Part shown: positions 1 to 64,000 of the stretch, piece by piece | Position numbering within the stretch: the first letter of the stretch is position 1 | How the letters are laid out: each line of letters opens with the position of its first letter | Assembly: GCF_014207965.1 (NCBI RefSeq) | Contig: NZ_JACHLM010000001.1 | Coordinates: 682,001 to 746,000 of the forward strand | Source: Brevundimonas bullata | GTDB taxonomy: Bacteria; Pseudomonadota; Alphaproteobacteria; Caulobacterales; Caulobacteraceae | Reading direction: 5' to 3' | DNA: 64,000 nucleotides | The notes under the pieces: model-generated | Seen by the model: the letters and a program-made list of their open reading frames with translations, nothing else | What the model was told of the DNA's origin: nothing | Databases searched by the model: none | Position numbers and translations under genes: made by a program

Positions 1-62
1 AGGCCTTTCGGCGACGGTTGCAGGGCCGCAACCTCGGAAGCGGGCGTCTTCGTATCGGTCAT
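1..62 (-). CDS. N-terminus of an unidentified protein (cut by window edge)
   Basis: The first 20 codons of a leftward gene are visible, starting at an ATG whose complement is at 60-62 and beginning MTDTKTPASEVAALQPSPKG. A GGAGA ribosome-binding sequence lies about six bases upstream of the ATG, which supports a real start. The gene runs off the left edge, so no domain can be seen and the product is unknown. It lies just downstream of the histidine kinase gene on the same strand, with a gap of about 40 bases, and may be co-transcribed with it. Confidence 0.45.
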   Translation of the reverse strand, partial: MTDTKTPASEVAALQPSPKG

Positions 63-103
63 GCAGGTCTCCGGCGGACGCCGCCGGAAACGGGCGGTCG
101 TGG

Positions 104-1651
104 TTACTGAGCGCCGACCTTGGCGCGGTTGCCGACGTTCGTCCAGCGGGTCAGGGCGGCGCGCAGGGCGTCGGCCTCCAGCGGCTTGGTCAGATGGTCG
201 TTCATGCCCGCCTCCAGACAGGCGATGCGGTCCTCGGCGAAGGCGTTGGCGGTCAGGGCCACAATGGGGGTGCGCTCGCCGCGCGCTCTCAAAGCGCGAA
301 CGGCGGCGGGACCGTCCATGCGCGGCATCCGCATGTCCATGAAGATCAGATCGAAGCGGGCGTCCTTCAGCGTCAACAGGGCCTCATGGCCGTCGGCGGC
401 GGTCTGGACCACGCAGCCTTCGCGGCGCAGCAGGGTCTTGGCCAGCAGGGCGCCGACCGGATTGTCCTCGACCAGCAGGACCCGCAGGCCCTTGAAGGCC
501 ACAGGCGTGACGCGGTCGTCGTCCGGTCCGCGCCCGACGGCGACAGTCAGGCCCTTGCGGCGCCCCGCCGCCGCCAGCACCCGCTCGGCCAGGGAGGCCC
601 GACGTAGCGGTTTGATCAGATAGCCGTGGAAACCCGCCGCCCGATAGCGGTCGATCAGATCGCGCTCGCCGGGTTTCAGCAGGATGATGGCCTCGCCCTG
701 CGACGGCCTGACCATCAGGGCCCCGTCCTCGGCCATGGCGTGGTCGATCAGGGTCACGCCCGCCTGACGCGCCACGCGACCGCCCGAGGCCTCGATCTGG
801 GCCGTGGCCGCCTGACGCACGAAGGGGTCGGGGGTGCGCACAGCCACGACGACGCCGTCCAGCGGACGGGCGCGCGGCGCAGTGTCGGCGACCGGGAAGG
901 GGGCCTCGAATCGGAAACGGGCGCCAGGGCCGTCGGGTCGATCGGACACGGCGACCGTCCCGCCCATGGCCTGGGCCAGACGGCGGACCACGGCCAGACC
1001 CAGACCCGCCCCGTCGAAGCGGGCGGCGTCGGAGGCGTCGGCGTGGCCGAACTCGTCGAAGATGCGGACCCGCGCCTCTTCCGGCACACCCGGGCCCGTG
1101 TCGTCGATGACGAAGGCCAGACGCGGGCGCGCGGCGGTCCCGCCGGCGTGTTCGACTGTCAGGCGGACGCCGCCCCGGTCGGTGAATTTCACGGCGTTGC
1201 CCGCCAGATTGAACAGAACCTGACGCAGACGGCCTTCGTCGGCGATGACGTCGGGCGCGTCGGCGGCGACCGACCAGACGAGCTCCAGTCCCTTGTCGTG
1301 CGCCTTGGGGCTCAGCAGTTCGGCCACGCCGCGCGTCAGGCCTTCCAGATCGACGGGAGAGGCGTCGAACTCCAGCGCCCCGGCCTCCAGCCGGGCGAAG
1401 TCCAGCAGGTCGTTGACCAGGCCCAGCAGGTGTTCCGCCGACTTCTGCGCCGCCTCGGCATAGGCGCGCTGGGCGCCGTCCAGCTTGGTCCGCGACAGCA
1501 GGCCCAGCATGCCGATCACCCCGTTCAGGGGGGTCCGCATCTCATGGCTCATCAGCCGCAGGAACTGCTGTTCCGGCGCGTCCGAGGGCGCTCCGGGGCG
1601 GGCGGCGGGCGTGATCTCGGTCGGTGCGTGCGTTCTGCGTGCCTGGGCCAT
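104..1651 (-). CDS. Hybrid sensor histidine kinase with receiver domain
   Basis: This is a cytoplasmic-type hybrid two-component kinase of about 515 residues. A HisKA dimerisation domain carries the H-box SHEMRTPLNG, with the phospho-accepting His near residue 36. A HATPase domain follows with an N-box (NLAGNAVKFT), a DDTGPGV G1 box, an FDEF F-box and a GAGLGL G2 box. A degenerate receiver-like segment follows, then an intact C-terminal receiver with the phospho-acceptor Asp in IFMDMRMP (near residue 439) and a conserved Lys in LTKPL. There is no membrane segment and no recognisable sensor domain; the short N-terminus is low complexity. The ATG start used here is preferred to a TTG seven codons upstream; neither has a strong ribosome site. 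The signal and the phosphorelay partners are unknown. Confidence 0.9.
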   Translation of the reverse strand: MAQARRTHAPTEITPAARPGAPSDAPEQQFLRLMSHEMRTPLNGVIGMLGLLSRTKLDGAQRAYAEAAQKSAEHLLGLVNDLLDFARLEAGALEFDASPVDLEGLTRGVAELLSPKAHDKGLELVWSVAADAPDVIADEGRLRQVLFNLAGNAVKFTDRGGVRLTVEHAGGTAARPRLAFVIDDTGPGVPEEARVRIFDEFGHADASDAARFDGAGLGLAVVRRLAQAMGGTVAVSDRPDGPGARFRFEAPFPVADTAPRARPLDGVVVAVRTPDPFVRQAATAQIEASGGRVARQAGVTLIDHAMAEDGALMVRPSQGEAIILLKPGERDLIDRYRAAGFHGYLIKPLRRASLAERVLAAAGRRKGLTVAVGRGPDDDRVTPVAFKGLRVLLVEDNPVGALLAKTLLRREGCVVQTAADGHEALLTLKDARFDLIFMDMRMPRMDGPAAVRALRARGERTPIVALTANAFAEDRIACLEAGMNDHLTKPLEADALRAALTRWTNVGNRAKVGAQ

Positions 1652-1705
1652 AGGGATCACTGTAGCGCCCAAGGGTTAAGCGTGGCCGAACGAGGATTTC
1701 AGACC

Positions 1706-3292
1706 TCAGAAGGCGGGCGTCTCGCTGCGGTGCGCGGTCTGCCGGTCGAAATCGCCCTGGGCCCCGACGGTTGTGCGGCGATACATCAGGGCCTCGGCGA
1801 CGTGGCGACGCAGCACCCCGGTCGAGCCGTCCAGATCGGCGATGGTGCGCGCGAGCCGCAGGGTCCGGGTCCAGCCACGCGCGGTCAGCCCACCGGCCTC
1901 GCCGGCCCGCATCAGCAGGGCGCGCCCAGCGTCATCGGGCGTGGCGAAGCGGTCCAAGGTCTCGCCCGAGGCGCGGGCGTTGATGGCCTGATCGCGCGCC
2001 TTGTCGGGGTCGAAACCGGCCGCGCGGACGCGTTCCTCCTGCTGGGCGCGGGCGGTCGCCACCCGGATGGCGGCCTCGGCCGTGCCTTCGGCGGGCGGGG
2101 GCAGGGCCATGTCGGCGGCGGTGACGGGCGGCGTCTCCACCGTCAGGTCGATGCGGTCGAACATCGGGCCGGAGATGCGGTTCTGATAGTCGCGCTGGCA
2201 ACGGGGAGCCTTGCCACAGGCCCCGCGTCCCGATCCGCCGAGGCCGCAGCGGCAGGGGTTCATCGCCGCCACCAGCTGGAAACGGGCTGGATAGCGGACG
2301 TGGGCGTTGGCGCGCGCCACCATGATCTCGCCGGTCTCCAGCGGCTGACGCAGACTGTCGAGCGCCTGGGCCGAATATTCCGGCAGTTCGTCGAGGAAGA
2401 GGACGCCGTTGTGGGCCAGGGACGCCTCGCCCGGCTTGGCCCGCAGCCCGCCGCCGGTCAGGGCGGCCATGGAGGCGGAATGATGCGGCGAGCGGAAGGG
2501 CCGATCCCTTGTGAGGGCCCCGCGCTGGATCAGACCGGCCACCGACCAGACCATAGAGGTCTCCAGCAGTTCCTGCGGCGTCAGCGGCGGCAGCAAGCCC
2601 GGCAGCCGCTGGGCCATCATCGACTTGCCCGATCCGGGCGGGCCGATGAAGAGCAGGTTGTGGCCGCCCGCCGCCGCGATCTCCAGCGCCCGCTTGGCGC
2701 TCTCCTGACCCTTGACCTCGCGCAGGTCAGGGACGACGCCCCCCGTCGTCACCGGGCCGGGCTCGGGGGCGCGCAGCACCTGTGTGCCCCGGAAATGATT
2801 GATCAGGCCGATCAGGGAGCGGGGCGCCAGGATGGCCACGTCTCCGGCCCAGGCGGCTTCGGGTCCGTTGGCCTCGGGACAGATGAGGCCCAGACCCATG
2901 GCCCCGGCCGCCATGGCCGCCGGCAGCGTTCCGCCCACCGCCGCGATCCGTCCGTCCAGACCCAGCTCGCCCACGGCCGCCCATCCGTCGAGGGCGTCGG
3001 GCGCGATCACCCCCATCGAGGCCAGCAGGGCCAGGGCGATGGGCAGGTCGAAATGACTGCCCTCCTTGGGCAGATCGGCGGGGGCCAGATTGGCGATGAC
3101 CTTCTTGGGCGGCAGGGCCAGGCCGATGCCCGCAAAGGCGCCGCGCACCCGCTCGCGGCTCTCGGCCACCGCCTTGTCCGGCAGGCCGACGATGGCGAAG
3201 GCCCCGGCGGGCGTCGCCACCTGCTGCACCTCGACATCGACCCGCCGCGCCTCGACCCCGTCGAAAGCGACCGTCACCACCCGCGCGACCAT
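1706..3292 (-). CDS. comM: YifB/ComM family Mg-chelatase-like AAA+ ATPase
   Basis: The protein is about 528 residues, the usual length for the family. It opens with an N-terminal ChlI-like domain (VARVVTVAFDGVEARRVDV), followed by the AAA+ core with Walker A GPPGSGKSMM (near residue 217) and Walker B LFLDELPEYS. A Cys-containing CRCGLGGSGRG loop and the C-terminal Mg_chelatase_C domain complete it. ComM in other bacteria is a hexameric helicase that drives branch migration during integration of transformed DNA; the broader family is called YifB. The ATG at 3292 is preceded by a strong GGGAGGGAG ribosome site and gives the family-typical start, so an upstream in-frame GTG is rejected. Its role in this organism is inferred from the family. 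Confidence 0.93.
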   Translation of the reverse strand: MVARVVTVAFDGVEARRVDVEVQQVATPAGAFAIVGLPDKAVAESRERVRGAFAGIGLALPPKKVIANLAPADLPKEGSHFDLPIALALLASMGVIAPDALDGWAAVGELGLDGRIAAVGGTLPAAMAAGAMGLGLICPEANGPEAAWAGDVAILAPRSLIGLINHFRGTQVLRAPEPGPVTTGGVVPDLREVKGQESAKRALEIAAAGGHNLLFIGPPGSGKSMMAQRLPGLLPPLTPQELLETSMVWSVAGLIQRGALTRDRPFRSPHHSASMAALTGGGLRAKPGEASLAHNGVLFLDELPEYSAQALDSLRQPLETGEIMVARANAHVRYPARFQLVAAMNPCRCGLGGSGRGACGKAPRCQRDYQNRISGPMFDRIDLTVETPPVTAADMALPPPAEGTAEAAIRVATARAQQEERVRAAGFDPDKARDQAINARASGETLDRFATPDDAGRALLMRAGEAGGLTARGWTRTLRLARTIADLDGSTGVLRRHVAEALMYRRTTVGAQGDFDRQTAHRSETPAF

Positions 3293-3369
3293 AGGCTCCC
3301 TCCCGCTGACCGGAAGGGAACAAATCACGAACTCAAAGCAACTGCAAGAGCGTCGTTATGCGATCAATC

Positions 3370-4320
3370 TCAGACCGCCTCGGCCTTCTTCTTCTCGATC
3401 ACGTCCCACATCAGGGCCGTGGCGTCGACGCCCGAGAACTTCAGCATCTGCTGGGCGCCGGTGGGCGAGGTGACGTTGATCTCGGTCAGGTAGTCGCCGA
3501 TCACGTCGATGCCGACGAAGATCAGGCCGCGTTCCTTCAGATGGGGGCCGATGGCGGCGCAGATTTCCAGGTCGCGCGGGGTCAGTTCGACCGGCGCCGC
3601 CGTGCCGCCGACGCGCAGGTTGGAACGGACCTGATCCTTGGCCGGGATGCGGTTGATGGCGCCGACCGCCTCACCGTCGATCAGGATGATGCGCTTGTCG
3701 CCCTTGGCCACGGCGGGGATGAATTTCTGGATCACCAGCGGGTCGCGCGATCCGGCGGCGTGGATCTCGATCAGGGCTTCCAGATTGGGATCGTCGGCTT
3801 TCAGCCGCACCACGCCCGAACCGGCGGCGCCGTGCAGGGGCTTGAGCACCACATCGCCGTGACGGCGGTGGAAGTCGACCAGGGCGACCGGGTCCGAGGA
3901 CACCAGGGTCGGCGGCTGCAGGCCGGGGAAGAGGGTGGCGATCAGTTTCTCGGGCGCCGAGCGGACCTCGGCCGGATTGTTGACCACCAGGGTCTTCGGA
4001 TGCACGCGCTCCAGCAGATAGGTGGCGGTGACATAGGCCATGTCGAAGGGCGGGTCCTGACGCATCAGGATGACGTCCACGTCCTCGGCCAGATCGAGAA
4101 CCACTTCAGGACCGAAGTCGGCGTGCTCGCCCTGGACCGTGTTCACCGTCACCGGACGGGCGCGGCAGAACAGACGGCCTTCGTCCAGCGCCAGGGTGCG
4201 GAAGTCGTAGATCCACAGCTTGTGGCCACGCGCCTGACCGGACAGGGCCATCAGGAAGGTGGTGTCGGACTCGACGTTCACCGCCTCGAGCGGATCCATC
4301 TGGATGGCGACTTTGAGCAT
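3370..4320 (-). CDS. gshB: Glutathione synthetase
   Basis: An ATP-grasp enzyme of about 316 residues that joins gamma-glutamylcysteine and glycine to make glutathione in the cytoplasm. The N-terminus ([19 protein letters not shown]) and blocks such as [30 protein letters not shown] and [12 protein letters not shown] match the GshB family over its whole length. The ATG at 4320 has an AAGGA ribosome site directly upstream, so the open frame extending further 5' into the repeat element is not coding. The gene stands alone between comM and a 104-bp palindromic repeat. Confidence 0.96.
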
Positions 4321-4417
4321 GGAAGTCCTTTCACGCGTCTGAGCTTTGCAGATGCGCGGCGAGGAGCCCAGACGCAAGGGCGTGCGCCGCTCTTTACCAT
4401 CGCCTTGCCTTTTCAGC

Positions 4418-4521
4418 GTCATCCTCGGGCTTGACCCGAGGATCGGGCCGTCCGTCCGCGCGACGCTGGAAAAGTCGAGAGCGCCGCTTCGTCCGATCCT
4501 CGGGTCAAGCCCGAGGATGAC
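4418..4521. repeat. 104-bp palindromic element, copy 1
   Basis: The ends are inverted repeats of about 28 bases: GTCATCCTCGGGCTTGACCC at the left and its complement at the right, around a core of about 48 bp. A second copy of exactly the same length lies at 15359-15462. The element sits in the gap between the starts of gshB and the end of the SirB1-like gene. It looks like a REP/MITE-like intergenic repeat and could fold into a long hairpin in RNA. Confidence 0.8.
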
Positions 4522-4537
4522 GGCGGAGCGAGCGGGG

Positions 4538-5350
4538 CTAGTTCAGGCGCATCCGCACCCGGTCCATGCTGGCGCGATGGGCGTCGGCGGGGCCGTCGAC
4601 AGCGCGGGCGCGGGACAGGGCATCCAGAGCGCCAGTTAGCGCCCCCTGCTTCTCGCGGGCGGCGGCGACGTCCAGCCAGGGCCGGTGATCCTCGGGATCC
4701 AGAAGGGCGCGGCGCAGGGCGGAGCGTTCGGCGCCGTCATAGTCCTCGATCATCAGGGCGCGGGCGAACAGGACGTTCTGCAACCGGATCAGGGCCTTGC
4801 GGTCGCTGACCGGGGCCATCAGCAGGTCCAGACGATCGGCCACGTGCGGCGTCAGACCGGCCAGCAGGGCGCGCCGCGTCAGTTCGCTGGGCAAAACCAG
4901 ACGGCCCTGGCTGAAGGGGTCCAGCGCCACCGGCCCCTCGGGCGTCTCGACCCGCAACAGGATGTGGCCGGGAAAGTCCACCGCCGCCGCCTTCAGCCCC
5001 GCGCGGCGCGCGGCGTCGAGGTAGAAGACCACCAGAGCCGCAGACAGGCCGCGTCTCCGCTCGGCCACGTCGATGACGTCGGTGTTGCCGGGGTGGTCGT
5101 AATTCAGCAGGTCGCCGTTCAGCCGCAGGTCCGAGGCCATGGTCTCGGCCAGGGCGTCGTCGGGGCTTTCGTTGGCGGCGCGTTCCTTGACCCTCTGGGC
5201 GGCCTGGTCGGCCAGCAGGCGGACCGGCTCGGGATCGCGGAACGGATAGTCGTGGATAGCGCAGGCGATGGCGCATTCGAGCAGCGGAAAGCCGTCGTCC
5301 TCGGCGGTTCCCGCCTGGGCCAGAATGATCTCGGCTTCGTCGCGCGTCAC
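4538..5350 (-). CDS. SirB1/transglutaminase-like family protein
   Basis: About 270 residues resembling the SirB1 family, which combines a transglutaminase-like fold with C-terminal TPR-like helices. Visible support is the segment [20 protein letters not shown] and the [10 protein letters not shown] motif containing the family His, followed by helix-rich repeats that include the segment [20 protein letters not shown]. Biochemical function is not established for the family. The likely start is the GTG at 5350, whose GTGA overlaps the stop codon of yraN, giving translational coupling; a TTG eleven codons upstream is the alternative. It is the last gene of an rsmI-yraN-sirB1-like run. Confidence 0.82.
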
Positions 5351-5787
5351 GCGATGTCCGTTCCTGTGCTCGTCACTCCGCAAAGATGACGCGGAAATCG
5401 TCCGGGAGCCAGCGCCACCATATCAATCCTCAGGTTCAGGCCCTGCAGCGAGGGGCGGCTGCGGGCCAGCGCCTGTCCGGCGGCGGCCAGTCGACCGTGC
5501 TGTTCCGGCCCCAGCGACAGGATGGCGGCCTCGATCGTGCGTCGCCGCTTGACCTCGACCACCGCCAGGGTGCGGCCGCGCCGGGCCAGGATGTCGATCT
5601 CGCCGCCGCGGCCTTTCAGACGAAAGGCCAGGATCTGGTAGCCCTTGAGCATCAGCCAGACGGCGGCGATCCATTCGGCGGCGTGGCCCTGTCGGTGCGA
5701 CCGTCCGCCCAACGCCTGACGCCAGCCCGACTTTACCCGTTTTGGGGGCCGAGGCGGCGACAGCGAAGGCCGCAGGCGGGGCTTCAC
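5347..5787 (-). CDS. yraN: YraN family (UPF0102) nuclease-like protein
   Basis: A 146-residue member of UPF0102. It has the PD-(D/E)xK nuclease-like core: an N-terminal GHAAEWIAAVWLMLKGYQIL helix, then GRGGEIDILARRG and VVEVKRR with the acidic and Lys residues of the fold. The cellular role of YraN is poorly defined; the family lies next to rsmI in many proteobacteria, as here. The start is a GTG that shares the four bases GTGA with the rsmI stop codon, and its own stop shares GTGA with the next gene, so the three genes are translationally chained. Confidence 0.9.
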   Translation of the reverse strand: MKPRLRPSLSPPRPPKRVKSGWRQALGGRSHRQGHAAEWIAAVWLMLKGYQILAFRLKGRGGEIDILARRGRTLAVVEVKRRRTIEAAILSLGPEQHGRLAAAGQALARSRPSLQGLNLRIDMVALAPGRFPRHLCGVTSTGTDIA

Positions 5788-6659
5788 CCCCGGCCCTGCA
5801 TTTCCAGCGCCCGCTTGTAGAGGGGCTTGCGGGGCAGGTTCAGCGCCTTGGACACCTCGGCGGCGGCTTCACCGGGCGGCAGGCGGGTCATGGCCTCGGT
5901 CAGGGCCGCATCAGCGTCGGCGGCGCTGGCGACCTCGGCCTCGCCGGGGCCGATGACGATGACGATCTCGCCCTTGGGCGCGTCGCAGCGCGGGTCGACG
6001 GCCAGTTCCGAAAGGGTGCCGCGCACGGCCTCCTCATAGAGTTTGGTCAGTTCGCGGGTGACGGCGGCGGGACGGTCGCCCAGCACCTCGGCCATGTCGG
6101 TCAGGCTGTCCTTCAGACGCGGGCCGCTTTCGAAGAAGACCAGGGTTTGCCGTCCGGTGCGCAACTCCTCCAGCATGGTCTTTCGCGCCCCCGACTTGGG
6201 CGGCAGGAAGCCGGCGAACAGCACCCGGTCGGCGGGCTGGCCCGCCAGGCAGAGGGCGGCCAGCAGGCTGGAAGCGCCGGGAATGGGATGGACCGGCAGG
6301 CCCGCGTTGATGGCCGCGCGCGCCACGACATAGCCGGGGTCCGAGACCAGGGGCGTGCCGGCGTCCGAGACCAGGGCCACCACCTCGCCCGCCTTCAGCC
6401 GCTCAACGGCGATCTCGGCGGCGCGCGCCGAGGCGTGGTCGTCGCAACGCTCCAGCTTGGCGCGCAGACCATAGGCGGTCAGCAGCTTGGCCGTGACGCG
6501 GGTGTCCTCCGCCAGGACAAGATCGGCGGCGGCCAGAACATCGAGCGCCCTCAGCGTCATGTCACGGAGGTTGCCGATGGGCGTGGCCACCAGATAGAGG
6601 CCGGGCGCGACAGAGCGCGCGGGCGGGGCGGTCGGCGGGAAAAGGGAGGCGTCTGACAT
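5784..6659 (-). CDS. rsmI: 16S rRNA 2'-O-ribose methyltransferase RsmI (C1402)
   Basis: A 291-residue SAM-dependent tetrapyrrole-methylase-fold enzyme that methylates the 2'-O of C1402 in 16S rRNA. Family blocks are plain: GLYLVATPIGNLRDMTLRAL near the N-terminus, AEDTRVTAKLL, VALVSDAGTPLVSDPG, and GEIVIVIGPGE before the C-terminal helical extension. It starts at an ATG at 6659 and heads the overlapping run rsmI-yraN-SirB1-like. Confidence 0.96.
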   Translation of the reverse strand: MSDASLFPPTAPPARSVAPGLYLVATPIGNLRDMTLRALDVLAAADLVLAEDTRVTAKLLTAYGLRAKLERCDDHASARAAEIAVERLKAGEVVALVSDAGTPLVSDPGYVVARAAINAGLPVHPIPGASSLLAALCLAGQPADRVLFAGFLPPKSGARKTMLEELRTGRQTLVFFESGPRLKDSLTDMAEVLGDRPAAVTRELTKLYEEAVRGTLSELAVDPRCDAPKGEIVIVIGPGEAEVASAADADAALTEAMTRLPPGEAAAEVSKALNLPRKPLYKRALEMQGRG

Positions 6660-6705
6660 CGGCGCGACCCTGCCAGCCCCGGCCCTTCGGGTCTAGGTCG
6701 CGCGC

Positions 6706-7848
6706 CTAGGTCAGCAGGGCTTTCAGCACGGCGTCGAGCAGAGGCCGCCCTCGCGCCGTGGCGGCGACGCGGCCGTCTTGCAGCCCGAGGAAGCCGTCGG
6801 CGATCAAGTCGGCGAGCGGTCCGGCCGTCTCCGACAGGCCCAGGGTGTGCAGCAGCGTCAGCGGCACGCCCTCGACGGTGCGCAGGCCCAGCAGAACCCG
6901 TTCCTCGGCGGCGCCTTGAGCGTCCAGCCTCTCGCGCTCGGCCCAGGGGGTTCCCACCGCGACGCCGGCGACATAGTCGGCGATGCGGCGATGGGCGACG
7001 ACAGCCGTCCGCTCGCCTTCAAGAGTCAGTCGTCCGTGGGCGCCTGGACCGAGGCCCAGATAGTCGCCGCCGCGCCAGACGTGCAGGTTGTGGCTGGACC
7101 GGGCCGCCACGTCGCGGGCGTGGTTGGACACCTCATAGGCCTCGAACCCCGCGCCCTCGAGCACCTCTTGCGTGGCCTCATAGAGAGACGCCGCCAGATC
7201 CTCGTCAGGCGGGGTCAGCGCACCCCGCGCGAAGGCCCGGCCGAAGGCCGTCGTCGGCTCTATGGTCAGTTGATAGGGCGAGATGTGCTCGAACCCCAGG
7301 TCCAGGGCCATGGTCAGCTCCGCCGTCCAGTCGGCCACGGATTGCCCCGGTCGGGCGTAGATCAGGTCGATGGACAGGCGCGGGAAGGCCGCAGCCGCCG
7401 TCTGAACCGCGCGACGCGCCTCCGCCGCCGAATGGTCGCGGCCGAGAAATTTCAGCGCAGCGTCGTCGAACGACTGCACCCCCATCGACAGGCGGTTGAT
7501 CCCGGCGGCGGCCAGTTCGGCGTAGCGGCCTGCCTCGGCGTCGGTGGGGTTGGCCTCCAGCGTGATCTCGATCTCGCCAGCGGGAGGAAAGAGCGTCTTG
7601 GCCCGCGCGATCACCGCCGCCACGGCCTCGGGCGGCATCAGCGAGGGCGTGCCGCCGCCGAAGAAGATCGAGGCCAGACGGCGCGGCCCGACCAGCGAGC
7701 CTTGCGCCTCCATGTCCGCCAGGATGGCCTGGACCAGCCCGGCCTGCTCCTCGACCCGCCCCCGGTCGCGCACGACGTTGAAGTCGCAATAGGGGCAGAT
7801 GCGGGCGCAGTAGGGCCAGTGAACGTAAAGGGCGAGGGTATCGCTCAA
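6706..7848 (-). CDS. hemW: Radical SAM heme chaperone HemW (HemN-like)
   Basis: About 380 residues. The radical SAM motif CxxxCxxC is in YCARICPYCDF near the start, then FFGGGTPSLM, SMGVQSFDDAALKFLGR, and the C-terminal HemN domain. HemW proteins lack coproporphyrinogen oxidase activity and are thought to bind and deliver heme. The start chosen is the TTG at 7848 (LSDTLALYVHWPYC), which has AAGGGAG just upstream. The ATG-extended version would translate a palindromic repeat element and is rejected. The ribosome site sits at the edge of that element. rdgB lies upstream on the same strand, separated by the repeat. Confidence 0.93.
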   Translation of the reverse strand: MSDTLALYVHWPYCARICPYCDFNVVRDRGRVEEQAGLVQAILADMEAQGSLVGPRRLASIFFGGGTPSLMPPEAVAAVIARAKTLFPPAGEIEITLEANPTDAEAGRYAELAAAGINRLSMGVQSFDDAALKFLGRDHSAAEARRAVQTAAAAFPRLSIDLIYARPGQSVADWTAELTMALDLGFEHISPYQLTIEPTTAFGRAFARGALTPPDEDLAASLYEATQEVLEGAGFEAYEVSNHARDVAARSSHNLHVWRGGDYLGLGPGAHGRLTLEGERTAVVAHRRIADYVAGVAVGTPWAERERLDAQGAAEERVLLGLRTVEGVPLTLLHTLGLSETAGPLADLIADGFLGLQDGRVAATARGRPLLDAVLKALLT

Positions 7849-7853
7849 TTCTC

Positions 7854-8038
7854 CCTTCTCCCCTCGGGGGAGAAGGTGGGCGGCGGAGCCGCTCGGATGA
7901 GGGGGCGGGTGGAGCATCTCGGGCCTTCGTAGAGGAGGGAGTTGACGTCCCCCTCATCCGTCTCGTGGAGCCTGTCCTCGGGATCGCCGAAGGCGATGCC
8001 CGGGGGCGAGCCACCTTCTCCCCCGGTGGGGAGAAGGG
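7854..8038. repeat. Palindromic intergenic element with CCTTCTCCCC ends
   Basis: About 185 bp between rdgB and hemW. Each end has a small hairpin (CCTTCTCCCC followed by GGGGGAGAAGG), and inside these lie CGGATGAGGGGG and its complement, so the whole element is an imperfect long inverted repeat. It is a REP/BIME-type element. It supplies the bases forming the hemW ribosome-binding site and could influence read-through from rdgB into hemW. Confidence 0.75.
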
Positions 8039-8048
8039 CCATGGTTAG

Positions 8049-8651
8049 TCAGTCAATCAGCGCCGCCTTGAGCCGGGCGAAGGCGAGGGCGCGGTGGCTG
8101 ATGGCGTCCTTCTCGACCGGGTCCATTTCGCCGAACGTCAGGTCCGAGCCGTCGGGGCGGAAGATAGGGTCATAGCCGAAGCCCCGATCGCCGCGCGGCG
8201 GGAAGACCAGTTCGCCGTCAATGCGGCCTTCAACTACAACGCAGGGGCCGTCGGGCCAGGCCACAGCCAGAGCCGAGGTGAACCAGGCCCGGCGATCGGT
8301 GGAGCCGATCTCCTCCAGCCGTTCCTCGACCTTCTTCATAGCCAGGACGAAGTCCTTGCCCGGCCCGGCCCAGCGCGCCGAAAAAATGCCCGGCGCCCCG
8401 TCCAGGGCCGCGACCGACAGGCCGGAGTCGTCGGCCAGCGAGACCTCGCCCGAGGCCTCAGCGGCGTGGCGGGCCTTCAGCATGGCGTTGCCGACGAATG
8501 TGCTCTCGGTCTCATCCGGTTCAGGCAGGTTGAGGCTGCCAGCCGTGACGATCCTGTAATTTCCGTCCAGCAGGGCTTCGATCTCGCGCGCCTTGCCGGG
8601 ATTGTGGGTCGCGGCCACCAGCCGCATCCCCTTGATCAGCTTGAGATTCAT
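8049..8651 (-). CDS. rdgB: XTP/dITP pyrophosphatase RdgB
   Basis: A 200-residue Ham1/RdgB enzyme that hydrolyses non-canonical purine nucleotides (XTP, dITP, ITP) to monophosphates and keeps them out of DNA. Visible family motifs are ATHNPGKAREIEALL, ADDSGLSVAALDGAPG and GFGYDPIFRPDG, with the C-terminal SHRALAFARL. The ATG at 8651 has AAGGTGG four bases upstream; a second in-frame Met eight codons later is possible. It is first in the rdgB-hemW pair. Confidence 0.96.
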   Translation of the reverse strand: MNLKLIKGMRLVAATHNPGKAREIEALLDGNYRIVTAGSLNLPEPDETESTFVGNAMLKARHAAEASGEVSLADDSGLSVAALDGAPGIFSARWAGPGKDFVLAMKKVEERLEEIGSTDRRAWFTSALAVAWPDGPCVVVEGRIDGELVFPPRGDRGFGYDPIFRPDGSDLTFGEMDPVEKDAISHRALAFARLKAALID

Positions 8652-8686
8652 TGGGCCACCTTAGTCCCGTCCGATGCATTGCGGAA

Positions 8687-8703
8687 GTTTAACATCGTTA
8701 AAC
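8687..8703. promoter_or_regulatory. Perfect inverted repeat GTTTAAC-N3-GTTAAAC
   Basis: A 17-bp dyad with perfect seven-base arms lies in the AT-richer gap between the divergent rdgB and the small membrane peptide gene, 36 bases upstream of the rdgB start. It looks like an operator for a dimeric regulator. The YozG-type XRE protein encoded about 1 kb downstream is one candidate, by proximity only. It contains two TTAA half-sites but with spacing of five, not the seven expected of a CtrA site. Confidence 0.45.
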
Positions 8704-8851
8704 GATATGTAACGTGCTTTTCGACGGGGTCGCCCCTATCTTCAATCTCAAGAACGGGGGTCGCACCGTTCAAACGAAGCGAAAACAACGCAACGTTCAC
8801 CCAGCGGCACAACAGAAACGCACGAAAATCGTGCAACCACGGAGAGATACG

Positions 8852-8968
8852 ATGCAAGCGATGAAAACCTCGATCTGGATGGACCGCGTCGGCCACGGCT
8901 TCTTTAACGCCCTTCTGCTGGCCTCCCTGCCCGCCGCCGCCGTCGCCCTGCTGATCCAGAGCCTGTGA
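8852..8968 (+). CDS. 38-residue single-pass membrane peptide
   Basis: A short open frame begins MQAMKTSIWMDRVGHGFF and continues into a hydrophobic stretch (ALLLASLPAAAVALLI) that would form one transmembrane helix, ending IQSL. The ATG has GGAGA at good spacing upstream. It precedes the DUF2975 membrane protein gene by about 130 bases on the same strand and may belong to the same transcription unit. No family is recognised. The evidence is the ribosome site, the coherent N-in signal-anchor-like composition and the context. Confidence 0.55.
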   Translation: MQAMKTSIWMDRVGHGFFNALLLASLPAAAVALLIQSL

Positions 8969-9097
8969 TCCCACACGGGATCGCATCGGGGGCTTTGACG
9001 ATCGACATGAACACCGCGAAGAATAGCGCCGCGTGAGGGTCTGCCGGACCCCGCGCGGCGATCGCCGCCTGAACCCCCCGGCCTGAGACCTGACTTC

Positions 9098-9703
9098 ATG
9101 CACCTCCCGAAACTGGCGTCCATCGGGAAAAGTGCGTCGCGCCTGACCGGCGGCAAGCTGCGCCCCCCGCTCAAAACATTGGGTCCCGGCTCCGTCTCCA
9201 GCCTGCTGAAGATCGCGCTGGATGTGGCCTATGTCCTGCTGGCCCTGATCACCGGCGTGCTGCTGCTGCTCTGGATCGCCTCCATCTTCATTCCCATCGA
9301 CAACCTGAACGTGACCGTCAGCGACGGCGCCGATGGTCGTCAGATGCCGTTGACCCGCCCGCTGCTGCTGTTCGGCGTCGGGGCCATGACCGCCTATTTC
9401 GGCGGCTTCCTGATGATCCTGCGCGGCCTGCGCAAGATTTTCCGCACCCTGACCCTCGGCGACCCCTTCCAGCCCGATAATGTGCGCCGCCTGCGCCAGA
9501 TCGGCCTGATCCTGGCCATCGTCACCGGCGGCGTCTGGATGGCGCAAGGCCTGGTCGCCGCCCGCCTGGCGCCCGGCGTCATGGAGCCGCAAGGGATCAG
9601 CGACCTGCTCACCCCCGTCTTCTCCATCCTCGTCGTTTTTGTTCTGGCGGAGGTGTTCCGTGAAGGCGCGCGCCTACGCCGCGAATCCGAACTGACGATC
9701 TGA
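9098..9703 (+). CDS. DUF2975 family four-helix membrane protein
   Basis: A 201-residue inner-membrane protein with four predicted transmembrane segments at about residues 35-64, 88-110, 133-154 and 166-186. The sequence between helices 2 and 3 (RKIFRTLTLGDPFQPDN) and the following RRLRQIG are typical of DUF2975. Members of this family are commonly paired with a small YozG-type HTH gene, as here (gap of 23 bases). The biochemical role of the family is unknown; a sensor or immunity-type partner for the regulator is inference only. Confidence 0.8.
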   Translation: MHLPKLASIGKSASRLTGGKLRPPLKTLGPGSVSSLLKIALDVAYVLLALITGVLLLLWIASIFIPIDNLNVTVSDGADGRQMPLTRPLLLFGVGAMTAYFGGFLMILRGLRKIFRTLTLGDPFQPDNVRRLRQIGLILAIVTGGVWMAQGLVAARLAPGVMEPQGISDLLTPVFSILVVFVLAEVFREGARLRRESELTI

Positions 9704-9726
9704 TCTGGAAACGTTAAGCTGACCCC

Positions 9727-9975
9727 ATGGCCATCCGCGTCCAACTCGACCGAATCCTTGCCGAACGGCGCATGTCGTTGACGGAGCTAGCCGACCGCGT
9801 CGGCGTGACCGTGGCCAACCTGTCGATCCTCAAGACCGGCAAGGCGCGCGCCGTGCGCTTTTCGACACTGGACGCCCTATGCCGCGAACTGGACTGCCAA
9901 CCGGGTGATCTGCTGGCCCATGAGCCCGGGCCAGGATCCGACATGGGCGACGTCTTCGACGACAACGAGGACTGA
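9727..9975 (+). CDS. YozG-type XRE/Cro transcriptional regulator
   Basis: An 82-residue protein consisting almost entirely of one HTH_XRE domain (LDRILAERRMSLTELADRVG, then VANLSILKTGKARAVRFSTL) with an acidic tail. This matches the small YozG regulators that accompany DUF2975 genes. It lies 23 bases after the DUF2975 gene and one base before the GTG of the smr gene, so the three are probably one operon. Target sites are unknown; the dyad at 8687-8703 is a candidate. Confidence 0.85.
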   Translation: MAIRVQLDRILAERRMSLTELADRVGVTVANLSILKTGKARAVRFSTLDALCRELDCQPGDLLAHEPGPGSDMGDVFDDNED

Positions 9976-9976
9976 G

Positions 9977-10582
9977 GTGGCCAAGAAAGGCCCGCCCGCT
10001 TCTTCCGACGACGACAAACGTATCTGGGCCCGCGTGACCGGGACGGTGACCCCGCCCACACGCCGCAAGGCCGCGCGCGTCACACCCGGCGCGGTCATGC
10101 CTGATCCCGAGGCCGCGCCCCTGCCAGCCTCGGCGGCGGCCAAGCCCGCGCGCGGCGTCGCGGGCAAGAAACGCAATGCACCCGATCAGACGCCGACCTT
10201 CGAGGCGCTCGGGTTCACGGCCCCGGCCACGCCGTCGCCGGCCCGCGCCCGTCCGACACCCGAGGAACTGGAACCGCGCCGCCAGCGCCGCCTGTCGCGT
10301 GAACGCGATCCCATCGAGGCCCGCATCGACCTGCACGGCTTCGGCCGGTTCGAGGCCGAAGATCAGCTGCGCGGTTTCTTGATGGGCTGTCAGGCGCGGG
10401 GGCTGCGCTCGGTTCTGGTCATCACCGGGCAGGGACGGCGCGGCGGCGGGGTGATCCGCAGCTCGGTGCACGATTGGCTGACCGGGCCGCATCTGCGCGG
10501 CGTAGTGTCCGGCTTCGCCTCAGCCCACCGTCGCCACGGCGGCGACGGCGCCCTCTACGTCACGCTGAAGCCGCGCGGTTAA
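9977..10582 (+). CDS. Smr domain protein
   Basis: About 201 residues: a low-complexity basic and Pro/Ala-rich N-terminal half, then a C-terminal Smr (small MutS-related) domain. The Smr hallmark motifs are IDLHGFGRFEAEDQL (the LDLHG-type motif) and LVITGQGRRGGGVIR (the TGxG motif). Smr domains are DNA- or RNA-nicking endonuclease folds; recent work links several to ribosome rescue. The GTG start at 9977 follows a GAGG ribosome site inside the end of the preceding gene. A longer frame starting further upstream would overlap the XRE gene and is not used. Confidence 0.87.
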   Translation: MAKKGPPASSDDDKRIWARVTGTVTPPTRRKAARVTPGAVMPDPEAAPLPASAAAKPARGVAGKKRNAPDQTPTFEALGFTAPATPSPARARPTPEELEPRRQRRLSRERDPIEARIDLHGFGRFEAEDQLRGFLMGCQARGLRSVLVITGQGRRGGGVIRSSVHDWLTGPHLRGVVSGFASAHRRHGGDGALYVTLKPRG

Positions 10583-10588
10583 AACTCT

Positions 10589-10722
10589 CCGTCATCCCCG
10601 GACGGCCGCCAGGCCGATCTGGGACCCAGGCGTCGGCTCTGGACGTCATCGACACCCGCGAGAACATCCCCGCCTGGGTCCCGGATCTTCGGCTCGCCAG
10701 CGAGCCTTGTCCGGGATGACGG
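10589..10722. repeat. 134-bp palindromic element with CCGTCATCCC ends
   Basis: The outer arms are CCGTCATCCCCGGAC and its near complement GTCCGGGATGACGG, and an inner pair is CTGGGACCCAGGCG and CGCCTGGGTCCCGGAT. It lies in the gap between the convergent smr and ccmB genes and could act as a bidirectional terminator-like hairpin. This type of GTCATCCC repeat is common in alphaproteobacterial genomes. Confidence 0.8.
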
Positions 10723-10732
10723 CAAAGGAAGG

Positions 10733-11398
10733 CTAACCTTGAGCGTTGCGGATCGCCGCCGCGCCGGCGACCGGCGCGATGACCATGGCGAACAGGACAT
10801 AGGCGGCCAGCAGAGCCAACGCCGACGCCGGGTCCTGACCATTGGCCGCCCGCGTCAGGGCGCCCGCGCCGAACACCACCGGCGGAATGAACAGCGGCAA
10901 GACCACCACGGCGATCAGCAGCCCCCCGCGCCTGGCCCCGAGCGCCAGCGCCGCGCCGAGAGCCCCGGTGAAGGCGAAGCCCAGACCGCCGATGGCCGCC
11001 GCCAGCGCCGTCAGGCCGATCAGGTGCGCCGGCTGGCCCAGGGCCAGGGCCGCAACGGGCGCCGCGAGCGCCAGCGGCAGGCCCGTGGCCAGCCATTGCG
11101 CCACAGCCTTGATCGCCACCGTCGCCTCCAGCGGCAGGGGGCCGAGCGCCAGGAGGTCCAGCGCCCCGTCTTCCAGATCGCGCTCGAACAGCCGCTCCAG
11201 CGACAGCAGCGAGGCCAGGGCCAGGGCCATCCAGCTGGCGCCCGAGGCCGCCGGGGCCAGGACGCGCGGATCGCCACCTGCCGCCAGCGGCAGGATGGCG
11301 GTCAGGCACAGCATGAAGCCGCAAGCCAGCAGAGGCCCGCCGCCTCCGCCCCAGGCCAGCGACAGCTCGCGGCCGAACAGGACCCGGACGGCCCTCAT
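10733..11398 (-). CDS. ccmB: Heme exporter protein CcmB
   Basis: A 221-residue integral membrane protein with about six hydrophobic segments. It is the permease subunit of the CcmAB(C) transporter needed for c-type cytochrome maturation. Family-like blocks include VLFGRELSLAWGGGGGPLLA at the N-terminus and SLERLFERDLEDGALDLLAL. The ATG overlaps the ccmA stop (ATGA). A frame extended upstream of this ATG overlaps ccmA and is not real. Confidence 0.94.
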   Translation of the reverse strand: MRAVRVLFGRELSLAWGGGGGPLLACGFMLCLTAILPLAAGGDPRVLAPAASGASWMALALASLLSLERLFERDLEDGALDLLALGPLPLEATVAIKAVAQWLATGLPLALAAPVAALALGQPAHLIGLTALAAAIGGLGFAFTGALGAALALGARRGGLLIAVVVLPLFIPPVVFGAGALTRAANGQDPASALALLAAYVLFAMVIAPVAGAAAIRNAQG

Positions 11399-12039
11399 GC
11401 CAGGCCTCCGAGGTCGAGATTGCGCGCCGGGACAGGCAGGGGGTCGTGCACCGCCGCCAGGATCATACCGCCGGACGCCAGATGGGCCGTCATCAGCTCG
11501 GCGGCCACCGTGCGCCAGCGCTCGTCCAGCGGGGCCAGGGGCTCGTCCAGCAGCCACAGAGCGCGGGGGGCCGCGATCAGCCGCGCCAGCGACAGACGCC
11601 GCTTCTGCCCCGCAGACAGCTTCCTCGTCTCCAGATCCAGCAGAGGCTTCAGCGACAGCCGGGCGACCGCCGCCTCGCGCGCCGCGCCGGTCCCGCCCAG
11701 CCAAGCGGTCTGAAAGTCGAACTCCTGACGCGCCGTCCGCGTCGGCTTCAGGCCTTCGAGGTGGCCCAGCAGATGGACGCCGTCGCGTCGCGCGGTCTCC
11801 GGCTCCAGCGTCTCGCCGTCCAAGCCGGGTCCGGCATTCGGCCCGCCGGAAAATGTGATCGTGCCCGCATCGGGCCGGATAAAGCCCGCCACAGCCCGCA
11901 GCAGACTGGTCTTGCCCGCCCCGTTGGCCCCCGTAAGGGCCACGGCCTCGCCCGCCGGAAGCCGCACCGACAGGCCGTGGAACAGGACACGCTCGCCGCG
12001 CGACAGGCTCAGGGACTGGATGTCGACCGTCTTCAGCAT
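11395..12039 (-). CDS. ccmA: Heme ABC exporter ATP-binding protein CcmA
   Basis: A 214-residue ABC ATPase with Walker [11 protein letters not shown], signature [14 protein letters not shown] and Walker B LWLLDEPL. It energises the CcmB/CcmC complex that releases holo-CcmE in cytochrome c biogenesis. The ATG at 12039 is used because upstream in-frame sequence is the gap shared with acnA. ccmA and acnA diverge, as I recall for Caulobacter, leaving a shared promoter gap of about 200 bases. Confidence 0.94.
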
Positions 12040-12236
12040 GGCCCCGCCGATTTGCGAACCTCTCTCAATGTCCACGAGGACGTTGTGGATACATGGACGG
12101 CTCCCGCGCACAGGACTATACGCGCAAGCGCCGCAGCAGGCTTTCGCCGCGCGCGCCTGGGACCTGTGTGCCCCGGCGTCCAGCGCGCGAAGGCGCAACC
12201 GAATTGTCGGGCGGCGTTTGTCAGAGGACCCTCTCC

Positions 12237-14942
<2,706 letters not shown>

Positions 14943-14965
14943 GTCTCAGGCAGTCGTCTGAAATT

Positions 14966-14999
14966 AGAAGGCCGACGGAGCGATCCGCCGGCCTTCTTG
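14966..14999 (+). terminator. Rho-independent terminator of acnA
   Basis: A stem formed by AGAAGGCCGACGGA and TCCGCCGGCCTTCT around a GCGA loop, followed by TGTTT, begins 24 bases after the acnA stop codon. Confidence 0.85.
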
Positions 15000-15023
15000 T
15001 TTGGGGGCGAGGGCGTTCAGCCC

Positions 15024-15302
15024 TCAGCACAAGCGTTCGGCGTCAACGACCTCTCCGCCCATATGCTCAACAAATGCAGCCCTAATCGCATCCTTTTGAC
15101 CCCGCCACTTCTCTGGTTCGGAGTTCGGATTCATATTGTCCGCTAGGAACACCCACTCCACGAACTGATCCGCCGCTACAGGCCCGGAGGGAGGGATGAA
15201 GTCGTCGACATGGAGCGGCTTGTCGTTCTTCACACATCCGCAGAAGCCCCACGTTATGCAGACTTCGTCCAAAAGCGCGTCGTAGCTGGTCTTAGGTGTC
15301 AT
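15024..15302 (-). CDS. Hypothetical protein, lower-GC orphan
   Basis: A 92-residue protein that I do not recognise (MTPKTSYDALLDEVCITWGF at the start, ending VVDAERLC). It is soluble and mildly acidic, with four cysteines, two of them in GFCGCVK. Base composition is clearly lower in GC than its neighbours: one 60-base stretch (15061-15120) counts at 50 percent. Codon use is mixed, with codons such as AAA, TTT and CTA that neighbours avoid. It sits alone between the acnA terminator and a 104-bp repeat copy. It may be a recent acquisition. Confidence 0.6.
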   Translation of the reverse strand: MTPKTSYDALLDEVCITWGFCGCVKNDKPLHVDDFIPPSGPVAADQFVEWVFLADNMNPNSEPEKWRGQKDAIRAAFVEHMGGEVVDAERLC

Positions 15303-15358
15303 CCTCGGACATTGGCCCTCAGCCTACCTGACTGCAAATCCGCATTGAGCTGCTGGCC

Positions 15359-15462
15359 GTCATCCTCAGGATTGACCCGAGGATCGGGTCATCCGCCTAC
15401 GAGACGCCGGAAAGGTCGAGCGCGCTGCCACGCTGGATCCTCGGGTCAAGCCCGAGGATGAC
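15359..15462. repeat. 104-bp palindromic element, copy 2
   Basis: Same length as the copy at 4418-4521, with the same inverted ends (GTCATCCTCAGGATTGACCC at the left, its complement with two differences at the right) and a recognisably related core. It lies between the orphan gene and oxyR, both on the minus strand. Confidence 0.8.
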
Positions 15463-15525
15463 GGCGGTGGGTGGGGCGGGGCGAGAGGACGGCATGGCGG
15501 CCAAGGGGCCGCGGCGCCTCGCCGC

Positions 15526-16413
15526 CTAGTCGAGTTTGAGGGCCTCGGCCAGCAGGCGGGCTTCGGCGGCGCGGCTGGAGCCGGCGCGCCAGGCGACGAC
15601 GATCTCGCGGCGGGGGGCGTCGGCGGAGATGGGGCGGACGACGACGCCGGGGTTGTCGGCCAGCCCTGCGGTCACGGCCATCTGCGGCAGGAAGCTGACG
15701 CCCAGGCCGGCGGAGACCATCTGGACCAGGGTGTGCAGGGAGGTGGCGGCGAAGACGTCCTCGCCGCGCGGGGCCTCGATATTGACCGCCGCCAGCGCCT
15801 GATCGCGCAGACAGTGGCCGTCCTCCAGCAGGATCAGGTCGTCGGACTTCAGCATCCCCTCGGGGATGGGACCGAGGCCCGCCAGAGGGTGGCCGACCGG
15901 GGCGGCGGCCAGAATCTCGTCGTCGCCGATGCGGGCGTGGTCGATGCCCGGCGCCTCATAGGGCAGGGCGATGACGGCGGCGTCGAGTTGCCCGGCCTTC
16001 AGCCCGGCGATCAGGCGCGGGGTCAGGTCCTCGCGGATGAAGAGGCGCAGGGCCGGATACTGGTCTCGCAGGCCGGGCAGGGCGCGGGGCAGGAGGAAGG
16101 GGGCGACGGTGGGGATGATCCCCAGACGGAAGCGGCCCGACAGGGGCTTGCCCGCGTTCTTGGCCGCCTCGACCAGGTCCTCGGTGCGGGCCAGGACGTC
16201 TTCGGCGCGCTTGACCGCTTCGGCGCCGACGGCGGTCAGTTGCACCGCGCCGCGCGTGCGCTCGACCACCGGGGCGCCCAGGATCTTCTCCAGTTCCTGC
16301 ACCCCCGCCGACAGGGCCGGCTGGCTGACGTGGGCCGCCTCGGCGGCGCGGCTGAACGAGGCGTGTTCGGCCAGGAGCTTGAGATAGTGGAGCTGTCGCA
16401 GGGTGGGAAGCAT
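15526..16413 (-). CDS. oxyR: LysR-family peroxide regulator OxyR with a single cysteine
   Basis: About 295 residues with an N-terminal winged HTH (LRQLHYLKLLAEHASFSRAA, VSQPALSAGVQELEKILG) and a LysR substrate domain. The OxyR redox loop GHCLRDQAL is present with its peroxidatic Cys at about residue 201. Nine residues later, where the second (resolving) Cys is expected, there is Val (QALAAVNI), and no other Cys occurs in the protein. The family call rests on sequence and on the location beside katG and ahpCD. The Met at 16413 matches the family start; an upstream Met at 16464 is possible. It is tandem with katG, 102 bases downstream, with a terminator-like hairpin between. Confidence 0.88.
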   Translation of the reverse strand: MLPTLRQLHYLKLLAEHASFSRAAEAAHVSQPALSAGVQELEKILGAPVVERTRGAVQLTAVGAEAVKRAEDVLARTEDLVEAAKNAGKPLSGRFRLGIIPTVAPFLLPRALPGLRDQYPALRLFIREDLTPRLIAGLKAGQLDAAVIALPYEAPGIDHARIGDDEILAAAPVGHPLAGLGPIPEGMLKSDDLILLEDGHCLRDQALAAVNIEAPRGEDVFAATSLHTLVQMVSAGLGVSFLPQMAVTAGLADNPGVVVRPISADAPRREIVVAWRAGSSRAAEARLLAEALKLD

Positions 16414-16469
16414 CCGCCCCACATAGGCGCGCTCTATCGTGTTTTCAAAGACAATCGAAACCATTGATG

Positions 16470-16506
16470 AATAAAGGCGCCGCGAGCCCGCCGGGCTGCG
16501 GCGCCT
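16470..16506 (-). terminator. Hairpin between katG and oxyR
   Basis: On the minus strand a nine-base stem (AGGCGCCGC and GCGGCGCCT) with an internal GC-rich loop is followed by TTATT. It begins about ten bases after the katG stop and probably ends or reduces katG transcription before oxyR. Confidence 0.65.
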
Positions 16507-16515
16507 CCTTTGCGC

Positions 16516-18807
<2,292 letters not shown>

Positions 18808-18869
18808 TCATTCAGCAGGAAAATTTATAGCCATCCCGAACAGACATGCTTGGCGTCCACCGCCCTTCC

Positions 18870-18906
18870 ATAATGAAAATCTATTCGTGATTGTGAAATC
18901 ATCGAT
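18870..18906. promoter_or_regulatory. Candidate OxyR operator between katG and ahpC
   Basis: Four tetramers spaced exactly seven bases apart fit the OxyR pattern ATAG-N7-CTAT-N7-ATAG-N7-CTAT: ATAA at 18870, CTAT at 18881, TGTG at 18892 and CGAT at 18903. The second box is exact and the first and fourth differ by one base each; the third is poor. It lies in the most AT-rich part of the katG-ahpC divergent gap. Confidence 0.5.
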
Positions 18907-19001
18907 TTGACTTCCGCGGCCCCACCCCCCATCTGAAGCCCAACGGCGATGCGCCTCCCTGCGTCGCCGCCTGTCTTATATTGTCAGAATGGAGCTCCAC
19001 T

Positions 19002-19556
19002 ATGCTGGGCGTCGGTCAAAAACTGCCTGAATTCAAGATCACTGGCGTGAAGCCGGGCTTCAACGACCATGAAGAAAACGGCGTCTCCGCGTTTGAAACG
19101 CTGACGCAGGACAGCTTTGACGGCAAGTGGAAGGTCATCTTCTTCTACCCGAAGGACTTCACCTTCGTCTGCCCGACCGAAATCGCCGCCTTCGCCAAGC
19201 TGGGCAAGGACTTCGAAGACCGCGACACCGTCGTACTCGGCGGTTCGACCGACAACGAGTTCGTCAAGCTGGCCTGGCGCCGCGACCACGCTGACCTGAA
19301 CAAGCTGCCCATCTGGCAGTTCGCTGACACCGGCGGCAAGCTCGCGCGCGACCTGGGCATCCTGGACGAAGAAAACGGCGTCGCCCTGCGCGCCACCTTC
19401 GTCGTCGATCCGCACAATGTCGTCCAGCACGTCTATGTCACCAACCTGAACGTCGGCCGTTCGCCGGAAGACACGCTGCGCGTCGTCGACGCCCTGCAGA
19501 CCGACGAACTGTGCGCCTGCAACCGCCCGGTCGGCGGCGAGACCCTGGCCGCTTAA
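19002..19556 (+). CDS. ahpC: Alkyl hydroperoxide reductase peroxiredoxin AhpC
   Basis: A 184-residue typical two-Cys peroxiredoxin. The peroxidatic Cys is in [13 protein letters not shown] (near residue 57), and the C-terminal resolving region is CACN, the form seen in AhpC proteins reduced by AhpD rather than by AhpF. This fits the ahpD gene just downstream. The ATG at 19002 ([11 protein letters not shown]) follows GGAG; an in-frame upstream start would lie in the promoter. It is divergent from katG and probably controlled by OxyR. Confidence 0.96.
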
Positions 19557-19617
19557 GTACTGGCCCAGGTACGGCCCGGACCGCGTTTGTAGGGTTCGGG
19601 CCGCCCCCTCTGGAAGA

Positions 19618-19648
19618 GGCGGCGGCGGGCGACTGTCGCCGCCTTTTT
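19618..19648 (+). terminator. Hairpin with T-tract between ahpC and ahpD
   Basis: GGCGGCG pairs with CGCCGCC around a twelve-base loop, followed by TTTTT. It lies between ahpC and ahpD and may cause partial termination, giving more ahpC than ahpD mRNA. Confidence 0.65.
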
Positions 19649-19737
19649 CATGCCCGACGCCCAGCCCTGACGGGGGCGTCGGCCCTCCCCATATTGTGTC
19701 CGGCGCAAGCGGCGCCGTTGATCTGAAGGAAGTTTCC

Positions 19738-20271
19738 ATGTCCATCGACGCCCTGCGTGAAATGATCCCGGCCTACGCCAAGGACATCTCGCTGAACCTG
19801 TCCTCGCTGGCCAATGAGACCGTGCTGAACGACCAGCAGAAGTGGGGCTGCTTCCTGGCCTCGGCCCACGCCATCGGCGTCGCCCCGGTCGTCAAGGCCA
19901 TCGAGGCCCAGGCCGCGACCGTCCTGTCGCCCGAGGCCCTGACCGCGGCCAAGGCCGCCGCCGCCATCATGGGCATGAACAACATCTACTACCGCTCGCT
20001 GCACCTGATGAAGAACAACGAGTACACGACCCTGCCGGCCAAGCTGCGCATGAACGTCATCGCCAACCCGGGCGTCGAGAAGCTGGACTTCGAGCTGTGG
20101 TCCACCGCCGTCTCGGCCATCAACGGCTGCGGCGCCTGCCTTGACGCCCACGAAGGCGAACTGCGCAAGCACGGCGTGCCCAACCTTCAGGTCCAGGCCG
20201 CCCTGCGCATCGGCGCCGTGGTCCACGCCGCCAGCCGCATCGTGGCCTCGGAAGCCGCCCTGGCTGGTTGA
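19738..20271 (+). CDS. ahpD: Alkyl hydroperoxide reductase AhpD
   Basis: A 177-residue AhpD-like CMD-fold protein. The CxxC catalytic motif is in [11 protein letters not shown] (near residues 131-134), with the His of the proton relay. AhpD couples AhpC to lipoamide-linked dehydrogenases as its electron donor. The ATG follows AAGGAAG. It is separated from ahpC by a hairpin and ends at a bidirectional terminator. Confidence 0.96.
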
Positions 20272-20292
20272 TCCCAGAGGACAGCAGACAGC

Positions 20293-20323
20293 AAAAAAGG
20301 CGCGGAGCGATCCGCGCCTTTTC
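20293..20323. terminator. Bidirectional terminator between ahpD and an XRE gene
   Basis: AAAAGGCGCGGA, a GCGA loop and TCCGCGCCTTTT form a perfect 12-bp stem with A and T tracts on both sides. It lies between the convergent ahpD and the regulator gene at 20343. Confidence 0.88.
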
Positions 20324-20342
20324 AATTCCGAGCCTGGTCGTC

Positions 20343-20762
20343 CTAGCCCTTTTCGGCGACGCTCTCGGAGCCGGCCATTTCCCGCATCATGTCCAGGATC
20401 AGCTTCTGCTGCCGTACCGACAAACGCGGCGCCAGACGACCGATCTCGATGCTCTGGCGCGTGGTCGGAAAGTCATGCACGAAGGCCTCGCCCTCGCCCT
20501 CGGCCATGCCCGGAGCCGGTGTCGTCAGGCCCTCGAAAAAGTAGCTGATATCGACCTTGAAGAAGCGAGCGATGTCCCAGAGCTTGGAGGCCGAGATGCG
20601 GTTGGCGCCCTTCTCGTACTTCTGAATCTGCTGGAAGGTCAGGCCCAGAGCCCGCCCCAGATCGCTTTGATTATAGCCGAGAGCGATGCGCTTGTCGCAA
20701 ACCCGCCGACCGACGTGACGGTCTACCGGATGGGGACCGTCCTCTGCCGAGCCTCTGACCAT
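20343..20762 (-). CDS. XRE-family regulator (type A, copy 1)
   Basis: A 139-residue protein with a SinR-like HTH (KRIALGYNQSDLGRALGLT, then FQQIQKYEKGANRISASKL) followed by a helical C-terminal region. The recognition segment FQQIQKYEKGANR is identical to that of the regulator at 27605, indicating paralogy. Related XRE proteins are usual in Caulobacterales, but no specific target is known to me. It is the last gene after the lnt operon and the second XRE gene at 20887. Upstream lies an eight-base direct repeat. Confidence 0.87.
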   Translation of the reverse strand: MVRGSAEDGPHPVDRHVGRRVCDKRIALGYNQSDLGRALGLTFQQIQKYEKGANRISASKLWDIARFFKVDISYFFEGLTTPAPGMAEGEGEAFVHDFPTTRQSIEIGRLAPRLSVRQQKLILDMMREMAGSESVAEKG

Positions 20763-20792
20763 CGTGCGTTCTCGCCTAAAAACTACGCCGAA

Positions 20793-20808
20793 CTCAATTT
20801 CTCAATTG
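20793..20808. promoter_or_regulatory. Tandem CTCAATTT/CTCAATTG repeat upstream of an XRE gene
   Basis: Two adjacent eight-base direct repeats differing only in the last base lie about 30 bases upstream of the ATG of the regulator at 20343-20762. The gap is otherwise GC-rich, so this AT-rich repeat is a candidate operator or promoter element, possibly autoregulatory. Confidence 0.4.
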
Positions 20809-20886
20809 TCCCGAAATGCGACGGATAGCCAGCGGTGTCACGACAATTCGCGTGATGGGGGTGCAGGCGCCCCCCCTACAGTCCGC

Positions 20887-21345
20887 TCACCCTTCTTCTT
20901 CGCCCTTCAGCGCTCGAACAATCGCGAGCGCCGTGCGCTGACGCGCTTCGGGGAGCTGCCGCACGACGGCGCCGATCCGTTGCACCAGGGGTTGGGGCGC
21001 CGCCTCCGCCGGATGCCCGGCCAGGCCCGGGGCCCATTCTCTTTCTCCCATTCCCGCGACGCTGTATTCGCCGTCCCGCAGAATCTGGAAAGGCAGCCCT
21101 TCGTAGATGGCGGCCACATCGACGTTCATCACTTTGCAGAACTGCCAAAGCCGCGCCGCCGGGACACGGTTCTTGCCGCTTTCGTGCCGCCCCCACTGAT
21201 TGGCGGAAATCCCCAGCTCATGACCCATCTGGGCCTGCGTAAGACCGCGATCCTCTCGCAGGGCGCGCAGGCGCGCGCCCAAGGGCTCGTCGATGTGACG
21301 GGTTCGCTTGAGGTCTTCGCGTTCCTCGTCGTCCATCTTGGTCAT
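20887..21345 (-). CDS. XRE-family regulator (type B, copy 1)
   Basis: A 152-residue protein with an acidic N-terminal arm and an HTH (LGARLRALREDRGLTQAQMG, then ANQWGRHESGKNRVPAARL), followed by a segment of about 70 residues without a recognised fold. It resembles the regulator at 28046 in the pattern QxWGxxExGK. Its ATG overlaps the lnt stop codon (ATGA), so it is translationally coupled to the lnt operon. Role unknown. Confidence 0.85.
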   Translation of the reverse strand: MTKMDDEEREDLKRTRHIDEPLGARLRALREDRGLTQAQMGHELGISANQWGRHESGKNRVPAARLWQFCKVMNVDVAAIYEGLPFQILRDGEYSVAGMGEREWAPGLAGHPAEAAPQPLVQRIGAVVRQLPEARQRTALAIVRALKGEEEG

Positions 21346-22928
21346 GCAAGCGCCTTGCGCCGTCGCCAGGATAAACCGCCGCCCAACATAAGCACCAACA
21401 GCAGTCCGAACAGGCCGTCGCCCCAGCGGCCATAAAGGGTCGGGGCCGCCGGTTCGGGCAGGCGCACGTCGATGACCCCGGCATGGCCCGGGTCCAGCCG
21501 CTTGCCGTCCACGATGCGGCCCCAGGGGTCGATCATGGCCGAGACGCCGGTGGGCGTGGCGCGGGCGATGGGCAGACCCGTCTCGATGGCGCGATAGCTG
21601 GCCAGGTTCAGGTGCTGACGCGGACCCGAGGTGGCGCCGAACCAGGCGTCGTTGGAGACATTGACGATCCAGGCCGGGCGCGTCGCGCCGCTGGCCGGGG
21701 TGAAGCCCGGATAGAGGCTTTCATAGCAGATCAGCGGCTGGACGTTCGGCGCATTGACTAGGCTGATCGGCGCTGGCTTGGGCCCGGCGCTGAAGTCGGA
21801 CGGGACGTGGACCAGGCTGCGTACGCCGATCTGGCTCATCAGACGGCCCATGGGCAGGTATTCGCCGAAGGGCACCAGACGGTGCTTGTCGTAGATGGCC
21901 CCGATCCGCAGGCCCGCCGCGCCCTCGTCATGCAGGGCGAACAGGCTGTTGTAGTAGCGGGCGCCGCCCTCGGCGGTCGGGTCCGCCTCACCGCGGCTGA
22001 TGCCCATCAGCAGGGTTTGACCCGTCTGAAGGGCGCCGGCGATGGCCTGGGCGTCCGGGGAGTTGAAGACGTCGTTGGCCGTGGCGGGCAGGGCGCCCTC
22101 GGGCCAGACAACCACGTCGGGCAGGGCGGCCCCCGGCTGGGCCGTCAGGGCGACGTAGCGATCGACGATGGCCTGATAGGCCTCGGGCGACCATTTGGAT
22201 TCTTGCGGAATGTCGGCCTGAACCAGACGCACCAGGGTCGGGCCGTCCACGCGCTCAGCCGACGACAAGCGCAGGGCGCCGAAGCCGAACAGGCCCGCGA
22301 GAACCGCGACGCCCAGACCGGCGGCGATCAGGCGCGGACGACGCGGGCCGCCGCTCGCCAGAAGACCCAGGGCCGAAACCGCCGCCAGCGTAACCAGCCC
22401 CAAGCCATAGACGCCGGCCACCGAGGCGAACTGCGACATGGCCGAACCCGCCTGCCAGCTGGCCCCGGTCGGGTTCCAGGGAAAGCCGGTCAGGACATGG
22501 CCTCGCAACCATTCCAGCATGGCGAACAGGGCCGCAAACAGCAGGACCCGCCGCACGCCTTGCGGGGCGAAGCGACGATAGAGAGCCGTGGCCGCGCCGA
22601 AGAAGAGCCCCAGTCCCATGGGCAAAAGGCTGGCGGCGAAGGGCGCCATCCAGGCCTGATCCTTGTTGACCAGGAAGGCCTCGGCCACCCACCAGCAGCC
22701 GATGAAGAAGTAAGAAAATCCGGCCAGCCAGCCGACCCAGAAGCCGCCCTTCACCGTGCGCGACCGTTCGGCCAGCAGCATCAGCAGCGGATAGCCCAGC
22801 AGGCCCGGCAGGATGCCGAACGGGGGATGCGCCAGGGCGGCGGCGGCGCCGGCCAGCAGGGCCAGGGCGATCCGTCCCCAGCGGTTCGTCAGCACGCCCC
22901 CCCAAAGGGCCGACAAACGGTCGTTCAT
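21342..22928 (-). CDS. lnt: Apolipoprotein N-acyltransferase Lnt
   Basis: A 528-residue inner-membrane enzyme that adds the third acyl chain to lipoproteins. Several N-terminal transmembrane segments are followed by a periplasmic nitrilase domain. The catalytic triad is visible: Glu in VWPEGALPA (near 274), Lys in YDKHRLVPFGEYLP (near 349) and Cys in ICYESLYPG (near 400). A last transmembrane helix precedes a basic tail. The ATG overlaps the ybeY stop (ATGA), placing it in a phoH-ybeY-lnt operon. Confidence 0.97.
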   Translation of the reverse strand: MNDRLSALWGGVLTNRWGRIALALLAGAAAALAHPPFGILPGLLGYPLLMLLAERSRTVKGGFWVGWLAGFSYFFIGCWWVAEAFLVNKDQAWMAPFAASLLPMGLGLFFGAATALYRRFAPQGVRRVLLFAALFAMLEWLRGHVLTGFPWNPTGASWQAGSAMSQFASVAGVYGLGLVTLAAVSALGLLASGGPRRPRLIAAGLGVAVLAGLFGFGALRLSSAERVDGPTLVRLVQADIPQESKWSPEAYQAIVDRYVALTAQPGAALPDVVVWPEGALPATANDVFNSPDAQAIAGALQTGQTLLMGISRGEADPTAEGGARYYNSLFALHDEGAAGLRIGAIYDKHRLVPFGEYLPMGRLMSQIGVRSLVHVPSDFSAGPKPAPISLVNAPNVQPLICYESLYPGFTPASGATRPAWIVNVSNDAWFGATSGPRQHLNLASYRAIETGLPIARATPTGVSAMIDPWGRIVDGKRLDPGHAGVIDVRLPEPAAPTLYGRWGDGLFGLLLVLMLGGGLSWRRRKALA

Positions 22929-23380
22929 GCATCAGCCTCGTGTTCGATGGCGTAGGGATCGGCGACGCCGAGCGCGGCCAGGATCTCGCGCTCCTCGGCC
23001 TCCATCTCCTCGGCCTCGGCCTCGTCTTCATGGTCGCGGCCCAAGAGGTGCAGCACCCCGTGGACGACCAGATGACTCAGATGATCGGAGAGGGTCTTGC
23101 CCTGGGTCTCGGCCTCGGCGGCGCAATAGGCATAGCCCAGCACCACGTCGCCCAGATGCGGAAAGGCGCTCTCAGCCGCCGGGAAGGACAGGACATTGGT
23201 CGGCCGATCCTTGTCGCGGAAGCGCGCGTTCAGATCCTGCACCCCGGCGTCGTCGGTCAGCAGCAGCACCACGTCGCCCTCGACCGCGCCCAGCGCCGCC
23301 GTCGCCGCGCGCAGCACCACAGCGTCCACATCAGGCAGGGCAGCCGTCCAGGCTGCGTCCTCGACCTCGATCTCGATCAT
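22925..23380 (-). CDS. ybeY: Endoribonuclease YbeY
   Basis: A 151-residue metal-dependent RNase acting in 16S rRNA maturation and ribosome quality control. The zinc motif is HGVLHLLGRDH with three His, preceded by the conserved HLVV. Its ATG overlaps the phoH stop by one base (TGATG) and its stop overlaps the lnt start. The phoH-ybeY-lnt order is widely conserved. Confidence 0.96.
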   Translation of the reverse strand: MIEIEVEDAAWTAALPDVDAVVLRAATAALGAVEGDVVLLLTDDAGVQDLNARFRDKDRPTNVLSFPAAESAFPHLGDVVLGYAYCAAEAETQGKTLSDHLSHLVVHGVLHLLGRDHEDEAEAEEMEAEEREILAALGVADPYAIEHEADA

Positions 23381-24375
23381 CAGTCTGCGTCGTCCTCAAG
23401 ATCGGCGGCGGGCCGCCCCCGCGCCGCATCGGCGTCATAGGCGCGCACGATACGCTCGACCATGGCGTGACGCACCACATCCTCGGCCTTGAAGGCCTGA
23501 ACGCCTACCCCCTTCACGTCCTCGAGGATGCGCAGGGCATGGCGCAGGCCGGAATCGCGCGGGTTCAGCAGGTCGATCTGCGACGGGTCGCCAGTGACGA
23601 CCATGCGGGCGCCTTCACCCAGGCGGGTCAGGACCATCTTCATCTGCAGCCGCGAGGTGTTCTGCGCCTCGTCGACGATGATGAAGGCGTGGCTGAGGGT
23701 GCGGCCGCGCATGAAGGCGATGGGGGCGGCTTCGATCTCGCCCTTCTCGCGGCGACGACGCACGTCCTCGACGCCGAGAATGTCGTTCAGCGCCTCCCAG
23801 ATCGGGGCCAGATAGGGGTCGACCTTCTCGTTCAGATCGCCCGGCAGGAAGCCCAGCTTCTCGCCCGCCTCGACCGCCGGGCGGGTGATGACCAGCCGGT
23901 CCACCTGGCCGCGCCGCAGCAGGCTCGCGCCATAGGCCGCCGCCAGGAAGGTCTTGCCCGTGCCAGCCGGTCCAACGCCAAAGGTCAGTTCGCAGCGGCT
24001 GAGCAGGTCCAGATAGCGGGCCTGGGCCGCCGTCTTGGGCGCGATCGCGCCGCGTCGGCCAACCGGCAGGGCGATGGCGTCCGGCACGACCCGGCCCTGA
24101 TCAGCGCGCGGCTGCGCTACGGCGGCCCCCAGGGCCATGCGCACGTCGGCCTCGGTGATCTCGGCGCCCGTATCCGCCCGCGTCGCCAGGACAACGACGA
24201 CGCGCTTGGCCTGGGCCCGGTCCCGCGCCGAGCCGTTGATCGACACGCCCCCGCCCGGCGCCTCGACCAGCACCTTGAAGGCGTCTTCGATCAGGGCGAC
24301 GTGGCGGCTGTTGGGGCCGATCACGGCCCGCAAGGCCTGATCGCTCAGGGACAGGAACTCGGACTCTCGCGCCAT
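23380..24375 (-). CDS. phoH: PhoH family ATPase
   Basis: A 331-residue PhoH-like protein with an N-terminal KH-like region, then a P-loop ATPase domain with Walker A GPAGTGKTFLAAAYG (near residue 137) and Walker B AFIIVDEAQNTS. The family is linked to RNA metabolism through its constant association with ybeY, seen here. It begins the operon after a repeat-containing gap. Confidence 0.94.
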   Translation of the reverse strand: MARESEFLSLSDQALRAVIGPNSRHVALIEDAFKVLVEAPGGGVSINGSARDRAQAKRVVVVLATRADTGAEITEADVRMALGAAVAQPRADQGRVVPDAIALPVGRRGAIAPKTAAQARYLDLLSRCELTFGVGPAGTGKTFLAAAYGASLLRRGQVDRLVITRPAVEAGEKLGFLPGDLNEKVDPYLAPIWEALNDILGVEDVRRRREKGEIEAAPIAFMRGRTLSHAFIIVDEAQNTSRLQMKMVLTRLGEGARMVVTGDPSQIDLLNPRDSGLRHALRILEDVKGVGVQAFKAEDVVRHAMVERIVRAYDADAARGRPAADLEDDAD

Positions 24376-24392
24376 AGGTTTCCTTTTTTGGG

Positions 24393-24486
24393 CCCCTAAC
24401 GCCTCGCTCGCGGAGCGAGGCTGCTTGAGGGGCCGTTTCTTGGGGTCCCTAACGCCTCGTCCGGCGGGATGAGGCTGCTTGAGGGA
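24393..24486. repeat. Two tandem CTGCTTGAGGG palindromic units
   Basis: Unit one, 24393-24432, starts CCCCTAACGCCTCGCTCG and ends GGCTGCTTGAGGGG. Unit two, 24446-24486, starts TCCCTAACGCCTCG and ends GGCTGCTTGAGGGA. Each folds into a hairpin closed by CGCCTCG and CGAGG(C). They belong to the dispersed family also seen at 28811, 29515, 30217, 41372, 48532, 50334 and 56687. They lie between miaB and phoH. Confidence 0.75.
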
Positions 24487-24524
24487 CGCAGAATAATAAG
24501 CCGCCTCGTCGGAGGCGTGTCGAG

Positions 24525-25931
24525 CTAGATAGTGCCTTGATCGACGAGGCGCCCGTTCAAACTGTTCTGGGCGCCGCTGACGATCTCGACCGGAACGATC
24601 TGGCCCAGAAGATGATCCGCGCTATCGACGTGGACTGCCTGGAGATAGGGCGAGCGGCCGATGGCCTGACCGTCATACCGGCCCTTCTTTTCGAACAGGA
24701 CCTTCAGGGTCTTGCCCGCCTGGGCGGCGTTGAACACAGTCTGTTGTTCGAACAGCAGGGCCTGAAGCCGGTGCAGCCGCTCCAGCGCCACGGCCTCCTC
24801 GACCTGGCCCGCCATGGTCGCGGCGGGCGTGCCGGGACGCGGCGAATAGACGAAGCTGAAGGCCCCCGCATAGGTGACCTGTCGCACCAGATCGAGGGTG
24901 TCCTCGAAGTCGCGATCCGTCTCCCCGGGGAAGCCGACGATGAAGTCGCCGGCGATGGCCATGTCGGGCCGGGCCGCACGGATGCGAGCGATCAGGTCGA
25001 TGTATTTCTGACGCCCGTGCTTGCGGTTCATCAGCCGCAGTACCCGGTCAGACCCGGCCTGAACCGGCAGGTGCAGATAGGGCATCAGGGCGTCCAGATC
25101 GGCGTGGGCGGCGATCAGGTCATCCGACATGTCGTTGGCGTGACTGGTCGTGTAGCGGATGCGGTCCAGACCCGGGATCTCGGCCAGGGCGTAGGCCAGA
25201 CGCGCCAGCGTATACGGCTTTCCGTCCGGTCCTTCGCCGTCATAGGCGTTGACGTTCTGGCCCAGCAGGGTGACCTCGCGCACGCCTCGGTCGGCCAGGG
25301 CGCGAGCCTCGGCCAGGACCGCCGCCACCGGGCGCGACCACTCGGCGCCGCGCGTATAGGGCACGACGCAGAAGGTGCAGAACTTGTCGCAGCCCTCCTG
25401 CACCGTCAGGAAGGCGGTCGGGCCGTCGCCGCCGCGCGCGGCAGGCAGGGCGTCGAACTTTTCATGCGGGGCGAAGTCGGCGCCGATGCGCTCGCCGCGC
25501 GCCCGCGCCGTGCGGGTCAGCAGTTCCGGCAGCTGGTGGTAGGCCTGGGGTCCGACCACCAGATCGACCGCCGGCTGGCGCTTCATGATCTCCTCGCCCT
25601 CGGCCTGGGCGACGCAGCCGGCGACGGCGATGGTCATGCCGCCGTCGCCGCGCGCAACCTTGCGCTCGCGCATCTGCTTCAGCTTGCCCAGCTCGGAATA
25701 GACCTTCTCGGCGGCCCGTTCGCGGATGTGGCAGGTATTGAGGATGACGAAGTCGGCGCCTTCGGGCGCGTCCGTGGTCGCATAACCCAGGGGGCGCAGG
25801 ACGTCGGCCATACGCTCCGAGTCATAGACGTTCATCTGACAGCCGTAGGTCTTGATGAACAGGCGTTTGGGCGCCGCCGAAGCAGCCGCGCCATCCGCCG
25901 TTTCCACGAGCTTTTCGAGCGTATCAGTCAT
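24525..25931 (-). CDS. miaB: tRNA 2-methylthiotransferase MiaB
   Basis: A 468-residue radical SAM methylthiotransferase that converts i6A37 to ms2i6A37 in tRNAs. Domains in order are an N-terminal UPF0004 with [17 protein letters not shown] and further cluster Cys, a radical SAM core with [17 protein letters not shown] (near residue 180), and a C-terminal TRAM domain. It lies 52 bases downstream of fur on the same strand. Confidence 0.97.
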
Positions 25932-25983
25932 GCCCGGCTTATGATCGCCGAAACCGACGACGGCAAGGCGATCAGACGCAGGC

Positions 25984-26460
25984 TCAGCTGTCCGTGGGTT
26001 CGACGCGCGCGGCGTGACGCTTGTAGATCAGACCCTCGCGTTCGCCCGGCTCGACGCCCTCGATCGCGTGGCCGTAGAGCTCCAGCTTGTGACCGACCAG
26101 TTCGAAGCCCAGACGCTTGGCGATCTCAGTCTTCAAACGCTCGATCTCGGCGTCGAAGAACTCGATGACCTCACCGGTCTTGGTGTCGATCAGGTGGTCG
26201 TGGTGGTCGTCGCCCGCCTCTTCATACCGGCTGCGACCGTCGCCGAAGTCATGCTTCTCGACTACGCCCGCCTCTTCGAACAGGCGCACGGTGCGATAGA
26301 CGGTGGCGATCGAGATATGCGGATCGATGGCCGAGGCGCGGCGGTACAGCTCCTCGACGTCAGGGTGATCCTCGGCCTGCGACAGCACGCGGGCGATCAC
26401 GCGCCGCTGTTCGGTCATACGCATGCCGCGGTCGGCGCAAAGTTTCTCGATCCGTTCCAT
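25984..26460 (-). CDS. fur: Ferric uptake regulator Fur
   Basis: A 158-residue Fur-family repressor. It has a winged helix ([38 protein letters not shown]) and a dimerisation domain with the metal site DHHDHLID. The two cysteines of E. coli Fur that follow this motif are replaced ([10 protein letters not shown]), so the Cys-ligated structural zinc site is absent, which I believe is usual in alphaproteobacterial Fur. It represses iron uptake when iron is plentiful. It sits between rimI and miaB, all leftward. Confidence 0.94.
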
Positions 26461-26488
26461 GGGCCGGAGGATAGGCTGAGCCGTCGCC

Positions 26489-26905
26489 TTATGGAAGCTG
26501 TCGAGAAAAGTTCAGCCCCAGCACCAGGGCGTCCTCGCGACTTCCATCCGGACGCGCATAATATCCGCGACGACGCCCCGCCTCGGTGAACCCCGTGCGG
26601 GCGTAGAGGGCGCGGGCGGCGACATTGTCCTCGGCCACTTCCAGGAACATCCGCTCGGCCCCCAGCGCCGCCGCGCGCACCACGGCGGTCTCGACCAGAC
26701 GCCCTCCCAGGCCGTTGCGGCGGGCGGCGGGCCGCACGGCCAAGGTCAGGATTTCCGCCTCGTCGGCCACGACCCGGATCAGGATGAAGCCGTCCGCTTC
26801 CTCAACCGCGAAGACGCCCGGCGAGGCCAGCAGGGCCGCCAACGAGGCGGCGTCCCACGGCGTCTCGAAGGCCTCGGCGTGGAGGGCGGCGAGGGTCTCG
26901 GTCAC
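26489..26905 (-). CDS. rimI: Ribosomal-protein alanine acetyltransferase RimI-like
   Basis: A 138-residue GNAT acetyltransferase with the acetyl-CoA loop AVRPAARRNGLGGRLVE and the following LEVAEDNVAARALYARTGF. RimI acetylates the N-terminal alanine of ribosomal protein S18. The start is a GTG that overlaps the tsaB stop (GTGA). The tsaB-rimI pairing is common and supports the name. Confidence 0.92.
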   Translation of the reverse strand: MTETLAALHAEAFETPWDAASLAALLASPGVFAVEEADGFILIRVVADEAEILTLAVRPAARRNGLGGRLVETAVVRAAALGAERMFLEVAEDNVAARALYARTGFTEAGRRRGYYARPDGSREDALVLGLNFSRQLP

Positions 26906-27582
26906 GATGCGGGCGGGCGCGGCTGGCCCGGCAGCCGGCTGGGCGGGGTGGCGTCGGGCGCGCGCAGATAAAGAGGGCGGGGCGGGGCGTTCGCCCGATC
27001 GGCGGCGGCGGTCAGCCGGGCCAGGGCCTCAGACGTCGGCGCCGCCAGCGGCTCCGAGACGGCCTTTCCGAGACGATCAGGGAAGGTCTCGCTCAACAGC
27101 ACCGCGCCCGATCCGACCAGGGTCGGCGCGGCGCCCGCCTCGAGAATACGTTCAACGGCGACGTCCAGCGGCAGGGCCTCGGCCGCGCCCAGGGCGATGC
27201 CGTCGCGGAACAGGCGCGCATAGACCTGACCCCGGCGGGCGTCGATGACGGCGGCGACCAGACCCCCGGCCTCGACCGAGCCGGCCAGGGCGTCCAGCGT
27301 CGAGACGCCGACGACCGGACGAGCCAGGGCCGCGCCCAGACCCTGCGCAAAGGCCAAACCGACGCGCAGGCCGGTGAAGGACCCCGGCCCCACGGTGACG
27401 CCGATCCGGTCAAGCGCGCCGAAGCCGCCGCCCGCGTCAGCCACAGCGTCGCGAGTCATGCCGGCCAGACGCTCCTGATGGCCCTTGGTCATCAGTTCGG
27501 TGCGCAGGCCCAGCAGACGCCCGCCCTCGACCACGGCGGCCGTACAGGCGCCCAGCGCCGTATCCACGATCAGAACTCTCAT
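26902..27582 (-). CDS. tsaB: tRNA t6A modification protein TsaB
   Basis: About 226 residues of the ASKHA fold, starting MRVLIVDTALGACTAAVVEG and carrying GVTVGPGSFTGLRVGLAFAQ. TsaB is the partner that organises TsaD and TsaE in threonylcarbamoyl-adenosine synthesis at position 37 of ANN-decoding tRNAs. The ATG at 27582 gives the family start; upstream in-frame sequence would enter the XRE gene. It is coupled to rimI. Confidence 0.95.
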   Translation of the reverse strand: MRVLIVDTALGACTAAVVEGGRLLGLRTELMTKGHQERLAGMTRDAVADAGGGFGALDRIGVTVGPGSFTGLRVGLAFAQGLGAALARPVVGVSTLDALAGSVEAGGLVAAVIDARRGQVYARLFRDGIALGAAEALPLDVAVERILEAGAAPTLVGSGAVLLSETFPDRLGKAVSEPLAAPTSEALARLTAAADRANAPPRPLYLRAPDATPPSRLPGQPRPPAS

Positions 27583-27604
27583 CGCGGCCTTCCTATCGGG
27601 GCGA

Positions 27605-27973
27605 TCAGGCCGACGCCAGCGCCGCGACCACACGTGTCACCGCCTGACGCACCGCCGGATCGGCGATGCGCGGAAAGGCCTCGGCCAGGGCGCGTCCGTC
27701 CGCTGTCGCGGTCAGGGCATGAAGTCCCGCCATCGGATCGGCGTCGTCCGTCCGCGGCGGAAAGAAGTCAGCCACCGAACAGCCCAGGACTGTCGCGACC
27801 TGATGCAGGCGTGAGGCCGAGACGCGGTTGGCGCCCTTTTCGTATTTTTGAATCTGCTGGAAGCTGACGCCCAGTTGCACGGCCAGGGCAGTCTGCGACA
27901 GGCCCAGTGCCGAACGGCGCGCCGCCATCCGCAAGCCCACGACGGCGTCGATATCCTGAGTACGGCGGTTCAT
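27605..27973 (-). CDS. XRE-family regulator (type A, copy 2)
   Basis: A 122-residue protein with an HTH (RMAARRSALGLSQTALAVQL, then FQQIQKYEKGANRVSASRL) and a helical tail. The segment FQQIQKYEKGANR is identical to that of the regulator at 20343, so the two are paralogues. It lies 22 bases upstream of tsaB and downstream of the type B regulator at 28046. Upstream is the dyad GTTTCAT-N8-ATGAAAC. Function unknown. Confidence 0.87.
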   Translation of the reverse strand: MNRRTQDIDAVVGLRMAARRSALGLSQTALAVQLGVSFQQIQKYEKGANRVSASRLHQVATVLGCSVADFFPPRTDDADPMAGLHALTATADGRALAEAFPRIADPAVRQAVTRVVAALASA

Positions 27974-28006
27974 GGGCGGCGTCTCCCTGACGATGACGAC
28001 CGCAGA

Positions 28007-28028
28007 GTTTCATGAAGCCCAATGAAAC
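28007..28028. promoter_or_regulatory. Dyad GTTTCAT-N8-ATGAAAC upstream of an XRE gene
   Basis: A perfect seven-base inverted repeat lies 34 bases upstream of the start of the regulator at 27605-27973 and just after the stop of the type B regulator. It is followed by TGTTTCGTTTCAT, which repeats the half-site. It is a good candidate autoregulatory operator. Its resemblance to parS half-sites (GTTTCA) is noted, but the spacing differs. Confidence 0.5.
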
Positions 28029-28045
28029 ACAACTGTTTCGTTTCA

Positions 28046-28639
28046 TCATTCATCCAGGCGCGCGACGACCGCCGAGACGGCGCGGGCCTGGGCGCGCGGA
28101 ATTCGCTCGATGGTCAGCAGGGCGCCGGCGCCGCGCACCACCAGTTCCGCCTCGTCAGACCGGACGTAGAGGCGCGCCCGCAGAGAGCCGTCGTCCATCT
28201 CGATGACACAGCCCTGATCCCGGCGCGGCCAGCGGCCTGGTGCGTACTCGAGCACCGTCCCGGCTGCTGCCCAGGGGGCTAGGTCGTCGGTGGAGAGTTG
28301 CAGCCGCCGCTTGGAGACCGGCGCGGCTTCAAAGGCGCGACCGCGCGCCTGAAGGCCGTCAACACTGGGTTTAGGCTGAGGGGCAGGGGCGGCGCCGATC
28401 AGAAGCGCCAGATCCTCGGGCGTGGCGTCCAGAGCGCCCGTCAGGCGCCGCTGCACGTCGGGGCGGAATAGACCGGGGCGCTTGCCGGCCTCGTACAGGC
28501 CCCAGCCCTGGCTGGTCATGCCGATCCTCTGACCGGCCTCGGCCTGGCTCAACCCGCGCTCGCGGCGCAGGGCGGACAGGGCCTCGCCGAGGGCGCGTCC
28601 CTCGGCGCCGACGTCCTCATTGGAATTGAAGCGGGCCAT
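28046..28639 (-). CDS. XRE-family regulator (type B, copy 2)
   Basis: About 197 residues with an HTH (LGEALSALRRERGLSQAEAG, then SQGWGLYEAGKRPGLFRPDV) and a C-terminal segment of about 110 residues with beta-rich character (VIEMDDGSLRARLYVRSDEA) that could bind a ligand. It shares the QxWGxxExGK recognition pattern with the regulator at 20887. The ATG at 28639 is used; upstream in-frame sequence would run through a parS-like site and a repeat. It begins the leftward run that continues to tsaB. Confidence 0.83.
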   Translation of the reverse strand: MARFNSNEDVGAEGRALGEALSALRRERGLSQAEAGQRIGMTSQGWGLYEAGKRPGLFRPDVQRRLTGALDATPEDLALLIGAAPAPQPKPSVDGLQARGRAFEAAPVSKRRLQLSTDDLAPWAAAGTVLEYAPGRWPRRDQGCVIEMDDGSLRARLYVRSDEAELVVRGAGALLTIERIPRAQARAVSAVVARLDE

Positions 28640-28675
28640 GCGGCGATCATGCCCCACGGCCCGTTCGGACGATAG

Positions 28676-28691
28676 TGTTTCATGTGAAACA
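28676..28691. promoter_or_regulatory. parS-like site upstream of an XRE gene
   Basis: TGTTTCATGTGAAACA differs by one base from the parS consensus TGTTTCACGTGAAACA. It lies 37 bases upstream of the type B XRE gene start and about 17 kb from the origin gap. It is probably a ParB-binding site; a role in XRE promoter control is also possible. Confidence 0.6.
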
Positions 28692-28704
28692 TCATTTTTG
28701 GGGG

Positions 28705-28890
28705 CCGCGGTCAAAAGGCTCCGCCTTTTCGACCCGACGCGAGCGTTCTTGTGGGCCGCGGTCGTCGACCCTTCGGGATCTCCCGACCCGACGCGGCCTG
28801 GCGCTTCGCGCGCTCAAGCAGAGAGCCGCCGCGCGGCGAGCGGTAGCGCCCAAACATGAGAGCGACCGCACCCACAGCGGTAGCGCCCTT
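28705..28890. repeat. Composite palindromic repeat (CGACCCGACGCG and CTCAAGCAG units)
   Basis: The left part contains GCGGTCAAAAGGCTCCGCC, CGACCCGACGCG and GGCCTGGCGCTTCGCGCGC. The same series appears inverted and shortened at 48532-48631. It runs into a CTCAAGCAG unit at 28811-28851 ending GGTAGCGCCC, and a half unit ending at the nfuA stop. There is no coding evidence in the gap. Confidence 0.7.
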
Positions 28891-29446
28891 AAATCACCTG
28901 CTCGACGCTGGTCACTTCGGGGATGTAGTGGCGCATCATCTGCTCGACGCCGGACTTCAAGGTGGCCGAGGAGGAGGGGCAACCCGAGCAGGCGCCACGC
29001 ATGCGTAAACGCAGCACGCCGGTTTCCAGATCGAAGTGATCGAACAGGATGTCGCCGCCGTCCTGGGCCACAGCGGGGCGGATGCGGCTGTCCAGCAGAC
29101 CCTTGATCTCGGCGACGATCTCGCTGTCCTCGCCGACGTCTTCAGCCGCCGCCTCGACGCCGCGCGTCAACGGCGCGCCCGAGACGAAGTGATCCATGAT
29201 GACCGCCAAAATGGGGGCCTTCATCTGGCTCCACTCCAGCCCCTGGGCGGCGCGCGTCACCGAGACATAGTCGGCGCCGAAAAAGACGCCTTCGACGCCC
29301 TCCAGCTCGAACAGAGCCTCAGCCAGCGGCGAGGCCGCCGCTTCGTCGATGGTGCGATATTCCAGAACGCCCTCGGGCGCCACGTCGCGGCCCGGCAGGA
29401 ATTTCAGGACATTGGGGTTGGGCGTGGGTTCGGTCTGGATGAACAT
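28889..29446 (-). CDS. nfuA: NifU-like iron-sulfur scaffold/carrier protein (Nfu)
   Basis: A 185-residue Nfu protein with an N-terminal Nfu_N domain (MFIQTEPTPNPNVLKFLPGR) and a C-terminal NifU domain carrying the CxxC cluster ligands in GACSGCPSSSATL. It delivers assembled Fe-S clusters to target enzymes. The length and both domains are complete. It is flanked on both sides by palindromic repeat units, with uspA-like and gdhZ genes further upstream on the same strand. Confidence 0.95.
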   Translation of the reverse strand: MFIQTEPTPNPNVLKFLPGRDVAPEGVLEYRTIDEAAASPLAEALFELEGVEGVFFGADYVSVTRAAQGLEWSQMKAPILAVIMDHFVSGAPLTRGVEAAAEDVGEDSEIVAEIKGLLDSRIRPAVAQDGGDILFDHFDLETGVLRLRMRGACSGCPSSSATLKSGVEQMMRHYIPEVTSVEQVI

Positions 29447-29514
29447 GGCCGGGAGATGCGCTCCCTGCGCGACATCTTCAAGACCCTACGGACGCCGCGT
29501 GAGGCGCCAATCGT

Positions 29515-29603
29515 CGCTCTAGCAGCGAGGCTCCGCGAGCCGAGCGGTAGCGACCCTAAGCTCGCTCAAGCAGCGAGCCGCCGCGCGGCGAGCGATAGCG
29601 CCC
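29515..29603. repeat. Two tandem CTCAAGCAG...TAGCGCCC units
   Basis: Unit one is 29515-29555 and unit two 29563-29603. Unit two starts CGCTCAAGCAGCGAGCCGCC and ends GCGAGCGATAGCGCCC, and is nearly identical to 28811-28851. Each contains a GC-rich palindrome. They lie between nfuA and the UspA gene. Confidence 0.78.
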
Positions 29604-29609
29604 TGATAA

Positions 29610-30077
29610 TCACGCCAGGTCCTCGATGTCGGCGTCGGTCAGTTCGCCGGGGACGATGGTCACGGGCAGCTTGCGGCCGGTGAAGGCCCCGCCCTGTTTC
29701 AACACGGCGGAGACGAGAGGCCCCGGACCGCGCGAGCCCGAGCCCGCCGCGAGGACCAGGATCTTGATGTCGGGGTCGGCCCCGACGGTCTTGCGAATGG
29801 CGCCCTGGGGATCGCCTTCTTCGATGATGAAGATAGGCGCGGAGCCGGACTTGTCAGCGGCTTCCTCGCCGATGCGGGTCAGAAGGGCCTCGGCCTCTTC
29901 GCGCTGCTGTCGGCGGATTTCGTCGCGGACGCCGGACCAGTGCTCGTCCGAGCCCCCGGGCAGGGCGCGCAGCAGGACGACGCGGCCGCCGGTCGACTTG
30001 GCTCGACGCGCGGCGTAGCCCAGGGCCGCGCCGAACTCGGGGCTGTCGTCGACGACGACGAGAAACTTCCTGGGCAT
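29610..30077 (-). CDS. Universal stress protein (UspA family)
   Basis: About 155 residues with a UspA fold: the strand KFLVVVDDSPEFGAALGYAA at the N-terminus and a C-terminal phosphate-binding region (LAAGSGSRGPGPLVSAVL) before VTIVPGEL. This resembles ATP-binding members (GxxGxxxxGS-like loop). The role is usually in stress survival and is not known here. The ATG at 30077 is used because upstream in-frame sequence is repeat-rich and has no family similarity. Confidence 0.88.
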   Translation of the reverse strand: MPRKFLVVVDDSPEFGAALGYAARRAKSTGGRVVLLRALPGGSDEHWSGVRDEIRRQQREEAEALLTRIGEEAADKSGSAPIFIIEEGDPQGAIRKTVGADPDIKILVLAAGSGSRGPGPLVSAVLKQGGAFTGRKLPVTIVPGELTDADIEDLA

Positions 30078-30216
30078 GGGGGTCTTCTTGCCTTGCGGAT
30101 CTCTGAACAGCGGCGTCCACCTAGCCCGAAGCGGCGCCAAACGCCAAGGCCCGCCCGCCTCGTCGCGAACGACGAAACGAGCGGGCCCTGAACCGACGCC
30201 GAAGCGCGCGGTCATG

Positions 30217-30304
30217 CGCTCAAGTAGCGAGGCTCCGCGAGCCGAGCGTAGCGCCCTTAGACTCGCTCAAGCAGCGAGCGACCGCGTCGCTCGCGTTAGC
30301 GCTC
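30217..30304. repeat. Two tandem CTCAAG(C/T)AG...TAGCGC units
   Basis: Unit one is 30217-30256 (CGCTCAAGTAGCGAGGCTCC to CGTAGCGCCC) and unit two 30264-30304 (CGCTCAAGCAGCGAGCGACC to GTTAGCGCTC). They lie between gdhZ and the UspA gene, just after the gdhZ stop, and could serve as terminator hairpins. Confidence 0.78.
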
Positions 30305-30316
30305 TTGGGAAGCTTC

Positions 30317-33300
30317 TTAGCTTCCCAGAACCTCCCGGATGGCCCCGTTGGCGATGGTCAGCTTGGCGAAGGTCCAGCCGGCGCCCGAGGCTTCGATCTC
30401 GTCCACCGCAGCGCGCAGCGCCTCGACCTGACCCATGCGCGCGCCGATCCAGGCGTCGACCGCCTGTTCCGCGCTTTCCTCGCCCGCGCCCGCCGCCTCG
30501 ACCGACGCCAAGGCCACGGCGCGGGTCAGCTGCTGCTGCTCGGCGCTCAGATCCTGGATCAAGCGACGCACGGCCAGACGATCGAAGTGATCGCCCGACG
30601 CGATCGAGCCGGCGGCGACGCGCAGACGGTCGAAGTCGAAGGCGGCGCCCACCTGGTGATAGAGGCGGGCCATGGCCGGGGCGCTCCAGCCCAGTTCATT
30701 GGCCAGATCGCCGATGTCCGCCGTGGCCACCATGGGCCGCAGCAGGGCGATGTCGCGCGCCAGGTCTTCGGGGGCGCCCAGGGCCACGAAGGCCTGGACC
30801 CGGCCCTCGAAGCGCTGTTGCTCGAAGCGCGACAGCACCGCGGGACCAGCGGTGCGCAGGGCGTCGGCGGCCGGTTGATAGGCGGCGATCATGCCGCCGA
30901 CCGTGGTTTCCGTGCGGGCGGCGCGACGGGCCAGCCAGTAGGTCTGGCGACGCAGGACCAAGGCGATCTCGCGATAGAGGGCCGTCTGGGCCTCGGCCGG
31001 GATCTTGAGGTCCAGGGCCGAGACGGCGTTCCAGGCCTGATCCAGGCGGAAGACCTGACGCGCGGTTTCAAAGGCCGTGACCATGGCCGCCGTGTCGCAT
31101 TCCGCCGCCGCGCGCAGGCGGTCGGGGAAGGTCGCGCCCGCCATGTTGACGATCTCGTTCGACAGCACCGTGGCGATGATGTCGCGACGCAGGCGGTGGC
31201 CCTTCATGTCCTCTTCGAACTTCGCCAGCGGGGCCGGGAAGTAATGGACCAGCAGGCGCTCGAAGAAGGCGTCGTCAGGCGCCGAAGACCCGACGATCTC
31301 GTCGAACAGCTCCAGCTTGGAATAGGCTGTCAGCACCGCCAGTTCGGGACGAGTCAGGGCCGAGCCCTGCGCCTTCATCTCGGCCATGCGGGCGTCGTCG
31401 GGCAGGTATTCCACCGCGCGGTTCAGCTTACCCAGGACCGTCAGGTGCTGCATGAAGGCCTGCTGGGCGTCCAGCGCATCCGCGCCTTCGGCCTGTTGCA
31501 GGGTCAGGGCCAGGGTCTGGTCGTAGTTGTGCGCCAGGACCTTGTCGGCGACCTCGTCGGTCATCGACTTCAGCAGGGCGTTGCGGTCCTCGGCCTTAAG
31601 GCGGCCCGAGGCGATGGCGCCGCCGGTGAGGATCTTGATGTTCACCTCATGGTCGGACGAGTCCACGCCCGCCGAGTTGTCGATGGCGTCGGTGTTGATG
31701 CGGGCGCCCGCGCGCGCCGATTCGATGCGGCCCAGCTGGGTCATGCCCAGGTTGGCGCCTTCGCCGATGACCTTGGCCCGGACCTCGCCGCCGTTGATGC
31801 GGATGGCGTCGTTGGCCTTGTCGCCGGCCTGGGCGTTGGTCTCGCCCGCGCCCTTGATGTAGGTGCCGATGCCGCCGAAGTAGAGCAGCTCGGCGCGCGC
31901 CTTGAGGATGGCCTGCATCAGGGTCGTCGGGTCGACGGTGTCGGCCTCGATGTCCAGCAGGGCCTTGATCTGCGGCGTCAGGGTGATGGTCTTGGCCGCG
32001 CGCGAGAAGACGCCGCCGCCTTCCGAGATCAGGCTCTTGTCATAGTCCTGCCAGCTGGTGCGCGGGGTTTCGAACAGGCGCTTGCGCTCTTCCCACGACT
32101 TGGCCGGGTCCGGGTTCGGGTCGATGAAGATGTCGCGGTGATCGAAGGCGGCCACGACCTGCGTCGCCTTGGACAGCAGCATGCCGTTGCCGAAGACGTC
32201 GCCGGACATGTCGCCCACGCCGACCACGGTGAAGGGCTCGGACTGGATGTCCTTGCCCATCTCGCGGAAGTGGCGCTTGACGGCCTCCCAGGCGCCGCGC
32301 GCGGTGATGCCCATCTCCTTGTGGTCGTAGCCGGCGGAACCGCCCGAGGCGAAGGCGTCGTCCAGCCAGAAGCCGTAGGACTGGCTCACGCCGTTGGCGA
32401 TGTCGGAGAAGGTCGCCGTGCCCTTGTCAGCGGCCACGACCAGATAGGGGTCGTCGCCTTCCCAGGCCATGACATTGGCCGGGCGGATGGGCGCGCCCTC
32501 GCCGACGATGTTGTCGGTGATGTCCAGCAGACCGGACAGGAAGGTCTTGTAGGCGCGGATGGCCTCGGCCTGGATGGCGTCGCGGTCGCCGCCGACCGGC
32601 AGGCATTTGGGATAGAAGCCGCCCTTGGAGCCGACCGGCACGATGACCGAGTTCTTGACCTGCTGCGCCTTCACCAGGCCCAGGACCTCGGTGCGGAAGT
32701 CGTCGCGACGGTCCGACCAGCGCAGGCCGCCGCGCGCCACGGGGCCGAAGCGCAGGTGGACGCCCTCGATGTGCGGGGCCCAGACGAAGATTTCGCGGAA
32801 GGGTTTGGGCAGGGGCAGGTCTTCAAGCTCGCGCGAGGCGATCTTGATCGAGATGTGCGCCTTGGGCGTGCCCTCGGCGTCGACCTGATAGAAGTTGGTG
32901 CGCTTGACGGCGCCGATCAGCAGGGCGATGCGGCGCAGCACCCGATCGTGATCCAGGCTCTTCACGTCCTGCAACAGGGCGATGATCTTGTCGTTCAGCT
33001 CGGCGACCAGGGCTTCGCGGTCGGCGACCGAGCCGCCGTGGGCCGGGTCGAACTTGGCCTTGAACAGCGACAGGATGGCGCGGGCCACGGTCGGATACTC
33101 GCGCAAGGCCGCTTCCTGCACCGCCTGCGACGGGTCGAGGCCGGTCTGCTGGCGATAGCGGGAGAGGGTGCGGATCAAGGCCGCTTCGCGCCAGTCGACG
33201 CCCAGCTCCAGCACCAGGCGGTTGAAGCCGTCGCTCTCGGTGCGGCCGGTCCAGACCGCCGAGAAGGCGGCCTCGAACGGGGCCTTGATGTCGGCGAAGG

Positions 33301-35176
33301 TCAGGCTCTCGCCGCGCGGGTCTTCCAGCAGGAAGTCGTGGATATAGATGGGGGCGTCGCCCGTGGTGCGGACGACGTGGTCCGATTCTTCCAGCGTCTT
33401 CAGGCCCATGTCGGCCAGGATCGGCAGAACGTCGGACAGGGGCACGGCCGAGCCGCGACGGTAAAGCTTGAAGCGGAACTGCAGCGTGCTTTCGTCCGCC
33501 GTGCGGAAGGCGCGGACGGCCACCGGTTCGGCGTGGACGCCGTCGCCCGTCGACCCGTCGTTAAGACGGTCGAACTGCTCCAGATCGGCCACGGCCTCGG
33601 CGGCGTCATAGCGGTCGCGGTAGGAGACGCCGAAGCTGTCGGCCCATTTGGCGCTGGTCGGACCGACCGCCACTTCATCGACATCGGCGGCGCGCAGGGC
33701 GGTTTCGAAACGGTCGATCCAGCTGCGGCCGGCCTCGGCCACCTCGGCCTCCAGGGCCTTGAGATCGGGGTTGAGGTGGGCGCCGGGCTCGACGCCGATG
33801 ATGTAGTGGACGCGCGTCAGCGGCTGGTCCGACAGCTGCGGATACCAGGCCGAAACCCGACCGCCCCAGGCCTTGGCCAGGATGCCGCCGATGCGCTGGC
33901 GCAGGCCGGCGTCGAAGCGTTCACGCGGGATGAAGCAGAGCACCGAGACGAAGCGGTCGAACGGGTCCTGACGCGAGAACAGCCGGATGCGCGGGCGGTC
34001 GTACAGGTGCAGGATGCCCAGCGCCGTTGCCAGCAGCTCGTCCTCGCTGATCTGGAACAGCTCGTCGCGCGGATAATTCTCCAGGATATTCTTCAGGCGC
34101 TTGTAGTTGTGGCTGCCCGGGGCCTTGCCGGCGCGCTCCAGAGCGTTGGCCACCTTGCGCCGGATCAGCGGCACCTCCTTGGCCATCTTGTCATAGGCCT
34201 CGGCGGTGAACAGGCCGACGAAACGGGTCTCGCCCGAGGCCTTGCCGTCCGCGCCGTAACGCTTGACCCCGACATAGTCCATGTAGGCGCGGCGATGGAC
34301 GCGGCTGCGGATATTGGCCTTGGCCACCGTCACCGGCTCGCTGAGGTCCAGCTGACGCTGCATGGCGGCGGTCAGGACGGCCGGTTCCGAGGCGCGACGC
34401 AGGACGCGGCGCTCGGGATCGCCGAGGACGCCGAGCCCCTGATCCGAGACCTCCAGCGGCGCCTCGGCGGCATAACCGCCGTCGGCCTTGCGCGGATAGG
34501 CGTAGTCGCGGGCGCCGAGGAAGACGAAGTGGTCGCTCTTGGCCCAGCGCAGGAAGGCGATGTTTTCTTCCAGCACGGCAGGATCGACGGCGGCGGGCGG
34601 CGCGGTTTCCAGATGCTCGACGGCGTCGCGCATCGCCTGAACCATGGCGCCGTGGTCGCCCACGGCGGCGCGCACGTCGGCCATGGCCTGGGCCAGGCCT
34701 TCGCCCAGAACGTCGCGACGTTCCTGGGGCAGTGGATCGACGATGACGATGATCAGCGAGTCGCGACGCCCGGCCTCGATCTCGGCCACCGGGTGGAACA
34801 GGGCGCGGACGGTGACGCCGGCGTCAGCCAGCTCGCCCAGGACGCTGTCGACCAGGAAGGGGGCGTCGTCCTGAAGGATCAGGACGCTGTCATAGCCGGT
34901 CGGCGCGCCGTCAGCCCCGACCAGGGCGCCGACGGTGACGCGGGCCGGTTCGCCGGCCTGACGCGTCTTGGCCGAGCGCCACACCTGGGCCAGCAGGGCC
35001 GCCAGGTCGTCGCCGCCCAGTTCAGGGGTCTCATCGGCGGCGTAGTCGTCGAAGGCCTGGGCCAGGAAGGACTTTTCGGCAGCGCCCGGCGGGCCGTCGA
35101 CAATGCGCGCATAGGCCGCCTCCAGCGCCTCCAGGGTGGCTGGCGTGGCGGAAACAGTGCGCGAAGCGGCGGACAT
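30317..35176 (-). CDS. gdhZ: NAD-dependent glutamate dehydrogenase, 180-kDa class (GdhZ)
   Basis: A 1619-residue protein of the L_GDH/Bac_GDH family, full length. A long N-terminal regulatory region with ACT-like segments precedes the catalytic core (about residues 750-1240), recognisable from VARGGLRWSDRRDDFRTEVL, VPVGSKGGFYPK, GVGDMSGDVFGNGMLL and the FGGIGTYIKG motif; a C-terminal helical domain follows. It oxidises glutamate to 2-oxoglutarate and ammonia with NAD. In Caulobacter the orthologue GdhZ also stimulates FtsZ GTPase activity, coupling glutamate catabolism to division (established there, inferred here). A very long open frame on the opposite strand is a codon-bias shadow. Confidence 0.97.
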   Translation of the reverse strand: MSAASRTVSATPATLEALEAAYARIVDGPPGAAEKSFLAQAFDDYAADETPELGGDDLAALLAQVWRSAKTRQAGEPARVTVGALVGADGAPTGYDSVLILQDDAPFLVDSVLGELADAGVTVRALFHPVAEIEAGRRDSLIIVIVDPLPQERRDVLGEGLAQAMADVRAAVGDHGAMVQAMRDAVEHLETAPPAAVDPAVLEENIAFLRWAKSDHFVFLGARDYAYPRKADGGYAAEAPLEVSDQGLGVLGDPERRVLRRASEPAVLTAAMQRQLDLSEPVTVAKANIRSRVHRRAYMDYVGVKRYGADGKASGETRFVGLFTAEAYDKMAKEVPLIRRKVANALERAGKAPGSHNYKRLKNILENYPRDELFQISEDELLATALGILHLYDRPRIRLFSRQDPFDRFVSVLCFIPRERFDAGLRQRIGGILAKAWGGRVSAWYPQLSDQPLTRVHYIIGVEPGAHLNPDLKALEAEVAEAGRSWIDRFETALRAADVDEVAVGPTSAKWADSFGVSYRDRYDAAEAVADLEQFDRLNDGSTGDGVHAEPVAVRAFRTADESTLQFRFKLYRRGSAVPLSDVLPILADMGLKTLEESDHVVRTTGDAPIYIHDFLLEDPRGESLTFADIKAPFEAAFSAVWTGRTESDGFNRLVLELGVDWREAALIRTLSRYRQQTGLDPSQAVQEAALREYPTVARAILSLFKAKFDPAHGGSVADREALVAELNDKIIALLQDVKSLDHDRVLRRIALLIGAVKRTNFYQVDAEGTPKAHISIKIASRELEDLPLPKPFREIFVWAPHIEGVHLRFGPVARGGLRWSDRRDDFRTEVLGLVKAQQVKNSVIVPVGSKGGFYPKCLPVGGDRDAIQAEAIRAYKTFLSGLLDITDNIVGEGAPIRPANVMAWEGDDPYLVVAADKGTATFSDIANGVSQSYGFWLDDAFASGGSAGYDHKEMGITARGAWEAVKRHFREMGKDIQSEPFTVVGVGDMSGDVFGNGMLLSKATQVVAAFDHRDIFIDPNPDPAKSWEERKRLFETPRTSWQDYDKSLISEGGGVFSRAAKTITLTPQIKALLDIEADTVDPTTLMQAILKARAELLYFGGIGTYIKGAGETNAQAGDKANDAIRINGGEVRAKVIGEGANLGMTQLGRIESARAGARINTDAIDNSAGVDSSDHEVNIKILTGGAIASGRLKAEDRNALLKSMTDEVADKVLAHNYDQTLALTLQQAEGADALDAQQAFMQHLTVLGKLNRAVEYLPDDARMAEMKAQGSALTRPELAVLTAYSKLELFDEIVGSSAPDDAFFERLLVHYFPAPLAKFEEDMKGHRLRRDIIATVLSNEIVNMAGATFPDRLRAAAECDTAAMVTAFETARQVFRLDQAWNAVSALDLKIPAEAQTALYREIALVLRRQTYWLARRAARTETTVGGMIAAYQPAADALRTAGPAVLSRFEQQRFEGRVQAFVALGAPEDLARDIALLRPMVATADIGDLANELGWSAPAMARLYHQVGAAFDFDRLRVAAGSIASGDHFDRLAVRRLIQDLSAEQQQLTRAVALASVEAAGAGEESAEQAVDAWIGARMGQVEALRAAVDEIEASGAGWTFAKLTIANGAIREVLGS

Positions 35177-35426
35177 GGTGAGGTCTCGGACAGCACGGCC
35201 AGCGGCCGCAGGGATTTTGACGGGCGCACCTTAGCGCGGCTGGCGAAACTGGCTAGGCCGCGAGAGGCGCCTAAGACCCTGAATTCCTGTGTGCAGCGCA
35301 CCATGTTGCGCGAGAGGCCCACTGCGGAGTGTTTCCTCCTCCACAAGGCCACAATGACGACAGCAATCGCCCCATTTCCGCCCGGATCAGCACGGCGCGC
35401 CGGTTGAACCGGGCCCTAAAACGAAC
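35177..35426. other. Gap upstream of gdhZ, no gene recognised
   Basis: About 250 bases hold the gdhZ promoter and leader. I see no convincing coding frame, tRNA or repeat. The short frames present have no ribosome site or recognisable product. Confidence 0.5.
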
Positions 35427-35458
35427 AAGGCCGTCGAACGTAAACGCTCGACGGCCTG
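35427..35458 (-). terminator. Terminator of the AI-2E-type exporter gene
   Basis: A perfect-looking stem AGGCCGTCGA(A)CG and CG(C)TCGACGGCCT around a short loop, with TTGTTCGTTTT following on the minus strand. It lies about 125 bases after the stop of the gene ending at 35584. Confidence 0.7.
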
Positions 35459-35583
35459 CTCGGGTCCGGCGCAGGAGGGGGAAGGAGCGCCGGTCCTCTG
35501 GACTTCGCGGCCGGAGGGGGGGAGGGAGGCCGCGTCGTCTGATTGAACAGATAGTCGGCAGATATGGCGGATCAAGGGCAGGA

Positions 35584-36744
35584 TCAGCCTTCATTCCGTT
35601 CTTTTTCATGCGGCGCCTTGCCGCGCCCCCACAGACGCTTGAACCAACCATCCCCGCGATCCTTCTTCGCCTCCGCCGTGCGCGGGGCATAGGGCTCGCC
35701 GTCGCCGGAGAGCAGGACCGCCATCCAGCGCGAGCCCTTGAACTCGGCCAGGATGGCCATGGCCATGACCGCCAGCGGCGTGGACAGGAACATCCCCGGC
35801 ACGCCCCACATCTTGCCCCACAGAGCCAGGGCCAGCAGGACCACCACGGGATCGATGTTCTGATTGTCGCCCTGCATGCGCGGCTGAACCAGATTGCCGA
35901 CCACAAACAGCAGGGTCTGCAAACCGATCAGGAGGATCAGGGCGGGCCAGTAGCTCTCGAACTGGACCAGGGCGAACAGGGGCGGGGCGAGGCCGGCGAT
36001 GGCCCCGCCCAGCACCGGAATGAAGCCGACGATGAAGATGACAAAGGTCCAGAACTCGGCGTTCTGAAGTCCCACCGCCCGCATCATGGCCCAGGCCACG
36101 GCGCAGATCATGACGCCGGTGACGGCCTGGACCCACAGATAGCCCTCGACCCCGCCGCGCACGCGGTTGAACACCTCCAGCGCCTCGTTGCGCGCGCCCC
36201 GGTCGGGGAACATGGCGACGATCTTCTTCCGAAAGCCCGCCTGCGAAGCCAGCAGGAAGCCCAGATAGACCATGACGAAGAAGGCGCCCGAGGCGACCCC
36301 TTGCGCCTGCATCGCCGCCTGGGTCAGCCAACCGCGCACGTCGATGCCGGCGATCAGATCCTGAAGGGTCGGGGGGTCCTTGACCCCGACGAGGCCGCTG
36401 ACGTCAGCGATGATATGGTCCAGGCGGGGGCCGATGCCGGCTGAGGCGCCCGAGGCGTCGGTGAAGAAGCCCGCCGCCCCGTCGACGATGATCCAGATCG
36501 ACAGCAGGAAGCCGATCACCACGACGATCAGGGCCGCCGCCCCGGCGAAGCGCGACGGCACCGGGGTGCGATGCTCGATGGCGCGCTTCATCCCGTCGAT
36601 CATGATCATCAGGAAGATGGCCATGGCCAGGGGGGTCAGGATGTCCCGCAGCCAATAGAGCGCCGCCCCGCCCGCCACGACGGCGATCAGGACCAGGGCG
36701 TTGCGCGCGACCGAGGAGGTCGGAACCGTGAGAGGCAGTTTCAT
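35584..36744 (-). CDS. AI-2E family transporter (PerM-like)
   Basis: About 386 residues with around eight transmembrane segments in the AI-2E/PerM arrangement: two N-terminal pairs (LVLIAVVAGGAALYWLRDIL, MAIFLMIMIDGMKRAI), a soluble loop, then WTFVIFIVGFIPVLGGAIAG and the C-terminal LILLIGLQTLLFVVGN and VQPRM(Q)GDN block typical of the family. The substrate is not known; members export diverse small molecules or act as Na+/H+ antiporters. The ATG at 36744 is used rather than a TTG twelve codons upstream. It diverges from the HerA-like gene. Confidence 0.9.
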   Translation of the reverse strand: MKLPLTVPTSSVARNALVLIAVVAGGAALYWLRDILTPLAMAIFLMIMIDGMKRAIEHRTPVPSRFAGAAALIVVVIGFLLSIWIIVDGAAGFFTDASGASAGIGPRLDHIIADVSGLVGVKDPPTLQDLIAGIDVRGWLTQAAMQAQGVASGAFFVMVYLGFLLASQAGFRKKIVAMFPDRGARNEALEVFNRVRGGVEGYLWVQAVTGVMICAVAWAMMRAVGLQNAEFWTFVIFIVGFIPVLGGAIAGLAPPLFALVQFESYWPALILLIGLQTLLFVVGNLVQPRMQGDNQNIDPVVVLLALALWGKMWGVPGMFLSTPLAVMAMAILAEFKGSRWMAVLLSGDGEPYAPRTAEAKKDRGDGWFKRLWGRGKAPHEKERNEG

Positions 36745-36860
36745 GAGCGGGACTGTCGGGGGCGTCGGGGACAGCGTCAATCGCTGTAAAGCCTCGCGGT
36801 TCCGCCTTGCAGCCCCCGCCGTGTCAGATAACCATGCGCCGGAAGCCGGAGACCGCCCGA

Positions 36861-38378
<1,518 letters not shown>

Positions 38379-38474
38379 GGCGAAGTCAGCTAAGGGTGGG
38401 GAGCGGACACACGACGACTGTATATATACCGGCGTTCTATTGAACCTATAGGCAGTTTGTGTGATGTTTTCCTC

Positions 38475-38843
38475 ATGAAAATCACAGCGATCTTACTGCT
38501 TGCCATTTATACTGGCTTGGCCGGATGGATGTATACGCGAGCGAACATGCGCTTTGGCCGTCATGCCAAACTGCCCATGCAGTGGGGATTTAACAAACAG
38601 CCGAACTGGTATGCGCCTCGTCGTCTCGCGCTAACCTTCACTCCATTACTTAGCGGAATCGGCTTTATTGCAGCCGCACTGTCGATTGCCTGGATGCCGG
38701 GGCCGATGGACGTCGATGGCAATCAAGCGGCACTGCTGCTTTTGGGATTGGGAGCCTTCGGTCTAGCCGTATATGCAGGATACCTGTGGCTGGTGGAGCG
38801 ATGGGATCGTCATGCCCCCGATGTTGCGGATAAAGACGCCTAA
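38475..38843 (+). CDS. Small membrane protein, lower-GC
   Basis: About 122 residues with three predicted transmembrane segments (ITAILLLAIYTGLAGWMYT, a central PLLSGIGFIAAALSIAWM and a last LLLLGLGAFGLAVYAGYLWL). The segment KLPMQWGFNKQPNWYAPRRL recalls the DUF1648/SdpI-type pattern of a Pro-x-x-Trp-Gly loop, but the match is weak. GC is lower than its neighbours (42 percent in 38461-38520) and the upstream region contains TATATATA. It may be horizontally acquired or simply an AT-rich accessory gene. The ATG at 38475 is preferred to an upstream TTG. Confidence 0.7.
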   Translation: MKITAILLLAIYTGLAGWMYTRANMRFGRHAKLPMQWGFNKQPNWYAPRRLALTFTPLLSGIGFIAAALSIAWMPGPMDVDGNQAALLLLGLGAFGLAVYAGYLWLVERWDRHAPDVADKDA

Positions 38844-38882
38844 CCTCCGCTTCGGGTCGAATGCAGCCCTGACCTCCCCGCC

Positions 38883-39998
38883 TCACCCCTTCGGCGTCAG
38901 CCGCCACATCCGCAAGGGATGCCGCACGGCGCCGGCTTCCTGCCCAGCCGCATCCCCCCGGCCGATGTAGAGATCGGCGCGGACGGGGCCGCGGATGGCC
39001 GAGCCGGTGTCGAGCGCCATGACCAGGCCGCGATAGCTGGCGCGGGCCCCGATGAGGTTGCCGCCGTCGGCCTCGATCCACACGGCGTCGCCATAGGTCC
39101 AGCGCGACGGGTCCACGGCCACCGAGCGGCGCGCGGGCAGGGGGACGCCGGCGGCGCCCGTGGCCTCCTTGCCGTCGTCGGGACTGACGGTGAAGAAGAT
39201 GTAGCGCGGGTTCAGGGCCATGACCGCGCGCGCCTCGGCCCCGCGATGGGCCGAGAGCCAACCGCGAATGGCGTCGCCCGAGGTGCCGTTGGTCGGCAGC
39301 AATCCACGCTCGGCCATGGGGCGCGCGATGCCAACGAACCGAGCCCCATTGTCGGCGGCGTAGGCGGCGCGCAGCCGGGCGCCGTCCGGGAAGGTCAGGG
39401 TGCCTGAGCCCTGGATCTGCAGGAAGAAGAGGTCCTCGGCCCGCATCCAGGCTAGGGCGGTCGATTGGGCCGAACCGGCCTCGATGGCGCTGCGGTCGCC
39501 CACCTCCGACAGATTGGCCGGACGGCTGAGCACCGGGGCGTCGAACTCGTCGTCGGGGACGCGGCGGGCCGGATACTCGGGTGCGAAATAGGCAGTCAGC
39601 AGGCCGGCGCGGCCGTCGTCGGTACGGGCCTCGACGGCGACAAAGTTGGCTTCGAGGAAGGCGCGGGCCTCGCTAGGCGACAGGCGCGCAGACGACAAAC
39701 CGCGAGCGCGGACGCAGACGGCGTCGGCGCCGCCACGTCGGGCCGGGGCGCAACCGATGGCATAGGCACGAAAGGCGGCCAGATGGTCTTCCTCGGCCCA
39801 GCCGGGCAGGGCGCTCAGGCTCATGCCGTCAACCGAGGTCTTGGGCGGCGAGATCGGTCCGGGGCCGGTCGGCGTCGGCGGCGTCACGCGCGGCGTCGAA
39901 GCGCAGGCGGCTGCGAACAGCAGCAGCGACAGGGCGCCGAGCTTCATCACGCCCGACCGCCCCCATTGCGGGACGGGCGGCAGGGCGAACGCCGACAT
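38883..39998 (-). CDS. mltA: Membrane-bound lytic murein transglycosylase A
   Basis: About 371 residues. The MltA domain includes LTAYFAPEYPARRVPDDEFD, FFLQIQGSGTLTFPDG and ASYRGLVMALDTGSAIRGPV with the catalytic Asp of the 3D domain. It cleaves peptidoglycan glycan strands at the outer membrane. A lipobox (FAAACAS) about 30 residues in indicates a lipoprotein. The ATG at 39998 overlaps the tim44 stop (TGATG); a later Met at 39947 directly before the hydrophobic signal is an alternative start. Confidence 0.93.
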   Translation of the reverse strand: MSAFALPPVPQWGRSGVMKLGALSLLLFAAACASTPRVTPPTPTGPGPISPPKTSVDGMSLSALPGWAEEDHLAAFRAYAIGCAPARRGGADAVCVRARGLSSARLSPSEARAFLEANFVAVEARTDDGRAGLLTAYFAPEYPARRVPDDEFDAPVLSRPANLSEVGDRSAIEAGSAQSTALAWMRAEDLFFLQIQGSGTLTFPDGARLRAAYAADNGARFVGIARPMAERGLLPTNGTSGDAIRGWLSAHRGAEARAVMALNPRYIFFTVSPDDGKEATGAAGVPLPARRSVAVDPSRWTYGDAVWIEADGGNLIGARASYRGLVMALDTGSAIRGPVRADLYIGRGDAAGQEAGAVRHPLRMWRLTPKG

Positions 39999-40618
39999 CA
40001 GGCGCTGGCCGGCTCGACGCGGGCGAGGACCCAGTTGGGATCGGCGGCGCCCAGGGCGCGCTCGAAGGTCCACAGTTCGGCGGTGCGACGCTCTTCCGTC
40101 GTCGGCTCCCCCTCGGCGGGAGTGACGGTGCTGCGCATCTCGGCCAGGAAGCGGACCTTGGCGACGGCGCGGTCGTCCTTGACCGTCGCCAGCTCCAGGT
40201 CGGCGCGGGGGGTGTGCAGGAACTCGGCCTGCTCACGCTCGCCGCGCGCTTCGCGGGCCGCGATGCCGGCTTCGAATGAGGTCATGACCGAGGGGGTCAG
40301 CAGGGGGCGCAGAGCCTCGCGGTCGCCCGAGGCGTAGCCGCGCACGATGGTCTCATAGGCCTGACGCGCGCCTTCGATGAAGCGGGCGGGATCAAAGGCC
40401 GGGTCGCGGGCTTTCAGACCGGCGACGGCGGCGGCCGTGGCGGCGTCCAGGCTCGGCGTGGCGGGGGCCGGCGCCTGGCCGCCGATGGCGGCGGCCTGGG
40501 GCAGGCGGGCGTCTTCCTGAGGCTGACGCCCGACCTTCTTGCCCAGCACATTATAGAGCATGAACAGCAGCACCGCGGCGACGATGGCGAACATGACGAT
40601 CTGGAATTGGATGGGCAC
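39998..40618 (-). CDS. Tim44-like membrane-anchored domain protein
   Basis: About 206 residues: an N-terminal transmembrane helix (IVMFAIVAAVLLFMLYNVLG), a linker, then a Tim44/TimA domain (FDPARFIEGARQAYETIVRG, ALRPLLTPSVMTSFEAGI, ERRTAELWTFERAL). Bacterial Tim44-like proteins are related to the mitochondrial import motor subunit; their bacterial role is not settled. The GTG start at 40618 follows AGGTGA; an ATG 16 codons upstream is less likely. It is coupled to mltA by TGATG and diverges from secB. Confidence 0.9.
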   Translation of the reverse strand: MPIQFQIVMFAIVAAVLLFMLYNVLGKKVGRQPQEDARLPQAAAIGGQAPAPATPSLDAATAAAVAGLKARDPAFDPARFIEGARQAYETIVRGYASGDREALRPLLTPSVMTSFEAGIAAREARGEREQAEFLHTPRADLELATVKDDRAVAKVRFLAEMRSTVTPAEGEPTTEERRTAELWTFERALGAADPNWVLARVEPASA

Positions 40619-40835
40619 GGGCTTCACCTGATTGGCGCGCGCCCAAGGGGGGCGACGGGCGCGCATCTGTTATGGTGAGGATTAGGGGGCGATCTCGCCA
40701 TACGCAAGGCAAGGGGGGCTCAGAACGCGGGTGTCGCCGTTGCGGCCAATAGCCTCGCCGTGGTAGTCGCGAGCCCTTCACCCCGGGCCCGGAGCGGTCC
40801 GGCGTCCCTTAGTTTTCAGACTGACGGCTACCTTC

Positions 40836-41360
40836 ATGACCGACGCCACCGCCCCCGCCGACACCGCCAACGGCCAGACCGAGACGATGGAAGGCCAGGG
40901 CCAGCCCGCCGGTCCCGGTTTCCGCATCATGGCGCAGTACGTCCGCGACCTGTCCTTCGAGAACCCGCGCGCCCCGGAAAGCCTGCGCATCGAGGGCAAG
41001 CCCGCCATCGACATGGGCGTGGAAATGAACGCGGCCGGTCGTCCCGACGGCCTGTTCGAGCTGGACCTGAAGCTTTCGGTCAAGGCCACGGGCGACGACA
41101 AGACCCCAGTGTTTCACGTGGAACTCGTCTATGGCGGCCTGTTCGCCCTGACCGGAGTTGCCCCGCAGGACATCGAGCCCATGCTGCTGATCGAATGCCC
41201 GCGCTACCTCTTCCCCTTCGCGCGCCAGATCATCGCCCAGGCCACCTCGGACGGCGGCTTCTACCCGCCCTTCATGGTCGACCCGATCGACTTCGCCGCC
41301 ATCTACGTCGCCCGCCAGCAGCAGATCGCCAGCGGCCCGGCCGAAACCGGCCAGGCGTAA
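40836..41360 (+). CDS. secB: Protein-export chaperone SecB
   Basis: A 174-residue SecB: an acidic low-complexity N-terminus, then [36 protein letters not shown] and [18 protein letters not shown]. The tetramer binds unfolded precursors and delivers them to SecA. Position beside dnaQ and tim44 near the origin matches what I recall of Caulobacter. A weak parS-type sequence lies inside the coding region at 41111. Confidence 0.97.
41111..41124. promoter_or_regulatory. Weak parS-like sequence in secB
   Basis: GTTTCACGTGGAAC matches 13 of 14 bases of the parS core. It lies in coding sequence, so the match could be partly constrained by codons, but its place in the origin domain makes ParB binding plausible. 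Confidence 0.4.
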
Positions 41361-41371
41361 TTCAAGTAAGA

Positions 41372-41411
41372 CCGCTACCGCGAAGCGCGCGGCGCCTCGC
41401 TGCTTGAGCGG
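41372..41411. repeat. CTGCTTGAGCGG palindromic unit
   Basis: One unit of the dispersed family: CCGCTACCGCGAAGCGCGCG at the left, ending CTCGCTGCTTGAGCGG. It lies immediately after secB. Confidence 0.72.
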
Positions 41412-41419
41412 AAGAGTTG

Positions 41420-41448
41420 AGGGACGTCCTTTGGGGCGTCCCTTTTTC
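41420..41448 (+). terminator. Rho-independent terminator of secB
   Basis: AGGGACG pairs with CGTCCCT around a ten-base loop and is followed by TTTTC. It lies 60 bases after the secB stop and 18 bases before the broken monooxygenase gene. Confidence 0.85.
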
Positions 41449-41465
41449 TATGTGGAAAGAAAACC

Positions 41466-41756
41466 ATGATGCTGAAGGTCATCGCCGAGGACTTCATCAA
41501 GCCCGGGCATGTCGAAACCGTCATGCCGCTCTATCGCGAGTTGGTGGGCCTGACGCGGCAAGAGCCCCTGTGCGTCGCCTATGATCTGTTTGCGGATCAG
41601 CGCCAGCCCGGCCACTTCATCTTCATCGAGGAATAGCCCGATCAGGCGGCGCTGGGCGCCCACTGCGCCAGCGAGCATTTCCGCCGTCTGGCGCCGCAGA
41701 TCGACGCCCATCAGGACAAGCCCGGGACCTACATCCTGATGAACGCCGTGGTTTAG
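41466..41756 (+). pseudogene. Putative quinol monooxygenase (ABM/YgiN family) with in-frame stop
   Basis: The frame opens MMLKVIAEDFIKPGHVETV and reads a complete antibiotic-biosynthesis-monooxygenase domain of 96 codons, but codon 57 (41634-41636) is TAG. The flanking residues are FIFIEE, then PDQAALGAHCASEHF, where the family normally has Trp (EEWxDxxALxxH), so a single TGG to TAG change explains the break. The sense codons on both sides remain well conserved, indicating recent inactivation or a sequencing error. A ribosome-like GGAAAG precedes the ATG. Its end overlaps the convergent dnaQ stop by four bases. Confidence 0.8.
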
Positions 41757-42487
41757 GCCGCCGCCTCGTCCTTGGCTTCGACCTCGACGGTCACGCCGTA
41801 ACCCGCCCACAGGCTGTAGTCTTTCAGCGTGGATTTCAGGAAGGCCAGATGCGCCGCCTGTTCGGCCTCGGTCGAGCGCAACGGCAGGGGGTTGGGCCGC
41901 GCCCCATGGCTGACCGAGGCCGCCGCCGCCACGGCCTGCGGGCTGCGGGTCGTGGTCAGGTCCAGCGCCCGTTCCTTGCCGCCGCGCAGCTCCAGATAGA
42001 CCTCGGCCAGCAGGCGGGAGTCGATCAGGGCGCCGTGCAGGGTGCGGTCCACCAGAGAGATCTTGAAGCGCTTGCACAGGGCGTCCAGCGAGTTCGGCAT
42101 CCCCGGAAACCGCTTCTGCGCCAGCTGCAGGGTGTCAATCCACCGCTCCTGCGGCGGCGGCTTCTGGCCGATGCGGCTGTATTCGAAGTCGATGAAGTTG
42201 CGGTCGAAGTTGGCGTTGTGCGCGATCAGAGGCGCATCGCCGACGAACTCCAGGAGGTCGGCGGCGATCTCGTGGAACTTCGGCGCATTCTTGACGTGCT
42301 CGTCGGTAATGCCGTGGACCCGGATCGCATCCGGCGGGATCAGCCGCTCGGGATTGACCAGACGGTGAAAGGTCCGTCCCGTCGGCAGCAGGTCATGGAT
42401 CTCGATGCAGCCGACCTCGATCAGACGGTCGCCCGTCTTGGGATCGAAGCCAGTGGTTTCGGTGTCGAGAACGATTTCGCGGGCCAT
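41753..42487 (-). CDS. dnaQ: DNA polymerase III epsilon subunit (3'-5' proofreading exonuclease)
   Basis: About 244 residues. Exonuclease motifs ExoI IVLDTETTGFDP, ExoII HNANFDRNFIDFE and ExoIII HGALIDSRLLAEVY carry the four acidic residues and the His. The C-terminal tail binds the alpha subunit. The ATG at 42487 gives the family start. It is the last gene of the ppsR-maf-aroE-coaE-dnaQ run leaving the origin leftward. Confidence 0.96.
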   Translation of the reverse strand: MAREIVLDTETTGFDPKTGDRLIEVGCIEIHDLLPTGRTFHRLVNPERLIPPDAIRVHGITDEHVKNAPKFHEIAADLLEFVGDAPLIAHNANFDRNFIDFEYSRIGQKPPPQERWIDTLQLAQKRFPGMPNSLDALCKRFKISLVDRTLHGALIDSRLLAEVYLELRGGKERALDLTTTRSPQAVAAAASVSHGARPNPLPLRSTEAEQAAHLAFLKSTLKDYSLWAGYGVTVEVEAKDEAAA

Positions 42488-42529
42488 GCCCCTTAATGAG
42501 GCAAGCCGCATCGCAACGGAAGGGCGGCC

Positions 42530-43144
42530 TCAGCCTCGGCGCGGAGGCGTCCACGCGGGATCAAGAACTGTCCCCACGATTTGGGCCACCTGTTCACGAG
42601 CCGCGTCCAGCCCGCGCCCAGTGTCGACCAGGAAGTCGGCGCGACGGCGTTTCTCGGCGTCGGGCGTCTGCCGGGTCAGGATGGCCTCGAAGCGCTCGCG
42701 GGTCATGCCGGGGCGGGCCAGGACGCGCGCCGCCTGGATCTCGGGATCGGCGGTGACCACGACCACGGCGTCCACGAAGGCGTCGCCCCCGGTTTCGAAC
42801 AGCAGGGGAATGTCCAGCACGGCCAGCCGCACCCCCTCAGCCCGCGCCGCCGCCAGATCCTGAGCTCGGTCCTGGGCCACCAGAGGATGGACGATAGCTT
42901 CCAGGCGTTTGAAGGCGGTCTCGTCGCGACCGAGCGACTCGGTCAGACGGGTGCGGTCCACGGCGCCGTCGACGACCACGCCAGGGAAGGCCTGACCCAG
43001 GGGTTCGACCGCCGCCCCGCCCCGCGCATAGAGGCGATGCACCGCGGCGTCGGCGTCCCAGACCAGGGCGCCTTCGTCGGCGAACATCCGTCCCGTAGTG
43101 GACTTGCCCATGCCAATCGAGCCGGTCAGGCCGAGGATGATCAC
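42530..43144 (-). CDS. coaE: Dephospho-CoA kinase
   Basis: A 204-residue P-loop kinase for the last step of coenzyme A synthesis. It starts [20 protein letters not shown] (Walker A), with [20 protein letters not shown] and [17 protein letters not shown] further on. The GTG start shares GTGA with the aroE stop. Confidence 0.96.
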
Positions 43145-43986
43145 GCGGCTTCTCCCAGATGGGCCAGCAGCAGGGCGCGCAGGTCCATCGGCGGCGGCGG
43201 ACGGCGGTACAGGGCGGTGAACGAGGGCGCCGCCTGTCCGATCAGCATGGCCAGACCGTCCACCGTGGTCAGACCACGCGCACGGGCAGCGGCGAGGAAG
43301 GGGGTGACGACGGGCTTGTAGGTCATGTCCATGACCACGGCGTTCGGTTTCAGCACCGACAGGTCGATGCTCGGCTGAACGCTCAGCGCATTGATGACCA
43401 GATCGGCTTCAGCCAGGGCGGTCTCGTCGGCGACGCTGACCGCGGGTCCCAGATCGGCGGCCAGGGCCTCGGCCCGATCACGCGAACGGTTGAGGATGCG
43501 GATTTGCGCCCCCGCCTCGATCAGGGCGCCCGCGCCAGCGCGCGCGGCGCCCCCGGCGCCCAGCATGACCACGACGGCGCCTTTCAGATTCAATGCCGGC
43601 GCCTGTTCGGCCAGGGCGTAAAGGACGCCGACGCCGTCGGAGCTGTCGGCCAGGACGCGGCCGTTGTCGAAGACGAGGATGTTGGCGGAGCCGGTCGCCT
43701 GAGCGGCTTGGCTGGCCTCGTCGGCCAAGGCGAAAGCCTGTTCCTTGAACGGGGCGGTGACGTTCAGGCCCTGAACCAGACCGGCCCGTCCGGCGGTGAC
43801 CAGAGCATCGAAGCCGGCCGCATCGTTCGGCGCGAACGGCATATAGGCGCCGTCGATGTCGCCGGCTTCGAGCCAGGCGTTATGGATCACGGGGCTGAGC
43901 GAATGGGTCACCGGCTGGCCGGCGATGCCCGCCAGCATGGCGGCGCCGGTGATGCGGTTCTTACCGAGGGCAGGGGAGGGGCTCAC
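43141..43986 (-). CDS. aroE: Shikimate dehydrogenase
   Basis: About 281 residues; it reduces 3-dehydroshikimate with NADPH in aromatic amino acid synthesis. The substrate site [20 protein letters not shown], the catalytic Lys in [12 protein letters not shown] and the nucleotide-binding [20 protein letters not shown] are present. The GTG start at 43986 overlaps the maf stop (GTGA) and gives a short N-terminal leader; an in-frame Met fifteen codons later ([10 protein letters not shown]) is an alternative. Confidence 0.94.
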
Positions 43987-44579
43987 GAGCCGATCACTCC
44001 GGCGCGGCGCAGCTCGGCCAGAATCGGCCACAGCGGCAGGCCCAGAACGGTGAAGTAGTCGCCCTCGACGGCCTCGAACAGCTGAGAGCCCAGGCCCTCC
44101 AGCCGGTAGGAGCCGACGCAGGCCAGCAGGGCCGCGCCCTCCGCCGCCAGATAGGCGTCGAGGAAGGCGTCCGAGAAGTCGCGCATCTTCATCTCGACCG
44201 TGTCCACGCCGGACCAGACCACCTGGCCGTTGCGGGCGAGGGCGGCGCCCGAATGCAACTGGTGCGAACGCCCGCGCATAGCGATCAGGCGTTCGCGCGC
44301 CGCCTCCAGCGTCGGGGCCTTGGAGACCAGGCCGCCGTCGAAGGCCAGGGTCTGGTCGGCGCCCAGGACCCAGGCGTCGGCGTCATGGCGCGACACGGCC
44401 AGGGCCTTGGCGCGGGCCAGCTCGACCGCCAGTGCGGCCGGATCGACGCCCGGCGCCTTCAACGCGTCCTCGTCCACGTCGGCGACCTGAACCGTGAACG
44501 GCACGCCCGCCTCGGTCAGGATGGCGCGTCGCGCCGCGCTCTTGGAGGCCAGGATCAGCCGTTCGCCGTCGTTTTTCAC
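43983..44579 (-). CDS. maf: Maf-like nucleoside triphosphate pyrophosphatase
   Basis: A 198-residue Maf protein with LILASKSAARRAILTEAGVP at the start and WVLGADQTLAFDGGLVSKAP. Maf enzymes hydrolyse nucleoside triphosphates, including modified ones, and have been linked to division-septum control. The GTG start overlaps the ppsR stop (GTGA). Confidence 0.94.
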   Translation of the reverse strand: MKNDGERLILASKSAARRAILTEAGVPFTVQVADVDEDALKAPGVDPAALAVELARAKALAVSRHDADAWVLGADQTLAFDGGLVSKAPTLEAARERLIAMRGRSHQLHSGAALARNGQVVWSGVDTVEMKMRDFSDAFLDAYLAAEGAALLACVGSYRLEGLGSQLFEAVEGDYFTVLGLPLWPILAELRRAGVIGS

Positions 44580-45439
44580 CAGGCAGTCCCCACACGGCGA
44601 GTGCGCCGCTCGCTCAGAAGGTTGATGATGGCCGCGGCGGTCTCCTCGACCGAGCGGCGGGTCACGTCGATGGTCGGCCAGCCGCGCCGTTCAAAGGCGC
44701 GCCGCGCCTTGACGGTTTCTTCCCGCACCGCGTCATGATCGACATAGTCAGAGGCATGGTGGGCGTTCAGCCCCTCCAGCCGGTTGCGACGGATCTGCAC
44801 CAGCCGGTCGGGCGAGACCGTCAGACCGACGACCAGGGGGTTCTTCAACTGGGTCAGCCGCTCGCCGTCTTCCTGGCCTGGCACCAGGGGGACGTTGGCG
44901 GCGCGAATGCCGCGGTTGGCCAGATAGATGCAGGTCGGGGTCTTGGAGGTCCGGCTGACACCGCACAGGACCACGTCAGCATGCTCCAGCTGCTCCAGCG
45001 TCCCCTGGCCGTCGTCGTGGGCGATGGCGAAGTCCAGGGCGCCGATACGGTTGAAATAGCCGTGGTCCAGAGCGTGCTGGGCCCCCACGCGGGTCGAGAT
45101 ATTGGTCCCCAGATAGCCCGAAAGGGCGCCGACCAGCGGATCCAGCGCCCCGATCTGCGGCGTCTGCAGACGACGACAGCCTTCCTCCAGCTGTTCGCGC
45201 AGTTCGCGGTCGACCAGGGTGTGCAGCACCACGCCCGGCGCCCCGGCGACCTCCTCCAGCACCCGCTCCATCTGCCTGGGCGAGCGGACCAGGGCGTAGA
45301 TGTGTTCGATCGGAATGACGCCGTCGAAACGGGCGATCACGGCCTTGGCCATGGCGTTCAGGGTCTCGCCGGTCGAGTCCGAGACCAGGTGGACATGGAA
45401 ATAGGTGGCGAGGCGCGACGAGGGGCGGGCGGGGCTCAT
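44576..45439 (-). CDS. ppsR: Pyruvate, phosphate dikinase regulatory kinase/phosphotransferase (DUF299)
   Basis: About 287 residues of the PPDK/PEP-synthase regulatory family, which phosphorylates and dephosphorylates its target Thr. N-terminal YFHVHLVSDSTGETLNAMAK and the P-loop CGVSRTSKTPTCIYLANRG are clear. It is the first leftward gene from the origin, as recalled for Caulobacter. The ATG at 45439 follows AGGAGA; an upstream in-frame ATG at 45529 would extend it 30 residues into the origin gap and is less likely. Confidence 0.93.
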   Translation of the reverse strand: MSPARPSSRLATYFHVHLVSDSTGETLNAMAKAVIARFDGVIPIEHIYALVRSPRQMERVLEEVAGAPGVVLHTLVDRELREQLEEGCRRLQTPQIGALDPLVGALSGYLGTNISTRVGAQHALDHGYFNRIGALDFAIAHDDGQGTLEQLEHADVVLCGVSRTSKTPTCIYLANRGIRAANVPLVPGQEDGERLTQLKNPLVVGLTVSPDRLVQIRRNRLEGLNAHHASDYVDHDAVREETVKARRAFERRGWPTIDVTRRSVEETAAAIINLLSERRTRRVGTAW

Positions 45440-45949
45440 GGCTCTGATCGTCTCCTCATCCTGTCGCGCCCGGATAGCGTCGGACTCTTTCCCCGAAGCC
45501 TGTGCAAAAGCCGGGGCGCCGTTTGACATCGGCTGGGCGCCGACTGGGCGCCGAATCCTCTAGCAAGCTCTCGCCCCGGTCGCGAGCGGGGATCACGGGC
45601 GCCGATTGCCGAACGGCGCCTGGAGTCGTTCATACAGGCGCCGAATTTTTATCCTCACCAGGGGATAAGGCGCCTTATCCAAATTTGGCGCCCGGCGCCT
45701 TTCCCACAACGGCGCCCAGATCGGACTCCTGTCACACCGGGCCTGAAGCGGGTTATCCCCGTTATGAACACCCCATCCAGCCGGCCCCAGGATTCGTTCT
45801 CTCAAAAACGGGGAGAAACCTGTCGATCGACGGGAGTTTCCAATTCTGTCCCCGCTGTCCAGCGCCCTGCTTCCATCCTCCAATTCTTTCAAATTCTTAT
45901 TCTTGAATAGGGATTGAGGCTTGGGGGTGTGCATCCTAAAGCCGAGAGC
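45440..45949. other. Chromosomal replication origin region
   Basis: This 510-bp gap lies between the divergent ppsR and hemE genes, the position of Cori in Caulobacter. It contains DnaA-box-like sequences: TTATCCTCA at 45649, TTATCCCC (reverse) at 45661-45668, TTATCCAAA at 45675 and TTATCCCCG at 45753. Five GANTC sites (45483, 45553, 45623, 45724, 45791) are potential CcrM methylation sites. Nine GGCGCC hexamers lie between 45536 and 45716. An AT-rich run (45881-45909, about 79 percent AT) next to hemE is a candidate unwinding element. There is no TTAA, hence no consensus CtrA site TTAA-N7-TTAA. Assignment as the origin rests mainly on synteny. Confidence 0.88.
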
Positions 45950-46984
45950 ATGAGCACTCCTCTTCTGATCCAGGCTCTCCAGGGCCAGACCACGACACGT
46001 CCGCCCGTATGGTTCATGCGTCAGGCGGGGCGCTACCTGCCCGAGTACCGTGAACTGCGGGCCAAGGCGCCGGACTTCATCGCCTTCTGCATGAACCCGG
46101 AGATGGCGGCCGAGGCGACGCTTCAGCCGATGCGCCGGTTCGGCTTCGATGCCGCCATCGTCTTCGCTGACATCCTGCTGATCCCGGGGGCCCTGGGACA
46201 AAAGGTGTGGTTTGAAGCCGGCGAAGGTCCGCGCCTAGGCGCCCTGCCGTCTGTGGAGTCGATGCGGGAGCTGGCATCCGGAGCTGGGGAAGCCCTGAAG
46301 TCGGTGGGCCAGACCCTGAGCCTGGTGCGCGCTGAACTGGATCCGTCCAAGGCTCTGATCGGGTTCGCCGGCGCGCCCTGGACTGTAGCCACCTATATGC
46401 TGGACGGCGAAGCCCGCACCATCATGAAGGGGGAGCGCGCCGCCGCTCGGACCTACGCCTATGCCGAACCCGAAAAGGTCGCGGCCCTGCTGGAGGTTCT
46501 GGTCGAGGCCACCGCCCACTATCTGAAGATGCAGCAGGACGCCGGCGCCCAGGTGCTGAAGATCTTCGAGAGCTGGGCCGAGGGTCTGCCTGACGATCTC
46601 TTCGAGACTCTGGTCCTGAAGCCTCACCAGGCGCTTGTGGCGCGTGCGCGGGCCCTGGGGGTCACCGTGCCGATCATCGGCTTCCCAAGAGGCTCTGCGG
46701 CGCTTGCGGAGCGTTATGCCGCCGAGTGCGACGTTCAGGCCGTGGCGCTTGACACCGCCTGTCCTCTGGAGGTCGGCAAGCGCGTTCAGGCCCTCAAGCC
46801 GATCCAGGGTGCTCTAGATCCGCTGCTGCTGCGCGCGGGCGGTCCGATGCTGGATCGTCGCGTCGATCAGTTGATGGAGGCCTGGGGGCAGGGGCCGTGG
46901 ATCTTCAACCTGGGCCACGGCATTCTGCCGGACGTGCCGATCGCGCACGTGGAGCAAGTCCTGCGTCGGATCGGCGCCCAATGA
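45950..46984 (+). CDS. hemE: Uroporphyrinogen decarboxylase
   Basis: A 344-residue HemE that decarboxylates uroporphyrinogen III to coproporphyrinogen III. Family motifs are PVWFMRQAGRYLPEYRELR, then FADILLIPGALGQKVWFEAG, GFAGAPWTVATYML and WIFNLGHGILPDV. The ATG at 45950 gives MSTPLLIQALQG; an upstream TTG is rejected. In Caulobacter hemE adjoins the origin and its promoters overlap Cori. hemH starts within the hemE stop. Confidence 0.97.
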   Translation: MSTPLLIQALQGQTTTRPPVWFMRQAGRYLPEYRELRAKAPDFIAFCMNPEMAAEATLQPMRRFGFDAAIVFADILLIPGALGQKVWFEAGEGPRLGALPSVESMRELASGAGEALKSVGQTLSLVRAELDPSKALIGFAGAPWTVATYMLDGEARTIMKGERAAARTYAYAEPEKVAALLEVLVEATAHYLKMQQDAGAQVLKIFESWAEGLPDDLFETLVLKPHQALVARARALGVTVPIIGFPRGSAALAERYAAECDVQAVALDTACPLEVGKRVQALKPIQGALDPLLLRAGGPMLDRRVDQLMEAWGQGPWIFNLGHGILPDVPIAHVEQVLRRIGAQ

Positions 46985-48045
46985 CCCAGACCGCCGAGAC
47001 CAAGCGAGCGGGCCGGCGCGTGGCGGTCGTGCTGACCAATCTCGGCGGGCCGGACGGGCCGGACGCGGTCAAGCCCTTCCTGTTCAACCTGTTCAACGAC
47101 CCGGCCATCATCGGTCTGCCGGGCATTGTGCGCACGCCTCTGGCGCGGTTGATCTCGTCGCGCCGCGAGAAGTCGGCCCAGGCCAACTACGCCCGGATGG
47201 GCGGCGGCTCGCCTCTGCTGCCCGAAACGCTGAAACAGGCGGCGGCCCTGTCGGAGGCTCTAGCCGACGCGGCGCCGGGCGACGAGACCGAGGTCTTCAT
47301 CGCCATGCGCTATTGGCACCCCTTCACCGAGGACACGGCCAAGGCGGTGGCGGAGTTCCAGCCGGATCACGTGGTGCTGCTGCCGCTCTATCCGCAGTTC
47401 TCGACCACCACGACCGCCTCGTCGCTGAAGGCCTGGCGCGAGGCCTACAAGGGGCCGGGCGAGGTCCACGCCGTCTGCTGCTATCCCGACGCCGAAGGTC
47501 TGATCGAAGCCCAGGCCCGACTGATCCGCGAGACCATGGATCGTGCCGAGGGCCAGCCGGTGCGCGTGCTGTTTTCGGCCCATGGCATTCCGGAAAAACT
47601 GGTCGCCGCCGGCGATCCCTATCAGGCCCAGGTCGAGGCCACCGTGGCCGCCGTCGTCGCCCGCATGGGGCTGACCGACTGGGCGATCTGCTATCAGAGC
47701 CGGGTCGGGCCGCTGAAATGGCTAGGGCCGTCGACGCCCGAGGCGGTCGAGCAGGCGGGCCGGGACGGGGTGGGCGCCGTGGTCGTGCCCATCGCCTTCG
47801 TGTCCGAGCACATCGAGACCCTGGTCGAACTGGACCACGAGTATGGCGAACTGGCCGAACAGGTCGGTTGCGCCCCCTATCTGCGCGCGCCAGCCTTGGG
47901 CGTAGAGCCGGCCTTCATCGCCGCTCTGGCCCAGGCCGTCGAGGCCGCGCTGGAAACGCCGGGCGTGGCGCCGCAGGGGGCGTCCAAGGGGGGACCATGC
48001 GCCCGCTTGAAAGCCTGTCCTGCAGGGTGTTCAAAGGCGGCCTGA
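46981..48045 (+). CDS. hemH: Ferrochelatase with candidate [2Fe-2S] cysteines
   Basis: A 354-residue ferrochelatase that inserts Fe2+ into protoporphyrin IX. N-terminal VVLTNLGGPDGPDAVKPFLF, the catalytic His in VLFSAHGIPEK and the acidic helix EHIETLVELDHEYGE are present. The C-terminus carries CARLKACPAGC, and another Cys is in WAICYQSRVG; Caulobacter ferrochelatase is known to hold a [2Fe-2S] cluster with C-terminal Cys ligands, so one is likely here. The ATG overlaps the hemE stop (ATGA). Confidence 0.96.
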   Translation: MTQTAETKRAGRRVAVVLTNLGGPDGPDAVKPFLFNLFNDPAIIGLPGIVRTPLARLISSRREKSAQANYARMGGGSPLLPETLKQAAALSEALADAAPGDETEVFIAMRYWHPFTEDTAKAVAEFQPDHVVLLPLYPQFSTTTTASSLKAWREAYKGPGEVHAVCCYPDAEGLIEAQARLIRETMDRAEGQPVRVLFSAHGIPEKLVAAGDPYQAQVEATVAAVVARMGLTDWAICYQSRVGPLKWLGPSTPEAVEQAGRDGVGAVVVPIAFVSEHIETLVELDHEYGELAEQVGCAPYLRAPALGVEPAFIAALAQAVEAALETPGVAPQGASKGGPCARLKACPAGCSKAA

Positions 48046-48063
48046 CCGGCCGAGGGGAGCCTC

Positions 48064-48531
48064 ATGGACTATTACAACCTGGCCCGCGGGCTCCACATCC
48101 TGGCGGTGATCGCCTGGATGGCCGGCATGCTCTTTTTGCCGCGCCTGTTCGCCTATGACGCCGAGCAAAACGCCAAGCCCGAGCCCTTGCGCGGCGAAAT
48201 GCAGGCCCTGCTGCGCCTGTGGCAGACTCGCCTGCTGCGGATCATCATCAATCCGGCCATGATCCTGGCCTTCGTCTTCGGCGGATGGCTGCTGTGGCTG
48301 CGCAGCGGCGACGGCGCCGACTGGAGCTTCGCGCATCAACCGTGGATGGTCACCAAGCTGGTCGGGGTCTTCCTGCTGGCGGGCTGGCACGGCTTCCTGG
48401 CCGGTCAACGGAAGAAGATCGCCGCCGGGACGTCGAAATACTCGGGCCGCTTCTGGCGCATGACCAATGAGATCCCCTTTATCCTGGCCATCGTCATGGT
48501 GCTGTCCGTCACGCTGGAGTGGGCATTTTAG
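48064..48531 (+). CDS. hemJ: Protoporphyrinogen IX oxidase HemJ
   Basis: A 155-residue membrane protein with four transmembrane segments. The conserved His and Trp in ARGLHILAVIAWMAGMLFLP and the Lys of PWMVTKLVGVFLLAGWHGFL match HemJ (formerly UPF0093). It oxidises protoporphyrinogen IX to protoporphyrin IX, the substrate of the preceding ferrochelatase, so hemE-hemH-hemJ complete the end of heme synthesis. An 18-base gap from hemH supports one operon. Confidence 0.94.
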   Translation: MDYYNLARGLHILAVIAWMAGMLFLPRLFAYDAEQNAKPEPLRGEMQALLRLWQTRLLRIIINPAMILAFVFGGWLLWLRSGDGADWSFAHQPWMVTKLVGVFLLAGWHGFLAGQRKKIAAGTSKYSGRFWRMTNEIPFILAIVMVLSVTLEWAF

Positions 48532-48632
48532 GGGGCTATCGCTCGCGACGCGGTCGCTTGCTGTCTGAGCGCGCGAAGCGCCAGGCCGCGTCGGGTCGAA
48601 GAGGCGGAGCCTTTTGATCGCGGTCAAAAAGA
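48532..48632. repeat. Palindromic repeat after hemJ (inverted copy of the 28.7-kb repeat)
   Basis: It begins GGGGCTATCGCTCGCGACGC with a unit ending TTGCTGTCTGAGCGC, then contains the complement of the GGCCTGGCGCTTCGCGCGC, CGACCCGACGCG and AAGGCTCCGCC series found at 28705-28830, shortened internally. It could end hemJ transcription. The rest of the gap to rho (48633-48842) is rho leader sequence in which I see nothing else. Confidence 0.7.
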
Positions 48633-48842
48633 ATGGCCTTGCTTGACGGCGCCCGGTCATTCGTGGTTCCGCTGGCGATGAACCGTTCGGCCTAGGCTGC
48701 AGGACGGTCCCTCTCTTCTCGCGACGCCTGCCGGATTGATCCTGCGGGAGCCCGTCGCCCTCCCTCTGGCCGCAAGGCCGCGACATCGACAGACGAACCG
48801 CCTCGACGCAGGAATGCGTCCGAGCGCGCGAGCGAGCACGCC

Positions 48843-50327
48843 ATGACCGACACGCCTGAAAACAACGACCAGTCCACCGAAGCCGTTGAAGTTGTTGCCG
48901 AACGTCCGCGCAAAACGCTGACGCTGGGCGGCGCCAAGGCGCCGGTCGAGGCGCCTGCGGAGCCCGAAGTCGAGGCCGAGGAAACTCAGATCGTCAACGA
49001 CGACACCGGCGTCGACACCACGGCCGACGATGAGGACGACGACGGCGAACCGATGGTGCCCAACGGTCGCATCACCCTGCAGGAACTGAACGAGAAGACG
49101 CCGGAAGACCTGGTCGCCTTCGCTGAAAGCCTGGAGATCGAGAACGCCGGCAACCTGCGCAAACAGGACCTGCTGTTCGCCATCCTGAAGACCCTGGCCG
49201 ACGAAGAAGTCGAGATCATCGCCTCGGGCGTGCTGGAGATCCTGCCCGACGGCTTCGGCTTCCTGCGCAGCCCCGACGCCAACTACCTGCCGGGTCCGGA
49301 CGACGTCTATGTCTCGCCGTCGCAGATTCGCCGCTTCGGCCTGCGCTCGGGCGACACGGTGCATGGCGCCGTGCGCGGTCCGCGGGAAGGCGAACGCTAC
49401 TTCGCCCTGCTCAAGGTGGATACGATCAACTTCGAAGATCCGGAGATGGTCAAGACCAAGGTCCTGTTCGACAACCTGACGCCGCTCTATCCCGAAGAGC
49501 GCCTGCACATGGAAATCCAGGACCCGACGCTGAAGGACCGCTCGGGCCGGATCATCGACATCGTCGCCCCGCTCGGCAAGGGCCAGCGCTGCCTGATCGT
49601 CGCCCCGCCGCGCGTGGGTAAGACGGTGATGTTGCAGAACATCGCCAAGTCGATCGAGCGCAACCACCCGGAAGTCTTCCTGATCGTCCTGCTGATCGAC
49701 GAACGGCCCGAAGAAGTCACCGACATGCAGCGCACGGTGAAGGGCGAGGTCGTGGCCTCGACCTTCGACGAACCGGCCACCCGCCACGTCGCCGTCGCCG
49801 AAATGGTCATCGAAAAGGCCAAGCGTCTGGTCGAGCACAAGAAGGATGTGGTGATCCTGCTGGACTCCATCACCCGCCTGGGCCGCGCCTATAACGCCAC
49901 CGTCCCGTCGTCGGGCAAGGTGCTGACCGGCGGCGTCGACGCCAACGCCTTGCAACGGCCCAAGCGCTTCTTCGGCGCCGCGCGCAACGTGGAGCAGGGC
50001 GGTTCGCTGACCATCATCGCCACGGCCCTGATCGACACCGGCAGCCGCATGGACGAGGTCATCTTCGAAGAGTTCAAGGGCACGGGTAACTCGGAAATCG
50101 TTCTGGACCGCAAGGTCGCCGACAAGCGCATCTTCCCGGCCATCGACGTGCTCAAGTCCGGCACCCGCAAGGAAGACCTCATCACGCCGAAGGATCAGCT
50201 GGCCAAGACCTATGTCCTGCGCCGCATCCTCAACCCGATGGGGCCGCAGGACGCGATCGAGTTCCTGCTCGACAAGATGCGCCAGTCCAAGAACAACGGC
50301 GACTTCTTCCAGTCCATGAACACATAA
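48843..50327 (+). CDS. rho: Transcription termination factor Rho
   Basis: A 494-residue Rho, longer than E. coli Rho because of an acidic low-complexity extension of about 75 residues (including DDEDDDGEP). The RNA-binding domain follows ([40 protein letters not shown]), then the RecA-type motor with Walker [13 protein letters not shown] (near residue 255) and Walker [18 protein letters not shown] 210-base leader may allow autoregulation. The position next to mnmE and the hem genes matches Caulobacter. Confidence 0.98.
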
Positions 50328-50333
50328 TCCCGG

Positions 50334-50372
50334 CCCTAGCGCCGCCCGCGCGGCGGGCGGCTGCTTGAGGGG
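50334..50372. repeat. CTGCTTGAGGGG palindromic unit after rho
   Basis: CCCTAGCGCCGCCCGCGCGG, then CGGGCGGCTGCTTGAGGGG: one unit of the dispersed family, ending two bases before a parS core. Confidence 0.75.
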
Positions 50373-50374
50373 AT

Positions 50375-50388
50375 GTTTCACGTGAAAC
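50375..50388. promoter_or_regulatory. parS site between rho and DUF6489 gene
   Basis: GTTTCACGTGAAAC, the perfect 14-base parS palindrome, in the short gap between rho and the DUF6489 gene. ParB binding is the expected role, about 4.5 kb from the origin gap. Confidence 0.85.
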
Positions 50389-50414
50389 GAAGTCCGGCCT
50401 GAAAGGCAGACGAC

Positions 50415-50654
50415 ATGAAGCTGAACATTGAAATCGACTGCACCCCGGCCGAGGCCCGCGCCTTCCTGGGCCTGCCCGACGTGACCGTGCTCAACGACCA
50501 TCTGGTCGCCGAGATGCAGAAGCGGATGGACGCCAACATGGCGTCCCTGCAGCCCGATGAATTGATGAAGACCTGGACGTCTTTCGGCGCCCAGGCCCAG
50601 GATCAGTTCCGTCGCCTGATGGAAGCCGCCGTCACGGGCGCCCCCAAGGGCTGA
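50415..50654 (+). CDS. DUF6489 family small protein
   Basis: A 79-residue protein starting MKLNIEIDCTPAEARAFLGL and continuing with a helical segment (NDHLVAEMQKRMDANMASL) and FGAQAQDQFRRLMEAA. It belongs to a small alphaproteobacterial family of unknown function found beside mnmE. The stop lies four bases before the mnmE start. Confidence 0.85.
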   Translation: MKLNIEIDCTPAEARAFLGLPDVTVLNDHLVAEMQKRMDANMASLQPDELMKTWTSFGAQAQDQFRRLMEAAVTGAPKG

Positions 50655-50658
50655 CGAT

Positions 50659-51981
50659 TTGACCACCAACGCCGACACCATCTTCGCCCTGGCCACCCCG
50701 CCGGGACGAGGCGCCATAGCCATCATCCGCCTGTCCGGGCCGGGCGTGGACGCGACCCTGACCGCTTTGGGGGCCGGGGGCCTGACCGCGCGTCTGGCGA
50801 GCTTGCGCACCCTGCGCCATGACGGTGAGACGGTCGATCAAGCCCTGGTCCTGCGCTTCCCCGGCCCCAACTCCTATACCGGCGAGGACTCCGCCGAGTT
50901 GCATCTGCATGGCGGCCAGGCCGTGCTCGAGGCCGCCAGCCGCGCGCTGATCGCGCTCGATGTGCGCCCCGCTGAACCGGGCGAGTTCACCCGTCGCGCC
51001 TTCCAGAACGGCCGCATGGACCTGGCGCAGGCCGAGGCCGTCGCTGACCTGATCGACGCCGAGACGACCGCCCAGAAAGCTCAGGCCCTGGGTCAGCTGG
51101 ACGGCGCCCTCAGCGCCGCCTATGCGGGTTTCCGTCGCGACCTGTTGAAGGCCCTGTCTCTGGTCGAGGCCGAGATCGATTTCCCCGACGAGGAAGTCCC
51201 CGACAATCTGGCCCGCACCGCCGGTCCGGTTCTGGACCAGCTGGCCGCCGATCTGCGCGCGGCTCTGGCCGATTCCGACCGGGGGCGGCGGGTGCGCGAG
51301 GGCTACCGCATCGTCCTGATCGGCGAGACCAACGCCGGGAAGTCGTCGCTGTTCAACGCCCTGACGGCGCGTGAGGCGGCGATCGTGACGCCCATCGCCG
51401 GCACCACCCGCGACGTTCTCGACGCCGAACTGATGATCGGCGGCTATGCCGTCACCCTGTCCGACACCGCCGGTCTGCGCGACAGCGAGGACGTGGTCGA
51501 GGCCGAGGGCATCCGCCGTGCGCGGCTTCGAGCGCAAGACGCGGACCTGCGCCTCTGGGTCCGCGCGCCAGATCAAGGGCAGGGGGATGACCCCGCCGCG
51601 GCCTTCGCCCAGACTGAGGATCTGCAGATCCTGAACAAGGCCGATCTCGGCGCCGCTACGCCGGTTGACGGGCTTGAGGCCCTGTCCGTCAGCACGACGA
51701 GCGGGGAGGGCTTGTCCGATCTCCATGGCTGGATCGCCACCCGTCTGGCGCGCGACCTGTCGGGCGCCGATTTCCCGGCGGTGACGCGCGAGCGCCATCG
51801 TCGTCGCCTGGTCGAAGCCCTTGCCGCGGTGGAGGCAGGGCGTCGCGCTCTGGACTTGGCGCCAGAGATGGCGGGCGACGACCTGCGCCGGGCGGCTGAC
51901 GCCCTGGCGCGTGTCACCGGCGCCATCGGCGTCGAGGACATTCTCGGCGAGGTCTTTTCGACCTTCTGCATCGGCAAGTAG
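50659..51981 (+). CDS. mnmE: tRNA modification GTPase MnmE
   Basis: A 440-residue GTPase that with MnmG forms cmnm5U34 in tRNAs. An N-terminal formyl-THF binding domain (TIFALATPPGRGAIAIIRLS, PGEFTRRAFQNGRMDLAQAE) precedes the G domain (LIGETNAGKSSLFNAL, then TTRDVLDA and DTAGLRD), and the C-terminal catalytic CIGK is present. The start is a TTG preceded by AAGGG; no nearby ATG fits the family. Confidence 0.97.
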   Translation: MTTNADTIFALATPPGRGAIAIIRLSGPGVDATLTALGAGGLTARLASLRTLRHDGETVDQALVLRFPGPNSYTGEDSAELHLHGGQAVLEAASRALIALDVRPAEPGEFTRRAFQNGRMDLAQAEAVADLIDAETTAQKAQALGQLDGALSAAYAGFRRDLLKALSLVEAEIDFPDEEVPDNLARTAGPVLDQLAADLRAALADSDRGRRVREGYRIVLIGETNAGKSSLFNALTAREAAIVTPIAGTTRDVLDAELMIGGYAVTLSDTAGLRDSEDVVEAEGIRRARLRAQDADLRLWVRAPDQGQGDDPAAAFAQTEDLQILNKADLGAATPVDGLEALSVSTTSGEGLSDLHGWIATRLARDLSGADFPAVTRERHRRRLVEALAAVEAGRRALDLAPEMAGDDLRRAADALARVTGAIGVEDILGEVFSTFCIGK

Positions 51982-51995
51982 CCACAGAACTTCGG

Positions 51996-52011
51996 TGTTT
52001 CACGTGAAACA
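51996..52011. promoter_or_regulatory. parS site between mnmE and mnmG
   Basis: TGTTTCACGTGAAACA, a perfect 16-base match to the parS consensus, lies 15 bases after mnmE. It is the strongest ParB site in the window. Confidence 0.92.
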
Positions 52012-52062
52012 ACGGCGTCGTGGCTGTGGCGATGTCGGGCCGGATAGACTATGTGCTCGGCC

Positions 52063-53958
52063 ATGACTTCCTCCCCCTCCACGACCTTCGACGTCATCGT
52101 CATCGGCGGCGGTCACGCCGGCTGCGAAGCGGCGGCCGCCTCGGCGCGCGCCGGCGCCCGCACCCTGCTGCTGACCCAGAAGCTGGAAACCGTGGGCGAG
52201 ATGAGCTGCAACCCGGCTATCGGCGGCCTGGGCAAAGGCCATCTGGTGCGGGAGATCGACGCCCTGGACGGCGTGATGGGGCGCCTGGCCGACGTCTCGG
52301 GCATCCAGTTCCGCCTGCTGAACCGCTCCAAGGGCGCCGCCGTGCGCGGACCGCGCAGCCAGATCGACCGTCGCCTGTACCGTGAGGCCATGCAGGCCGA
52401 ACTGGCCCAGACGCCGAACCTGACCCTGATGGCCGGGACCGCCGAGGCCCTGATCCTGAACGGCGACCGCGTGGTCGGCGTCACGACGGGCGAGGGGACT
52501 GAACTGCGCGCCGGAGCCGTGGTCCTGACGACCGGCACCTTCCTTAACGGGGTCATCCATCGCGGCGAGGAGCGTATCGCTGCCGGCCGCTTTGGCGAGG
52601 CGCCGTCTGTCGGCCTGGCCGCCGACCTCTATGGCGCCGGCCTGATGATGGGCCGTCTAAAGACCGGCACGCCCGCGCGCCTGGACGGCCGCACCATCGC
52701 CTGGGATCGGCTGGAGATGCAGGCGGCCGATGACCAGCCTGTGCCGTTCAGCTTCCTGACCGACAAGATTGAAGTGCCGCAGATCGCATGCGGCATCACG
52801 CATACGACCGAAGAAACCCACCGCATCATCGCCGAGAACCTGGGCGAGAGCGCCGTCTATGGCGGCAAGCTGTCGGGTCGCGGCCCGCGTTACTGCCCCT
52901 CGATCGAGGACAAGGTGGTCCGCTTCGCTGACAAGACCAGCCATCAGGTCTTCCTGGAACCCGAAGGTCTCGACGACCCGACTGTTTATCCCAACGGCAT
53001 TTCGACCTCGGTGTCCGACGCCACGCAGATGGCCTTCCTGCGAACCATGCCGGGCCTTGAGGCCGTCGAGGTCTTCCGTTTCGGCTACGCGATCGAATAC
53101 GACTATGTTGATCCGCGTGAACTGACCCCGGCGCTGGAGGTCAAGAAGCGCCCTGGCCTCTATCTGGCAGGGCAGATCAACGGCACGACGGGCTATGAGG
53201 AAGCGGGGGCCCAGGGCCTGATCGCCGGGCTCAACGCCGCCCGGACCGCGGCTGGCTCCGACCCGATCATTCTCGGCCGCGACCAGGCCTATATCGGCGT
53301 CATGATAGACGATCTGGTGACACGCGGCGTCACCGAGCCCTATCGCATGTTCACGAGCCGGGCCGAGTACCGCCTGACCCTGCGCGCCGACAATGCCGAC
53401 GTGCGCCTGACGGCCATCGGCATCGAGGCGGGCATCGTCGGCAGTGACCGCGCCAAGGTATGGCTCGAGAAGGCCGGCCAGCTGGAGCGGGCGAACCGCG
53501 TTTCACGTGAAACGCAGTTCACGCCCAAGGAGGCTGGGGTCCTAGGCATCACGGTCAATGCTGACGGTCAGCGCCGTTCGATCCGCGACCTGCTGTCCTT
53601 CCCGGACGTGACGCTGGACCACTTCGTTTCCATCCATCCGGAAGTCGCCGACTGGTCGCCCGCCGTGCGCGAGCAGGTCGAGATCGACGCCGTCTATGCC
53701 GGTTATCTGGATCGTCAGGCGTCCGAGGCCGAGGCCCTGCGTCGGGAGGAGGGCCTGTCCCTGCCCGAAGGTCTCGACTACGCCCTCATTGGCGGGCTGT
53801 CGAACGAGGTCCGTGAGAAGCTGACCATGGTCCAGCCCCGCACCCTCGGGCAGGCGGGCCGGATCGAAGGTATGACCCCGGGGGCGCTCACCGCGCTGCT
53901 GGCCCATGTGAAGAAGGCGACGTCGCTCGCCGCAGAAGTCGAGACCATCGTCGCGTGA
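52063..53958 (+). CDS. mnmG: tRNA uridine modification enzyme MnmG (GidA)
   Basis: About 631 residues, the FAD-dependent partner of Mnm[21 protein letters not shown] (dinucleotide fold), [25 protein letters not shown]-type motif [11 protein letters not shown] and the C-terminal [20 protein letters not shown] block are family features. The ATG at 52063 is used; another ATG four codons upstream (52051) is possible. A parS site lies inside the gene. rsmG starts within the stop codon. Confidence 0.97.
53500..53513. promoter_or_regulatory. parS site inside mnmG
   Basis: GTTTCACGTGAAAC, a perfect parS core flanked by C and G, lies within mnmG codons reading RVSRETQF. Confidence 0.85.
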
Positions 53959-54578
53959 CCCTGGACCCCATCGCCGTCTTCCGCACCCACACCGGGGCCA
54001 GCGACACCCAGATCAAGGATCTGACGACCTTCCTCAGCATGTTGACCGAGGCCAATGAGGTGATGAACCTCGTTGGCCCCGACTCCATTCCCGATTTCTG
54101 GAACCGTCATGCCTGGGACAGCGCCCAACTGTTGGCCTTGGCGCCCGAGGCCCTGACCTGGGCCGATCTGGGCGCCGGCGCCGGCTTCCCCGGCGTGGTT
54201 TTGGCCATCTTGCTGAAGGACCGTCCTGACGCCCATGTCTGGCTGATCGACAGCCTGGGCAAACGCTGTCGGTTCCTCGATCAGGTGGTCGAAGCCCTGG
54301 ATCTGCCGGCCACGGTCGTCAACGGTCGGGCCGAGGAGCAGGACGTCGAAGTCGACATCGTCACCGCCCGCGCCGTGGCGCCGATGGAGAAACTGCTGGC
54401 TTATGCACAACCTTACTTCCAGCACGGTGCACAAGGCCTGTTCCTGAAGGGCGAGAAGGCCGAAGCTGAGTTGAAAGAGGCGGCCAAGGTCTGGCATTTT
54501 AACAGCGACCTCTCCGTCTCGCGCAGCGACCCGCGCGGCCGTATCGTCCACATCCGGAGTCTTCGCCGTGTCCGCTGA
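53955..54578 (+). CDS. rsmG: 16S rRNA (guanine527-N7)-methyltransferase RsmG (GidB)
   Basis: A 207-residue Rossmann-fold methyltransferase with the SAM site [38 protein letters not shown] and a conserved catalytic-region [12 protein letters not shown]. It methylates G527 of 16S rRNA. The GTG start overlaps the mnmG stop (GTGA), and parA starts inside its last codons. Confidence 0.96.
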
Positions 54579-55389
54579 TCGCGAAAAACAGACTCGAGTT
54601 CTGGCTGTGTCCAACCAGAAGGGCGGAGTGGGCAAGACCACGACCGCCATCAACCTCGGCACGGCGCTGGCCGCCATTGGCGAGAAGGTGCTGATCGTCG
54701 ACATGGACCCGCAGGGCAATGCCTCGACGGGTCTGGGTGTTCCACGTGAAACACGCCGAGCAACGATCTATGACGTCATCGTCGATGGCCGCCCGATCGA
54801 CCAGTCGGCGGTCGAAACCGCTGTCCCGGGCCTCTTTATCGTGCCGGCCGACGCCGACATGTCGGGCGTCGAGATCGAACTGAGCCAGGCGGATCGCCGC
54901 TCCTATCGTCTGCGTGACGCCCTGGCGGCGCAGGGCGGCAATGGTCATACGCGGTATGACTATGTCCTGATCGACTGCCCGCCGTCGCTGAACCTGCTGA
55001 CGCTGAACGCCATGGCGGCCGCCGACGCGGTCCTGGTGCCCTTGCAGTGCGAGTTCTTTGCGCTGGAGGGCCTGACCCAACTGATGCGGACCATCGACAT
55101 GGTCAAGCAGAGCCTCAATCCAGCGCTGGAGATTCAGGGCCTGGTCCTGACCATGTACGACCGCCGAAACGCCCTGTCGGGGCAGGTGGCGGCCGATGTG
55201 CGCAGTCACTTCGGCGACAAGGTCTATGACAGCGTCATTCCCCGCAATGTGCGGGTTTCGGAGGCGCCGTCCTTCGGCAAGCCGGTGTTGATCTATGATC
55301 TGAAATGCACCGGCAGCCAGGCCTATCTGAAGCTGGCGCGCGAGCTTGTGGCGCGTGAACGCCAGCGCCGTCAGGCGCTCGCCGCCTGA
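54568..55389 (+). CDS. parA: Chromosome-partitioning ATPase ParA
   Basis: A 273-residue ParA/Soj ATPase with the deviant Walker A VSNQKGGVGKTTTAINLG, VDMDPQGNAST and Walker B-like YVLIDCPPSLNLLTLNA. It forms the nucleoid gradient that pulls the ParB-parS complex to the new pole; in Caulobacter it is essential. The GTG start lies 11 bases inside the end of rsmG. A near-perfect parS lies within its 5' third. Confidence 0.97.
   Translation: MSADREKQTRVLAVSNQKGGVGKTTTAINLGTALAAIGEKVLIVDMDPQGNASTGLGVPRETRRATIYDVIVDGRPIDQSAVETAVPGLFIVPADADMSGVEIELSQADRRSYRLRDALAAQGGNGHTRYDYVLIDCPPSLNLLTLNAMAAADAVLVPLQCEFFALEGLTQLMRTIDMVKQSLNPALEIQGLVLTMYDRRNALSGQVAADVRSHFGDKVYDSVIPRNVRVSEAPSFGKPVLIYDLKCTGSQAYLKLARELVARERQRRQALAA
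54738..54753. promoter_or_regulatory. parS-like site inside parA
   Basis: TGTTCCACGTGAAACA differs by one base from the parS consensus. It lies in parA codons reading GVPRETR. ParB binding here is expected. Confidence 0.8.
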
Positions 55390-55428
55390 TCGGCGGCTTT
55401 CCCGATTAAGTAGAACGGAATCAGCATC

Positions 55429-56313
55429 TTGTCCGAACGTCAACGTGGTCTGGGTCGTGGTCTGTCGGCCCTTCTGGGAGAGAACGTCGCCGAGAGCGCG
55501 CCGGTGGACGGCGGCGCTCAGCCGACGGGCGTGCGCGCCGTCCCGATCGAGAGCCTGAAGCCCAATCCCGATCAGCCGCGCAAGCAGTTCGCCGCCGAGC
55601 ATCTGGAAGAGCTGACCGCCTCGATTCGTGACAAGGGCGTGCTTCAGCCCATTCTGGTGCGGGCCCAGCCGGGCCAGGACGGCATGTGGCAGATCATCGC
55701 CGGTGAGCGGCGTTGGCGCGCGGCCCAGGCCGCCCGTCTGAAATTCGTGCCGATCATCGAGCGCCCGATGGACGATGTGGAGGTGATGGAGGTCGCCATC
55801 ATCGAAAACGTCCAGCGCGCCGATCTGAACCCGGTCGAAGAGGCCATGGCCTATGGTTCGCTGATCTCGCGTTTCGGCCGTACCCAGGACGCTCTGGCCG
55901 GCGTGGTCGGCAAGAGCCGCAGCCACGTCGCCAACACCTTGCGCCTGCTGCAACTGCCCGACAGCGTCCTGACCCACGTCATGGAGAACCGGCTCTCGGC
56001 CGGTCACGCCCGCGCCCTGATCACGGCCCCGAACCCCGAGGCCCTGGCCGAACAGGTTCTGTCCAAGGGCTTGAACGTGCGTCAGACCGAGGCCCTGGCC
56101 CGTCGCGCCAGCGATGGTCCCAAGGCCTCCAAGGCCAAGCCGATGCCGAGCGGTGAGGGCGCCGCCGACGTCGCCGCCCTGGAGCAGGATCTGGCCGACG
56201 CCCTGGGCCTGAAGGTTGAGTTGACCGACAAGGGCGGCAAGGGCGAGCTGACCATCAAATACGCCACGCTGGAACAGCTCGACGACCTGTGCCGGCGCCT
56301 GATGCGCGGCTGA
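55429..56313 (+). CDS. parB: Chromosome-partitioning protein ParB
   Basis: A 294-residue ParB/Spo0J CTPase clamp. It starts RGLGRGLSALLGEN, with the ParA-contacting N-terminus, then the CTP-binding motifs PDQPRKQF, GERRWRAAQAARL and IENVQRADLNPVEEAM, the HTH (GVVGKSRSHVANTLRLLQLP) and a C-terminal dimerisation domain. It binds the parS sites listed here. The start is a TTG (family-typical N-terminus), 39 bases after parA. Confidence 0.97.
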   Translation: MSERQRGLGRGLSALLGENVAESAPVDGGAQPTGVRAVPIESLKPNPDQPRKQFAAEHLEELTASIRDKGVLQPILVRAQPGQDGMWQIIAGERRWRAAQAARLKFVPIIERPMDDVEVMEVAIIENVQRADLNPVEEAMAYGSLISRFGRTQDALAGVVGKSRSHVANTLRLLQLPDSVLTHVMENRLSAGHARALITAPNPEALAEQVLSKGLNVRQTEALARRASDGPKASKAKPMPSGEGAADVAALEQDLADALGLKVELTDKGGKGELTIKYATLEQLDDLCRRLMRG

Positions 56314-56349
56314 CGGGCGTTTCTCACCAGACCGTGCTAGGGTGCGGCC

Positions 56350-56538
56350 ATGACTGAACAGACCGATAAGACCAGCGCCACCGAATCCCTGAAACGCGCC
56401 CTCGCGGCCAAGAAGGCTGGAGTCCCAGGCGGCCAGCCGGGCGTGAAGACGGTCGGCAAGGCGCCCGAAAAGGCCATGCAGCGTCAGGCGGCGGCGGCGA
56501 ATAAGCCGGCCTTCCGCAAGGCGTCGAAGCGCGGCTGA
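56350..56538 (+). CDS. Small basic hypothetical protein
   Basis: A 62-residue, Lys/Ala-rich, probably disordered protein (MTEQTDKTSATESLKRALAA at the start, ending RKASKRG). It lies 36 bases after parB on the same strand and before a repeat. No family is recognised; a DNA- or RNA-contacting role would be guesswork. Composition matches its neighbours. Confidence 0.55.
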   Translation: MTEQTDKTSATESLKRALAAKKAGVPGGQPGVKTVGKAPEKAMQRQAAAANKPAFRKASKRG

Positions 56539-56547
56539 TTTCAGCCT

Positions 56548-56672
56548 TCCTCCCCTAAGAATGGGGAGGTAGCGTGGCGCGATAGCGCCGTGACGGAGGG
56601 GCGCTCGAGTGGCTGACGTTTGCGTCGCCCCCTCCACCGCTACGCGGCCCCCCTCCCCACAAAGTGGGGAGG
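56548..56672. repeat. Palindromic element with CCTCCCC...GGGGAGG ends
   Basis: Each end holds a hairpin: CCTCCCCTAAGAATGGGGAGG at the left and CCTCCCCACAAAGTGGGGAGG at the right. Inside these lie GGAGGGGCGC and GCCCCCTCC in inverted orientation. It separates the convergent small gene and holA and may terminate both. Confidence 0.78.
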
Positions 56673-56686
56673 AAAGAGGAGACGAG

Positions 56687-56715
56687 CCTCAAGTAGGCCG
56701 AAGGCCGGTAGGCCC
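56687..56715. repeat. Short CCTCAAGTAG...TAGGCCC unit
   Basis: CCTCAAGTAGGCCGAAGGCC followed by GGTAGGCCC is a shortened member of the dispersed CTCAAGCAG family, ending just before the holA stop. Confidence 0.55.
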
Positions 56716-56720
56716 CTAAA

Positions 56721-57773
56721 TCAAAGCCCCATGCGCTTGGCGCGGGCGGAGATTTCCAGCAGGAGACGTTCCGCGATCAGGGCCTCGGGCATGCCCGTGG
56801 TCTTGGTGGCGATGTCGGCCGTGTTGACGCTGTCCTGCACCTCGTCGAGCAATTCCAGCCGCCAGGCGCGGACCTGACGCAGGATCTCGGCCTCCTGCTT
56901 CCAGAAGACCCCTGCGGATTTGGCGGCTTCCTTGGCGCCGGCGCCTGAGGCTTGCAGGACGTTGATCCGGCGCAGTTTTCCCAGATGGATGGCGGCCATG
57001 CGCACGGCCATGACGGCGCTTTCGCCCTCGGCCAGGGCGCGGCGCAGGCCTGATTGGGCGGGTCCGGGGCGGCCGCCAAAGGCTTGCAGGGCGGCGTCGG
57101 ACAGGGAGGCGTCGGGCTCGACGCCCAGATGCTCTTCCAGCTCCGGCACGTCGATGGTGCGGCCCGAACCGGGGCCGATGTAGAGCACCAGACGTTCGAT
57201 CTCCTGACGCATCAGGCCGCGTTCGCGGGGCAGGCGGGCGACGAAGCGATCCAGGGCGTCGCCGGTCAGGCCGACCTTGTCGGCGCTCAGGGCCTCGCGG
57301 GTCATGCGAGCGACGTCGCCGACCTCGTCCTCGTAGCAGGCGATGCCGACGGCGCCGGGCGACTTCTCGGCGGCCTTGCGCAGGGCGGATTCGCGACCCA
57401 GGGCCCCGGCCTCGATGACCAGCATGGCGTCGGGATTGTAGCCGCCGTCGGCGTGGATAGTCAGGGCGGCGGCGATGGCCTTGTCGACGCTCGGCTTGCC
57501 GTCGGACAGGCGGATGCGCACCAGGCGGCGCCCGCCGATCATGCTCAGCGCCGTCAGCGCCTCCTCCAGCTTGACCGCATCGCCGTCGATGTCGGCCTCA
57601 GTCAGGAAGGTGACGTTGAACGGGTCGTTCAGGTCAGGCGTGATGGCCTTGTAGAGGGTCAGGGCGCGCTCGGTGACGCCCGAGCGGTCCTTGCCGTGGA
57701 TCACGGCCGCGCGGATCCCGGCGTCCGGCGACCTCAGGAAGCGATCGACCTCGGGCCGTTTGGCCAGGATCAC
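56721..57773 (-). CDS. holA: DNA polymerase III delta subunit
   Basis: A 350-residue clamp-loader subunit that opens the beta sliding clamp. It starts ILAKRPEVDRFLRSPDAGIR, with IHGKDRSGVTERA, LNDPFNVTFLTEADIDGDAV, a lid region and a C-terminal helical collar. The start is a GTG. holA follows lptE and leuS on the same strand, the usual alphaproteobacterial order. Confidence 0.93.
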   Translation of the reverse strand: MILAKRPEVDRFLRSPDAGIRAAVIHGKDRSGVTERALTLYKAITPDLNDPFNVTFLTEADIDGDAVKLEEALTALSMIGGRRLVRIRLSDGKPSVDKAIAAALTIHADGGYNPDAMLVIEAGALGRESALRKAAEKSPGAVGIACYEDEVGDVARMTREALSADKVGLTGDALDRFVARLPRERGLMRQEIERLVLYIGPGSGRTIDVPELEEHLGVEPDASLSDAALQAFGGRPGPAQSGLRRALAEGESAVMAVRMAAIHLGKLRRINVLQASGAGAKEAAKSAGVFWKQEAEILRQVRAWRLELLDEVQDSVNTADIATKTTGMPEALIAERLLLEISARAKRMGL

Positions 57774-57810
57774 GCGAGCATTCCCTCGGCTGGGCCCTTC
57801 AGAACAGGCC

Positions 57811-58292
57811 TCACTGGCCCGCCAGGGCGCGCATCATGTCCAGCCGGATCAGGCGCGCCAGATCGGCGGCGGCCCGGTCCTCGCCGTCCTGCTGGGCGGC
57901 GATGGCGGCATAGGGCTGGTCGGCGGCGGCATAGGTGGTGGTCGTGGTCTGCGAGCCCTTGATCGGCGCCCCGCCGCTGACCGGGGTCAGGGTCCAGTCC
58001 GCCTTGACTGTCAGTTCATAACGGCTGGCCGTGTCGTCGATCCGCCGACCCAGGGGGCGGCGCTCCTGCGTCACTTCCGTTGCCAGGCGATAGAGGGGCT
58101 GGGCCGAACCGTCGCGACCGAAGGCGTCCTCCAACTGCTCGCGCAGCCGATAGCCCAGGCGGTTGTCCGGCGTGGTCACGGCGATGCGCGACAGGCCCGC
58201 AGCCACGCCCGTGTCGCCGTACAGGGGCGTGAAGCCGCAGCCGGACAGCAGGGCCGCGCCCGCCACCGCCATCAGGGCGAGGGCGCGACGCA

Positions 58293-58293
<1 letters not shown>
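57811..58293 (-). CDS. lptE: LPS-assembly lipoprotein LptE
   Basis: A 160-residue outer-membrane lipoprotein with signal peptide and lipobox (ALLSGCGFTPLYG), then LGYRLREQLEDAFGRDG and YELTVKADWTLTP. It plugs the LptD barrel that inserts LPS. Its ATG overlaps the leuS stop by one base. Confidence 0.92.
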
Positions 58294-60875
<2,582 letters not shown>

Positions 60876-60956
60876 GGCGTATCCTGAGGTATCGCCTCAG
60901 GCGCGAAGCTTGAGGCGGCCCTGAGGTCTGCGTTGGGGTGGCGGAGAAGGCGGCTC

Positions 60957-61403
60957 TTAGCGAGCCGCGTTGGCGAGATTAAGCTGACGTGCGCGGGTCA
61001 GGATGGCGTTTTCCAGATCGGTTTCCGTCTGGGCCGCGACCGGGGCGGCGGTCCAGGCGCCGGCGGCGTCCTTGACTTCCTTGGTCACCGAGACGTTCAG
61101 GGCGTCGGCGCGCAGGCGGCGATCCAGGATGAAGACGGTCGCCTTGAAGCGCTCGTTCGGCGCTTGAGGATTGACGTACCAGTCATAGTTGACGACGCCG
61201 CCCCAGGGGTCGGCGCTGGCCAGCGGCATGAAGGACAGGGTGTCCAGCGTCGCGCGCCACAGATAGGCGTTCACGCCGATGCCGAGCTGGACGTCAGCCT
61301 TGGGGGCCTTATCCTTGCTGCCGACGAAGGGCAGGCTGGAACAGCCGCCCAGCAGCAGGCCAGACGCGATAAGGGCGACCGCAGCGCCGCGAACAAATGC
61401 CAT
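60957..61403 (-). CDS. DUF3576 family lipoprotein
   Basis: About 148 residues with a signal peptide and lipobox (SGLLLGGCSS), then LGIGVNAYLWRATLDTLSFM and WGGVVNYDWYVNPQAPNERF, the DUF3576 core. Function is unknown, but the gene is found upstream of leuS in many alphaproteobacteria, suggesting an envelope role linked to LptE. The ATG at 61403 follows GGAGA; longer frames upstream are rejected. Confidence 0.9.
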   Translation of the reverse strand: MAFVRGAAVALIASGLLLGGCSSLPFVGSKDKAPKADVQLGIGVNAYLWRATLDTLSFMPLASADPWGGVVNYDWYVNPQAPNERFKATVFILDRRLRADALNVSVTKEVKDAAGAWTAAPVAAQTETDLENAILTRARQLNLANAAR

Positions 61404-61737
61404 TCCGAGGTCTCCGTAAAGGTTCGAGGTCGAAGCGTAGAGCGAGCCCTGGGCGCAAACGCCCACCGGTCCGCACACGTCTGCGCCGCAGCCACGCTCT
61501 ATAACACGGCGAAAAGGGGCTGTGACAAGGCGAACCGATGTTCCCGCGACGGTAAGTCGACTTATTGGCGTGGTGTCCGGGCCACAGGACACGCAAGAGT
61601 CGTGAGGAACGACCTGTGGATGACGACGTTTCGTTGACCGGGCGGACCAGCGGTGTCTAATCGCTGTGTCCTTGAGCTAAGGCTCAGGTTCAGGAAACAA
61701 TGGGTCGGCGTTAAAGCCGGTCTTATAGGGTTGGAAG
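61404..61737. other. Divergent promoter gap between DUF3576 and ntrZ-like genes
   Basis: About 330 bases hold both promoters. The only structure I see is a perfect 12-base palindrome TAAGTCGACTTA at 61553-61564. No RNA gene or coding frame is supported. Confidence 0.5.
61553..61564. promoter_or_regulatory. Palindrome TAAGTCGACTTA
   Basis: A perfect 12-base palindrome in the middle of the divergent gap, AT-richer than its surroundings. It is a possible operator; no regulator can be named. Confidence 0.3.
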
Positions 61738-62133
61738 ATGCGTTTCGTTGCGATCATCGCTGCGACTGTGGGCATCCTGGCGATCGCCGGGACGGCTCAT
61801 GACGCCTCGGCCCAGACGCGTCGGGCCCCCGCCGTCTCCCTGACCGAAGCCGCCCAGACGCCGCATTCGACCGCGACCCCGCAACGTCGCGGCCTGCGCT
61901 GGAACGACAGCGGTCGTTGGGGCCTGAACTTCAACCTGAACCAGCCCGTCGGTCGCGAGACCGACTGGGGCGACGTCGAGGCGGGCGCCTACTACCGCCT
62001 CAGCCCGCGTCTGCGGGTCGGCGCCGCCGCCAATCTGGCCTCGCCCGAGGTTGATCCGGCCCGCGCCCCCGAAAGCGCCGCCGACCGTCGCGCCGCGCCG
62101 CGCGTCCGTCTGGAAACCATCTTCAAATTCTGA
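61738..62133 (+). CDS. ntrZ: NtrZ-like periplasmic protein
   Basis: A 131-residue secreted protein with a signal peptide (MRFVAIIAATVGILAIAG to about ASA-Q). The mature part includes RWNDSGRWGLNFNLNQPVGR, WGDVEAGAYYRLSPRLRVG and ends RVRLETIFKF with a terminal Phe. In Caulobacter the gene at this syntenic place is, to my recollection, ntrZ, a periplasmic inhibitor of the NtrY kinase. The name here rests on position and general resemblance, so it is provisional. Confidence 0.65.
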   Translation: MRFVAIIAATVGILAIAGTAHDASAQTRRAPAVSLTEAAQTPHSTATPQRRGLRWNDSGRWGLNFNLNQPVGRETDWGDVEAGAYYRLSPRLRVGAAANLASPEVDPARAPESAADRRAAPRVRLETIFKF

Positions 62134-62145
62134 TTGCGTCCGGCC

Positions 62146-62787
62146 TTAGGGCCTGAAGGCGGTCTGCACGGCGTCCACGCCCGCGATGCCGCACGCGCCT
62201 GATCCGATCAGGGTTTCGGCATTGGCCGCGCTGATTCCGCCGAGGGCGTAGGCGGGGCAGGGGGCCGGCGCCGCCAGAGCCTTGAAGCCTTCGATCCCCA
62301 GCGCGGGCTTGCCGGCCGAGGCGCCGCCCGCCGGAAACACCGGCGACAGCACCAGGGCGTCCAGATCGCGCGCCGCCTTCACGGCCTTCGTCGAATGCGC
62401 CGCCCCGGTCAGCAGCCAGTCGGGGCGTCGTCCGGACAGGGCGTAGGCCGCCGACAGGGCCCGTTCCGGCAGATGCACGCCGTCCGCCTTGATCCGCTCG
62501 GCCAGATCGGCGTCCAGGCCGACCAGCAGGCGCACGCCCGCCGCCTTGGTCGCCGCCCGCAACCGCAGGCCGATCTCCAGCGCATCGGTCGCCCCGAAAT
62601 GACGGAAGACCACGCCGGCCCCGGGCGGCAGACGCGCCGCCGTTTCCCAGGGTCGCGGCGTGCGCGCGGGATCGGTGAAGAAGAGCAGCGGGGGCAGGGG
62701 GACTTTCGACGGGCTGACAGCCGCCGCCGCACGGGCTAGAGCCGTCGCCGTCTGCCACAGCGTGCGCGCGTCCTCGGACAGGGTCAT
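62146..62787 (-). CDS. thiE: Thiamine-phosphate synthase-like protein (ThiE/TenI)
   Basis: About 213 residues of the TIM-barrel ThiE/TenI family: PLPPLLFFTDPARTPRPWET at strand one, AAGVRLLVGLDADLAERIKA, DGVHLPE, LSPVFPAGGASAGKPALGIE and CPAYALGGISAANAETLIGS. ThiE joins the thiazole and pyrimidine parts of thiamine. It could instead be the ThiE-like protein without proven activity seen at this locus in relatives. Its ATG and that of yggS share two bases on opposite strands. Confidence 0.87.
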   Translation of the reverse strand: MTLSEDARTLWQTATALARAAAAVSPSKVPLPPLLFFTDPARTPRPWETAARLPPGAGVVFRHFGATDALEIGLRLRAATKAAGVRLLVGLDADLAERIKADGVHLPERALSAAYALSGRRPDWLLTGAAHSTKAVKAARDLDALVLSPVFPAGGASAGKPALGIEGFKALAAPAPCPAYALGGISAANAETLIGSGACGIAGVDAVQTAFRP

Positions 62788-63496
62788 GACCGCCTCTAAT
62801 CCCGCTTCCGTCGTTCCGTCCATCCATGATCGCTTCGCCGCCGTGCGCCAGCGGATCGCCCAGACCTGCGTCGAGGTCCGACGCGACCCGGCGTCCGTGA
62901 TCCTGACCGCCGTGTCCAAGACCCAGCCGTCCGAGGCGCTGGAGGCGGCTCTGGCGACCGGCCAGCGCGTTTTCGGCGAGAACCGGGTGCAGGAGGCGCA
63001 GGCGCACTGGGCCGAGCGCCGCGCCGCCCTTCCCGATCTGGAGCTGCGTCTAATCGGCCCGCTGCAGACCAATAAGGCGGTCGAGGCGGTCGAACTGTTC
63101 GACGTCATCGAGACCCTGGATCGCGAGAAGCTGGCCAGCGCCCTGGCCGCAGCCATGCAGAAGACGGGGCGCCGCCCCCGCGTCCTGGTTCAGGTCAACA
63201 CCGGCGCCGAACCGCAGAAGGCCGGGGTCCTGCCCGCCGACGCCGACGCCTTGATCGCCGCCGCGCGCGATGTCCACGGCCTGACCGTCGAGGGTCTGAT
63301 GTGCATCCCCCCGGCGGATGAAGCGCCGGATCCGCATTTCAAGATGCTGGGCGAAATCGCCGCCCGCAACGGTCTGTCGGTGCTGTCGATGGGCATGAGC
63401 GGCGACTATGAAGCCGCCATTCGATCCGGCGCGACCCATGTCCGGGTCGGTTCGGCCCTGTTCGGGGAACGAAATACGCCTCTAAAGCCCTCTTAA
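62786..63496 (+). CDS. yggS: YggS-family PLP homeostasis protein
   Basis: A 236-residue PLP-binding protein with the cofactor Lys in VILTAVSKTQPSEALEAAL, then GENRVQEAQAHW, LIGPLQTNKAVEAVELFDVI, VLVQVNTGAEPQKAG and the C-terminal LSMGMSGDYEAAIRSGATHV. YggS/PLPHP maintains pyridoxal phosphate balance. The start ATG at 62786 overlaps the opposing thiE ATG in the four bases CATG. Confidence 0.94.
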   Translation: MTASNPASVVPSIHDRFAAVRQRIAQTCVEVRRDPASVILTAVSKTQPSEALEAALATGQRVFGENRVQEAQAHWAERRAALPDLELRLIGPLQTNKAVEAVELFDVIETLDREKLASALAAAMQKTGRRPRVLVQVNTGAEPQKAGVLPADADALIAAARDVHGLTVEGLMCIPPADEAPDPHFKMLGEIAARNGLSVLSMGMSGDYEAAIRSGATHVRVGSALFGERNTPLKPS

Positions 63497-63554
63497 AGCG
63501 ATGAAATAGCGGAGCACCCTTGGCGAACCCCTCAAGCCTCGCCATTCTCTAGTC

Positions 63555-64000
63555 ATGGCGACCCCCAAGACGATCCTCATCATCGACGACGACGACGACC
63601 TGCGCGAGGCGCTGGCCGAGCAGTTGGCCCTGCACGAGGAGTTTCGTCCCGTCCAGGCCTCCACCGCCACCGACGGGGTGCGTCAGGCGCGCGAGGTTCG
63701 CGCCGACCTGATCCTGCTGGACGTCGACCTGCCCGACATGGACGGGCGCGAGGCCTGCCGCCTGATCCGCAAGGCGGGGGTCTCGACCCCGGTCATCATG
63801 CTGACGGCCCAGTCCTCGGACTCCGACGCCATCCTGGGTCTCGACTCAGGGGCCAACGACTATGTCACCAAGCCCTTCCGCTTCGCCGTCCTGCTGGCCC
63901 GCATCCGCGCTCACCTGCGCAGCCACGAGCAGTCCGAGGACGCCGTCTTCCAGATCGGCCCCTACGAGTTCCGCCCGGCGTCGAAGATGATGCTGGACGA
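63555..64000 (+). CDS. cenR: Response regulator CenR, N-terminal part (cut by window edge)
   Basis: The first 148 codons of an OmpR-type response regulator. The receiver has an acidic pocket IIDDDDDLREAL, the phospho-acceptor Asp near residue 56 in LILLDVDLPDMDGREACRLI, Thr in IMLTAQSSDSDAI and Lys in NDYVTKPFRF. The DNA-binding domain begins at the right edge (YEFRPASK). Receiver sequence and position after yggS match CenR of Caulobacter, the essential envelope regulator of the CenK-CenR system. Confidence 0.88.
   Translation, partial: MATPKTILIIDDDDDLREALAEQLALHEEFRPVQASTATDGVRQAREVRADLILLDVDLPDMDGREACRLIRKAGVSTPVIMLTAQSSDSDAILGLDSGANDYVTKPFRFAVLLARIRAHLRSHEQSEDAVFQIGPYEFRPASKMMLD

Follow-up and report, generated by a model that had tools for sequence, protein, structure and literature searches.

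Binding of CtrA to the chromosomal origin is the textbook link of cell fate to replication in Caulobacter. The intergenic gap between ppsR and hemE in Brevundimonas bullata raises the question of whether it, too, is an origin of replication, as an earlier note on this DNA proposed, and, if so, what governs its firing. The gap lies in the stretch of 64,000 nucleotides analysed here, hereafter the window (G000:C1:682001-746000, contig NZ_JACHLM010000001.1), which belongs to an assembly of 3.69 Mb in 15 contigs. In brief, we are very confident that one lineage of Brevundimonas, including this organism, has lost the CtrA boxes of its origin and carries a constrained array of GGCGCC palindromes there.

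Results

The ppsR-hemE gap as the chromosomal origin

The gap is 510 bp long and is flanked divergently by ppsR (minus strand) and hemE (plus strand) (Table 1). NCBIfam identifies dnaQ, coaE, aroE, a maf-like gene and ppsR on the leftward, minus-strand side, and hemE, rho, mnmE, rsmG and the gene of a ParA-type ATPase on the rightward, plus-strand side; the remaining genes of both flanking groups are known as open frames only. A divergent ppsR-hemE gap of 441-574 bp is found in 86 of the 90 hemE upstream regions fetched from relatives, those without it being L024 (incomplete), L098, L107 and L109 (without ppsR). Because the gap lengths of these relatives differ by non-multiples of three, two open frames of 134 and 202 amino acids in or overlapping the gap were regarded as chance and rejected as genes. 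An Rfam search of the 40-50 kb portion of the window returned no match.

Plain GC skew of the 64-kb window was uninformative, and raw 15-kb samples of the contig were noisy. We therefore asked where the sense-strand third-position GC skew of 535 long coding frames switches its relation to gene strand; in the organism's own genome, this test covered 670 kb of the 920-kb contig C1. At the gap (727.7 kb), the statistic reaches 7.39, and a scan on a 5-kb grid gives its best value, 7.35, at 710 kb. In 500 permutations, scanned at every third point of the grid, the observed maximum was never attained. The same statistic was computed for G154, a complete genome (a single 3.0-Mb contig) from the clade described below, using 34 samples of 20 kb spaced 88 kb apart. 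At both hemE (1.113 Mb) and the maximum of the scan (1.08 Mb), it stands at 7.69, and the 95% point of the permutations is 2.99. For raw GC skew, the cumulative curve of G154 has its minimum at the 0.98-Mb sample and is nearly as low at 1.07 Mb; thus, raw skew alone puts the turn slightly to one side of hemE.

Partitioning sites accompany the gap. At up to three mismatches, the window contains six parS-like matches against 0.02 expected; at up to two, the whole genome has eight, all on contig C1. In all 11 genomes examined, one or more parS-like sites (up to two mismatches) are found within 10 kb of hemE; with the pattern reversed as a control, 10 of these genomes yielded no site. Besides the four sites to the right of the gap (Table 1), the window has parS-like sites at 28676 (28676-28691) and 41110. 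Outlying sites occur up to 160 kb from the origin, namely that at 28676-28691 of the window and those at G000:C1:800027 and G000:C1:887607.

The gene dnaA lies outside the window, at G000:C1:542953-544371, 185 kb from the origin. A move of the origin to dnaA was considered and rejected: the skew statistic there (543.7 kb) is 2.73, as opposed to 7.39 at the gap, and the switch of G154 is at hemE. The distance between dnaA and hemE is about 137-530 kb in 10 of 10 genomes (this one and nine congeners of one or two contigs). In Caulobacter, dnaA is close to the origin, within a few kb.

With the skew switch on the gap, parS nearby and the flanking genes in agreement, it is virtually certain that the gap at 45440-45949 is the chromosomal replication origin. 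It is orthologous to Caulobacter Cori, sharing the position between ppsR and hemE, flanked by the dnaQ operon and, on the opposite side, by the hem-rho-par genes, as well as the strand-composition switch at the locus and the proximity of parS. An origin at hemE-ppsR is expected and already known. The placement made in the earlier note is upheld, as is its statement that genes are directed away from the gap on both sides, which their order and direction by NCBIfam confirm. That note had named a skew switch elsewhere as one result that would speak against an origin here; the test was run, and the switch falls on the gap. Its description of the neighbourhood as Caulobacter-like holds for the order of the flanking genes but not for dnaA, whose distance in the 10 genomes renders the likeness incomplete, nor for the CtrA boxes, which are absent.

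Table 1. Features of the origin region in window coordinates; negative numbers are distances from hemE
Feature	Position	Strand	Basis or remark
Chromosomal replication origin, intergenic gap ppsR-hemE	45440..45949		strand-skew switch, nearby parS, divergent gap
dnaQ	41753..42511	-	NCBIfam
ppsR / PDRP	44576..45439	-	NCBIfam NF003742
hemE	45950..46984	+	NCBIfam
rho	48843..50327	+	NCBIfam
ParA-type ATPase	54568..55389	+	NCBIfam
Four parS-like sites	50374, 51996, 53499, 54738 (50374..54753)		pattern match
GGCGCC 1	45515..45520		-435; aligns to the clade site at about -424, shifted by 11-bp insertion
GGCGCC 2	45536..45541		-414; extra unit in 11-bp insertion, common only to L003, L279, L280
GGCGCC 3	45547..45552		-403; kept in 19/19
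GGCGCC 4	45598..45603		-352; kept in 19/19; without aligned counterpart in nine other congeners
GGCGCC 5	45615..45620		about -335; kept in 18/19, missing in L008; near counterparts in 2/9 congeners (L006, L055)
GGCGCC 6	45637..45642		-313; kept in 19/19; without aligned counterpart in nine other congeners
GGCGCC 7	45669..45674		-281; own sub-branch L002, L003, L004, L279, L280
GGCGCC 8	45687..45692		-263; kept in 19/19
GGCGCC 9	45694..45699		-256; own sub-branch L002, L003, L004, L279, L280
GGCGCC 10	45711..45716		-239; kept in 19/19
TTATCC, DnaA-box-like	45649..45654	+	not conserved across clade
TTATCC, DnaA-box-like	45663..45668	-	not conserved across clade
TTATCC, DnaA-box-like (TTATCCAAA)	45675..45680	+	beside GGCGCC 8
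TTATCC, DnaA-box-like (TTATCCCC)	45753..45758	+	same place in 9/11 clade rows
Five GANTC (CcrM-type) sites	starts 45483, 45553, 45623, 45724, 45791 (45483..45795)		motif count
Place of second CtrA box (TTAA-N7-TTAA) in aligned congeners; absent here	45735..45749		alignment, PWM
AT-rich candidate DNA unwinding element	45882..45910		79% AT, lowest duplex stability nearby

Sequence elements within the gap

The earlier note also listed an AT-rich run, TTATCC elements and GANTC sites, and all of these are present. The 29-base run adjoining hemE (45882-45910, 79% AT) is the most AT-rich 29-mer of the gap, and its AT content is reached by 2 of the 63,972 29-mers of the window. The least stable 60 bp within 43001-48560 begin at 45882, beside hemE; this stability is equalled or undercut by 63 of the 66930 60-mers of contig sequence scored.

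The four TTATCC elements compare with 0.09 expected per 510 bp from the window total of 11. There is no full TTATNCACA in the gap. Of the four, the element at 45753 alone keeps its position in most clade members (9 of 11 rows), the two remaining rows having the variant TTTTCC. The place of the element at 45675 is occupied by TATCC or TGTCC in all 11 aligned clade rows.

The clustering of GANTC is likewise borne out, with five sites in the gap against about 0.5 expected (window rate, 61 sites in 64 kb); the densest GANTC group of the window comprises six sites in the 510 bp from 45375. Clade gaps average 5.95 of these sites versus 2.41 in other congeners. A consensus for the IHF site, an element of the CtrA-gated Caulobacter-type origin, had no match in the gap or in the whole 64-kb window. 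A G-box-like core, TGATCC, occurs on the minus strand at 45590-45595, just before GGCGCC 4, and its GGGGAT context recurs in 9 of the 11 aligned clade rows.

One clade lacks CtrA boxes at the origin

We compared 62 gaps from the genus, then 56 from other genomes of the genus, as well as 24 gaps representing 14 further genera of the family. The last were obtained from 27 fetched out of 75 matches, selected to span 16 of the 20 genera with matches; G012, with a partial hemE match, was left out. A CtrA box was defined as TTAA-N7-TTAA with up to one mismatch. The gap of the window contains no TTAA at all and hence no CtrA box. Such boxes are found in none of the 19 gaps of the clade to which the window belongs, but in 97 of 99 congeners outside it, mostly in two copies, and in 24 of 24 gaps from the 14 other genera, three of these gaps being AT-rich and thus likelier to yield chance matches. 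The clade consists of 19 sampled Brevundimonas, including B. diminuta 3F5N, and is supported at 100/99 in a ppsR tree with 11 members and at 99/99 with 19. Its eight additional members came from the 56 later genomes; the 48 others in that set each carry a box, with 0-5 GGCGCC. Among the sequences retrieved was L199 (JAFKFS010000033.1), from a metagenome assembly labelled Bordetella; its hemE is 91% identical to that of the window, and it is probably mislabelled.

A position weight matrix (PWM) built from 92 CtrA boxes of congeners agrees with this distribution. The best scores of 11 clade gaps run from -8.3 to 1.4, the level of shuffled sequences (mean 0.4, 95% point 6.8). The 51 non-clade congeners scored have a median of 24.5, their lowest value being -1.4, and in the other genera the minimum is 10.5. 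In most of nine aligned congeners, the second CtrA box stands directly upstream of a TTATCC-like element. The clade retains that element (45753 in the window), but the box beside it is gone; the pairing of TTAA-N7-TTAA with DnaA boxes that marks the CtrA-gated, Caulobacter-type origin is therefore lacking, as is a dnaA gene within a few kb.

CtrA itself persists. Of 11 clade genomes searched, 10 gave a protein of 88-90% identity, and the one without a match is 66% complete; the non-clade G002 likewise gave no match. Use of the CtrA motif elsewhere, taken as a control, gave a mixed result: all four clade genomes looked at have retained a CtrA-like box ahead of ctrA, whereas near ccrM no box (up to one mismatch) was found in three of three, nor in the Caulobacter-type G093. 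Given that CtrA is retained while the origin boxes are gone, the loss seems to concern direct control of the origin by CtrA and not the regulator.

Two gaps elsewhere in the tree, L027 (G035) and L029 (G017), are also box-less at one mismatch and have three and two GGCGCC, respectively. L027 keeps two boxes with two mismatches. These may be separate box losses in progress.

A conserved GGCGCC array

Ten GGCGCC palindromes occupy 202 bp of the gap (45515-45716), the seventh lying within the perfect palindrome GGATAAGGCGCCTTATCC. This is the densest GGCGCC cluster on 670 kb of the contig, with 10 per 200 bp against five in the next. Clade gaps have 6-11 copies (mean 8.53), compared with 0-7 (mean 2.16) in other congeners, and they are not GC-richer (0.611 versus 0.627). 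Of the 64 palindromic hexamers, GGCGCC alone exceeds 0.9 per clade gap.

Seven sites are clade-wide, at about -424, -403, -352, -334, -313, -263 and -239 from hemE, the first being displaced by 11-bp insertions in four genomes, including that of the window. Across these seven sites in 11 genomes, 76 of 77 hexamer cores are intact. Identity is 0.991 in the core columns as opposed to 0.685 in the other columns of the span, a value matched by none of 20,000 sets of random windows. Counted by strict columns, 127 of 133 hexamers are intact in 19 genomes; in five of the six remaining cases the hexamer is present but shifted by one column, so that 132 of 133 are kept. Several congeners with CtrA boxes also show sites corresponding to the outer ones (-424, -403 and -263). 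For the middle sites (-352, -334 and -313), averaged conservation is 0.66-0.71 beside the hexamer and 0.46-0.73 beyond, although the two bases before the -352 hexamer are invariant.

The contrasts between clades reflect a single evolutionary event observed repeatedly rather than 19 separate events; conservation within the clade is the stronger evidence for function. Outside the clade, L006 (G002) has seven GGCGCC as well as two CtrA boxes, which demonstrates that the array and the boxes are not mutually exclusive.

A probable GGCGCC methyltransferase

According to the accessible text of PMC7987155, GGCGCC is the m5C target of the solitary methyltransferase CCNA_03741 and of its orthologue in B. 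subvibrioides, Bresu_0174; that of PMC12907096 calls CCNA_03741 solitary and assigns to it the m5C motif that is not YGCCGGCR. All 19 clade genomes encode a homologous C5 methyltransferase, as do 56 of 61, then 100 of 105, congeners (overlapping sets, the 105 being at least 95% complete). The enzyme's presence in 100 of 105 congeners means that it does not explain an array in this clade alone. In the genome studied here, the gene is at G000:C2:110447-111619, with a predicted specificity for GGCGCC. The genome combines this gene with a cluster, at the origin, of what the accessible text of PMC7987155 reports as the target of a solitary methyltransferase, two features of a Dam/SeqA-like origin.

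The methyltransferases fall into two subtypes, 43-49% identical, both present among close relatives in the clade; some congeners possess both together (loci L143, L145 and L181-L198). A C-terminal block, AGCLRTP.GGSSRQ, occurs in 19 of 19 aligned proteins, which come from 11 clade and eight other entries and are not the 19 clade genomes; three of the 22 loci (L180, L195 and L197) were missed by the motif and are absent from the alignment. Since they share this block, the two subtypes likely have the same specificity. The alignment includes a Caulobacter-type methyltransferase about 167 kb from its hemE; this protein, G093:C1:2296563, may be the orthologue of CCNA_03741, an assignment made solely on its distance from the origin.

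A genus-wide tie between the presence of the enzyme and GGCGCC at the origin is weakly supported. Six genomes without the methyltransferase have 1, 0, 0, 0, 2 and 3 origin GGCGCC; the 93 other congeners outside the clade average 2.24 (p = 0.041). However, a single lineage accounts for four of the six (G003, which is B. halotolerans, G015, G028 and G060). Counter-examples exist as well: G107, of the same lineage as G003, possesses the enzyme along with one site; G056 encodes the enzyme twice but has no site; and G172 has three sites and no enzyme.

Discussion

We consider the best overall explanation, which we hold to have about an even chance of being right, to be that direct gating by CtrA was lost from this origin, which came to be densely marked with methylation sites. 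The parts of this explanation differ in strength. The GGCGCC row probably comprises targets of a DNA-methylating enzyme, and we think it fairly likely that these sites are methylated at the origin; that methylation gates initiation is a possibility about which we are more doubtful. In the mechanism that we propose, DnaA would load at the TTATCC elements and melt the AT-rich stretch beside hemE, as their positions suggest. CtrA would no longer block or compete with DnaA at the gap, as every box is lost, including those beside the DnaA-box-like elements. The array would be a dense target of the solitary m5C methyltransferase, and the enriched GANTC sites would be those of CcrM. Passage of the fork would leave the origin hemimethylated; the interval before the next initiation could then be set by delayed remethylation or by its reading. 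The mode of action would be like that of Dam/SeqA at E. coli oriC, with cytosine methylation. We suggest, tentatively, that this branch swapped CtrA gating for m5C gating, with the hemimethylated GGCGCC array delaying re-initiation as a counterpart of Dam/SeqA of independent origin.

The main rival is that the array is the operator of a DNA-binding protein that replaced CtrA as repressor or organiser, methylation being incidental; we regard this reading as credible but far from assured. Consistent with it, the -239 hexamer keeps CCCACA just upstream and CAG just downstream, GGGCGCCGAAT is kept at -403, CG is kept before the -352 hexamer, and the flanks show an oriented tendency (GGCGCC-G-A/T-A/T). 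In several relatives, moreover, GGCGCC abuts the first CtrA box. However, conservation falls off outside the hexamer at the three middle sites, which is short for a repressor operator, and the hexamer coincides with what the accessible text of PMC7987155 gives as the target of a solitary methyltransferase of this family. Another reading is that the array regulates transcription of ppsR (or hemE) and not replication. It does lie in the ppsR-proximal part of the gap, 76-277 bp upstream of the start of that gene, and the GGCGCC copies nearest to ppsR are matched at comparable positions in several congeners that retain CtrA boxes. Yet at least seven copies over about 200 bp, set among DnaA-box-like elements, would seem to be more than an ordinary promoter needs, and the array appears in the very clade that lacks CtrA boxes in the same stretch; we hold this explanation to be unlikely.

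Two further readings concern the loss itself. CtrA might still control the origin through degenerate or displaced sites. The conservation of CtrA speaks for such control, and the two boxes with two mismatches in L027 indicate that decay can be gradual, but the best PWM scores of the 11 clade gaps at shuffle level and the want of any TTAA in the gap of the window make it, in our estimation, quite improbable. As for the notion that the clade's origin moved away and left the gap as a relic, the 185 kb to dnaA and the loss of CtrA boxes could be taken in its favour. Against it stand the skew switch at the gap in both this contig and the complete clade genome, the nearby parS and the fact that dnaA is far from hemE also in congeners that keep their CtrA boxes; we find it barely tenable.

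The E. coli oriC, where about 11 GATC lie in 245 bp and Dam and SeqA mediate sequestration, offers a parallel. Both origins have a clustered, short palindromic methylation target (here 10 GGCGCC in 202 bp) and a solitary methyltransferase. In this sequence-based comparison, the present case differs in its six-base target, in the predicted modification of cytosine-5 instead of adenine-6, in an unrelated enzyme and in having no known reader.

Comparison with Cori is closer. The two share the hemE-ppsR position with divergent flanks (as in Caulobacter-type gaps, g22), DnaA boxes, which in the Brevundimonas gap are putative, an AT-rich stretch near hemE (the Caulobacter side being the L092 sequence) and a nearby parS, which in C. 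crescentus is within 8 kb of the origin (accessible text of PMC4468827). The same text describes five high-affinity CtrA sites at Cori, near or over its two G-boxes, four of them conserved among freshwater Caulobacter. In contrast, the origin of the Brevundimonas clade is without CtrA sites, and dnaA is not near; conversely, four sampled Caulobacter-type (g22) gaps hold only 2-3 GGCGCC. Brucella abortus offers a further comparison: it encodes CtrA, and its origin is not bound by it, according to the accessible text of PMC2877005. The Brevundimonas clade would resemble it in encoding a CtrA that does not act at the origin. Unlike the case in Brucella, the clade's loss is nested in a genus and a family that keep the boxes, and it coincides with the GGCGCC array.

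Among the matches listed in our literature search, no title or beginning of an abstract mentions a Brevundimonas origin without CtrA sites or a GGCGCC array at an origin. The loss of all CtrA boxes within the Caulobacteraceae together with a constrained GGCGCC array was not found among these matches. A nearby clade that keeps CtrA without any box at the origin constitutes a natural experiment on the purpose of the link between cell fate and replication. The array also offers a possible role for the solitary GGCGCC methyltransferase, for which none is named in the accessible text of PMC7987155 and PMC12907096, and it provides an instance in which cytosine methylation at a bacterial origin can be put to the test. 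If our proposal is true, the exchange of CtrA gating for methylation gating would be datable on the species tree.
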